The position numbers were made by a program, and so were the translations under genes. The notes under the pieces are model-generated. The model saw only the letters and a list, made by a program, of their open reading frames with translations. It searched no databases and had not been told where the DNA came from. Of a DNA stretch of 41,020 nucleotides, positions 1 through 41,020 are shown one piece after another. Every line of letters begins with the position of its first letter. The stretch's first letter is position 1. Source of the stretch: Roseovarius sp. (GTDB lineage Bacteria; Pseudomonadota; Alphaproteobacteria; Rhodobacterales; Rhodobacteraceae); contig NZ_JAGPVV010000177.1 of assembly GCF_018066915.1 (NCBI RefSeq), forward strand, positions 1 to 41,020, in the 5' to 3' direction.

Positions 1-955
1 CGCGCCGTGTCACCGTCAACTCGCCACCCGAGAGCAGCAACACAGGTGCCGCCCCCGGTGCCAGCCCCGCCTGAACCTCACGCGCCAGCGCGGCATGATC
101 GCGCGCCACATCGCGCGCCTCGCCCTCCAGCGCATCACCCAGAATACGCACGCTGATCCCTTCGGCCCGCGCTACCTCTGCCGCCGCCTCCAGCGATTGC
201 ACAGGGGCGGCATAGATCACATTCTTAACCCGGCTGAGGCGCGCATCCTCTGGCGCCACAACGCCGCTTTGTCCAGATAGCACCGCCTGCGCCGACGCCG
301 GCAATTCAATCCCGTAGCGCGCCACGATCCCGAGCGCCTCTGCCGTCGTGCTGGCCTCGCCCACCGTAGGCCCTGATCCGATCATGCCCGGATCATCCCC
401 CGGCACATCGGAAATCAGCAGCGCATGCAGATGCGCCGGATAGGCCGCCGCCGCCAATTGCCCGCCCTTGACCCGGCTCAGATGTTTGCGCAGCACGTTC
501 ATCTGGCCAATCGGCGCGCCCGACGCCAAGAGCGCGGCATTGACCGCCTGCTTGTCCGCCAGCGTCATCGCGCCCGCAGGCTGCACGAGCAGCGACGACG
601 CCCCGCCCGACATCAGCGCCAGCACCATATCGCCCTCGCCCAATCCCTCGACCAGCCGCAGCATCCGCGCGGTGGCCGCCAGCCCGGCGGCATCCGGCAC
701 CGGATGTGCCGCCTCGACAATCTCGATGCCCTGACAGGGCCGCGCATAACCATAGCGCGTGATCACAAGCCCCTCGCAGGGGCCCCAAGCCGCCTCGACC
801 GCCTCGGCCATGCGCGCGCTCGCCTTGCCCGCGCCGATCACCACGACACGGCCCTCAGGGCGCGCGGGCAGATAGGGGGCAAGGCTCTGCATCGGGTCGG
901 CCACGGCCACCGCCCGGTCAAAGAGGCGGCGCAACAGGGTCTGGGGATCGGTCAT
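1..955 (-). CDS. Glycerate 2-kinase, MOFRL family (3' end cut by window edge)
   Basis: Probably phosphorylates D-glycerate to 2-phosphoglycerate in the cytoplasm, as in the serine/glyoxylate or tartrate routes. The frame opens at an ATG at 953-955 and runs off the left edge, giving 318 residues of a family usually near 420. The N-terminal domain has VVVIGAGKAS near residue 40 and LALMSGGASSLL near residue 115, then RKHLSRVKGGQLA. The last residues seen are LLSGGELTVT, matching the start of the MOFRL domain, so about 100 C-terminal residues lie outside. The DCC-family gene is 64 bp upstream on the same strand and could be co-transcribed. The older name hydroxypyruvate reductase (TtuD) has been used for the same family, so the exact reaction is inferred. 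Confidence 0.88.
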   Translation of the reverse strand, partial: MTDPQTLLRRLFDRAVAVADPMQSLAPYLPARPEGRVVVIGAGKASARMAEAVEAAWGPCEGLVITRYGYARPCQGIEIVEAAHPVPDAAGLAATARMLRLVEGLGEGDMVLALMSGGASSLLVQPAGAMTLADKQAVNAALLASGAPIGQMNVLRKHLSRVKGGQLAAAAYPAHLHALLISDVPGDDPGMIGSGPTVGEASTTAEALGIVARYGIELPASAQAVLSGQSGVVAPEDARLSRVKNVIYAAPVQSLEAAAEVARAEGISVRILGDALEGEARDVARDHAALAREVQAGLAPGAAPVLLLSGGELTVTRR

Positions 956-1019
956 GTTTCTGGGGTCTCCGCGTCAGTCGCGCGCACCCTATCGCGGGGC
1001 GCAGACCTGCGAAAGCCCC

Positions 1020-1397
1020 TCAGGACGCCGCACGCTTGGCTTCTCGCGCCAGATGCTTGGCATAAAGACGCGGCGCCAGCACCCGCTCATAAATCAGCGA
1101 CGCCACCTGCCGCAGCCCCGGCAAGGCCACGATCCGCGCCGCCCAACGATAGCGCGGCAACGCAGCCCAGAGCGCCGCAAACGCCTCGACACCCGAGAGC
1201 ACGCGCCCATCCTGCCGCACATGCAACCGCCGCGCGGCCTGATCGGGATCAATGCCCCAGTGCTCAAGACCACCGGCGTTGAGGTCTTGGACTGTGACAG
1301 GCAGGCCCTTGGCCTCCACATACCCCGCATAATGCGCAATCTCGGCCCGGCAGACCGGGCAGCGGGCATTATAGAGCACGTGGGTTTCGTGGGTCAT
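1020..1397 (-). CDS. DCC-family thiol-disulfide oxidoreductase-like protein (DUF393)
   Basis: 125 residues beginning MTHETHVLYNARCPVC. The NARCPVC stretch at residues 10-16 is the Cys-x-x-Cys signature of the DCC (DUF393) family, which has a thioredoxin-like fold. Substrates are not established for the family. The middle carries the usual aromatic and hydrophobic pattern (GVEAFAALWAALPRYRW). No signal peptide is visible, so it is probably cytoplasmic. It lies between a membrane protein gene upstream and the glycerate kinase gene downstream on the same strand. That linkage gives no clear functional hint. Confidence 0.85.
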   Translation of the reverse strand: MTHETHVLYNARCPVCRAEIAHYAGYVEAKGLPVTVQDLNAGGLEHWGIDPDQAARRLHVRQDGRVLSGVEAFAALWAALPRYRWAARIVALPGLRQVASLIYERVLAPRLYAKHLAREAKRAAS

Positions 1398-1481
1398 GTC
1401 GGGCCTCCTGAGCTAGGGAGGTAGGGTGAGAGGGACACAGGGGAAGAGGCGCAGAATGTCGCGCCCCTGCCCCAAAGCGCG

Positions 1482-1922
1482 TCAGGCCCGCGCCACAACT
1501 TCGCGCGTAACCAACGCCCCATAGACGCCGCCAAGCACAGCCCCGAACACGACATGCATCACCAGCGTCATGACCGGCGCCATCATGCCAAGGCTCATGC
1601 CGAAGACTCCGACCCCCGCCATGGGCATCATAACCACCATCATGATGAGCCAGGCCCCGATGGCGAAAAGGACACCTCTCACCCAGAATTGTTTGCCCGG
1701 CAGACTGGTCTGCACCACAGCAAAGCCACCCCCCCAGAGAACAACGCCGATCATGAAATGGACAGCCCAGGCCAGCGCCGCAGAAACGCCCATCATCGCG
1801 GCGATCATGGCAATCGGATCGAGACCCGGCATCAGCCCCATGGCCCCTTTCATCAGCATCATCAGCGACATCACAACTGTCGCCGCAAGACCAGCAAGCA
1901 TTCCTTTTCCCACGTTGGACAT
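1482..1922 (-). CDS. Small multi-pass membrane protein (DUF6789-like)
   Basis: 146 residues. The start chosen is the ATG at 1920-1922 (MSNVGKGMLAG), because AAAGGA lies 6 nt before it. A TTG five codons upstream overlaps that SD and is less likely. Four hydrophobic segments are visible at about residues 8-28, 45-70, 83-105 and 115-140, and they are very rich in methionine (for example VVMSLMMLMK and WLIMMVVMMP). Small Gly/Met-rich inner-membrane proteins of this shape are common in Rhodobacteraceae and have no known function. The family name is from resemblance only. Confidence 0.75.
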   Translation of the reverse strand: MSNVGKGMLAGLAATVVMSLMMLMKGAMGLMPGLDPIAMIAAMMGVSAALAWAVHFMIGVVLWGGGFAVVQTSLPGKQFWVRGVLFAIGAWLIMMVVMMPMAGVGVFGMSLGMMAPVMTLVMHVVFGAVLGGVYGALVTREVVARA

Positions 1923-2319
1923 GACAATTCCTTTCAAAGTCGTTCTCTAGGCGAACGTGCGATGAACACCCCAACCACCCTCTAGTTCCGTCCGCTCGCG
2001 GCCAAGACCAACACGATTACGTGATCACTGGTCTGGTCAGACCGCGATCGAGGCATTGGGGGAAAGGTTTTTATTAACTAAATCAGTTGATTAATATGAT
2101 CCGTCCGGCTCGGAAACGGATGCCGATAGTTGGGTTTGGCATCCGTTGGGGCCAATATAATACAAGCCCTACTTGCGGCCCGCTCGGTAGGTGAAACCCA
2201 CCATCCTATCCCCGTCATTCCCGCGAAAGCAGGACTCTCCAACGTGACAAGAGATCCTCGGATCAAGCCCGAGGATGACGAGAAGGGGGCGCAATTGGAG
2301 CATCTCAAGGGGGCCGAAA
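1923..2319. other. Gene-free stretch of 397 bp
   Basis: No coding frame with a plausible start and SD is seen. It should hold the promoter of the minus-strand membrane protein gene ending at 1922. An AT-rich patch at about 2068-2100 contrasts with the GC-rich surroundings and is the best place for it. A perfect inverted repeat, GGTCTG-GT-CAGACC, lies at 2030-2043, and GTGATCAC at 2021-2028; either could be an operator. The right part holds the dispersed palindromic repeat at 2213-2280. Confidence 0.6.
2213..2280. repeat. Dispersed intergenic palindromic repeat, about 68 bp
   Basis: The element begins CGTCATTCCCGCGAAAGC and ends GGATCAAGCCCGAGGATGACG, so its ends CGTCAT and ATGACG are inverted. 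The pattern of ATTCCCGCGAAAGC plus GGATCAAGCCCGAGGATGACG is familiar from short repeats scattered between genes in many alphaproteobacteria. No coding capacity. It lies just beyond the rimO stop, where such repeats often sit and may act in mRNA 3'-end stability. Only one copy is in the window. Confidence 0.7.
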
Positions 2320-3696
2320 CTACTCCCCCAACCGTCCCCACAAATCATACTCCCCCGCCTCGTCCACCACAACCGAAACGATATCGCCCACGGCGATCCC
2401 ATCCGTCCCCTCATCAATAAACAGGTTCCCGTCGATCTCAGGCGCGTCGGCTTTGGTGCGGCAGGTGGCGATGCCATCGGCGTCGATCTCGTCCACGATC
2501 ACGTCCATCCGCTGCCCCACCTTGGCCGCCAGCTTGGCCTCGGAAATCGCCTGCGCCTTTTCCATGAAGCGATCCCAGCGCTCTTGCTTGACCTCTGCCG
2601 CCACATGATCGGCCAAGGCGTTTGACCGGGCGCCTGCGACATTCTCGTATTGAAAACACCCCACCCGGTCCAACTGCGCCTCATCCAGCCAATCGAGCAA
2701 AGTCTGAAACTCCGCCTCGGTCTCGCCCGGATAGCCCACGATAAAGGTCGAGCGCAGGGCGATCTCGGGGCAATCCCGCCGCCATGCCGCAATCTCGTCC
2801 AATGTCTTGGCCGCCGCCGCAGGCCGCGCCATGCGCCGCAATACCTCGGGATGCGCATGCTGGAACGGAATATCCAAATAGGGCAGCACCAACCCCTCAG
2901 CCATCAGCGGAATGAGGTCGCGCACATGCGGGTAGGGATAGACATAATGCAGCCGGACCCATGCGCCCAGTGACCCCAGATCGCGCGCCAGATCGGTGAT
3001 ATGCGCGCGATGCCCCCGCTCTTCGGCATGGCGGATGTCAACGCCATAGGCCGAAGTATCCTGAGAGATCACCAAGAGTTCCTTGACGCCGCTTTCCACC
3101 AGCTTGGCCGCCTCGCGGATCACCGCATGGGCCGGGCGGCTCTGCAACTTGCCGCGCATGTCGGGGATGATGCAGAATTTGCACTTGTGATTGCAGCCCT
3201 CGGAAATCTTGAGATAGCTGTAATGGCGCGGCGTCAGGCTGACACCAGAGGCGGGCAAGAGATCAATGAACGGATCGGGGCTGGGCGGCACCGCCAGATG
3301 CACGGCATCCAGCACCTGCTCATATTGATGCGGCCCGGTCACGGCCAGAACGCGGGGATGCACCCCGGTGATATACTCGGGCTCTGCCCCCAGACACCCT
3401 GTGACAATCACCCGGCCGTTCTCGGCCAAAGCCTCGCCAATTGCCTCGAGGCTCTCGGCCTTGGCACTATCGAGAAAACCGCAGGTGTTGACGATCACCG
3501 CATCGGCCCCGGCATAGTCGGCCGAAATCCCATAACCCTCGGCGCGCAACCGCGTCAAAATCCGCTCACTGTCCACCAACGCCTTGGGACAGCCAAGGCT
3601 GACCATGCCAATGGTCGGCTGGCCCGCGCGGGGCGTGTCAGTCAGACGCGCACGCGGCGCGAGATCGGGGCGGAGGTTGGGCGGGTTCTGGGACAT
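2320..3696 (-). CDS. rimO: Ribosomal protein S12 methylthiotransferase RimO
   Basis: Radical-SAM enzyme that adds a methylthio group to the conserved aspartate of ribosomal protein S12. At 458 residues it has normal length. The N-terminal UPF0004 domain carries its cluster cysteines at about C36 ([12 protein letters not shown]), C72 ([13 protein letters not shown]) and C101 (TGCLGAEPE). The radical-SAM motif [11 protein letters not shown] gives C168, C172 and C175. A TRAM-like segment ends the protein (VDVIVDEID-like region onward). The ATG at 3694-3696 is the natural family start; the frame stays open further upstream but into the AsmA gene. Divergent from the AsmA-family gene with 111 bp between. 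Confidence 0.95.
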
Positions 3697-3807
3697 GCGC
3701 GCGATATACTCTGCCCCCGCCCGCCCGCAAAGCCCAAAAGCGGTTGCCCCCCGCCACCCCACACGCCTAGACTGTGCCCGAGTGGAGCAGGCAAAGGGGG
3801 CGATGCC

Positions 3808-5745
3808 ATGCGGTGGCTGTTTCGACTGTTGGGGCTGGTCATGGTCATGGCCGCCATCATCCTTGGCGCGCTCTTTTTCCTGCCGGGCGAACGCATCGCG
3901 CGCATCGCCGCCGACCAGATCACCAAGGCGACCGGCCGTCAGGTCACCATGTCCGGCGACACCAAGATCAGCTTTTATCCCATTCTCGGCGTGTCCACGG
4001 GCGCAGTCGAAATCGCCAATGCCGACTGGTCCGACGCAGGCCCGATGCTGCGCGCCGACAGTCTCAAGATCGGGGTGGAACCGCAGGCGCTCTTTGGTGG
4101 CGACATTCGCATCACCGGGCTCGAGGCGGTCAATCCCGAGATCCGGCTGGAACGCGCCCGCGACGGGCGGGTGAATTGGGAACTGGGGGTCGAGGGCGTG
4201 GCCCCCTCCGGGCAATCGGATGGCACCCTTGCCACCTCGAACCGGCTCGCGCTCACCCTCGACCGCGCGCTCATCACCGGCGCCAGCCTCAGCTATACCG
4301 ATCACGCCACCGGCACGGTGCAGGCGTTCCGTAACATGGATTTCGATCTGCGCTGGCCCGATTACGACGGCACCGCAACCTTTGAGGCGGTGCTGCGTCA
4401 GGGCAGCGCGCCCGTGACCCTCTCAGGCCATCTCGATCAGGTCGGGCAATTCATCGACGGGGCGGTCACGGCCCTCTCGGCGCGGCTATCGGGACCGGGG
4501 GGCAGCGTGGCCTTTGCCGGGCGCGGTGGCGCGCAGCCGCAACTCCAAGGGCGGCTCGACATCGACCTTGACGATACCGATGCCTTTCTGGCAGCACTTG
4601 GCCTTGACCGGCTGGACCTGCCCCGTGGTTTTGGTGCCAGCGTCAAAGGCGGCACCGACCTCACGCTCACCGACGCGCTGCAACTCTCGCTGCGCAATCT
4701 CGCGCTCAACTTGGGCGGCAATGCCATCGCCGGGGCGGCGGATATTTCCCTTGCGGGCGATGTGCCGCGCATCAACGCCCAACTCAACGCCGGTGCGCTT
4801 GACCTCTCGCAGTTCGCAGGGGCCGACAGCAATGGCACGGCCAGCCCCGACAGCGGCTGGTCCAAGAGCGCGATCGACGCCAGCGCCCTTGCCCTCGCCA
4901 ATGGGGAAATCGCGCTCATCGCCGACAGCATCAATCTGGGCGATCTGAAACTGGGCAAGACCCGCAGCCTGATGACACTGGACAATTCCCGCGCCGTGTT
5001 CGAACTGCGCGAATTGCGCGCCTATGACGGGCTCGTCACCGGGCAATTCATCGCCAACAACCGCTCTGGCCTCTCGGTCGGGGGCAACCTTGCGGTGAGC
5101 GATCTCAACCTCGAGCGATTTCTGACCGATGCGGCGGGCATCACGCGCTTTGCCGCCGCAGGCAGCGGCGAGGTAGAGTTTCTGGGCGTGGGCAATTCCG
5201 TGGATGCGATCATGCGCTCGCTCTCGGGCAAGGGGGCCTTGCGCACTGGGCGCGGGGTGATTTCCGGCTTTGACCTCGACCGGCTGATGCGCGCGGGCGA
5301 TGTGACGGGCGGCACCACGATCTTTGACGCGATGACGGCAAGCTTTACGATGAATGGCGGCAACCTCATCAACCAAGACCTCGCCATGCGCCTGCCGCTC
5401 GCCCGCGCCTCGGGTCAGGGGCGCATCGGGCTTGGGGCGCGCGACATCGACTATCTCTTCACGCCCGTCCTGCTCGAGGGCGACAATTCTCGCGGCCTTG
5501 CCATCCCGGTGCGCATTGAGGGGCCATGGGCCAACCCCCGAATCAAACCCGATCTGGAAAAGGCGGTGCGCATGAACCTCAAGGCCGAGCGCGACAAGCT
5601 GGAGCAAGAGGCCAAGGACCGGCTGGAACGCGAACTGCAGGAACGGCTGAACCTCGCCCCGCAAGAGGGCCAGAACCTCGAAGATGCGCTGCGCGAAAAG
5701 ATCGAGGACAAGGCCGCGCGCCAATTGCGCAAGCTCTTCGAGTGA
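3808..5745 (+). CDS. AsmA-family envelope protein
   Basis: 645 residues. An N-terminal membrane anchor (about residues 4-26, [19 protein letters not shown]) is followed by a long periplasmic region with the AsmA N-terminal pattern [21 protein letters not shown] and [10 protein letters not shown]. The C-terminal half has the AsmA_2-type stretch of [19 protein letters not shown] and [14 protein letters not shown], and ends in a charged helix ([19 protein letters not shown]). Members of this family are bridge-like lipid transporters or outer-membrane assembly factors. The start is the ATG at 3808, where the hydrophobic anchor begins; the frame is open upstream but that part overlaps rimO. A methyltransferase gene follows after 51 bp. 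Confidence 0.88.
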
Positions 5746-5796
5746 GGCGCGCGCAGATTTGAGTATTTTTGGAACGATGAACGAGGGGCCGCGCCC

Positions 5797-6993
5797 ATGA
5801 GTGAGGTCAAGGCGCAGTATGAGGCCTATCCCTATCCCGCCCGCGATCCGGCGGACGAGGCCAAGCGCCTGATCACCGGCTCGCCCTCGCATGTGCTGGA
5901 AATTGACCATTTCCTCTTTCAGGGGCGGCGCGACTGGAGCAAACCCTTGCGCGCGCTCATTGCGGGCGGCGGCACGGGCGACGGGCTCATCCAACTGGCG
6001 CAACAGATGAAGGACGCAGGGCGCGCAGCCGAGATCACCTATCTCGACCTCTCCACCGCGTCGCGCGCCATTGCCGAGGAGCGCGCCCGCGTGCGCGGCC
6101 TGAGCGGTATCCGCTTTGTCACCGGCAGCCTGATGGACGCGGCCAGCCACGGCCAATTCGACTATATCGACTGCTGCGGCGTGCTGCATCATCTGCCCGA
6201 CCCGGCGGCGGGATTTGCCGCGCTCTTGGCGGCGCTCGCGCCCGGTGGCGGCATGGGGTTCATGGTCTATGCCCCCTATGGGCGCGCCGGGGTCTATCCG
6301 CTGCAAGAGGCGTTCGGCGCGCTCTACGCAGGCCTGCCGCCCGAGGCGCGCCTCAGAGCCGCCAAAGAAGTGGTGATCACCCTGCCCGACGGGCATCCGT
6401 TCAAATCCAACCCCAATCTTGGCGATCACAAGGACAGCGACGCAGGCTTTTACGACCTGCTCCTGCATTCCCAAGACCGCGCCTTTGATGTGACAACGCT
6501 TGTGCAGACGCTTGATCAAACCGGCTGGGCGCTCTCGGGCTTTGCCCTGCCGGTGCTCTATGATCTCAGCCGCATCACCGCCGCGCCCGATCACCTGAGC
6601 GCAACCGCGCGCATGGCCGTGGCCGAAAAGCTGCGCGGCACGATCAAGACGCATGTGGGCTATGCCATCCGCGCGCGCGAGGGGCGCAGCCCCGCAATGG
6701 GCCGCGACCGCACCCTCATCCCACATCTCAAGGGCCTGCGCGCGCCTGACCTTGCCCGCGCCATTGCGAGCGGCCAGACGCCCAAACTGCGATTCAACGG
6801 AATCGAGGCGCGGCTTGCCCTGCCAAAAGAGGCGGCCCCCCTTCTGGCCGCCATCGACGGGCGGCGCAGCCTGACAGAGATCGCGCAGGCCACCGGCACT
6901 GATCCCATCGCCTTTGGCAGCCTCTGGGCGCGGATCGAGCGCGATTTGGCCGATCACGGCCTCCTGCTCTATTCCAGCATCCTGCGCCCATGA
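5797..6993 (+). CDS. Class I SAM-dependent methyltransferase
   Basis: 398 residues. Residues 45-160 form a Rossmann-type methyltransferase: motif I is ALIAGGGTGDGLI, motif II is TYLDLSTAS, and the post-IV stretch is FDYIDCCGVLHHLPDP. The remaining 200 residues form a C-terminal extension seen in bacterial methyltransferases with HPFKSNPNLGDHKDSDAGF-like segments; substrate unknown. GAGGGG precedes the ATG at 5797. It may be co-transcribed with the AsmA gene. A strong bidirectional terminator starts immediately after the stop. Confidence 0.85.
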   Translation: MSEVKAQYEAYPYPARDPADEAKRLITGSPSHVLEIDHFLFQGRRDWSKPLRALIAGGGTGDGLIQLAQQMKDAGRAAEITYLDLSTASRAIAEERARVRGLSGIRFVTGSLMDAASHGQFDYIDCCGVLHHLPDPAAGFAALLAALAPGGGMGFMVYAPYGRAGVYPLQEAFGALYAGLPPEARLRAAKEVVITLPDGHPFKSNPNLGDHKDSDAGFYDLLLHSQDRAFDVTTLVQTLDQTGWALSGFALPVLYDLSRITAAPDHLSATARMAVAEKLRGTIKTHVGYAIRAREGRSPAMGRDRTLIPHLKGLRAPDLARAIASGQTPKLRFNGIEARLALPKEAAPLLAAIDGRRSLTEIAQATGTDPIAFGSLWARIERDLADHGLLLYSSILRP

Positions 6994-6995
6994 AA

Positions 6996-7029
6996 AAACC
7001 GCCGCCCGGAGACATCCGAACGGCGGTTT
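6996..7029. terminator. Bidirectional rho-independent terminator
   Basis: AAACCGCCG at 6996-7004 pairs exactly with CGGCGGTTT at 7021-7029 around a 16-nt loop. A-rich sequence on the left (6993-6998) and T-rich on the right let it stop both the plus-strand methyltransferase gene and the minus-strand rpmI-rplT transcript. Confidence 0.85.
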
Positions 7030-7049
7030 CTATCTCGATGCAAACCGGC

Positions 7050-7415
7050 TCAGGCGGCCAGCGCACCCTTGGCTTGGTCCACGATGGCAGCAAAGGCTGC
7101 GGGCTCGTGCACGGCCAGATCGGCCAGAACCTTGCGGTCCACCTCGACCCCGGCCAGTGCCAGACCGTTGATGAAGCGCGAGTAGGTCAGCGATTCATCG
7201 TGGGCGCGCACCGCCGCGTTGATCCGCTGAATCCACAGCGCGCGGAAATTGCGCTTGCGGTTCTTGCGGTCGCGGGTCGCGTATTGGTTGGCCTTGTCGA
7301 CGGCCTGTGCGGCCACCTTGAAGGTGTTTTTACGGCGGCCATAGTAACCCTTGGCGGCCTTGATGACTTTCTTGTGACGGGCGTGGGTGACAACCCCACC
7401 TTTGACGCGTGACAT
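7050..7415 (-). CDS. rplT: 50S ribosomal protein L20
   Basis: 121 residues, the normal length. It starts [28 protein letters not shown] and contains [18 protein letters not shown] and TYSRFINGL, hallmarks of L20, which binds 23S rRNA early in 50S assembly. The SD AAGGAGG overlaps the rpmI stop codon, so the two genes are closely coupled. pheS does not follow; instead a terminator lies just downstream. Confidence 0.98.
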
Positions 7416-7429
7416 ATCCTAAATCCTCC

Positions 7430-7630
7430 TTAGCGCGCGTAGGGCATCATCGGCTTGATGATCCCTTCATCAGGCCTCGACAGCGTGGTCGTGCCACGGG
7501 CGTTGCGGATGAATTTCTTGGTACGTTTGATCATGCCATGGCGCTTGCCGGCCTGTGCGGCCACCACGCGGCCAGAGGCCGTCACTTTGAACCGCTTTTT
7601 GCAGCTCGACTTGGTCTTCATCTTGGGCAT
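7430..7630 (-). CDS. rpmI: 50S ribosomal protein L35
   Basis: 66 residues, [20 protein letters not shown] onward, with the family pattern [20 protein letters not shown]. The ATG at 7628-7630 is preceded by AGAGGAG at good spacing; the frame extends upstream without homology. It is first in the rpmI-rplT operon. infC, a frequent upstream neighbour in other bacteria, is absent here, and a promoter is visible about 100 bp upstream. Confidence 0.97.
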
Positions 7631-7708
7631 TTCCGGCTCCTCTTGTAGGTCGGTAGAACCACACGACTCGGCATGCCACATCTGGCCGGTCCTGCGGGAT
7701 GAGCGCGC

Positions 7709-7737
7709 CGTATACGCGGCACCACGAGTTTGTTCAA
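7709..7737 (-). promoter_or_regulatory. Sigma-70-type promoter of rpmI-rplT
   Basis: On the minus strand TTGAAC (7732-7737) and TATACG (7709-7714) are separated by exactly 17 bp. The predicted transcript would have a leader of roughly 70 nt before rpmI. The -10 hexamer is identical to the one proposed for rpsA. Confidence 0.65.
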
Positions 7738-7765
7738 GAGGGTTTGCGCGCCGAATTTGCGCCGC

Positions 7766-7990
7766 TCACCCAACATAGCGCGCGATCACGCGCACCAGCA
7801 CCTCGGGCAGGTCACCGAAACTGTAGCCGCCCGGCTTGTGGCTGATCGCCCAGACCACCAGCCCGCCCGACGCCATCAGCGTAAAGGCCGCCACGCGCGG
7901 CGGATGCCCTTCGGAAAAGGCCGAGAGGATCGAAGGTATGGAAAACACCCCCAGCACCATGCCAATGGCCATCGCCAGATCAGGGTCCAT
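7766..7990 (-). CDS. Small membrane protein upstream of rpmI, downstream of pyk
   Basis: 74 residues, no recognised function. The ATG at 7988-7990 is chosen because GGAGGT ends five bases before it; an adjoining GTG one codon earlier is less well placed. Two hydrophobic segments are visible, at about residues 4-24 (LAMAIGMVLGVFSIPSILSA) and 34-48 (VAAFTLMASGGLVVWAI). The middle GHPPR and C-terminal GGYSFGDLPEVLVRVIAR recall short proteins often found next to pyk in Rhodobacteraceae. It follows pyk by 41 bp and is probably on the same transcript. Confidence 0.7.
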   Translation of the reverse strand: MDPDLAMAIGMVLGVFSIPSILSAFSEGHPPRVAAFTLMASGGLVVWAISHKPGGYSFGDLPEVLVRVIARYVG

Positions 7991-8031
7991 CACATACCTC
8001 CGGAAAATACCTTGAACTCAACAGCCCGAGT

Positions 8032-9477
8032 TTAACCCGGATCGGTGGCGTAAATCAAACTTTCCTGACATGGGGCCACACGCAGGATATTGGTCGTGCC
8101 CGGCATGTTGAAGGGCACGCCCGCAACAACCACGATCTGATCGGCTTCGGTCGCGTATCCATGCGCCCGCGCCGCCCGCGCGGCATTGATCACCGCCATC
8201 TTGAAGCGCGTCAGTTCCCCGGTCATGACACAGGTCACACCCCAGGTCAGCGCCAGCCGCCGCGCCGTGCCCAAGAGACTGGTCAGCGCCAGAATCGGCA
8301 CACGCGGCCGCTCGCGCGCGGTCAAGAGAGCGGTTGTGCCCGATTCCGTATAGCAACAGATCACCTTGATATCGGCGGTCTCCGCAATCTCGCGCGCAGC
8401 GGCGACGATGCCGTCGGCCACGGTCTGACGGTCCACCCGGCGGCTCGCTTCGATCACCTCGCGATAGGTCGGATCGCTCTCGACCTCGATCGCCACGTTG
8501 TCCATCGTGCGCACCGCCTCAACGGGGAAATGCCCCGCCGCCGATTCCGCCGAGAGCATGATCGCGTCCGACCCTTCATAGATCGCGGTCGCCACGTCCG
8601 AGACCTCGGCGCGCGTGGGCATCGGGCTGTCGATCATCGATTCGAGCATCTGCGTCGCCACGATCACCGGCTTGGCCGCGGCCCGGCAACGCCGGATCAA
8701 CCGCTTTTGAATGGGCGGCACATTCTGCACCGGCAATTCCACCCCCAGATCGCCGCGCGCCACCATGATCCCATCGCTGACCGCCAGAATCTCGTCAAAC
8801 CGCTTTACGCCCGCAGGCTTTTCGATCTTCGACATGATCGCAGCCCGCCCCTTAACCAAGGCCCGCGCCTCGGTCACATCCTCTGGCCGCTGCACGAAAC
8901 TCAGCGCCAGCCAATCCACCCCCAGATCACAGATGAATTCCAGATCCGACAAATCCTTTTCCGACAGCGCCGCCAGCGGCAGCACCACATCGGGCACGTT
9001 CACGCCCTTACGATTCGAAATCGTGCCGCCCGCGATCACCTCGCAATCGGCATACTCCGGCCCACAGGCGGTCACGCGCAGACGGATTTTGCCATCATTG
9101 ACCAGCAGGTTCGCCCCCGGCTCCAATGCCGCGAAAATCTCGGGGTGCGGCAGGCAAACGCGGCTAACGTCCCCCTCAGCCTCGTTGAGATCAAGCCGGA
9201 ACGCCGCCCCGGCGATCAATTCCTCTTCACCCTTGGCAAAAACCCCCACGCGCAGTTTCGGCCCCTGCAAATCGCCCAGGATGGCAATCGGGCTGTCCAG
9301 ATCTTCCTCGACCTGCCGGATGATCCGGTGCCGTTCGGCAATATCGGCCTGCGTGCCGTGGCTCATGTTGAGACGAAACACATCCGCCCCCGCCTCGTGC
9401 AGCGCGCGGATCGTATCATAATCAGACGAGGCCGGGCCCAGTGTGGCCACGATCTTGACATTGCGGTTGCGTCTCAT
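8032..9477 (-). CDS. pyk: Pyruvate kinase
   Basis: Converts phosphoenolpyruvate and ADP to pyruvate and ATP in lower glycolysis or the Entner-Doudoroff pathway. 481 residues, normal length. Motifs in order: KIVATLGPAS at the N terminus, RLNMSHG, GDLQGPKLRVG, the active-site IMSKIEKPAGVKRFDEIL, MVARGDLGVELP, and VIVATQMLESMIDSPMPTRAEVSDVA. The C-terminal domain has CCYTESGTTALLTARERP. A LacI-family-type palindrome at 9512-9525 lies 35 bp before the start codon and suggests carbon-dependent control. Divergent from the N-formylglutamate amidohydrolase gene. Confidence 0.97.
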   Translation of the reverse strand: MRRNRNVKIVATLGPASSDYDTIRALHEAGADVFRLNMSHGTQADIAERHRIIRQVEEDLDSPIAILGDLQGPKLRVGVFAKGEEELIAGAAFRLDLNEAEGDVSRVCLPHPEIFAALEPGANLLVNDGKIRLRVTACGPEYADCEVIAGGTISNRKGVNVPDVVLPLAALSEKDLSDLEFICDLGVDWLALSFVQRPEDVTEARALVKGRAAIMSKIEKPAGVKRFDEILAVSDGIMVARGDLGVELPVQNVPPIQKRLIRRCRAAAKPVIVATQMLESMIDSPMPTRAEVSDVATAIYEGSDAIMLSAESAAGHFPVEAVRTMDNVAIEVESDPTYREVIEASRRVDRQTVADGIVAAAREIAETADIKVICCYTESGTTALLTARERPRVPILALTSLLGTARRLALTWGVTCVMTGELTRFKMAVINAARAARAHGYATEADQIVVVAGVPFNMPGTTNILRVAPCQESLIYATDPG

Positions 9478-9511
9478 CTCATGCGTCCTTCATCTCTTGT
9501 ATCGTCGGCAA

Positions 9512-9525
9512 TGTTAACGCTAACA
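9512..9525. promoter_or_regulatory. LacI-family operator-like palindrome, candidate CceR/PckR site
   Basis: TGTTAACGCTAACA is a near-perfect 14-bp palindrome with central CG, typical of LacI/GalR-family operators. From memory, the alphaproteobacterial central-carbon regulators PckR (rhizobia) and CceR (Rhodobacter) bind motifs of this TGTTA-N4-TAACA form, and pyk is a plausible target. It lies in the 106-bp gap between the divergent pyk and N-formylglutamate amidohydrolase genes and could affect both. On the pyk strand TTGCGA-17 bp-GATAAG is a possible promoter just upstream, which would place the palindrome near the transcription start. Confidence 0.6.
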
Positions 9526-9583
9526 CCGCCCTTTCGCGCCTTATCGCGCAATTCACATTGTCTCGCAACTGTTCTAAAGGACG

Positions 9584-10345
9584 ATGACAGGAAAAACCAA
9601 GCCAATGATGTATCACCCTTTTCAGATTGACGGGCAGGACCGCCCCGAACGCTGGCTCGTGACCTGCGATCACGCCAGCAATTGCGTGCCGGATTTCGTC
9701 AACGGCGGCTGTCTTGGCGTGGCCCCCGCCGACATGGCCCGCCATATCGCCTATGACGTGGGCGCCGCCGGTGTCACCCGCGCGCTCGCAGAGGCGCTGA
9801 ATGGTCCCGCCATCCTCAGCAATTTCTCGCGCCTCGTGATCGACCCCAACCGGGGCGAGGATGATCCGACCCTCGTGATGCGCCTCTATGACGGCACCAT
9901 CATTCCCGCCAATCGCCACGCCGCGCCTGAGGATATAGAGCGCCGCCTCAACCGGCTTTACCGTCCCTATCACACCGCGCTGGCCGAATTGGCCGCGCGC
10001 CGCGCCGATACGGTCATTGTCTCGATCCACAGCTTCACGCCGCAATTGCGCGGCCGCCCACCCCGGCCCTGGCATATCGGCCTGCTCTATGCCGCCGATG
10101 CGCGTCTGGCCAAGCCGCTTCTGGCGCGCCTCACCCAAGAGCCTGACCTTTGCGTCGGCGATAACGAGCCTTACACCGGCCATCTGCCCGGCGATGCCAT
10201 CGCCCGCCATGCGATTGCCTATGAGCGGCCCAATGTGCTGATCGAATTGCGCAACGACCTGATCGAGACCCCCGCGCAACAGACCGCTTGGGCGCTCCGC
10301 CTCGCCCCCATCCTGCAAGAGGTCGCGGCCCAGACCGGCCTCTGA
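9584..10345 (+). CDS. N-formylglutamate amidohydrolase family protein
   Basis: 253 residues. The motif LVTCDHASNCVPDFV near residue 25 is the metal-binding start of this family, which hydrolyses N-formyl-L-glutamate in histidine breakdown or related N-acyl amides. Further family stretches are SRLVIDPNRGEDDPTL, VSIHSFTPQLRG and LCVGDNEPYTGHLPGDA. No other hut gene is nearby, so a role in histidine use is not supported by context. AAAGGA precedes the ATG at 9584, at short spacing; the ATG pair at 9605-9610 is an alternative start. DUF1244 and a glutathione transferase gene follow on the same strand. Confidence 0.88.
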   Translation: MTGKTKPMMYHPFQIDGQDRPERWLVTCDHASNCVPDFVNGGCLGVAPADMARHIAYDVGAAGVTRALAEALNGPAILSNFSRLVIDPNRGEDDPTLVMRLYDGTIIPANRHAAPEDIERRLNRLYRPYHTALAELAARRADTVIVSIHSFTPQLRGRPPRPWHIGLLYAADARLAKPLLARLTQEPDLCVGDNEPYTGHLPGDAIARHAIAYERPNVLIELRNDLIETPAQQTAWALRLAPILQEVAAQTGL

Positions 10346-10369
10346 CCCATCCCTCAAAGGAGAGTGACC

Positions 10370-10684
10370 ATGGACGACCAGACCAGAATCGAGCTTGAGG
10401 CCGCCGCCTTTCGTGCCCTGCGCGCGCATCTGATGGAAAAACGCCCCGATGTGCAGAATATCGACATGATGAATCTCGCCGGTTTCTGCCGCAACTGCCT
10501 CAGCCGCTGGTATCAAGAGGCCGCCAACGCCCGTGGCATCGAGATGTCCAAGGACGACGCGCGCGAAATCTTCTACGGCATGCCCTATGACAATTGGCGC
10601 GCACAGCATCAGACCGAGGCCAGCGCCGAGCAGAAATCCGCCTTCTCCAAATCCTTCGCCGAGAATGTCGGCCCCAAGGACTGA
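10370..10684 (+). CDS. DUF1244 family protein
   Basis: 104 residues of the DUF1244 family, a small all-helical protein group of unknown function found mainly in proteobacteria. Recognised by the central block NLAGFCRNCLSRWYQEAA with two cysteines and REIFYGMPYDNWRAQHQ. The ATG at 10370 is chosen because AAAGGAGAG ends five bases before it; a GTG two codons upstream overlaps the SD. It begins 24 bp after the amidohydrolase gene, so the two are probably co-transcribed. Confidence 0.88.
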   Translation: MDDQTRIELEAAAFRALRAHLMEKRPDVQNIDMMNLAGFCRNCLSRWYQEAANARGIEMSKDDAREIFYGMPYDNWRAQHQTEASAEQKSAFSKSFAENVGPKD

Positions 10685-10739
10685 CCGCACCTTTCATCGT
10701 TCTCCAAATACTCAAATTCCCTGCGCCCGAGAGGACACG

Positions 10740-11435
10740 ATGACCGCGCCCTACCGCCTGCATTACGCCCCCGACAACGCCTCGGTCATTGTCCGCCTCA
10801 CGCTTGAGGAATTGGGCGTGCCCTATGAAACGGCGCTGCTGGAACGCTCGAAACAGGCGCACGCCGCCCCCGCCTATCTGGCGCTCAACCCCGGTGGGCT
10901 GATCCCCACGCTCGAAACGCCCGAGGGGGCGATTTTCGAAACAGGCGCGATCCTCCTTTGGCTTTCCGACCGGCACGGGCGGCTGGCCCCTGCCCCCGAT
11001 GCGCCCGCGCGCGGCGATTTTCTCAAATGGCTCTTCTACCTCGCGAATACCGCCCACACCGCCCTGCGCATGAGTTTTTATGCCGAGAAATACGTGGGCC
11101 ATGACCGCGACGCGCAGCACCTCTTGCGCAGCACGATGCAGGCGCGTTTTGGCGATTGTCTGGATATCCTCGAAACCCGCGCCGCGCCGTGGTTCTCGGC
11201 CCAAACCCCCTCGGTGCTCGATTACTACCTCGCCTGCCTGATGCGGTGGCGCGCGCTCTATCCCGAGGGCCTGCGCGGCAGCTATGACGCAAGCGCATGG
11301 CCGCGTCTGCACGCGCTGCTGACGCATCTCGAATCCCGCCCCGCAACCCGCCGCGTGGCCGCCGCCGAAGGCTTGGGCGCGCGCCCCTTCACCGCGCCCG
11401 ATTATTGCAATCCGCCCGAGGGCAGCGCCACCTGA
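10740..11435 (+). CDS. Glutathione S-transferase family protein
   Basis: 231 residues. The N-terminal thioredoxin-like domain reads YRLHYAPDNASVIVRLTLEELGVPYE in two family-typical blocks, followed by LNPGGLIPTLETPEGAIFETGAILLWL, which contains the cis-Pro and the Glu-Thr glutathione-binding positions. The C-terminal helical domain holds SVLDYYLACLMRW, the usual N-cap region. The ATG at 10740 has GAGAGGA just before it. Substrate is unknown; proteobacterial homologues act on electrophiles or are binding proteins. Third gene of the plus-strand run from 9584, after a 55-bp gap. Confidence 0.88.
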   Translation: MTAPYRLHYAPDNASVIVRLTLEELGVPYETALLERSKQAHAAPAYLALNPGGLIPTLETPEGAIFETGAILLWLSDRHGRLAPAPDAPARGDFLKWLFYLANTAHTALRMSFYAEKYVGHDRDAQHLLRSTMQARFGDCLDILETRAAPWFSAQTPSVLDYYLACLMRWRALYPEGLRGSYDASAWPRLHALLTHLESRPATRRVAAAEGLGARPFTAPDYCNPPEGSAT

Positions 11436-11534
11436 TCCGATCACATGGCAAGGAGCCACCCTTGAAGCGTCGCTTTCGGACAAGTAGATCAAGGGGCAAG
11501 CGGCGATAAGACCCGCAATCAGGGAGCGCGCCTT

Positions 11535-12908
11535 ATGTTTCTATCCGTCTTCGATATGTTCAAGGTGGGCATCGGCCCCTCCTCCTCGCATACGATGGGG
11601 CCGATGGTCGCCGCCGCGCGTTTCTTGGATAAAATGCGCGCCTCCCCCTTCCATTACGCCGGGTTGCGCGGCTCGCTGCATGGCAGCCTTGCCTTTACCG
11701 GCGTGGGCCATGCCACCGACCGCGCCACGATCCTTGGCCTCGCGGGCTTTCTCCCCGACACCTATGATCACGACCGCGCCGAGGCCACGCTGGAAGAAAT
11801 CCGCGACAGCCACACCGTCACGCCCCCCGGCCTGCCCGCGCTCAAATTCCACCCCAAGGAAGACCTGATCTTCGATTTCGGCCCCAACCTGCCCGGCCAT
11901 GCCAATGGCATGATCCTGATGGCCACCGACGCCCAAGGCGATGTGATCCTGCAGGAAACTTATTATTCCATCGGCGGCGGCTTTGTGCTGACCGACGCGG
12001 AACTGGCCGCAGGCAAGGCCACCGACGACGGCACGCCCATCCCCTACCCGTTCAAATCCGCCGCCGAAATGCTGGAAATGGCCGAACGCTCGGGCAAGAG
12101 CATCGCCCAGATGAAACGCGCCAATGAGGTCGCGCGCGGCGGCCCGGAAAATCTGCGCTCTGGCGTGGCGCGCATCTGGCAGGTGATGAACGACTGCATC
12201 GAACGCGGCCTCAACGCCGAAGGCATCCTGCCCGGCGGCCTCAAGGTCAAGCGCCGTGCCAAGGGCATCCGCGACGCGCTCGTGGCCGAACGCGGCACCA
12301 ACCTCACCGCCCCGCACAAGATCAACGACTGGATGAGCGCCTATGCCATGGCGGTGAACGAGGAAAACGCCGCCGGTGGTCAGGTCGTGACCGCCCCCAC
12401 CAATGGCGCGGCAGGCGTGGTGCCGGCGGTGATCAAATACTGGCTGGAGCATGTGCCCGGTGCCCATGAAAACCAGATCGAGGAATTCCTGCTCACCGCC
12501 GCCGCCATCGGCGGTCTGGTGAAATACAACGCCTCCATCTCGGGGGCCGAGGCAGGCTGTCAGGCCGAGGTGGGCAGCGCCGCCGCCATGGGCGCGGCGG
12601 GGCTTGCGGCGGTCTTGGGCGGCACCCCCGCCCAGATCGAAAACGCCGCCGAAATCGCGCTTGAGCATCACTTGGGCATGACCTGCGACCCGGTGCGCGG
12701 TCTGGTGCAGGTGCCTTGTATCGAGCGCAATGGTCTGGGCGCGATCAAGGCGGTCTCTGCCGCCTCTCTCGCCCTGCGTGGTGATGGCACCCACCTCGTG
12801 CCGCTCGACGCCTGTATCGAGACCATGCGCCAGACCGGCCTCGACATGAGCGAGAAATACAAGGAAACCTCTTTGGGCGGTCTTGCGGTCAATATCCCGA
12901 ATTGTTGA
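11535..12908 (+). CDS. sdaA: L-serine ammonia-lyase (single-chain, iron-sulfur type)
   Basis: Deaminates L-serine to pyruvate and ammonia using a 4Fe-4S cluster. 457 residues, the single-chain form. The beta-like domain starts MFLSVFDMFKVGIGPSSSHTMGPM, as in E. coli SdaA. The alpha-like domain has VTAPTNGAAGVVPAVI and the cluster cysteines C342 (AEAGCQAEVGSA), C384 (GMTCDPVRG) and C395 (QVPCIERN). The start is the ATG at 11535 with AGGGAG about 9 nt before. A strong terminator follows 61 bp downstream. Together with pyk and the glycerate kinase gene it fits serine/pyruvate metabolism, though these are separate transcripts. Confidence 0.96.
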   Translation: MFLSVFDMFKVGIGPSSSHTMGPMVAAARFLDKMRASPFHYAGLRGSLHGSLAFTGVGHATDRATILGLAGFLPDTYDHDRAEATLEEIRDSHTVTPPGLPALKFHPKEDLIFDFGPNLPGHANGMILMATDAQGDVILQETYYSIGGGFVLTDAELAAGKATDDGTPIPYPFKSAAEMLEMAERSGKSIAQMKRANEVARGGPENLRSGVARIWQVMNDCIERGLNAEGILPGGLKVKRRAKGIRDALVAERGTNLTAPHKINDWMSAYAMAVNEENAAGGQVVTAPTNGAAGVVPAVIKYWLEHVPGAHENQIEEFLLTAAAIGGLVKYNASISGAEAGCQAEVGSAAAMGAAGLAAVLGGTPAQIENAAEIALEHHLGMTCDPVRGLVQVPCIERNGLGAIKAVSAASLALRGDGTHLVPLDACIETMRQTGLDMSEKYKETSLGGLAVNIPNC

Positions 12909-12969
12909 GGGGACAAGTCGCCCCAATCTCCAAAGCGCGGAATCAAGGTGCCGCAGGCACCGCCGCGCA

Positions 12970-13001
12970 GCGCCCGTCCGCCCCCTCGGGCGGGCGCTTT
13001 T
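12970..13001 (+). terminator. Rho-independent terminator after sdaA
   Basis: GCGCCCGTCCG at 12970-12980 pairs with CGGGCGGGCGC at 12987-12997 (one G-T wobble) around a 6-nt loop and is followed by a T-run at 12998-13001. A smaller hairpin, GGTGCC-GCA-GGCACC, lies just upstream at 12947-12961. Confidence 0.85.
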
Positions 13002-13120
13002 GCAACGTTTCATCTCAGCAAGAACGCGGAAGACTTGGCAGGCATAAATTGCCTATCATATCTGTTGATGCACCCACCCGGCGGACAGGCACCGCGCGGC
13101 TCTCCGCTTGGGTCCAAAGG

Positions 13121-13468
13121 TCACAAAACCTCCAGCACCGCCTCCGGTGGCCGCCCGATCACGGCACGCACAGCACCAATCGCAATCGGCCGCTCGATCA
13201 GGATCGGATGCGCCGCCATGGCCGCCAGCAAATCCTCTGCCGCACTCTCGCGCGCCAATCCCAGCGCCTTGAACTGCGGCTCGCAGGGCCGCATCATCTC
13301 AATCGGCGCAACACCCAACAGCGCCAGAACACGCCGCACCTCTGCCACACTCGGCGCCTCCTCCAGATAGCGCCGCACCACCACATCCGCCCCATGCTCC
13401 TGCAACAGCGCTAACCCAGCCCGCGATTTGGAACACCGCGGATTGTGCCAGTAGGTGATCAGAGCCAT
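13121..13468 (-). CDS. arsC: ArsC-family (glutaredoxin-type) arsenate reductase
   Basis: 115 residues of the ArsC/Spx fold. The N-terminal HNPRCSKSR carries the catalytic cysteine C12, and [10 protein letters not shown] and [10 protein letters not shown] are also family-typical. Arsenate reduction is inferred; some members with this motif have other or unknown substrates, and no other ars gene is adjacent. The start overlaps the 3' end of pyrD by 10 bp, so the gene is translated from the pyrD transcript. It is the last gene of the DUF952-pyrD-arsC operon. Confidence 0.85.
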
Positions 13469-14517
13469 GCGTCCCGCCCGGTGCCCACCGCCTCGGCCAC
13501 GCTGCCAAACCCATCGCGCGCCAAGAGCCGCTCCAGCCCCCGCGCGATCTCGGTCACAAGCGACATCCCCTGATACACCAGCGCCGAATAGAGCTGCACC
13601 GCCGTCGCCCCGGCGCGGATCTTGGCATAGGCCTGCTCTGCGCTGGCAATCCCCCCCACGCCAATCAGCGGCATTTCTCCGCCCGTCAATTGCGACAGCC
13701 GCGCCAATACCCGCGTTGATTTCTCAAAGAGTGGCTGCCCCGACAGCCCCCCCGCCTCAGCCTTTGCTGCACTCACCAGCCCCTCACGGCCCAGCGTGGT
13801 GTTGGTGGCGATAATCCCGTTAAGGCCCGAGGCCCGCGCCACATCGGCGATTTCGCTCAATTCCACATCGCTCAGATCCGGCGCGATCTTGAGAAAGACG
13901 GGGATCGGCTGTGGCAACCAATCGCGCGCCTCCATGACCCCTTTCAAGAGGCCCATCAGCGCCTCTGCCCCCTGCAACTCGCGCAGTTTCTCGGTGTTGG
14001 GGCTGCTCACATTCACCGTGGCGAAATCCAGATGCGCGCCGCAATGCGCCAGAACGCGGGCGAAATCCTCGGCCCGGTCGGCGCTGTCCTTGTTGGCCCC
14101 AAGGTTGAGGCCGATCACGGCATCCTTTGGCCGCGCCGCCAACCGGGCCGCCGCCGCCTCCATCCCGAGATTGTTGAACCCGAACCGGTTGATCACCGCC
14201 CGATCCTCGCTCAGCCGAAAAAGACGCGGGCGCGGATTGCCCGGCTGCGCGCGCGGCGTGACCGCCCCCACCTCGATAAACCCAAACCCGGCGCGGCTCA
14301 GCGGCCCCAGCGCCTCGGCGTTCTTGTCAAACCCCGCCGCCAACCCCACCGGATTGGGCAGGCGCAGCCCCGCCAGATTGGTCCGCAGCCGCGCGCTTGT
14401 ATGCGGCCCCGGCGTGGGCACCAGACCCAGTTGCAACGCGCGGAGCGCCAGACCATGCGCCCGCTCCGGATCGACCCGGTGCAAGAGGCCAAGACCCAGA
14501 CGCTCCATCCCGCTCAT
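13459..14517 (-). CDS. pyrD: Dihydroorotate dehydrogenase (quinone), class 2
   Basis: Oxidises dihydroorotate to orotate in pyrimidine synthesis, membrane-bound, with quinone as acceptor. 352 residues. The N-terminal amphipathic region ([22 protein letters not shown]) is the class 2 membrane-association segment. FMN and substrate motifs: [34 protein letters not shown] with the catalytic serine, FLKIAPDL, and [18 protein letters not shown]. The ATG at 14515-14517 overlaps the DUF952 stop as ATGA, so the genes are coupled; in-frame sequence further upstream belongs to DUF952. Confidence 0.96.
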
Positions 14518-14852
14518 TCCAGACCTGCCGGAAACTGATGCACGCCCGCCACCAGTGGCAGGGGCTGTGCCCATGCCACATCCGACAGGCGCATCTCGCG
14601 GTAGAGATGCGGAAAGAGCGCGCCGCCGCGCGACGGCTCCCATTTCAGAGCGTCACCCAAGCGGTCCACCTCCACCGCCACCAGCATCAGGCCCTCGACC
14701 CCGGCGAAATGCTTGGCCGCTGTCTCGGCCGCCTGTTCAGCGGTGGAAAAATGCACATAGCCATCCGCCACGTCCACCGGCGCGCCGACACTCTCGCCCG
14801 CCGCCCGCAGTTGGGCCCATTCCGGCCCGCGCAATATCTTGTATATCATCAT
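14514..14852 (-). CDS. DUF952 family protein
   Basis: 112 residues of DUF952, a small family of unknown function, recognised by the N-terminal [35 protein letters not shown] and [19 protein letters not shown]. The double ATG at 14847-14852 gives two possible starts one codon apart; no clear SD is present. It is first in an operon with pyrD (ATGA overlap) and arsC. Divergent from cmk with 98 bp between. Confidence 0.88.
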
Positions 14853-14950
14853 AGAGGCGTGATGCCTTGGCCCCGCCCGCGCGTCAAGCGATGCTTGAGG
14901 CCCGCGCCCCAATCGGCTAGGCAGAGGGTTCGACCACGAAAGGGCAGCCC

Positions 14951-15559
14951 ATGGCATTCACCATTGCAATCGACGGTCCCGCTGCGGCGGGCAAGGGCAC
15001 CATCGGGCGTGCCTTGGCCGCGCATTTCGGCTTTGCCCATCTTGATACCGGCCTGCTCTACCGCGCAACCGGGCGGCGCATGCTCACGGGGCTCGACCCG
15101 GTCGAGGCGGCGCACTCCCTGCGCCCCGAGGATCTCGACGCCGACGACCTGCGCACCCCCGACGTCAGTCAGGCCGCCAGCCGCGTGGCCGCCATCCCCG
15201 AAGTGCGTCAGGCGCTTCTCGATTTCCAACGTGCCTTTGCCCGGCGCGCGGGCGGGGCCGTGCTCGACGGGCGCGACATCGGCACCGTCATCTGCCCCGA
15301 GGCCGAGGTCAAACTCTACGTCACCGCCTCCGATGCCGAGCGTGCCCGCCGCCGCCATCTGGAACTGACCGGCAAAGGCCATACCGTGACCCTCGACGAG
15401 GTGGCCCAGGACCTGCGCGAACGCGACGCCCGCGACAGCGCCCGCGCCACCGCCCCCCTCAAACCCGCCGAAGACGCGGTGCAACTCGACACCTCCGAGA
15501 TGACCATCGAAGAGGCCACCGCCCGCGCCATCGCCATCGTCACCGCCGCCCAAGGCTAG
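14951..15559 (+). CDS. cmk: (d)CMP kinase
   Basis: Phosphorylates CMP and dCMP with ATP. 202 residues. P-loop [17 protein letters not shown] at residues 8-24, then [37 protein letters not shown] and [20 protein letters not shown], all diagnostic. AAAGGGCAG precedes the ATG. cmk is usually followed closely by rpsA in proteobacteria; here two exported-protein genes lie between them. Confidence 0.96.
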
Positions 15560-15624
15560 GGACCCTCCCGGCAAGATATCGCCCATCCGGGTTGCATGCC
15601 CGGCCATGGCCCTTAGGTTTGTCT

Positions 15625-15645
15625 GCAACAGGCCCGCCCTGTTGC
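15625..15645. promoter_or_regulatory. Hairpin in the leader of the DUF4168 gene
   Basis: GCAACAGG at 15625-15632 pairs with CCTGTTGC at 15638-15645 around a 5-nt loop, and flanking GTTTG/CAAAC can extend it. There is no T-run, so it is not a standard terminator. It lies 30 bp before the DUF4168 start and may be a leader structure or a weak cmk 3' end. Confidence 0.4.
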
Positions 15646-15675
15646 AAACGCAAACCAGAGCCGAAAGGAGGCAGC

Positions 15676-16065
15676 ATGTCCTTCCAAAAGACACTGACCG
15701 CATCCACCACCGCCATCGCCTTGGCCCTCGCCGCGGCCCCGATGACCGTCTTCACCGCCCAGAGCGTCGCGGCGCAAGAGGCCGGGGACTATTCCGCGCA
15801 AGAGCTTGACGCCTTCACCAATGCCCTGCTCGAAGTGGCCAGCGTGCGCGAGAAATACACCCCCCTCCTCCAGAGCGCGGAAACCGAGGATCAGCAGGCC
15901 GCCATCGTCGAAGAGGCCAACGCCGAGATCACCGAAGTGATCGAAGCCACCGACGGCCTGACCATGGACAGCTATCTCGAAATCGCGCAGGCCGCGAGCG
16001 AGGATCAGGCGTTGAACCAGCGCATCGTCAAGCGCGTTCAGGCCAAGGACAAAGCCCTCCAGTAA
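15676..16065 (+). CDS. Exported DUF4168 domain protein
   Basis: 129 residues. An N-terminal signal peptide (KTLTASTTAIALALAAAPMTVF, likely cut after SVAAQEA or just before) is followed by a helical, acidic domain with DAFTNALLEVASVREKYTPLLQ and IVKRVQAKDKALQ, as in DUF4168 proteins. Function unknown. AAAGGAGG lies 5 nt before the ATG at 15676. It is placed between cmk and rpsA together with a second exported-protein gene. Confidence 0.82.
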   Translation: MSFQKTLTASTTAIALALAAAPMTVFTAQSVAAQEAGDYSAQELDAFTNALLEVASVREKYTPLLQSAETEDQQAAIVEEANAEITEVIEATDGLTMDSYLEIAQAASEDQALNQRIVKRVQAKDKALQ

Positions 16066-16139
16066 CCTGTGACCCACCGGGGGCACTCCTGCCCCCGGTT
16101 CCCTCACCCTTTGACTGGAACGACCCGGAGATATTTGCG

Positions 16140-16568
16140 ATGACCCGCCCCCTCGCCTTGGCCGCCTGCCTCATGGCATTGGCCAGCCCCGCCCTCAGCG
16201 ATTCGACCGAACTCAGCGATACCGGCTCTTGCCCCGGCTGCGATCTGACAGAAGCCGCCTTTGCCGGTCAGGCATTCATCGGGGCCAACCTCACTGGCGC
16301 CACGCTTGAGGATAGCGACTTTTCCACCACTGACCTCTTTCTCGCCCAGTTGGACGAGGCCCGCGCCGACCGCATCAACCTGCGCGATGCCTCGCTCAAG
16401 GCCGCGACCTTTGTCGGCGCATCCCTGCGCGACGCCGACTTTCGCGGCGCGGACCTGTCCGGGGCCCGGCTCAAGGATGCCGACATCACCAACGCCCGCT
16501 TTGACGGGGCGATTCTGTGCAACACCGTGATGCCCGACGGCGAACTCAGCCGGGAAGGCTGCCGGTAA
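16140..16568 (+). CDS. Exported pentapeptide-repeat protein
   Basis: 142 residues. A signal peptide (RPLALAACLMALASPALS) precedes a short right-handed beta-helix of A(D/N)LxG-type repeats: CDLTEAAFAGQAFIGANLTGA, then LRDASLKAATFVGASLRDADFRGADLSGARLKDADITNARFDGA read in five-residue steps. A cysteine pair (GSCPGCD) near the mature N terminus and two near the C terminus (LCN, EGC) may form disulfides. No known partner; exported pentapeptide proteins of this size are common in Rhodobacteraceae. Confidence 0.85.
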   Translation: MTRPLALAACLMALASPALSDSTELSDTGSCPGCDLTEAAFAGQAFIGANLTGATLEDSDFSTTDLFLAQLDEARADRINLRDASLKAATFVGASLRDADFRGADLSGARLKDADITNARFDGAILCNTVMPDGELSREGCR

Positions 16569-16601
16569 CGGCCCCGCTCTGATCGCTGAATCCCGACAGG
16601 C

Positions 16602-16630
16602 TTGATTATCCCGCCAAGCCCCTGTATACG
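16602..16630 (+). promoter_or_regulatory. Sigma-70-type promoter of rpsA
   Basis: TTGATT (16602-16607) and TATACG (16625-16630) with 17-bp spacing, just after the pentapeptide gene. It predicts a leader of about 155 nt before rpsA, which contains the hairpin at 16665-16706. Confidence 0.65.
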
Positions 16631-16664
16631 CGCGCCTGTCACCATAGGCGAATAAGGCCACAGG

Positions 16665-16706
16665 ACAAAGGGATCGAGCAGGGTCGGAACCACCGGCCCT
16701 CTTTGT
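16665..16706 (+). promoter_or_regulatory. Terminator-like hairpin in the rpsA leader
   Basis: GGGTCGG at 16681-16687 pairs with CCGGCCC at 16693-16699 (one G-T wobble) around AACCA. Outside it, ACAAAG at 16665-16670 can pair with CTTTGT at 16701-16706. A T-rich tail runs to 16709. It lies between the rpsA promoter and start codon and may be an attenuator or an autoregulatory element. S1 and other ribosomal proteins are often autoregulated, but that is not shown here. Confidence 0.5.
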
Positions 16707-16795
16707 TTTGTGACCCGCCCGACCAACGAAACCCTGAAAGACCGGCGGAGACAACCGCACGGCCAGAAAACCGTTAAAAGGAAACCAGAGACCAC

Positions 16796-18475
16796 ATGGC
16801 TCAACATACATCTATGGAGGAATTCGAAGCCCTCTTGAACGAAAGCTTCGAAATGGACACACCCGAGGAAGGGTCTGTTGTCAAAGGCCGCGTCATCGCA
16901 ATCGAAGCGGGACAGGCCATCATCGACGTCGGCTACAAGATGGAAGGCCGCGTTGATCTGAAAGAATTCGCAAATCCCGGTGAGACCCCCAACATCGCCG
17001 TCGGCGATGAGGTCGAAGTGTTCCTGCGTTCCGCCGAGAACGCCAAGGGCGAAGCCGTGATCAGCCGCGAGATGGCCCGCCGCGAAGAGGCATGGGACCG
17101 TCTTGAAAAGGCTTATGCTGACGAAGAGCGCGTCGATGGCGCCATCTTTGGCCGCGTCAAAGGTGGCTTTACCGTCGATCTGGGCGGTGCCGTGGCCTTC
17201 CTGCCCGGCTCTCAGGTCGATGTCCGCCCCGTGCGGGACGCCGGCCCGCTGATGGGTCTCAAGCAGCCGTTCCAAATCCTCAAGATGGACCGCCGCCGGG
17301 GCAACATCGTCGTGTCGCGCCGCGCCATCCTCGAAGAAAGCCGCGCCGAACAGCGCGCCGAGGTGATCGGCAACCTGACCGAAGGCCAGACCGTCGACGG
17401 TGTGGTCAAGAACATCACCGAATACGGCGCCTTCGTCGATCTGGGCGGTGTGGACGGCCTCTTGCATGTCACCGACATGGCATGGCGTCGCGTCAACCAC
17501 CCCTCCGAGATCCTGACAATCGGCGAAACCGTCAAGGTGCAGGTCATCAAGATCAACAAGGACACCCACCGCATTTCGCTGGGCATGAAGCAGCTTCAAG
17601 AAGATCCGTGGGATCTCGTGGCCGCCAAATACCCGCTCGAATCGGTGCACACCGGCCGCGTGACCAACATCACCGATTACGGCGCATTTGTTGAGCTGGA
17701 GCCGGGCGTCGAAGGTCTGGTTCACGTCTCGGAAATGTCCTGGACCAAGAAAAACGTCCACCCCGGCAAGATCGTTTCGACCTCTCAGGAAGTCGAAGTC
17801 ATGGTGCTGGAAATCGACGGTGCCAAGCGGCGCGTGTCGCTCGGTCTCAAGCAGACCATGCGCAACCCGTGGGAAGTGTTTGCAGAAACACACCCCGAGG
17901 GCACCGAGGTCGAGGGCGAAGTCAAGAACATCACCGAATTCGGTCTGTTCATCGGTCTCGAAGGCGAGATCGACGGCATGGTCCACCTCTCGGACCTCAG
18001 CTGGGACGAGCGCGGCGAAGACGCCATCCAGAACTACAAGAAGGGCGACATGGTTCATGCCGTCGTGTCCGAAGTCGACATCGAGAAAGAGCGTATCTCG
18101 CTCTCGATCAAGGCTCTGGGCGGCGACAAGTTCTCCGAAGCCGTTGGTGGCGTCAAGCGTGGCTCGGTGATCACCGTGGCCGTGACCGCCATCGAGGATG
18201 GTGGCATCGAAGTGGAATATGAGGGCATGAAGTCCTTTATCCGCCGCTCCGACCTGTCGCGTGACCGTGCCGAACAGCGCCCCGAGCGTTTCTCGGTCGG
18301 GGACAAGCTCGACGTGCGCGTGACCAATGTCGACGCCAAGACCCGCCGTCTGGGTCTGTCGATCAAGGCCCGCGAAATCGCCGAAGAGAAAGAAGCCGTC
18401 GAACAGTATGGCTCGTCGGACTCGGGCGCGTCGCTGGGCGACATCCTCGGCGCAGCCCTCAAGGGCGACCGCTAA
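16796..18475 (+). CDS. rpsA: 30S ribosomal protein S1
   Basis: 559 residues with six S1 RNA-binding domains, the typical full-length form. The repeats are recognisable by recurring GxVKxITxYGAFVxL and GLLHVTDM/GLVHVSEMSW/GMVHLSDLSW blocks at about residues 195-265, 280-350 and 365-440, with more divergent domains at both ends. Unwinds mRNA on the 30S subunit during initiation. The start MAQHTSMEEFEALL is typical of alphaproteobacterial S1. Followed by two terminators; ihfB, a common downstream partner, is absent. Confidence 0.98.
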   Translation: MAQHTSMEEFEALLNESFEMDTPEEGSVVKGRVIAIEAGQAIIDVGYKMEGRVDLKEFANPGETPNIAVGDEVEVFLRSAENAKGEAVISREMARREEAWDRLEKAYADEERVDGAIFGRVKGGFTVDLGGAVAFLPGSQVDVRPVRDAGPLMGLKQPFQILKMDRRRGNIVVSRRAILEESRAEQRAEVIGNLTEGQTVDGVVKNITEYGAFVDLGGVDGLLHVTDMAWRRVNHPSEILTIGETVKVQVIKINKDTHRISLGMKQLQEDPWDLVAAKYPLESVHTGRVTNITDYGAFVELEPGVEGLVHVSEMSWTKKNVHPGKIVSTSQEVEVMVLEIDGAKRRVSLGLKQTMRNPWEVFAETHPEGTEVEGEVKNITEFGLFIGLEGEIDGMVHLSDLSWDERGEDAIQNYKKGDMVHAVVSEVDIEKERISLSIKALGGDKFSEAVGGVKRGSVITVAVTAIEDGGIEVEYEGMKSFIRRSDLSRDRAEQRPERFSVGDKLDVRVTNVDAKTRRLGLSIKAREIAEEKEAVEQYGSSDSGASLGDILGAALKGDR

Positions 18476-18482
18476 CCAGACC

Positions 18483-18505
18483 GCAACCGGCACCCCGCCG
18501 GTTGC
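18483..18505 (+). terminator. First rho-independent terminator after rpsA
   Basis: GCAACCGGC at 18483-18491 pairs exactly with GCCGGTTGC at 18497-18505 around ACCCC, followed by TGTTTGT. It begins seven bases after the rpsA stop. Confidence 0.8.
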
Positions 18506-18520
18506 TGTTTGTCAGACACG

Positions 18521-18551
18521 AAACGGCCCCACCGATCCGGCGGGGCCGTTT
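18521..18551. terminator. Second, bidirectional terminator between rpsA and glmM
   Basis: AAACGGCCCC at 18521-18530 pairs exactly with GGGGCCGTTT at 18542-18551, with T bases to the right and A bases on the left, so it can stop both rpsA and the converging glmM transcript. Confidence 0.8.
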
Positions 18552-18636
18552 TGCGTTTGGAGGCTCCAATCTCGTGTCGACCTGCATCCGTTGCGCTGCG
18601 CGGGGTGCTTGGGATCAAAGCCAATTTTATCCCCCC

Positions 18637-19977
18637 TCAACTCTCCTGCCGCACCGCCCCGACAACCGCCTCCATCACCTGATCCAGCACCGCCGGATTG
18701 AGCGCCTCTGCCATCACCCGGATCATCGGTTCCGTCCCCGAAGGACGCACCAGCAACCGCCCATCGCCGCCCAAGAGCTTTTCTGCCGCCGCCACGGCGC
18801 TTTGCACCGCATCCGATCCCATCGGGTTCTTGCCCTTGGCAAAGCGCACATTGATCAGCTTCTGCGGCACCGGTTCGAACACCTGCGCCAGACGGCTTGC
18901 CCGCTCGCCGGTCTCGATCATCGCCGCCAGAAATTGCAACGCCCCGATCAACCCATCCCCAGTGGTGGCATAATCCGTCATCACGATATGGCCCGACTGC
19001 TCTCCGCCCAGATTGTGCCCGCCCGCGCGCATCGCCTCGACCACATAGCGATCCCCGACCGCCGTGCGCTTGAGCGTGATCCCCTGCGTCTCCAGATGCC
19101 GCTCGAGCCCCAGATTGGACATCACCGTCGCCACCAGCGTATTGCCCGCCAACCGGCCTTCCTTGGCCCAGCGCGTCGCAATCAGCCCCATGAACTGATC
19201 CCCGTCAGCGATCCGGCCCTGTTCGTCGATCAACACCACCCGGTCGGCATCGCCATCCAGACAAATGCCCAGATCGGCCCGCGTCTCAAGCACCCGGCGC
19301 GCAGCGGCCTGCGGCTTGGTCGATCCGCAATCGAGGTTGATGTTGAACCCGTCCGGCTCCACCCCCATCGGGATCACCTCGGCCCCCAATTCCCAGAGAA
19401 CCTCTGGTGCGGTGCGATAGGCCGCGCCATTGGCGCAATCGAGCACGATCCGCAGCCCCTCCAACCGCCGCCGATGCGGAAAGGTGGTCTTGGCATATTC
19501 CACATAGCGCCCGCGCGCGTCCTCGATCCGCTTGGCCCGGCCAATATTCTCGGGCGCGGCCAGCCGCGTGCCCTCATCCAGCAGCCGCGCAATCCCCGCC
19601 TCCGCCTCATCGCTCAGCTTGTAGCCATCCGGCCCAAAGAGCTTGATCCCGTTGTCAGAGGCCGGGTTGTGACTGGCCGAAATCATCACCCCCACATCGG
19701 CCCGCAAACTATGCGTGAGATAGCCAATCGCCGGCGTCGGCACCGGCCCCAGCAGAAACACGTTCATACCCGTCGAGGTGAACCCGGCCGTCAGCGCATA
19801 TTCGATCATATAGCCCGACAGCCGCGTGTCCTTGCCGATCACCACGCGATGCTCCTGCTTGTCGCGGCGGAAATACCGCCCCGCCGCCGCCCCCAGCCGC
19901 AGCGCCACATCCGCCGTCATCGGCCAGCTGTTGGCCTGCCCCCGGACCCCGTCCGTCCCAAACAGCTTTGCACCCAT
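18637..19977 (-). CDS. glmM: Phosphoglucosamine mutase
   Basis: Converts glucosamine-6-phosphate to glucosamine-1-phosphate for UDP-GlcNAc, peptidoglycan and LPS synthesis. 446 residues. Begins [20 protein letters not shown], has the phosphoserine loop [12 protein letters not shown] with S102 as the phosphorylated residue, the metal loop [12 protein letters not shown], the sugar loop GGEQSGHIV and the C-terminal [22 protein letters not shown] precedes the ATG at 19975-19977. Divergent from the UDP-glucose dehydrogenase gene, which is also in nucleotide-sugar supply. Confidence 0.97.
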
Positions 19978-20044
19978 CGTGTCTCTCCTTATCCACCTAA
20001 CGCCACAGGCGTGCCCGTTTTCCCCTACAGGACCCCGCAACGCG

Positions 20045-20075
20045 TTGACACACCCGATTCGACCACCAATACAGT
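20045..20075 (+). promoter_or_regulatory. Possible promoter of the UDP-glucose dehydrogenase gene
   Basis: A perfect -35 TTGACA at 20045-20050 is followed by CAATAC (20067-20072, 16-bp spacing) or TACAGT (20070-20075, 19-bp spacing). The -35 is convincing; the -10 is not certain. Confidence 0.5.
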
Positions 20076-20110
20076 CAAATCCAGAGGTTTTGCGTCAAAG
20101 GGCATGTAAC

Positions 20111-21451
20111 ATGAAAATTGCGATGATCGGAACGGGCTACGTGGGCCTTGTCTCCGGGGTATGTTTTTCCGATTTCGGCCATGACGTGACCTGCGTCGAC
20201 AAGAACCCCGACAAGATCGCGATGCTCCTGCGCGGCGAGGTTCCGATCTTCGAGCCGGGGCTTGACGCCCTCATGGCCAAGAATGTCGAGGCCGGTCGCC
20301 TCCGCTTCACCACGGACTTGGCCGAGGCCATCGACGGGGCCGAGGCGGTGTTCATCGCCGTGGGCACCCCCACCCGGCGCGGCGACGGGCACGCCGACCT
20401 CAGCTATGTCATGGCCGCCGCCGAAGAGATTGCCCGCGCCGCCAAGGGCTATGTGGTGATTGTCACCAAATCCACCGTCCCCGTCGGCACCAACCGCGCC
20501 GTCAAGAAGGTGATCAAAAAGGCCAACTCGAGCCTCGATTTCGATGTCGCCTCCAACCCCGAATTTCTGCGCGAAGGGGCGGCCATCGACGATTTCATGA
20601 AACCCGACCGCGTCGTCGTCGGCGTCCAGACCGACCGCGCCGCCGAAGTCATGGCCGAAATCTACCGCCCGCTCTACCTGCGCGACTTTCCCATCGTCAC
20701 CACCGATCTCGAATCCGCCGAGATGATCAAATACGCCGCCAACGCCTTTCTCGCGACCAAGATCACCTTCATCAACGAAATCGCGGCCCTCTGCGAACGC
20801 ACCGGCGCGGATGTGAAACAGGTCAGCCACGGCATCGGCCTTGATGGGCGCATCGGCAACAAATTCCTGCACGCAGGCCCCGGCTATGGCGGCTCCTGCT
20901 TTCCCAAGGACACGCGGGCGCTTGCCCGCATTGGTCAGGACCACGGCCTGCCCATGCAGATCACCGAAAAGGTCATCACCGTGAACGAGGAGATGAAGCG
21001 CCGAATGATCGACAAACTGCTCGATCTCTGCGACGGCTCCTTCAACGGCAAGACCATCGCCATCCTCGGCGTCACCTTCAAGCCCAACACCGATGACATG
21101 CGCGATGCCCCCGCGCTCACCATCATTCCCGCCCTTGTCGGCGGCGGCGCGCGCGTACGCGTGACCGACCCTCAGGGTCAGCGCGAGGGCGAGGCGCTCT
21201 TGCCCGGTGTTGTCTGGCACGACGACCCCTACAAATGCGCCAACAAGGCCGATCTCCTGGTCCTGCTGACCGAATGGAACGAATTCCGCGCCCTCGACCT
21301 CAAACGTCTGGCGCGCAAGATGACCAGCCCCCGCATGGCCGACCTGCGCAACATCTACTCGGTCAAGGATGCCAAACGCGCGGGCTTCATCGCCTATGAC
21401 AGCATCGGCCGCCCCGCCTATCGCCATGACGCCACCCCGCAACAGGACTGA
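20111..21451 (+). CDS. ugd: UDP-glucose 6-dehydrogenase
   Basis: Oxidises UDP-glucose to UDP-glucuronate with NAD for polysaccharide synthesis. 446 residues. NAD-binding GTGYVGLV at residues 7-14, SNPEFLREGAAIDDF, and the catalytic cysteine C263 in GPGYGGSCFPKD. The C-terminal domain has ILGVTFKPNTDDMRDAPAL. The ATG at 20111 fits the family start; AAAGGG lies 9 nt upstream. An SDR gene follows after 6 bp in the same operon. Confidence 0.95.
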   Translation: MKIAMIGTGYVGLVSGVCFSDFGHDVTCVDKNPDKIAMLLRGEVPIFEPGLDALMAKNVEAGRLRFTTDLAEAIDGAEAVFIAVGTPTRRGDGHADLSYVMAAAEEIARAAKGYVVIVTKSTVPVGTNRAVKKVIKKANSSLDFDVASNPEFLREGAAIDDFMKPDRVVVGVQTDRAAEVMAEIYRPLYLRDFPIVTTDLESAEMIKYAANAFLATKITFINEIAALCERTGADVKQVSHGIGLDGRIGNKFLHAGPGYGGSCFPKDTRALARIGQDHGLPMQITEKVITVNEEMKRRMIDKLLDLCDGSFNGKTIAILGVTFKPNTDDMRDAPALTIIPALVGGGARVRVTDPQGQREGEALLPGVVWHDDPYKCANKADLLVLLTEWNEFRALDLKRLARKMTSPRMADLRNIYSVKDAKRAGFIAYDSIGRPAYRHDATPQQD

Positions 21452-21457
21452 GCCAAG

Positions 21458-22231
21458 ATGACCGACACCCCGAAAACCGCCGCCCCGAAAACCGCCGTTG
21501 TCACCGGCGCCGCCCGCGGCATCGGCCTTGCCACCACCCGGCAGTTTCTGGCCCAGGGCTGGCGCGTGGTGATGATCGACCGCGACGCGCCCGCGCTGCA
21601 AGAGGCCGCAAGCGCACTCTCGGGCGTTGATCCGGTGCTCTGCGATGTCTCAGAGCCCGATCAGGTGGCGCGCATGGCCGCGCATGTGACCGCCACCGCC
21701 GCTTCTGTCGATGCCCTCGTCAACAACGCCGGCGTGGCCGATTTCGGCCCCCTTGCCGAAACCGATTTCGCCCGCTGGCGCACCGTGATGGAGACCAATC
21801 TCGACGGCGTGTTCCTGATGTCTCAGGCGCTCCGCGATGCGCTCTGCGCGGCGCAGGGGGCCATCGTCAATATCGCCTCCATCTCGGGCCTGCGCGCCTC
21901 GACCCTGCGCGTCGCCTATGGCACCTCCAAGGCCGCCGTCAAACACCTGACCCTGCAACAGGCGGCAGAGCTTGGCGAATTCGGCGTGCGCGCCAATTGC
22001 GTCTGCCCCGGCCCGGTCGCGACCAAGCTCGCCATGGCCGTGCATACCCCCGACATCATCGCCGCCTACCATGACGCGATCCCCCTCAACCGCTATGGCA
22101 GCGAGGATGAAATCGCCTCTGTCATCACCTTCCTCTGCTCTCCAGCCTCCAGCTATGTCACCGGCCAGATCATCGCCGTCGATGGCGGGTTCGAGGCCAC
22201 CGGCATCGGCCTGCCCGCTCTGCGCGGCTGA
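21458..22231 (+). CDS. Short-chain dehydrogenase/reductase
   Basis: 257 residues, classical SDR. Cofactor loop TGAARGIGLA near residue 16, NNAG near residue 90, catalytic Ser in NIASISG and YGTSK with the active-site Tyr and Lys near residue 155. The D after the second strand (VVMIDRD) favours NAD over NADP. The end (SSYVTGQIIAVDGGFEATG) is typical. Substrate is unknown; it starts 6 bp after the UDP-glucose dehydrogenase gene, so a role in sugar-nucleotide or polysaccharide metabolism is possible but not shown. Confidence 0.9.
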   Translation: MTDTPKTAAPKTAVVTGAARGIGLATTRQFLAQGWRVVMIDRDAPALQEAASALSGVDPVLCDVSEPDQVARMAAHVTATAASVDALVNNAGVADFGPLAETDFARWRTVMETNLDGVFLMSQALRDALCAAQGAIVNIASISGLRASTLRVAYGTSKAAVKHLTLQQAAELGEFGVRANCVCPGPVATKLAMAVHTPDIIAAYHDAIPLNRYGSEDEIASVITFLCSPASSYVTGQIIAVDGGFEATGIGLPALRG

Positions 22232-22244
22232 GGCGCGCAAGAAA

Positions 22245-22274
22245 AACCCGCCCCGGATCACTCCGAGGCGGGTT
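22245..22274. terminator. Bidirectional terminator between SDR and RidA-family genes
   Basis: AACCCGCC at 22245-22252 pairs with GGCGGGTT at 22267-22274, with CGGA/TCCG extending the stem inside. The left flank has five A bases, so on the minus strand the RidA transcript gets a U-run. Confidence 0.75.
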
Positions 22275-22331
22275 CATGTTGCCCGTCAAGCCCGGGACGC
22301 GCATCAAAAGACGCAAAGATCGGGCAAATTC

Positions 22332-22682
22332 TTACTTCTGCGCCGCCGTCACGATGAACTCGACCAGATAGTCCGGCGTCGCAAGCTTGGCCTCACCGGC
22401 CGCGCGCGCGGGTGTGTGGCCCTGCGGCACCCAAGCATCCCAGACCGCATTCATCTCGGCAAAATCCTTCATATCGGCCAGCCAGACGATGGTTTGCAGG
22501 ATGCGCGTCTTGTCGCTCCCGGTCTCGGCCAACAGCGCATCGACCTGCGCCAGACAGCTTTTGGTCTGCTCGGTCACGTTGTCGCCGGGCTTGCCAACCT
22601 GGCCTGCCAGATAGACGATGCCGTTATGCACAACCGCTTGGCTCATGCGGGGGCCGGTATGAAGACGGGTAATCTCACTCAT
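22332..22682 (-). CDS. RidA-family (YjgF/YER057c/UK114) protein
   Basis: 116 residues. Rid-family blocks: MSQAVVHNGIVYLAGQVG, ILQTIVWLADMKDFAEMNAVWDAW and TPARAAGEAKLATPDYLVEFIVTA. The arginine in PARAA sits where the substrate-binding Arg of RidA deaminases lies, so imine/enamine hydrolysis is possible, but the tail differs from the archetype and another Rid subfamily is likely. AAAGGA precedes the ATG at 22680-22682. It is the last gene of the minus-strand series from 24302. Confidence 0.88.
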   Translation of the reverse strand: MSEITRLHTGPRMSQAVVHNGIVYLAGQVGKPGDNVTEQTKSCLAQVDALLAETGSDKTRILQTIVWLADMKDFAEMNAVWDAWVPQGHTPARAAGEAKLATPDYLVEFIVTAAQK

Positions 22683-22750
22683 GGGATGTCCTTTCAGATA
22701 TGGTCCCGCCCCTTTTAGGCAGCCCGACCAACCCGCGCCAGTGCCAATCG

Positions 22751-23230
22751 CTACATCCACCACCGCGCCCGGTCATGCCGCGCAAGCCAGCCGCTGACGC
22801 TGAAATGATCCCGCCGGATCAGCAGAACCAGCGCGATGAAGGCCGCCAACACCGCCAGATCAATCACTTGGTTGCGATTGACGGGAAATCCCCGGTCATT
22901 CACGGCGAAAGGGTCAAAGAACCCTTCCCAGCGCCGCGTCACGGTAAAGAAATGCATGATCAGCAGGCTGCCATAGGAAAAGTATCGCAGCACCCCCAGC
23001 GCCACCAACAGGCACAGCACAATCTGCGCGCCCCCGGCCAGATACACTTGGCTCAGGCTCACGTCGATCTTGTCGATATTGCGCGCAAGGTCCTGATATT
23101 GCCCCGGCGTGATGATCTTGTGCGCCGCCCAGAGGAAAATGAACCACGCCAACCCCAGCCGCAGCACCAGAACCGCCAGCGCATCCAGCTTGTCCTGCGG
23201 TGACAGAATGATTTTCTCGTGCAATGCCAT
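22751..23230 (-). CDS. Inner-membrane protein, possibly DoxX-like
   Basis: 159 residues, start MALHEKIILSPQ at the ATG 23228-23230. Four hydrophobic segments at about residues 18-38 (AVLVLRLGLAWFIFLWAAHK), 65-85 (YLAGGAQIVLCLLVALGVL), 90-100 and 120-140 (QVIDLAVLAAFIALVLLIRR). The layout resembles DoxX-type four-helix membrane proteins, but no firm signature is seen. It lies between an ABM gene and a RidA gene on one strand, which would fit a membrane-bound oxidative or stress function; that is inference. Confidence 0.65.
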   Translation of the reverse strand: MALHEKIILSPQDKLDALAVLVLRLGLAWFIFLWAAHKIITPGQYQDLARNIDKIDVSLSQVYLAGGAQIVLCLLVALGVLRYFSYGSLLIMHFFTVTRRWEGFFDPFAVNDRGFPVNRNQVIDLAVLAAFIALVLLIRRDHFSVSGWLARHDRARWWM

Positions 23231-23410
23231 ATGAACCAATCCCCGTTCCAAACACCTTCTGGCTAACGGCATGGACTCGCACATTCAAATCACAGCTTGG
23301 CGAAGAGTGTGTCAGGCGCGCGTCGCCTCCGCCACTCCTGCGCCCTCTCTGCCTGCCGCCCTCTGTCGCCGATGGTCCTCCTCTGTCCTTGATCCGCCGC
23401 GCAAGCGGCC

Positions 23411-23758
23411 TCACGCCCCATGCGCCGCGCGACTATCCTCGGGCGCCTCGTCCCGCTCATTCATACCGTAATCCCGGATCACGCTGACCACGCGCAGCCG
23501 GTAATCATCAAACATCACCTCGCGCCCGGCCTTTTGCGCACCGCGATGTGCCGCCAATTGCCGCCACCGGATCACCGCCGCCTCATCCTCCCAGAACGAC
23601 AACGACAAGAGCTTGCCGGGGTTGGTCAGGCTCTGAAAGCGCTCAACGCTGATAAAGCCGGGGATCGCCTCGGCCAATGGCCGCATCTTGGCCGCCATTT
23701 CCAGATATGGCTCCTTTTGTCCCTCACCGGGGATCACCTCGAATATTACTGCAATCAT
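23411..23758 (-). CDS. Antibiotic biosynthesis monooxygenase (ABM) domain protein
   Basis: 115 residues of the ABM dimeric alpha-beta barrel fold: MIAVIFEVIPGEGQKEPYLEMAA, then IPGFISVERFQSLTNPGKLLSLSFWEDEAAVIRWRQLAAHR. These heme-free domains include monooxygenases and heme-degrading relatives; a substrate cannot be assigned. GGGAGG lies 7 nt before the start. The start codon overlaps the stop of an 81-codon upstream frame as ATGA. Confidence 0.85.
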   Translation of the reverse strand: MIAVIFEVIPGEGQKEPYLEMAAKMRPLAEAIPGFISVERFQSLTNPGKLLSLSFWEDEAAVIRWRQLAAHRGAQKAGREVMFDDYRLRVVSVIRDYGMNERDEAPEDSRAAHGA

Positions 23759-24000
23759 CTCACGCCCTCCCGCTTGGCTGCGCCGTTTCCCTTGGCCGCG
23801 CGCCTTGGCTCTATGCCTTGACCGCTTGCCTTGGCTGCCAGCCTTAGCCTATTCCTGCGGCTCTCCGCCACGGCTTCCACGGCCTGCTGCCCCAGCAATC
23901 CGCTTCGGCGGCATGTCTCTGCCACGGCTTCCACGGCATCCCGCCTCGGCCTTCCGCTTGGGCGGACCCTCGTCGCCGCGACAAATTCCACCGGCCTCAT
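23755..24000 (-). CDS. Possible 81-residue repeat-containing protein bridging NIPSNAP and ABM genes
   Basis: Both ends overlap neighbours as ATGA: its ATG (23998-24000) overlaps the NIPSNAP stop and its TGA (23755-23757) overlaps the ABM start. Residues about 22-57 are two copies of an 18-residue unit beginning AVEAVAE. The protein is very basic, has no hydrophobic segment or known domain, and uses many codons rare in the window (AGG six or more times, CTA, ATA, AGA, GGA). The overlaps support translation; codon use and repeats argue for decayed or repeat-derived sequence. No function proposed. Confidence 0.35.
   Translation of the reverse strand: MRPVEFVAATRVRPSGRPRRDAVEAVAETCRRSGLLGQQAVEAVAESRRNRLRLAAKASGQGIEPRRAAKGNGAAKREGVR
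23867..23974. repeat. Two tandem 54-bp imperfect repeats
   Basis: GCCACGGCTTCCACGGC occurs at 23867-23883 and, exactly 54 bp later, at 23921-23937. TCCGCTTCGGCGG at 23899 and TCCGCTTGGGCGG at 23953 keep the same spacing. The period is a multiple of three, so a reading frame can be kept. Less regular CTTGG-rich copies continue to the left, to about 23770. Confidence 0.7.
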
Positions 24001-24302
24001 CCGCTTACCAGCTTGAGGAAAACGCGGTCCTCGCGCAACAAAAACCGCTCGCGCTGCGCGAACGCATAATTCTCGCGCCCCAGCGGATCATCGGCCAGCC
24101 GCGCGCGATAGGTCTCATACGCCGCCAGAGAGGGGATGTTATAAATGCCATAGGCCAGCGTGCTGCTGCCTTCATGCGGGGCATAATAGCCGATCAGATC
24201 CGCCCCACAGCGCGGGATCGCCTCGCCCCAGTTGCGGGCATACTGTGCAAATGCCTCCTTCTTGGTTGGATCAATATGATAGCGAATCACACATGTGAGC
24301 AT
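23997..24302 (-). CDS. NIPSNAP-family protein
   Basis: 101 residues. MLTCVIRYHIDPTKKEAFAQYARNW and GIYNIPSLAAYETYRARLADDPLGREN match the NIPSNAP dimeric ferredoxin-like family, whose bacterial members have no settled function. The ATG at 24300-24302 has AAAGGAG 8 nt upstream; a GTG three codons earlier touches the SD and is unlikely. First gene of the minus-strand series, divergent by 80 bp from an ArsR-type regulator that may control it. Confidence 0.85.
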   Translation of the reverse strand: MLTCVIRYHIDPTKKEAFAQYARNWGEAIPRCGADLIGYYAPHEGSSTLAYGIYNIPSLAAYETYRARLADDPLGRENYAFAQRERFLLREDRVFLKLVSG

Positions 24303-24382
24303 GTCAGGCACTCCTTTCCAAATGGTTGCAGCCCCCGATCTACCCGATTGCGCGGCGTTAATGCTTCGGCTACTATCGAACT

Positions 24383-25066
24383 ATGAAAACAGGTCCCGAC
24401 ATCGCCCGCATTGCCGCCCTCATCGGCGACCCGGCCCGCGCCAATATCCTCACCGCCCTGATGAGCGGCAAGGCCCTGACCGCCACCGAACTGGCGGCCG
24501 AGGCGGGCGTGACCGCACAAACCGCCTCCGCCCATCTGGCGCGGCTGGAAACCGGCGGTCTCGTCACCCAATCGCGGCAGGGGCGGCACAAATACACCCG
24601 CCTTGCCTCGGAGGACGTCGCGCATCTTCTCGAAACCCTGATGGGCTTTGCGGCCGGAGCAGGCCATCTGCGCACCCGCCCCGGCCCCCGCGACCCCGAG
24701 TTGCGCCGCGCCCGCGTGTGCTACAACCACCTCGCGGGCGACATGGGCACCCGGATGTATGACAGCCTGCGCGCCCGTGGCTATCTCCACCACGATGACA
24801 CGACCCTCACGCTCACCGACAGCGGCCACCGCTTCATCGCCACTCTCGGGCTTGACGTGACGCGCCTTCCCTCTCCCCGCACGCCCCTCTGCCGCGACTG
24901 TCTCGACTGGTCCGAACGCCGCGCGCATCTGGCCGGGCGTCTGGGGCGCGGCCTGCTCACGCATATCGAATCTCAAGGCTGGGCAAAGCGTGTCTCCGGC
25001 ACCCGGATCGTCCGCTTTTCCCCGGCGGGCACAGCCGCGTTTGACAGCCTCTTTCCCGCGCCCTGA
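24383..25066 (+). CDS. ArsR-type winged-helix transcriptional regulator
   Basis: 227 residues. The N-terminal ArsR-like winged helix spans about residues 5-85: IARIAALIGDPARANILTALM, LTATELAAEAGVTAQTASAHLARLETGGLV and RQGRHKYTRLAS. A C-terminal domain of about 120 residues follows, with cysteines in ARVCYNHLAGDMG and PLCRDCLDWSERRAHL that could bind metal or sense redox state. Larger than classic ArsR (about 100 residues). Divergent position beside the NIPSNAP/ABM/RidA series suggests it controls that series. Confidence 0.88.
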   Translation: MKTGPDIARIAALIGDPARANILTALMSGKALTATELAAEAGVTAQTASAHLARLETGGLVTQSRQGRHKYTRLASEDVAHLLETLMGFAAGAGHLRTRPGPRDPELRRARVCYNHLAGDMGTRMYDSLRARGYLHHDDTTLTLTDSGHRFIATLGLDVTRLPSPRTPLCRDCLDWSERRAHLAGRLGRGLLTHIESQGWAKRVSGTRIVRFSPAGTAAFDSLFPAP

Positions 25067-25068
25067 GC

Positions 25069-25159
25069 GACCTTACAAAATCCCCTGACAGACCTTACAG
25101 AGCTTACAATTCCACGCCACGCCCCAAACCAGACCAGATTGCAAGGATGATAAGTCCAG
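25069..25159. promoter_or_regulatory. Direct-repeat region upstream of tauR, candidate TauR autoregulatory sites
   Basis: GACCTTACA is at 25069-25077 and again at 25091-25099, 22 bp apart, with GAGCTTACA following at 25100-25108. On the minus strand CTGGTCTGGT (25128-25137) and CTGGACTTAT (25150-25159) are also 22 bp apart. From memory, the Rhodobacter TauR box is a direct repeat close to CTGGAC(C/T)TAA; CTGGACTTAT differs at one position. Two-helical-turn direct repeats fit a MocR-type dimer. Confidence 0.5.
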
Positions 25160-25173
25160 TCTAATCTGTCCCC

Positions 25174-26655
25174 ATGGCGATTCCGGTCGAAACCTTCTTT
25201 CTTGCCCCCGAGGCCGAGGGCACGCTTCAGGCGCAGATTCAGCAGATGATCGCGCAGGGCATCCTGTCAGGCCGCTTTCGCAAAGGCGAGAAACTGCCCT
25301 CCTCCCGCAAACTCGCCGCGCATCTGGGCGTCAGCCGCATCACCGTGACCTTGGCGCTCACCGAGTTGCAGGCCAATGACTACCTCGCCTCGCGGGACCG
25401 CTCTGGCTACTATGTCTCTGAAAACGCACCAGAACCTCCGGCGTTCACCGCGCCCGCGCCACGCGGCGACACGATTGACTGGTCCCGCGCGCTTGGCCGC
25501 CGCTTCACGGGTGGCGACACGCCCGAAAAGCCGCAGGACTGGGCGCGCTACCCCTATCCCTTCATCTATGGCCAGACCGATCCAGCGCTCTTTGACCATG
25601 CCAACTGGCGTCACTGCGCGCTTCAGGCCCTTGGGGCCAAGGATTTTCAGGCGCTCACCGCCGATTACTACGATCAGGACGATCCCAAGCTGATCGAGTT
25701 TATCGCCCGCCACACTTTGCCGCGCCGCGGCATCATCGCGCAACCCGATGAAATCCTTGTCACAATGGGCGCGCAGAACGCTTTGTGGCTGACCGCGCAG
25801 GTGCTTTTGACCCAACGCCGCACCGCAGCCATCGAAAACCCCTGCTACCACGCCCTGCGCGACATTCTCATGCAATCCCGCTGCCATCTGATGCCGGTGG
25901 ACGTAGACCGCGACGGTCTGCCGCCCGAAAACCTGCCCGATGCGGCCGACGTGATCTTTACCACGCCCAGCCATCAGGCCCCCACCAATGCCACCATGCC
26001 CCTAGCACGGCGCAAGGCGCTGCTCACCCGCGCCGCCGAGATGGAGGCGCTGATCGTCGAAGATGACTACGAGTTCGAGGTCTCCTTCCTCCGCGCCCCT
26101 CTCCCGGCTCTGAAATCTCTCGATACCGAGGGGCGGGTGATCTATGTGGGCTCCTTCTCCAAGTCGATCTTCCCCGGCTTACGCCTAGGCTATCTTGTTG
26201 GTTCCAAATCGTTTATCCGCGAGTGCCGGGCCCTGCGCGCCTCGGTTCTGCGCCATCCGCCGGGCCATATCCAACGCACGGCGGCCTATTTCCTCTCGCT
26301 TGGGCACTACGACAGCCTCGTGCGCCGGATGGGTCAGGTCTTTGCCCGCCGCCGCAGCGTGATGGAGAGCGCACTGGCCGAACACGGCCTCGACATCGCC
26401 GGGCGCGGTGTTTTTGGCGGCTCTTCCATCTGGATGCAGGCCCCGGATCACATCGACATGGGCCAGATCGACAGCAGCCTCAGAAAATCGGGCGTGCTGA
26501 TCGAACCGGGCCACCCGTTCTTTCACGGCAGCGACAGACCCCGCAATTTCTACCGCCTCGCCTATTCCTCGATCCCCTCGGACCGCATCCCGCAGGGGAT
26601 TGCCCACATTGCCCGGGAATTGGCCTTGACCCCAGAGTTGACGCCACAGGGCTAG
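25174..26655 (+). CDS. tauR: TauR, MocR/GntR-family PLP-binding regulator of taurine use
   Basis: 493 residues. A GntR-type winged helix at about 15-80 (QIQQMIAQGILSGRFRKGEK, LPSSRKLAAHLGVSRITVTLAL) is fused to a fold-type I aminotransferase-like domain. The PLP lysine is K330 in GSFSKSIFPGLRLGY, and VEDDYEFEV supplies the PLP-binding Asp/Tyr. The start MAIPVETFFL is typical of TauR. In Rhodobacter and Roseobacter relatives TauR activates taurine and sulfoacetaldehyde genes; here xsc lies 232 bp downstream in the same direction. No clear SD precedes the ATG. Confidence 0.9.
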   Translation: MAIPVETFFLAPEAEGTLQAQIQQMIAQGILSGRFRKGEKLPSSRKLAAHLGVSRITVTLALTELQANDYLASRDRSGYYVSENAPEPPAFTAPAPRGDTIDWSRALGRRFTGGDTPEKPQDWARYPYPFIYGQTDPALFDHANWRHCALQALGAKDFQALTADYYDQDDPKLIEFIARHTLPRRGIIAQPDEILVTMGAQNALWLTAQVLLTQRRTAAIENPCYHALRDILMQSRCHLMPVDVDRDGLPPENLPDAADVIFTTPSHQAPTNATMPLARRKALLTRAAEMEALIVEDDYEFEVSFLRAPLPALKSLDTEGRVIYVGSFSKSIFPGLRLGYLVGSKSFIRECRALRASVLRHPPGHIQRTAAYFLSLGHYDSLVRRMGQVFARRRSVMESALAEHGLDIAGRGVFGGSSIWMQAPDHIDMGQIDSSLRKSGVLIEPGHPFFHGSDRPRNFYRLAYSSIPSDRIPQGIAHIARELALTPELTPQG

Positions 26656-26773
26656 ATTGGCACTCTTTGTGTTTTTTTTCATAGGCTTGGATGTGCCGCG
26701 ATCGCCTCTCAAAGATAATGATCCAATACATATCCTCGATTTTTGATACCTGAGTTCTCATTTTTAAATTACT

Positions 26774-26806
26774 CTGGTCTTACCCTACATCACCTTCTGG
26801 CCCTAG
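26774..26806 (+). promoter_or_regulatory. Candidate TauR-binding direct repeats upstream of xsc
   Basis: CTGGTCTTAC at 26774-26783 and CTGGCCCTAG at 26797-26806 are direct repeats with starts 23 bp apart. Each matches the remembered TauR box CTGGAC(C/T)TAA at 8 of 10 positions. They lie 82-114 bp before the xsc start in a 232-bp gap, a suitable position for an activator. An 8-T run at 26672-26679 earlier in the gap may help end the tauR transcript, but its stem is weak. Confidence 0.55.
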
Positions 26807-26887
26807 AAGTAACCCTCACAGACCGCTAGTTTCGCTTGAGATATCCCCTTAACCGCCACCGCGCGCCCGACCCAGAGGACCCAGCCG

Positions 26888-28663
26888 ATGAAGATGACCA
26901 CCGAAGAGGCCTTTGTCAAAACCCTGCAACTGCATGGAATCCAACACGCTTTTGGGATCATCGGCTCTGCCATGATGCCGATTTCGGATATTTTCCCCAA
27001 GGCCGGGATCACCTTTTGGGACTGCGCGCACGAAGGCTCTGCCGGCATGATGGCCGATGGCTACACCCGTGCCACCGGCAAGATGTCGATGATGATCGCC
27101 CAGAACGGCCCCGGCATCACCAATTTCGTGACCGCCGTCAAAACCGCCTACTGGAACCATACCCCCCTCCTCCTCGTGACCCCGCAAGCCGCCAACAAGA
27201 CCATTGGTCAGGGTGGCTTCCAAGAGGTCGAACAGATGAAACTGTTCGAAGACATGGTCGCCTATCAGGAAGAGGTGCGCGATCCCACCCGCATCGCCGA
27301 AACACTCAACCGTGTGATTCTCAAGGCAAAACGCGCCTCTGCGCCGGCCCAGATCAACGTGCCCCGCGATTTCTGGACGCAAGTGATCGACATCGAATTG
27401 CCCGCCATCGTCGAATTTGAACGCCCCTCCGGCGGCGAGACCGCGATTGCCGAGGCGGCCAAACTTCTGACCGAGGCCAAGTTTCCCGTCATCCTCAACG
27501 GGGCCGGTGTGGTGTTGGCGGACGGCATCGACGCCTCGCGCCAACTGGCCGAGCGTCTCGATGCCCCGGTTTGCGTGGGCTATCAGCACAATGACGCCTT
27601 CCCCGGCTCGCATCCGCTCTTCGCCGGGCCCTTGGGCTACAACGGCTCCAAGGCGGGGATGGAACTCATCTCGCGCGCCGATGTCGTGCTCTGCCTTGGC
27701 ACGCGCCTCAATCCCTTCTCGACCCTGCCGGGCTATGGCATCGACTATTGGCCCAAAGAGGCCAAGATCATTCAGGTCGACATCAACCCCGACCGCATCG
27801 GCCTGACCAAGAAAGTGACCGTGGGCATCGTCGGCGACGCCAAAAAGGTCGCCACCTCGATCCTCGCCAAATTGGGCGAGAGCGCGGGCGACACCGACCG
27901 CGCAGACCGCAAGGCTCTGATTGCGCAGACAAAATCGACATGGGCACAACAGCTCAGCTCGATGGACCACGAGGATGACGATCCCGGCACCACCTGGAAC
28001 GAGCGCGCCCGCGCCGATAAACCCGATTGGATGAGCCCCCGCATGGCATGGCGCGCGATCCAATCCGCCCTGCCGCGCGAGGCGATCATTTCGTCCGACA
28101 TCGGCAACAACTGCGCCATCGGCAATGCCTATCCGTCGTTCGAAGAAGGCCGCAAATACCTCGCCCCCGGCCTCTTTGGCCCCTGCGGCTATGGCCTGCC
28201 CTCCATCGTGGGCGCGAAGATCGGCTGTCCGGATGTTCCCGTGGTGGGCTTTGCGGGCGACGGCGCCTTTGGCATCGCGGTCAATGAACTGACCGCCATC
28301 GGCCGCTCGGAATGGCCCGCCGTGACGCAGATCGTGTTCCGCAATTACCAGTGGGGCGCTGAAAAGCGCAACTCAACCCTTTGGTTTGACGACAATTTCG
28401 TTGGAACAGAGCTGGATCAGCAGGTCAGCTATGCCGGGATTGCACAGGCTTGCGGCCTCAAGGGTGTCATCGCCCGCACGATGGAGGAACTGACCGACGC
28501 GCTCAACACCGCGATCAAGGACCAGATGGAGCATGGCAAGACCACCCTCATCGAGGCCATGATCAATCAGGAACTGGGCGAGCCCTTCCGCCGCGACGCA
28601 ATGAAAAAGCCCGTGGCCGTCGCCGGGATCAACCCCGCCGACATGCGCGAGCAGCAGGTCTGA
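26888..28663 (+). CDS. xsc: Sulfoacetaldehyde acetyltransferase
   Basis: ThDP enzyme: sulfoacetaldehyde plus phosphate gives acetyl phosphate plus sulfite, in the cytoplasm. 591 residues, normal length. The N-terminal region MKMTTEEAFVKTLQLHG, AFGIIGSAMMPISDIFPKAG and CAHEGSAGMMADGYTRATG (catalytic Glu) is nearly the textbook Xsc sequence. IGQGGFQEVEQM also fits. The ThDP-binding motif GFAGDGAFGIAVNE ... FRNYQWG is in the C-terminal third. GAGGA precedes the ATG. tauR lies upstream and ackA 3 bp downstream. Confidence 0.97.
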   Translation: MKMTTEEAFVKTLQLHGIQHAFGIIGSAMMPISDIFPKAGITFWDCAHEGSAGMMADGYTRATGKMSMMIAQNGPGITNFVTAVKTAYWNHTPLLLVTPQAANKTIGQGGFQEVEQMKLFEDMVAYQEEVRDPTRIAETLNRVILKAKRASAPAQINVPRDFWTQVIDIELPAIVEFERPSGGETAIAEAAKLLTEAKFPVILNGAGVVLADGIDASRQLAERLDAPVCVGYQHNDAFPGSHPLFAGPLGYNGSKAGMELISRADVVLCLGTRLNPFSTLPGYGIDYWPKEAKIIQVDINPDRIGLTKKVTVGIVGDAKKVATSILAKLGESAGDTDRADRKALIAQTKSTWAQQLSSMDHEDDDPGTTWNERARADKPDWMSPRMAWRAIQSALPREAIISSDIGNNCAIGNAYPSFEEGRKYLAPGLFGPCGYGLPSIVGAKIGCPDVPVVGFAGDGAFGIAVNELTAIGRSEWPAVTQIVFRNYQWGAEKRNSTLWFDDNFVGTELDQQVSYAGIAQACGLKGVIARTMEELTDALNTAIKDQMEHGKTTLIEAMINQELGEPFRRDAMKKPVAVAGINPADMREQQV

Positions 28664-28666
28664 CCC

Positions 28667-29827
28667 ATGTCGAGACCCGGCAACAGCGATCTCATTCTGG
28701 TCCTGAATGCCGGGTCATCCTCGATCAAGCTTGCCGTTTTTGACGGCACGCTCACCCAAATCCTGACCGGGATCGCCGATGGGATCGGCGGCCCCGGCAC
28801 CCTAAAACTGGGTGATGTGAAAACTGCTCAGGACTTCCCTGACCACGCCACAGCCCTGCACGCCATCCTGCAAGCACTTGAAACCCAAGGCTTTCCCATC
28901 AATCGCTTTGCCGCCGCCGCGCATCGCGTGGTGCATGGTGGCACCGCACTGACCCAGCCCACGCGCCTCACGCCTGCGGTGCTGACCGCGATCAAAGCCT
29001 GCACGCCGCTTGCCCCGCTGCACAACCCACACAACATCGCCGCGATTGAAACGCTGTCCGCGCTTGCCCCCGAACTGCCGCAGGTGGCCGCGTTCGACAC
29101 CGCCTTTCACGCGAGCAACCCCGAGGTCGCCACCCGCTACGCCCTGCCGCCGCAGATCGAGGCGCGCGGCATCCGGCGCTATGGCTTTCACGGCATCTCC
29201 TATGCCTCTTTGGTCGACAGCCTGCCCGCCCTGACCGGCACGCCCCTGCCGGCGCGCCTCTTGGCCCTTCACCTTGGCAACGGCGCGTCGATCTGCGCCA
29301 TTCGTGACGGGCAATCTATCGCCACATCAATGGGTTACTCGCCCCTTGAGGGGCTGACCATGGGCACCCGCACCGGCATGATCGACGGCAACGCGGTGCT
29401 GCGCTTGGCCGAGGAGGATGGCATCGCGGCCACCCACACGCTTTTGAACAAGGAAAGCGGGCTGCGCGGCCTCTCAGGCGGTCTCTCGGATATGCGCGCG
29501 CTGCTCGCTGACCCCTCCCCGGCAAGCGCCTTCGCGGTCGAGCATTTCTGCTACTGGGCCATCCGCCACGCCGGATCGTTGATCGCCGCAATGGGGGGCC
29601 TCGACGCCGTGGCCTTTACCGGCGGCATCGGCGAAAACGCGGCCCCCGTGCGCGCCCGGATCATGGACGGACTGGCCTGGCTCGGGGCGCAGATCGACGC
29701 CCGCGCCAATGCAACGGGCGCAACCCGCCTGCACGCCCCCGGCTCGAACATCGCCTGCTGGATCGTCCCGGCCCAAGAGGAACGCATGATCGCGGGCGAT
29801 GCACAGCGCCTTCTATCGCACGAATGA
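28667..29827 (+). CDS. ackA: Acetate kinase
   Basis: Converts acetyl phosphate and ADP to acetate and ATP. 386 residues with LVLNAGSSSIKLAVFDG, AAHRVVHGG, VAAFDTAFH, RRYGFHGISYASLV, LALHLGNGASICAI, GLTMGTRTGMIDG and FTGGIGENAAPVR, all acetate-kinase signatures. It starts 3 bp after the xsc stop, so it is certainly co-expressed and would receive acetyl phosphate from Xsc. In other Rhodobacteraceae phosphotransacetylase (pta) often follows xsc; here it does not, at least within the window. Confidence 0.96.
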   Translation: MSRPGNSDLILVLNAGSSSIKLAVFDGTLTQILTGIADGIGGPGTLKLGDVKTAQDFPDHATALHAILQALETQGFPINRFAAAAHRVVHGGTALTQPTRLTPAVLTAIKACTPLAPLHNPHNIAAIETLSALAPELPQVAAFDTAFHASNPEVATRYALPPQIEARGIRRYGFHGISYASLVDSLPALTGTPLPARLLALHLGNGASICAIRDGQSIATSMGYSPLEGLTMGTRTGMIDGNAVLRLAEEDGIAATHTLLNKESGLRGLSGGLSDMRALLADPSPASAFAVEHFCYWAIRHAGSLIAAMGGLDAVAFTGGIGENAAPVRARIMDGLAWLGAQIDARANATGATRLHAPGSNIACWIVPAQEERMIAGDAQRLLSHE

Positions 29828-29840
29828 GGCTTCATATCGG

Positions 29841-29896
29841 GAAAACAGACCTGTAAATTCGGAATTTCCGAGACATGTTTTCAGGAAATGAAAACA
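29841..29896. promoter_or_regulatory. Cluster of palindromes before soeA
   Basis: TGTTTTC at 29876-29882 and GAAAACA at 29890-29896 form an exact inverted repeat with a 7-nt spacer. A third GAAAACA is at 29841-29847. TCGGAATTTCCGA at 29859-29871 is a perfect palindrome about one base. The AT-rich 137-bp gap between ackA and soeA thus has two different candidate operators. Neither ends in a T-run, so a terminator is less likely. Confidence 0.5.
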
Positions 29897-29964
29897 AACG
29901 AGAAGATGGTCGCGAACTGGTGCTTTCTGCCATAACGTGACGCCGACGGAGGAAAAGGCCAGCC

Positions 29965-32784
29965 ATGACACATCAGCCCCGCATCGACACTTCGCCGCAT
30001 GTCTCGGATGAGGTGCGCAAAACCACCTGTTACATGTGCGCCTGCCGCTGCGGCATCAATGTGCATCTCAAGGGCGGCAAGGTTGCCTATATCGAGGGCA
30101 ATCGCGATCACCCAGTGAACAAGGGCGTGCTCTGCGCCAAGGGCTCGGCGGGTATCATGCAGGTCAACGCCCCCTCGCGCCTGCGCGCGCCGCTCAAGCG
30201 GGTCGGCCCCCGTGGCTCGGGCGAGTTTCAGGAAATCTCTTGGGACGAGGCGCTGCAAATCGCCACTGACTGGCTCGAACCGATCCGCCATAACGATCCG
30301 TCCAAGCTCGCGTTCTTCACAGGGCGCGATCAATCACAGTCTTTCACCAGCTTTTGGGCGCAGAATTTCGGCACACCCAACTATGCCGCACACGGCGGAT
30401 TTTGCTCGGTCAACATGGCGGCGGCGGGTATCTACACCATGGGCGGCGCATTCTGGGAATTTGGCCAGCCGGATTGGGATCATACCAAGCTTTTCATCCT
30501 CTTCGGCGTGGCCGAAGACCATGACAGCAACCCGATCAAGATGGGCATTGGTCGGATCAAGGCGCGGGGCGCGCGCGTCATCGGCGTGAACCCGATCCGC
30601 TCGGGATACAACGCCGTGGCCGATGACTGGGTGGGCATAACCCCCGGAACAGATGGACTTTTTATCCTGTCTCTCATTCACGAACTGATGCAGGCAGGCA
30701 AGATTGACCTCGATTACCTCGCCCGCTACACCAATGCCCCTGTTCTGATGAATGCCGACCCCAAATCGCCCGAACACGGGCTTTTCCTGCGTGACGCCGA
30801 TGGCAAACCACTGGTGATCGACCGCAAGACCGGCCAGCTCACCGCCTTTGACACACCCGGAGTGCGTCCTGATCTCAGCGCCACATATGTGGCCGACGGC
30901 ATCACGCATCGCCCTGTGATGCACCTGATGGCCGAACGCTATCTCGATCCGCAATATGCCCCCGAAGCGGTCTCGGCGCGCTGCGGCATCACCCCTGACA
31001 AGATCCGCCGCATCGCCGCCGAAATCGCCCGCGTGGCCTTTGACGAGGCGATCACGCTCAACCACGAATGGACCGATTTCCGCGGCGAGACCCATCAGAC
31101 CATGACCGGCCGCCCCGTCAGCTTTCACGCCATGCGTGGAATTTCGGCCCATTCCAACGGGTTCCAGACCTGTCGCGCCCTGCATGTGCTGCAAATCCTG
31201 CTCGGCACGGTCGAAGTGCCCGGCGGTTTCCGCTTCAAACCGCCCTATCCCAAGCCCATCACCGCCCATCCCAAACCGCATTGCGGCGTGCAGCCCGATT
31301 GCCCGCTCGACGGCCCGCACTTGGGCTTTGTGCGCGGCCCCGAGGATCTGGCGCTCAAGCCTGACGGCACGCCCGCCCGCATCGACAAGGCGTTTACCTG
31401 GGAAAACCCGATGTCGGCGCATGGGTTGATGCATATGGTCATCTCCAATGCCCATGCCGGTGATCCCTACAAGATCGACACGCTTTTCATGTACATGGCC
31501 AACATGTCGTGGAATTCCTCGATGAACACGCGCGGCGTGATCGAGATGCTGACGGACAAGGATGAGAGCGGCGCCTATGTCATCCCCCGCATCATCTATT
31601 CGGATGCCTATAGCTCTGAAATGGTCGCCTATGCCGATCTGATCCTGCCCGACACCACTTATCTGGAACGCCACGACTGCATCTCGCTGCTGGATCGCCC
31701 AATCTGCGAGGCGGATGCCGCCGCCGATGCGATCCGCTGGCCGGTGATCAAACCCGACCGCGATGTGCGCGGCTTTCAAACCGTGCTGGTGCAACTGGCC
31801 AATAAACTGAAATTGCCCGGCTTCACCGCCGAGGATGGCGCGGCCAAGTACACCGATTACGCCGATTACATCGTCAATCACGAGCGTAAGCCCGGAATCG
31901 GCCCGCTCTCGGGCTTTCGCGGCGACGGCACAGAGACCGGGCGCGGCGCCCCCAATCCCGAGCAGCTTGACCGCTATATCGAGAACGGCGGCTTTTTCGT
32001 CAGCCACATCCCCGACGGCGCGCAGTATTACAAACCGTGGAACATGGCCTATCAGAACTGGGCCGTCGGCATGGGCCTCTTTGACACGCCGCAGCCCTAT
32101 GTGTTTGATCTCTACGTTGAAACCATGCGCAAATTCCAACTGGCCGCCGAGGGGCATGGCACCCGCCAGCCCCCCGACCACCTGCGCGATCGGATCAAGG
32201 CCACGATGGACCCGCTGCCAATCTGGTATCCTCCCTTCGAGGACACGCATGTCGACCCCGATGAATTCCCCGTCCACGCGCTGACACAGCGCCCGATGGC
32301 GATGTATCACTCTTGGGGCACGCAAAACGCATGGCTCCGCCAGATCCACGGACAAAATCCGCTCTATCTGCCCACCAAACTCTGGGAGAAACACGGGTTC
32401 AGCGACGGGGATTGGGCACGCGTCACCTCTGCCCATGGCGAGATTACCGTGCCCGTGGCCCACATGGCCGCGCTCAACGAAAACACGGTCTGGACATGGA
32501 ACGCCATCGGCAAGCGCAAGGGCGCTTGGGCGCTCTCCGAGGATGCCCCCGAGGCCACGCGCGGCTTTCTGCTCAACCATCTTATCCACGAGCTTTTGCC
32601 GCCCAAGGGGGATGGTCTGAGATGGTCCAATTCCGATCCCATCACCGGACAGGCCGCGTGGTTCGATCTGCGCGTCAAGATCGAGAAAGCCACGCCACCC
32701 CAAGAAGCACAGCCCGCCTTTGCGCCGATCAAATCGCCAGTGGGCAAGGGTCCTGACAACCTGAAATGGAAGGTCGGGAAATGA
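29965..32784 (+). CDS. soeA: Sulfite dehydrogenase molybdopterin subunit SoeA
   Basis: Catalytic subunit of the membrane-bound cytoplasmic sulfite:quinone oxidoreductase. 939 residues, DMSO-reductase/CISM family. No Tat or Sec signal is present: MTHQPRIDTSPHVSDEVRKT runs straight into the 4Fe-4S motif C22-x2-C25-x3-C29 ... C57. C147 in HGGFCSVNMAAAG is the likely Mo ligand. C-terminal molybdopterin-binding region has MYHSWGTQNAWLRQIHGQNPLY. Assignment to SoeA, not to a thiosulfate or polysulfide reductase, rests on the cytoplasmic form and linkage to xsc. Its stop overlaps the next small gene as ATGA. Confidence 0.9.
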   Translation: MTHQPRIDTSPHVSDEVRKTTCYMCACRCGINVHLKGGKVAYIEGNRDHPVNKGVLCAKGSAGIMQVNAPSRLRAPLKRVGPRGSGEFQEISWDEALQIATDWLEPIRHNDPSKLAFFTGRDQSQSFTSFWAQNFGTPNYAAHGGFCSVNMAAAGIYTMGGAFWEFGQPDWDHTKLFILFGVAEDHDSNPIKMGIGRIKARGARVIGVNPIRSGYNAVADDWVGITPGTDGLFILSLIHELMQAGKIDLDYLARYTNAPVLMNADPKSPEHGLFLRDADGKPLVIDRKTGQLTAFDTPGVRPDLSATYVADGITHRPVMHLMAERYLDPQYAPEAVSARCGITPDKIRRIAAEIARVAFDEAITLNHEWTDFRGETHQTMTGRPVSFHAMRGISAHSNGFQTCRALHVLQILLGTVEVPGGFRFKPPYPKPITAHPKPHCGVQPDCPLDGPHLGFVRGPEDLALKPDGTPARIDKAFTWENPMSAHGLMHMVISNAHAGDPYKIDTLFMYMANMSWNSSMNTRGVIEMLTDKDESGAYVIPRIIYSDAYSSEMVAYADLILPDTTYLERHDCISLLDRPICEADAAADAIRWPVIKPDRDVRGFQTVLVQLANKLKLPGFTAEDGAAKYTDYADYIVNHERKPGIGPLSGFRGDGTETGRGAPNPEQLDRYIENGGFFVSHIPDGAQYYKPWNMAYQNWAVGMGLFDTPQPYVFDLYVETMRKFQLAAEGHGTRQPPDHLRDRIKATMDPLPIWYPPFEDTHVDPDEFPVHALTQRPMAMYHSWGTQNAWLRQIHGQNPLYLPTKLWEKHGFSDGDWARVTSAHGEITVPVAHMAALNENTVWTWNAIGKRKGAWALSEDAPEATRGFLLNHLIHELLPPKGDGLRWSNSDPITGQAAWFDLRVKIEKATPPQEAQPAFAPIKSPVGKGPDNLKWKVGK

Positions 32785-32930
32785 GCGGCAAAACCCTGAC
32801 ATTGCTGGCCATTCTGGCCTTTGTCGCGTTCAGCGTCGGCTCGTTCATCTGGTTCATCGCCACATGGGACAAGAGCCGGGAAGAGCCGGTAAGCATCCGG
32901 CCCCATAACAGTGAGGAGCGCCGCGCATGA
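32781..32930 (+). CDS. 49-residue single-pass membrane protein between soeA and soeB
   Basis: ATG at 32781 overlaps the soeA stop (ATGA) and its TGA at 32928-32930 overlaps the soeB start (ATGA). It begins MSGKTLTLLAILAFVAFSVG, has one hydrophobic helix at about residues 5-29 ending in FIWFIATWD, and a charged tail (KSREEPVSIRPHNSEERRA). The Lys near the N terminus and Arg/Glu-rich tail allow a single inner-membrane span. No known family is recognised. Position argues for an assembly factor, or an accessory subunit of the Soe complex that contacts SoeC; that is inference. Confidence 0.8.
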   Translation: MSGKTLTLLAILAFVAFSVGSFIWFIATWDKSREEPVSIRPHNSEERRA

Positions 32931-33709
32931 CAACGCTTCCCGAAACCACCACCCGCAAGCTGGGCCTTGTGATCGACCTTGACACCTGCGTCGGCTGTCA
33001 TGCCTGCGTCGTGTCCTGCAAGGGCTGGAACACCGAGAATTACGGCGCACCCCTCAGTGATCAGCAGCCCTACGGCGCGGACCCATCGGGCACGTTCCTC
33101 AACCGCGTTCACAGCTACGAGGCCCAGCCGCTGGCAACCTCGGCTATGCCGCACCCCGCCGCGCAATTGGTGCATTTCCCCAAATCCTGCCTGCATTGCG
33201 AGGATGCGCCTTGCGTCACCGTCTGCCCCACGGGCGCCAGCTATAAACGGGTCGAGGATGGGATCGTTCTGGTCAACGAAACCGACTGCATCGGCTGCGG
33301 TCTCTGTGCCTGGGCGTGCCCCTATGGCGCGCGCGAAATGGACGCGGCCGAAGGCGTGATGAAGAAATGCACCCTCTGCGTGGACCGAATCTATAACGAG
33401 AACCTCCCCGAGGTCGACCGCGTGCCTGCCTGCGTGCGCACTTGCCCCGCCGGTGCCCGCCATTTCGGCGATTTCGCGGACCCCGAGAGCAATGTCTCAA
33501 AGCTGACCGCCGAACGCGGCGGCCTAGACCTCATGCCAGAGCAGGCCACCAAACCCGTCAACAAATACCTGCCGCCGCGCCCCAAGGACCGGCTCGACCA
33601 GCCCAAGCCGGTGGGCGAGATCGACATTCTGGCGCCGTTCCTCGCCCCCGTGATTGAGGAACCCAAGGGCTTCCTTGGCTGGCTCGACAAGACCTTGGAG
33701 AAGCTCTGA
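32927..33709 (+). CDS. soeB: Sulfite dehydrogenase iron-sulfur subunit SoeB
   Basis: 260 residues. Electron-transfer subunit with 16 cluster cysteines for four 4Fe-4S clusters: C21, C24, C27, C31; C88, C91, C96, C100; C121, C124, C127, C131; C148, C151, C169, C173. The blocks DTCVGCHACVVSC, SCLHCEDAPCVTVCP and DCIGCGLCAWACP are plain. No signal peptide, so it is on the cytoplasmic side with SoeA. The C terminus (LAPVIEEPKGFLGWLDKTLEKL) is amphipathic and may touch the membrane subunit. Its start overlaps the small membrane gene by ATGA and its stop overlaps soeC. Confidence 0.93.
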   Translation: MTTLPETTTRKLGLVIDLDTCVGCHACVVSCKGWNTENYGAPLSDQQPYGADPSGTFLNRVHSYEAQPLATSAMPHPAAQLVHFPKSCLHCEDAPCVTVCPTGASYKRVEDGIVLVNETDCIGCGLCAWACPYGAREMDAAEGVMKKCTLCVDRIYNENLPEVDRVPACVRTCPAGARHFGDFADPESNVSKLTAERGGLDLMPEQATKPVNKYLPPRPKDRLDQPKPVGEIDILAPFLAPVIEEPKGFLGWLDKTLEKL

Positions 33710-34581
33710 TGCATCCAGCCCCTTCCGTCATCGTCTTTACCACACTCTCGGGCTTGGGCTTTGGCCTGCTTTTTTGGCTGGGTCTGGGCCTGCCTGCGGT
33801 CTCGGGTTGGGTTGCCTTTGTCTTTTTCGCCATCGGCTATGCACTGGCCGTGGGCGGGCTGATGGCCTCGACCTTTCACCTCGGGCATCCTGAACGGGCG
33901 TGGAAGGCGTTTAGCCAATGGCGATCAAGCTGGCTGAGCCGTGAAGGCGTCTGCGCAGTCGCGGCGCTTGTCGTCATGGGGATTTACGGCGCCGGGCTTG
34001 TGTTCTTTGACGAACGTCTGGCGCTCTTGGGCTGGCTCGGCACGGCGCTCGCTCTTGGCACCGTGTTCACCACGTCGATGATCTATGCCCAACTGAAAAC
34101 CGTGCCGCGCTGGAAAACGCCTCTGACACCCGCGCTCTTGATCGCGATTTCACTGGCGGGGGGCGCGCTCTTGGCGGGACAGGTCAGCGCGGCGCTGATC
34201 CTGATCCCGATTGCAGGGGTGCTGCAAATCCTGTGGTGGGTGCGCGGCGATGGTGCCTTTGCCGCCTCGGGCACGGATATGGCGACAGCAACGGGCCTCG
34301 GGCATATCGGCTCTGTCCGCGCGTTTGAGCCACCCCATACCGGGCCAAACTACCTCTTGCGTGAACTGGTCTTTCAGGTTGGGCGTAAACACGCCCTGAA
34401 ACTGCGCGGCATTGCCTTTGGCTTGGGATATGCCCTGCCCATCCTGCTGTTGCTGGTGCCGTTCAGCCATGCCCTCGCCTTGGTTGCGGTCATCGCGCAT
34501 GTCGCAGGGATCGCGGCATCACGCTGGTTGTTCTTTGCCGAGGCAGAGCATGTCGTGGGTCTCTACTACGGCAAACGCTGA
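33709..34581 (+). CDS. soeC: Sulfite dehydrogenase membrane anchor SoeC (DmsC-like)
   Basis: 290 residues with about eight hydrophobic helices, DmsC type. It should pass electrons from SoeB to quinone. Family pattern: MASTFHLGHPERAWKAFSQWRSSWLSREG near residue 50-80, TSMIYAQLKTVPRW near 130 and GLYYGKR at the end. HLGHPERAW and WLSREG are conserved DmsC segments. Start and soeB stop share one base (TGATG), the usual coupling for an anchor subunit. A GC-rich hairpin lies just beyond the stop. Confidence 0.92.
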   Translation: MHPAPSVIVFTTLSGLGFGLLFWLGLGLPAVSGWVAFVFFAIGYALAVGGLMASTFHLGHPERAWKAFSQWRSSWLSREGVCAVAALVVMGIYGAGLVFFDERLALLGWLGTALALGTVFTTSMIYAQLKTVPRWKTPLTPALLIAISLAGGALLAGQVSAALILIPIAGVLQILWWVRGDGAFAASGTDMATATGLGHIGSVRAFEPPHTGPNYLLRELVFQVGRKHALKLRGIAFGLGYALPILLLLVPFSHALALVAVIAHVAGIAASRWLFFAEAEHVVGLYYGKR

Positions 34582-34588
34582 AACCGGG

Positions 34589-34610
34589 GGGCGCGGGTTT
34601 ATCCGCGCCC
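34589..34610. terminator. GC-rich hairpin after soeC
   Basis: GGGCGCGG at 34589-34596 pairs with CCGCGCCC at 34603-34610 around a 6-nt loop. It separates the converging soeC and DUF1523 genes and overlaps the last codons of the latter. No T-run is present on the plus strand, so efficiency is uncertain. Confidence 0.45.
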
Positions 34611-35180
34611 GACGCTCCATTCCGTGTCGCCCTTCTCTTGACGCCCCTCCCAGAACCGCCGCCAGCGAACCCGGATGGCCCAAGCAGATGCGGCAAGCAG
34701 GAGGAGGATCACAATCTTGACCCATGGAATGATCCGCACATCCGGCCCCGCAACCGGCCAGATGCTGACGGCATTGGGATATATAGAGAAAAACTCTACC
34801 CGCCAGCCATAGTGGCGCACGACGACCCACTGGGCATTCTCGGCGGCTTTCTTGGACATCATGTCCGAGGCTTCGGCCTGCAAATTCGAGGTATCGAACT
34901 TGAAATAGGGTGGCCAGCCCCAGCCCGTATCCTCGTTGCGGTAGATCATCGGCTTGTCATTGGCGCGGAACGTCTGGATGAAGAACACATCCCGTTCGGT
35001 CGCCGTCGGGTCCTCTCCGGTATCCGCATTGGACCAGAAGAGCGAATTATCCCCCGGATTGACCCGCTTTTCATAGGTGTCCGTGATCCGCACCACATCA
35101 TGCTGCGGCAGCGTGTAATGCAGAAACGCAATCACGCAGGTCCAGAACAGACCCCAGAACACCCATTTGACATAGACCAT
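34599..35180 (-). CDS. DUF1523 family membrane protein
   Basis: 193 residues of DUF1523, known mainly from Rhodobacteraceae and of unknown function. An N-terminal helix (VKWVFWGLFWTCVIAFLHYTL, residues 4-24) and a C-terminal one (WVKIVILLLLAASAWAI, about 152-170) bracket a periplasmic region with VVRITDTYEKRVNPGDNSLFW, FFIQTFRANDKPMIYRNEDTGWGWPPYFKFDTSNLQ in family-typical blocks, and VVVRHYGWRVEFFSIYPNAVSIWP. It begins 11 bp after a two-helix membrane protein gene and converges with soeC. Confidence 0.88.
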   Translation of the reverse strand: MVYVKWVFWGLFWTCVIAFLHYTLPQHDVVRITDTYEKRVNPGDNSLFWSNADTGEDPTATERDVFFIQTFRANDKPMIYRNEDTGWGWPPYFKFDTSNLQAEASDMMSKKAAENAQWVVVRHYGWRVEFFSIYPNAVSIWPVAGPDVRIIPWVKIVILLLLAASAWAIRVRWRRFWEGRQEKGDTEWSVGRG

Positions 35181-35191
35181 CGTCGGCCCCC

Positions 35192-35458
35192 TTACATGAA
35201 GTTCGTCAGATATATGATGACCACCACCGTCGTCACCGGAACAATATAGACCAGCCAGATCAGCCGCTTGCGCAGCGAGTGCTCATATTGCTTCATCCCA
35301 GCCTCTATATAGGCATTCCTGTCGCCGGGACGACCCGCCTCTTCCCAATCGCGCTCCATTTTCTGCCGCCGAACGGAACGCGAGTACCAGGAAATCGCCA
35401 GATAGAGCACCGTCAGAGCGATCAACCCAAAGATCAGCAAGCGCATCAGCGCCACCAT
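35192..35458 (-). CDS. Small two-helix membrane protein
   Basis: 88 residues, not recognised. The ATG at 35456-35458 has AAGGAG 7 nt before. Two hydrophobic helices, at about residues 4-24 (LMRLLIFGLIALTVLYLAIS) and 67-87 (RLIWLVYIVPVTTVVVIIYL), flank a charged cytoplasmic loop (RRQKMERDWEEAGRPGDRN). It is in an operon with DUF1523, 11 bp upstream of it. The pair is a likely functional unit in the cell envelope. Confidence 0.75.
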   Translation of the reverse strand: MVALMRLLIFGLIALTVLYLAISWYSRSVRRQKMERDWEEAGRPGDRNAYIEAGMKQYEHSLRKRLIWLVYIVPVTTVVVIIYLTNFM

Positions 35459-35562
35459 GGCATGCTCCTTGTTTTCAAGTTCCGACCAAAGCCGCCCCCT
35501 TGCATACCGCAGAATCATGCTAGGCTGCACCCCATATGCACCGAAACCCGAAAGGACATGCC

Positions 35563-36378
35563 ATGTGTGACGCCTGTATCATCAACGCGGTCAAGGACAG
35601 GATGCTGTCGCGCCGCAGCTTTTTCACCGCCGCAGCGGGGATAGGGGCGGCCGCCGCCTTCTCGCCCCTTGGCGGCACGCCCGCTCTGGCGAATGGACAT
35701 GCCAAGGTCGAGGACCTGACCCATACCTATGACGCGGATTTTCCCACCTATTTCGGTGCGCCCGGCATCTCGACCGAGCAGAATTTCAACTTTGCCGAAA
35801 ACGGCTTTAACCTGATGACGCTGACGGTCAACGAACACACGGGCACGCATGTGGATGCCCCGCTGCATTTTTCTGCGGATGGGGCGTCGGTCGATGAAAT
35901 CGCCGTGGGCGATCTGGTCGCGCCGCTCTGTGTGGTGGATATCGCAGCCCGCGCGGCGCAGGATGCCGACACGATGCTCACCCCTGACGATCTCAAGGCA
36001 TGGATTGCAACCCATGGCCCGATCCCCGATGGGGCCTGTGTGGCGCTGCATTCCGGCTGGGGGGCCAAGACCGGCACCGAAGCCTTTCGCGGCTTTGATG
36101 GCGAGAAACAGCACTATCCCGGCTTTCACATCGAGGCGGCGCAGATGCTGATCGAGGAAACCGGTGCCCGCTCGATTGCCAGCGATACGCTGTCGCTCGA
36201 TCACGGCCCCTCCGCCGATTTCGCCACCCATTACGCCTGGTTGCCGACGGGCCGGTTCGGCATCGAATGTCTGGCCAATCTCGACAAGGTGCCCGCCGCC
36301 GGGGCAACCATCGTGATCGGCGCGCCCAAACATCGCGGCGGCTCTGGGGGGCCTGCGCGTATCTTTGCGTTGATCTGA
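35563..36378 (+). CDS. Tat-exported cyclase family protein
   Basis: 271 residues. Begins MCDACIINAVKDRM, then a twin-arginine signal LSRRSFFTAAAGIGAAAAF at about residues 16-36. The mature part has the cyclase/KynB-type metal motif EHTGTHVDAPLHF near residue 93 and HRGGSGGPARIFAL at the end. Family members include kynurenine formamidase and other metal-dependent hydrolases; the exported form with unknown substrate is common in Roseobacter relatives. AAAGGA precedes the ATG at 35563. Confidence 0.87.
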   Translation: MCDACIINAVKDRMLSRRSFFTAAAGIGAAAAFSPLGGTPALANGHAKVEDLTHTYDADFPTYFGAPGISTEQNFNFAENGFNLMTLTVNEHTGTHVDAPLHFSADGASVDEIAVGDLVAPLCVVDIAARAAQDADTMLTPDDLKAWIATHGPIPDGACVALHSGWGAKTGTEAFRGFDGEKQHYPGFHIEAAQMLIEETGARSIASDTLSLDHGPSADFATHYAWLPTGRFGIECLANLDKVPAAGATIVIGAPKHRGGSGGPARIFALI

Positions 36379-36385
36379 CTATTAA

Positions 36386-36411
36386 GGCCCCGGCACAGAG
36401 TGTTCGGGGCC
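36386..36411. terminator. Hairpin between the cyclase and esterase genes
   Basis: GGCCCCG at 36386-36392 pairs with CGGGGCC at 36405-36411, and ACA/TGT can extend the stem inside the loop. It lies 7 bp after the cyclase stop. No T-run follows. Confidence 0.4.
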
Positions 36412-36486
36412 CATCCTGACACCCTTGTGACATGACATTTCAGACGCGGTGCATAGTCTGATCGCAGGTCACTTGTCGGAGATGTC

Positions 36487-37296
36487 ATGCGTTCCCTGTT
36501 GTTCCTGCTGTGTTGTCTCTGGCCCGGTCTGGCGCTCGCCCTTGAGGCAACAACAGAGCCCTGTCATGCCGAGGTGCCCTGCCCCTTGGGCACGTGGTCC
36601 TATCATGTGCTGGAACCGGATGGCTGGGACGGAAAAACTGCCCTTCCCGTGCTGTTGCATTTTCATGGCTGGAAGCGGCAAGGCTCGGTCGTGGTCAAAC
36701 ATCCTCGCGTCGCGGGTGCCACACGGCAGCGCGGCGTGCTGTTGCTGGCCCCCAATGGCGAGGGCCGGACATGGGATTTTTGGACCGCCCAAACCGATGA
36801 TGTAGCCTTTGCCGCCGCCGTGATCGAGGATGCCGCCACACGCTATCCGATAGACCGCTCCCGCCTCTTCGTTTCGGGCTATTCCTATGGGTCCGCGATG
36901 GCCTGGCGCTATGTGTGTGAGAGGGGCGAATGGGTCGCTGCCCTGCTGGCCATCTCGGGGACCTTGCGCCAATCGGAAACCTGCGCGACCGCCCCGCAAG
37001 AGATTCGCCACGTCCACGGCACCTCTGACACAGTCATGGATTTCCCCTTTGGTCCAGAGGGCGAGACAACATGGCCGGTCAAACTCTGGCGTGACAGGTT
37101 GGATTGCACCGAGCCCGGCGTGTCACGTGGGGACTGGAGCGTGACAGAACCGCTCAGCTTTCAGCGCACCTCATGGGAGGACTGTGCCGAGGGCAAAGTG
37201 ATGCTCGACGTTCATAGCCGCGGTCATTTCATCCCGCGCGGTTGGATCGCGCGGCAATTGGACGAGTTGTTGGGTCTCCCCCCATCCTATCCCTGA
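36487..37296 (+). CDS. Secreted PHB-depolymerase-like alpha/beta hydrolase
   Basis: 269 residues. A signal peptide (RSLLFLLCCLWPGLALALE) is followed by a small esterase domain: LLHFHGWKRQG for the oxyanion region, nucleophile elbow FVSGYSYGSAMAWR with the Ser in GYSYG, the acid in VHGTSDTVMDFP, and the His in SRGHFIPRGW. It resembles the LpqC/PHB-depolymerase branch that cleaves short polyesters or feruloyl esters; the substrate is not known. GGAG lies 7 nt before the ATG. A strong terminator follows. Confidence 0.85.
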   Translation: MRSLLFLLCCLWPGLALALEATTEPCHAEVPCPLGTWSYHVLEPDGWDGKTALPVLLHFHGWKRQGSVVVKHPRVAGATRQRGVLLLAPNGEGRTWDFWTAQTDDVAFAAAVIEDAATRYPIDRSRLFVSGYSYGSAMAWRYVCERGEWVAALLAISGTLRQSETCATAPQEIRHVHGTSDTVMDFPFGPEGETTWPVKLWRDRLDCTEPGVSRGDWSVTEPLSFQRTSWEDCAEGKVMLDVHSRGHFIPRGWIARQLDELLGLPPSYP

Positions 37297-37303
37297 TAAC
37301 GCA

Positions 37304-37329
37304 AAAAACGGGCCATAAGGCCCGTTTTT
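37304..37329. terminator. Strong bidirectional terminator
   Basis: AAAAACGGGCC at 37304-37314 pairs exactly with GGCCCGTTTTT at 37319-37329 around ATAA. It serves both the plus-strand esterase gene and the minus-strand small secreted protein gene. Confidence 0.9.
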
Positions 37330-37375
37330 CGTATCAGGTATACAGTCTGACGTTCGTAAAAACGCCGAGCCGCTA

Positions 37376-37618
37376 TCAGTTGGTGGTCGTCGAGGAGGAC
37401 GAGCCATCGCCACCCGCAGCGGCAACCGCGCCAACAATGATCGCACCTGCAACCACCGCCACAGCGGTGCCAGTGTTAACGCCCAGACCCAAGCCGTTAC
37501 CCTGACCTTGGGTGGACACAAACGGGTCAGCATTGGTTTTTGCTTCTTCAGCAAGAACCGGAGCAGCGGCGGAAGCGGCCAGAGCGGCAGCAGCGACAAA
37601 AGTCGTAATCTTGTTCAT
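37376..37618 (-). CDS. Small secreted protein, YjbE-like
   Basis: 80 residues. Signal peptide NKITTFVAAAALAASAAAPVLAEE, then a short polar segment, a hydrophobic Ala/Val/Gly stretch (TGTAVAVVAGAIIVGAVAAAG) and a Gly/Ser/Thr end (GGDGSSSSTTTN). The layout closely recalls E. coli YjbE, linked there to exopolysaccharide production, which is also 80 residues and ends GGGDGSN-Thr-rich. No yjbFGH-like genes are nearby. Homology is by resemblance; convergence of low-complexity sequence is possible. AGGAG precedes the ATG. Confidence 0.65.
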   Translation of the reverse strand: MNKITTFVAAAALAASAAAPVLAEEAKTNADPFVSTQGQGNGLGLGVNTGTAVAVVAGAIIVGAVAAAGGDGSSSSTTTN

Positions 37619-37775
37619 TTCATTCTCCTATCCATTATGGACCGTAACATCCCAAAAGGACTTGGGGTTCCTTATGCCATAGCTCAAGGTCCAAGGAAAC
37701 CTGAAATTTCGCCATGCGCCCAATCTCGCCTCATAGAGGTATCGCTGCAACGCAGTGATTACTTTTTATGCGATT

Positions 37776-38633
37776 TCAGGGGCATGCTTCTGTCATCGCG
37801 GCGATTTCTGCCTCTGCACCCTCGCGGGCAGAGCAATTTCCGCGCGAATCGAGCCACAGGCAATAGGCCGCCATCCGCCAGTGGTAAAATCCTGCAAGGG
37901 AGTGGTAGCGTTCGATGGCGTCCCCGTCCGGATAGGCCGCCAGAAAGCTCTGGGATTCGCCAACCGACAGCGGTGCCCCGCGATAAGCCAGTTGCATCGC
38001 GGGCGACAGGAACAGCGCGATATCCTCGCACGGATCGCCGAGCGCCGGACATTGCCAATCAATAAGCCACCAATTGCCGGGGGTGCCTACGATATTGCCG
38101 GGCACTGGATCGCCGTGCAGCAAGCATTGGCGGCCTGACGCGGCGATCACTCTGGCGGGTTGCAGTTTTCGGAGCATTTCTGCATCCGAAGGGGCACATT
38201 GGTCTAGGATCGCCTCGGTCTGCTGCACCAATTCTGCGCTGCCATCGGGCACCCTGCGCAGATGGTCCGGCCCGATCAGCCCATGAACCCGGTGCAGGAG
38301 TGCTGCAATCTCGGCAGCGCCTTCCTGCCAAGTCTCCCCCGGAACATGCCCATAGACAACGCAATACCCGGCCTCCGTGGAAAAATCATCAAGCCAGACA
38401 GGCGCAAGATGTGTGCCTTCCAGATGCCTGAGGCTGGCAACCTCCGACGCCGGGTCATTGGGAAACAGGGGATTGTCGGACCCCGCAGCAAAGAGCTTGA
38501 CGACAATGGGCTGCTCTTGCGCGTCCACGCGCCAGCTCTGATTGCTGCGCCCGCCAAGCAGCTTGGTCCAACGGGCACCGGGCTGCGCCAGACCACGACG
38601 CAAGAGTGCCTCGCGCACCCCCGATTGCGTCAT
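37776..38633 (-). CDS. Aminoglycoside-phosphotransferase/choline-kinase fold protein
   Basis: 285 residues. Kinase-like motifs: GGRSNQSWRVDAQEQPIVVKLF (nucleotide loop and Lys), the Brenner motif LLHGDPVPGNIVGT with catalytic Asp and Asn, and WWLIDWQCPALGDPCEDIALFLS with the metal-binding Asp. The similarity to choline/thiamine kinase-type enzymes is greater than to resistance enzymes, so a small-molecule kinase is more likely than drug resistance. ATG at 38631-38633 chosen; SD is weak. It follows the DUF808 gene by 100 bp. Confidence 0.83.
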   Translation of the reverse strand: MTQSGVREALLRRGLAQPGARWTKLLGGRSNQSWRVDAQEQPIVVKLFAAGSDNPLFPNDPASEVASLRHLEGTHLAPVWLDDFSTEAGYCVVYGHVPGETWQEGAAEIAALLHRVHGLIGPDHLRRVPDGSAELVQQTEAILDQCAPSDAEMLRKLQPARVIAASGRQCLLHGDPVPGNIVGTPGNWWLIDWQCPALGDPCEDIALFLSPAMQLAYRGAPLSVGESQSFLAAYPDGDAIERYHSLAGFYHWRMAAYCLWLDSRGNCSAREGAEAEIAAMTEACP

Positions 38634-38733
38634 CTCTGCCGAGCCGTGTCTCAAGAGGTGCCACCGTGCAAGCCAAGGAAAGTTGGAAGAGGCTCAGGGG
38701 CGGCGGACACCGCCACAAGAGAGGCCGTCACGG

Positions 38734-39693
38734 TCACGACTTTTCGGGAAAGAGCCACCCGGCGACCGGAACAAGCGCGCGCGTGACAACCGGAATGAGT
38801 GCAAGACCCGTGGCCAGCCCGACAATCCCGTCCAGCCCCGCCGTGACAACCCATGTCACCAGACCTGGCATCGTGCCGGCCATCTCTGCCGCCCCCTGCG
38901 CCGCGTGCTTGATCTGCTCATAGGGCAGATGCCAGCCAAGGCTGTGCAGCCCATGCACGATGATGCTGCCGCCGACCCACAGCATTGCCACCGTGCCGAT
39001 GGCCCCGATCCCCACCAAGACACCGGGCATGGACCGGACAATGCCCCGCCCCACCGCCCGCGTGGGGGCAAAGCGCCCGCTCATGCTCAGATGCAGGCCG
39101 ACATCATCCGCCTTCACAAGCATGGCCACAGCCCCATACACCAAGACGGTGATGCCGATGGCCACCATGGCCAAGGCAACTGCCTCTATCCAGAAGGTGC
39201 CGCTGTCGATCTGCGACAGGGCGATGGTCATGATCTCTGCTGACAGGATGAAATCGGTCTTGATCGCCCCTTTGACGCGCTGCTCTTCGAGATGTGCCGC
39301 TTCGAGGGTGTCAGCCTCTTGCGGGCCATGCTCCTTGTGCGGCATGATCAGGTGCCAGACCTTTTCAGCCCCTTCGAAACACAGATAAGCACCGCCAATC
39401 ATCAATAGCGGAGTCAGCATCCATGGCAGAAAGGCATCCAACAGCAGCGCCACGGGCAAGAGGATCACAAGCTTGTTGAAAAAGGACGCGCGGGCGATTT
39501 TCCACACAATCGGCAACTCGCGCGCAGCAGGCAGGCCGGTGGCGTATTTCGGCGTGACGGCAGCATCGTCGATGATCACACCGGCGGCCTTGGTCCCGGC
39601 CTTGCTTGCCTGAGCCGCAACATCATCCAGTTGCGTCGCGGCCAGCTTGGCGATAGCGGCCACATCATCGAATAGCGCCAGTAATCCGCTCAT
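38734..39693 (-). CDS. DUF808 (YedI-like) inner-membrane protein
   Basis: 319 residues, starting MSGLLALFDDVAAIAKLAAT with VIIDDAAVTPKYATGLPAARELPIVWKIA, the diagnostic N-terminal block of DUF808. About six hydrophobic helices lie between residues 70 and 310. Function unknown; E. coli YedI is the reference member. GGAG precedes the ATG with a 6-nt gap. Divergent from an Lrp/AsnC regulator with 233 bp between. Confidence 0.9.
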   Translation of the reverse strand: MSGLLALFDDVAAIAKLAATQLDDVAAQASKAGTKAAGVIIDDAAVTPKYATGLPAARELPIVWKIARASFFNKLVILLPVALLLDAFLPWMLTPLLMIGGAYLCFEGAEKVWHLIMPHKEHGPQEADTLEAAHLEEQRVKGAIKTDFILSAEIMTIALSQIDSGTFWIEAVALAMVAIGITVLVYGAVAMLVKADDVGLHLSMSGRFAPTRAVGRGIVRSMPGVLVGIGAIGTVAMLWVGGSIIVHGLHSLGWHLPYEQIKHAAQGAAEMAGTMPGLVTWVVTAGLDGIVGLATGLALIPVVTRALVPVAGWLFPEKS

Positions 39694-39791
39694 GACTGTC
39701 TCCGCCCTCGTTTGACCTGATTGCCGTCGACCTCTACCAAGGAAAGGGTCCGGTGTTCAATCACATGCGTCAGGACCAGATCAAAGCACCG

Positions 39792-39842
39792 AAAAGCGCG
39801 TCGCTTTTGCGGCAAAACAGGTTGCAAAATGACGAGGTTGCA
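39792..39842. promoter_or_regulatory. Hairpin and direct repeats between DUF808 and the Lrp/AsnC gene
   Basis: AAAAGCG at 39792-39798 pairs exactly with CGCTTTT at 39802-39808 around 3 bases. AGGTTGCA then occurs at 39819-39826 and 39835-39842, 16 bp apart. Candidate operators in the divergent 233-bp gap; no coding frame seen there. Confidence 0.35.
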
Positions 39843-39926
39843 CGGATATGCGCGATAGGGTGAACCGCGCAGGGGTGATCCTGCGCCATGCCTGTGGCTC
39901 TGTTCTGGCAAGGGGGTTAACCACGG

Positions 39927-40418
39927 ATGAAACGGCTCGGGCTTGATGCGACGGATATCCGCATTCTGCATGCGGTGCAGCAGCATGGCCCCCTGAGCAA
40001 GACCCGGTTGGCCGAGATTGCCAATATTTCCCCGACCCCCTGTTGGGCGCGTCTCGACCGGCTGAAGGCCGCAGGCTTCATTCGCGGCTATCACGCGGAC
40101 CTCGTGCTCGAAAAGATCTGCGACTTCTCCGAGGTCGTCGTGACCGTCTCGCTCACCCATCACCGCAAATCGGATTTCGACCGGTTCGAGGGGTTTGTTC
40201 GTGCGCGGGACGAGATCACTGAATGCGTCGCGACAGGTGGGGGCATGGATTATGTCATGCGGGTCATTTGCCCCAGCCTCGCGCGGTTCCAGAGCGTGAT
40301 GGAGGCCATGCTTGCGGGTGAATTGGGCATCGACCGCTACATGACTTATATCGCCACGCGCCGGGTCAAATCCGGTCCGCCGAACCTTGCGATTCTGACG
40401 GCGAAGGACGCCAAATGA
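39927..40418 (+). CDS. Lrp/AsnC-family transcriptional regulator
   Basis: 163 residues. HTH at about residues 5-60: LDATDIRILHAVQQHGPLSKTRLAEIANISPTPCWARLDRLKAAGFI. An RAM (ligand-binding) domain follows: VVVTVSLTHHRKSDFDRFEGFV, ECVATGGGMDYVMRVICPSLARFQSVMEAML and IATRRVKSGPPN, in family order. It is followed after 160 bp by a DmdA/GcvT-like gene on the same strand, which it probably controls. Confidence 0.92.
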   Translation: MKRLGLDATDIRILHAVQQHGPLSKTRLAEIANISPTPCWARLDRLKAAGFIRGYHADLVLEKICDFSEVVVTVSLTHHRKSDFDRFEGFVRARDEITECVATGGGMDYVMRVICPSLARFQSVMEAMLAGELGIDRYMTYIATRRVKSGPPNLAILTAKDAK

Positions 40419-40461
40419 TCCGCCCGACCGGGCAGCCCGTTCACGACCAAAAATCAGCCTG

Positions 40462-40519
40462 TTCAGTCTGCGCGGATCGTTTTTTCAGTCCGATTTGCAG
40501 CATCATTTGGCCCTAGAAG
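40462..40519 (+). promoter_or_regulatory. Direct repeats and shared 12-mer upstream of the DmdA-like gene
   Basis: TTCAGTC occurs at 40462-40468 and 40484-40490, 22 bp apart, compatible with an Lrp-type octamer. TGGCCCTAGAAG at 40508-40519 is also present at 26798-26809 before xsc. No SD-supported coding frame lies in this 160-bp gap. Confidence 0.4.
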
Positions 40520-40578
40520 ATCGCCAGTTTCAGACAGTCCGCCGCTGATGGCGCGACGGGACAGCAAGGGCGAAAACC

Positions 40579-41020
40579 ATGATGCACGCAGACGACTTTG
40601 GGTTCGGCACTCAGATCCGCAAATCCCCTTATTTCGACGCCACAGTGCGTTGGGGCGCCAAGGGATTTTCGGTCTACAATCATATGTATATCCCCCGTGA
40701 TTTCGGCGATCCGGAGCAGAATTTCTGGACCCTCGTGAATGACGCCATCGTCTGCGATGTGGCGGTCGAGCGTCAGGTCGAGATCACCGGCCCCGATGCC
40801 GCGCGTTTTGTCCAGATGCTGACCCCGCGCGACCTGTCCAAGATGGCCGTGGGCCAATGCAAATACATCCTGATCACCAATGCGGATGGCGGTATTCTCA
40901 ACGATCCGATCCTGCTGCGTTTGGCCGAAAACCACTTTTGGATTTCGCTGGCTGATAGCGACATTCTTCTCTGGGCGCAGGGCGTGGCCGTGCATTCCGG
41001 GCTGGATGTCACGATCAAGG
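40579..41020 (+). CDS. DmdA-like / GcvT-fold aminomethyltransferase family protein (5' part)
   Basis: Two adjacent ATGs (40579, 40582) follow AAGGGCG; the frame is open to the right edge, giving 147 residues. It starts MHADDFGFGTQIRKSPYFDA and contains KGFSVYNHMYIPRDFG, VCDVAVERQVEITGPDAARFVQMLTPRDLSKM in family-typical blocks, NADGGILNDPILLRL and FWISLADSDILLW. This resembles tetrahydrofolate-dependent demethylases such as DMSP demethylase DmdA of the GcvT fold. Whether it acts on DMSP or another methylated compound (for example glycine betaine derivatives) cannot be decided from this part. The associated Lrp/AsnC regulator is unusual for canonical dmdA as I know it. Confidence 0.8.
   Translation, partial: MMHADDFGFGTQIRKSPYFDATVRWGAKGFSVYNHMYIPRDFGDPEQNFWTLVNDAIVCDVAVERQVEITGPDAARFVQMLTPRDLSKMAVGQCKYILITNADGGILNDPILLRLAENHFWISLADSDILLWAQGVAVHSGLDVTIK

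Follow-up and report, generated by a model that had tools for sequence, protein, structure and literature searches.

A conserved 49-residue frame, soeX, with one predicted membrane helix between soeA and soeB in some Rhodobacteraceae

The soeA and soeB genes of a Roseovarius sp. are separated by a 49-codon reading frame, for which we propose the name soeX (SoeX for its protein). The frame is real and beyond chance, because its core recurs between soeA and soeB in other genera and the in-frame substitutions are mostly synonymous. Computation establishes the gene, the selection acting on it, its location, its predicted helix, and its patchy presence. As to what the protein does, we lean towards the view that SoeX is an optional accessory helix of the SoeABC enzyme, made in step with it.

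Marine Rhodobacteraceae must dispose of the sulfite that comes from taurine and other sulfonates, and SoeABC is one described enzyme for the task. If the accessory reading is true, some species may possess a form of this enzyme with a fourth part, and a conserved fourth frame belonging to SoeABC would alter what should be cloned, purified, and imaged in these bacteria. Because close relatives lack SoeX, its role is open to comparison inside a single genus. The junction also offers a natural experiment in how translation is coupled, with dozens of different inserts keeping the path from soeA to soeB open, some of them evidently unselected as proteins.

The Soe Operon and Its Sulfonate Context

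The window (the whole stretch of DNA analyzed, 41,020 nt of contig NZ_JAGPVV010000177.1) carries soeA, soeB, and soeC on its forward strand, 3' of xsc and an acetate/propionate kinase gene. The product of soeA (29965..32784, 939 aa) is a molybdopterin oxidoreductase (Pfam Molybdopterin) whose best PDB sequence match is thiosulfate reductase (E 1.6e-38). It is followed by soeB (32927..33709, 260 aa), which encodes a 4Fe-4S ferredoxin-like subunit (Pfam Fer4_11), and by soeC (33709..34581, 290 aa), which encodes a DmsC-type membrane anchor (Pfam PF04976, DmsC, E 8.1e-11). Judged by Pfam, this is the layout of SoeABC: a molybdopterin SoeA, a ferredoxin-type SoeB, and an NrfD/DmsC-type SoeC in one operon. 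None of the three reached an equivalog cut-off in NCBIfam, and the name Soe is taken from context and the literature.

The xsc gene (26888..28663, forward strand) encodes sulfoacetaldehyde acetyltransferase (TIGR03457, 938 bits against a cut-off of 676), and the acetate/propionate kinase gene (28667–29827) lies between it and soeA. The nearby xsc places the soe genes next to sulfonate degradation, which sets sulfite free. From this context, SoeABC is presumed here to be a sulfite-oxidizing enzyme.

Beyond soeC, the opposite strand holds a gene for a DUF1523 protein (34599–35180) and a 112-aa ORF without a Pfam match (35192–35530). Elsewhere, a contig labeled as a Gammaproteobacteria MAG (L187) has soe genes 90–95% identical to those of the window and is probably mis-binned.

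The SoeX Frame and Its Overlaps

The soeX gene (32781..32930, forward strand) encodes MSGKTLTLLAILAFVAFSVGSFIWFIATWDKSREEPVSIRPHNSEERRA, a 49-aa membrane protein with a single predicted helix at residues 3–28. As read from the sequence, it overlaps each neighbor through an ATGA on the forward strand. In the first (32781..32784), the soeX ATG begins at 32781 and the soeA stop codon occupies 32782–32784; in the second (32927..32930), the soeB ATG begins at 32927 and the soeX TGA occupies 32928–32930. The initial annotation had described an ORF with one hydrophobic helix between soeA and soeB and an ATGA common to both, and this is confirmed. Starting instead at the in-frame ATG at 32766, which sits within the codons of the W-K-V end of SoeA, would lengthen the protein to 54 aa.

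A GGAAGG (32768–32773) lies 7 nt 5' of the soeX ATG, and a GAGGAG (32913–32918), inside soeX, lies 8 nt 5' of the soeB ATG. The latter codes for E45-E46 in an “EER” close to the SoeX C-terminus. It is probably the ribosome-binding site of soeB, and for that reason EER was rejected as a conserved motif of the protein and is not counted as protein conservation below.

Searches for Known Relatives

No family in Pfam, NCBIfam, or PHROGs (the last with the window protein only) matched SoeX above a curated cut-off or with a clear E-value. The best weak matches were to YrhK (E 0.0034, one of 47 SoeX members) and CbiN (best E 0.0079, four of 47). No PDB chain scored above chance (best E 0.55), and neither did anything among plasmids, where a single Vibrio match had an E of 0.5. 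In the openly licensed literature, the titles and abstract openings examined name no fourth Soe protein, and “SoeD” in combination with “sulfite” is absent.

Amino-Acid Selection on SoeX

For the selection test, 135 of 138 core loci were anchored on W29, giving 108 distinct 30-codon segments, and the 236 pairs that are at least 75% identical were compared. Such pairs share ancestry and are not independent, and the numbers are descriptive: 1106, 658, and 2367 differences at codon positions 1, 2, and 3, with pN/pS 0.26 and dN/dS 0.19 for the core. The soeB control has a dN/dS of 0.025, and the same core read in the shifted frames gives 1.26 and 2.44. Seven closely related Roseovarius-type sequences have a pN/pS of 0.17 in the core and 0.62 in the tail (codons 39–49), with 0.09 in soeB; the core read in the shifted frames gives 0.76 and 2.91. 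The SoeX core evolves under amino-acid selection. Inspection of the junction in other Rhodobacteraceae, which the initial annotation had proposed as a check, has yielded a conserved single-helix frame with mostly synonymous change (pN/pS 0.17–0.26).

Predicted SoeX Protein

AlphaFold2, given 27 sequences, predicts one helix spanning residues 3–28 and a less certain tail, with mean pLDDT values per ten residues of 92, 98, 95, 73, and 60. The conserved stretch reads G20-S21-F22-I23-W24-F25-x-A27-T28-W29-D30, or GSFIW[F/Y]xATWD. Conservation was counted over 107 distinct proteins, in which W29 is invariant by construction (it is the anchor), D30 is partly selected by that anchor, and positions 20–29 are partly selected by the scan motif; F22 is kept in 106, I11 in 105, G20 in 101, D30 in 98, S21 in 96, and T28 in 93. 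The 47 sequences gathered without the scan motif, a set that excludes L163, all have W29, and in them L8, I11, and F22 each reach 90% conservation or more.

The length of the 107 distinct proteins has a median of 49 and a range of 36–80. Their net charge is positive on the N-side in 102 and negative on the C-side in 89. By the positive-inside rule, this pattern points to an N-in, C-out topology, which would put the N-terminus on the cytoplasmic side and the acidic tail on the periplasmic side. SoeX is a small single-helix protein conserved within the operon of a membrane complex, and a new member of the small single-helix proteins of membrane-enzyme operons, itself a known kind.

Where SoeX Occurs, and Its Gain and Loss

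Within the same genus, 36 genomes were searched, and SoeX is found in 15 of the 35 that bear soeB: 13 helix ORFs come from 30 junction loci and two from the remaining five soeB-bearing genomes. A profile of the 13 sequences matched 38 of 394 family genomes. The match sits at the soeA-soeB junction in 37 of them; the 38th is weak (E 0.0055) and falls in a genome not matched by SoeB, and one matched genome has a second weak match elsewhere (E 0.001). SoeB was found in 285 of the 394 genomes, with a SoeX profile match in at least 37 and none in 248, a count of 37 that may be slightly low because at most 17 first-look candidates per genome were scored. Among the junctions read beyond these matches, there was no additional helix ORF of the SoeX kind.

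A motif scan of 84,980 genomes returned 148 stretches, 138 of them SoeX relatives, and 80 of these loci were taken with their surroundings. All 80 lie between soeA and soeB, and 79 hold a clean helix ORF by the rule used. At the other, L257, the core is present (E 7.3e-17) and the frame continues beyond the soeB start. A separate copy, at L163, is without the second half of the motif, as if decaying. Named carriers include Roseovarius, Yoonia, Loktanella, Octadecabacter, Tateyamaria, Marivita, Nereida, Shimia, and Roseibaca; R. mucosus DSM 17069 (L183) and R. tolerans DSM 11457 (L182) are two of the Roseovarius strains. A class-wide search matched nine of 385 genomes at E 0.01: two clearly (E ≤1e-15), both of the window's family, and seven weakly (E ≥7e-4), inside open frames of 289–442 codons. 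Overlap with the neighboring genes is common, with 37 of 49 distinct copies starting on the soeA stop and 44 of 49 ending on the soeB start.

On a tree of 137 loci built from the C-terminal part of SoeA together with SoeB, the distribution of SoeX needs 19 changes, at least 10 of them forced by well-supported branches, and none of 500 shuffles (mean 26.5) clusters as strongly. This is a quick tree, with 48 of 134 inner branches open and a long-branch warning, and it does not distinguish gain from loss. The simplest reading is an old presence of SoeX followed by repeated loss; its transfer into the same site is a possible alternative.

SoeX is dispensable. SoeABC works without it, because 20 of the 35 soeB-bearing genomes of the genus and 248 of the 285 of the family are without a match, and because its state has changed at least 10 times. 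The initial annotation had suggested a possible fourth subunit or assembly factor, and had named absence from close relatives that keep soeA and soeB adjacent as evidence against the frame. Such absence is in part what we see, in the same 20 genomes, four of which have a direct soeA-soeB overlap. A universally required subunit is thereby set aside; a lineage-specific accessory remains compatible.

Other Occupants of the Junction

Among 137 loci with soeA and soeB, we find SoeX at 29, a short non-helix frame at 49, a long insert at 20, genes that overlap directly or lie no more than 30 nt apart at 36, and a short gap without a single bridging frame at three. These counts are not frequencies: 29 SoeX loci (L032–L060) were left out, L164 is without soeB, L161–L163 were fetched for their SoeX match, and sampling skipped many genomes already known to have SoeX. 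Other families contribute four loci: at L158–L160 the two genes overlap, and at L157 the gap between them is 1 nt. These arrangements suggest that direct contact is ancestral.

Of the 52 short non-SoeX junctions, 49 are spanned by one open frame that connects the soeA stop with the soeB start, where dinucleotide shuffles lead one to expect 27.2; a single frame also bridges 15 of the 20 long inserts (0.6 expected). A relay of one to three frames is present in 51 of 52 short junctions (29.9 expected) and 20 of 20 long ones (1.8 expected), i.e., in 71 of 72. For SoeX junctions, the corresponding figures are 29 of 29 (12.6 expected) and 78 of 80 (30.2 expected), an open frame being expected anyway for SoeX and for inserts that are true genes. 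The junctions without a relay are L206, L212, and one short junction. In addition, the gap length suits a double ATGA (gap mod 3 = 1) in 42 of the 52 short non-SoeX junctions.

The double ATGA is a property of the slot, not of SoeX, and it fits translational coupling of soeB to soeA. A shared ATGA does not mark soeX out, given how many other spacers and inserts are also bridged by one frame. The earlier claim of translation in step with soeA and soeB gains support, and such translation is very probable.

The same counts would suit a reading in which soeX is purely a coupling ORF that delivers ribosomes to soeB, its peptide being functionless. The slot favors open frames of any sequence, the gap lengths fit, and CbrX offers a precedent in the part of PMC6591292 that deals with it. 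SoeX indeed links stop to start as a coupling ORF would, but its peptide sequence is not irrelevant: the core has a pN/pS of 0.17–0.26 versus 0.74 in four related bridge frames, and a single helix motif across many genera is unnecessary for coupling. Because the amino acids of SoeX are conserved, we regard a pure coupling ORF as improbable.

There is little sign of amino-acid selection in the four bridge frames in question (L004, L005, L006, and L008). Their pN/pS of 0.74 compares with 0.73 and 1.04 in the shifted frames and with 0.08 for soeB of the same genomes, and their differences by codon position number 24, 20, and 27. Between the short frames of L023 and L024 there are three differences, all nonsynonymous. 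L102 and L119 are especially instructive: there, a gene-like antisense stretch is free of stops for 245 and 264 codons, respectively, and ends in what we take to be a VPLPA-like tail; the sense frame is still open for 301 and 306 codons, a length reached in 0 of 200 shuffles each.

Inside the L004 frame lies a palindrome, CCCGGGG..GGGGCAGCGCCCC. It has 18 copies in the genome of L004 (G010) and none in two others (G000 and G021), one of them the window's own, and a reversed-pattern control gave 0. Thirteen of 17 other copies in G010 (L264–L280) lie within 65 nt past an ORF end, and on eight of the 17 the nearest ORFs of at least 100 codons (ORFs, not annotation) converge.

Some junctions in other genomes hold unrelated genes, which we named by eye from their translations. 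An alpha/beta-hydrolase-like gene lies between soeA and soeB at L027, L068, L083, L100, L116, L122, L130, L165, and L169; others are LysE-like (L115 and L125) or dihydrofolate-reductase-like (L139), and there are more, including those at L124 and L151.

Could SoeX be a leftover, now decaying, of some larger membrane gene formerly in the slot? The L163 copy, which is without the second motif half, and the variable tails, some of which reach palindrome sequence (L018, L019, and L154), would fit such an origin. The stable length (median 49 over 107 proteins) and the low pN/pS do not, and no longer homolog stands above chance in Pfam, NCBIfam, or PDB. We give this explanation very little credence.

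A broader view takes the junction as a forced-translation slot in which proteins are born, with SoeX arising de novo from a bridge and, in some of the Rhodobacteraceae, joining SoeABC as its fourth component. Here, soeB would need ribosomes arriving from soeA, and DNA that landed in the slot would persist only if one open frame or a relay crossed it. For this reason, degenerate sequence would be translated as a bridge, and so would antisense genes and palindromes. SoeX, which lies only here in all copies examined and is without known homologs, would be a bridge that became a membrane helix. We put this forward as speculation and think it rather improbable.

Proposed Role of SoeX

On the reading that we prefer, in which SoeX serves SoeABC as an optional accessory helix, ribosomes ending soeA would restart at soeX and then at soeB, by termination-reinitiation at both ATGA overlaps. 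SoeX would in that way be made in step with SoeA and SoeB. By the charge rule, it would insert as one helix with a cytoplasmic N-terminus and a periplasmic acidic tail, and the GSFIW[F/Y]xATWD part would most likely pack against SoeC. SoeX may then serve the sulfite:quinone oxidoreductase as an optional accessory subunit or as an assembly helper, with a conceivable effect on assembly or on quinone chemistry.

The median length of SoeC is 290 aa both in carriers (84 distinct sequences) and in non-carriers (37 distinct sequences), and so SoeC gives no sign of having changed to receive or replace the helix. A separate idea, that SoeX is a detached extra helix of SoeC, was rejected, the length of SoeC and its crude helix count being the same in carriers and non-carriers. 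That hydropathy count is crude in that it found 5–8 helices, versus eight reported for Aquifex SoeC; the relevant section of PMC8076601 gives 8–10 for NrfD-type subunits. A comparison of SoeX presence with covariation in SoeB and SoeC had only eight independent pairs on well-supported branches and no power.

Alternatively, SoeX may serve another member of the pathway, e.g., in sulfite/sulfate export or in regulation, and share the operon for dosage only. The contact with SoeC is, after all, one that we infer, and the alpha/beta-hydrolase-like and LysE-like genes (by eye) also use the slot elsewhere. Those slot genes vary between genomes, however, whereas SoeX is at soeA-soeB in 80 of 80 and 37 of 37 copies examined, and the window's own genome is without a second copy at E 0.01. 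We consider another partner unlikely.

Comparison with Known Systems

CydX of cytochrome bd and KdpF of Kdp are small single-helix accessory proteins of membrane complexes. SoeX is like them in size, in its single helix, and in its place in a membrane-enzyme operon; it differs in being absent from most relatives and in being known here from sequence alone. In the Pfam and NCBIfam searches, which compare with family models rather than directly with these proteins, SoeX matched no CydX or KdpF family.

For SoeABC sulfite:quinone oxidoreductase, the pertinent section of PMC8076601 describes three subunits and gives no further one. The soeA, soeB, and soeC genes of the window agree with this in domains and order, but the window has a fourth, small frame as well, placed between soeA and soeB and under selection.

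CbrX of Pseudomonas putida is, in the portion of PMC6591292 devoted to it, a coupling ORF 5' of cbrA, and a peptide of altered sequence restores CbrA. Both CbrX and SoeX come from small ORFs that overlap the next gene, both have predicted membrane helices (CbrX) or a predicted helix (SoeX), and translational coupling, which is probable for SoeX, is common to the two. On that account, the identity of the CbrX peptide is irrelevant, whereas SoeX is under amino-acid selection.

Mycobacterial MIRU repeats, as set out in the relevant passage of PMC12548453, insert at start codons with a -4 coupling ORF. The palindrome-bearing bridge frames of SoeX-less relatives resemble them, and the palindrome is likewise a dispersed repeat. 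SoeX, in contrast, is no repeat, and 13 of 17 palindrome copies lie within 65 nt past an ORF end; with ORFs converging on eight of the 17, the palindrome does not share the insertion at start codons described in that passage. As far as these accounts go, CbrX and MIRU are published parallels for the coupling of soeB to soeA, and SoeX differs from the bridge frames in that its amino-acid sequence is conserved.
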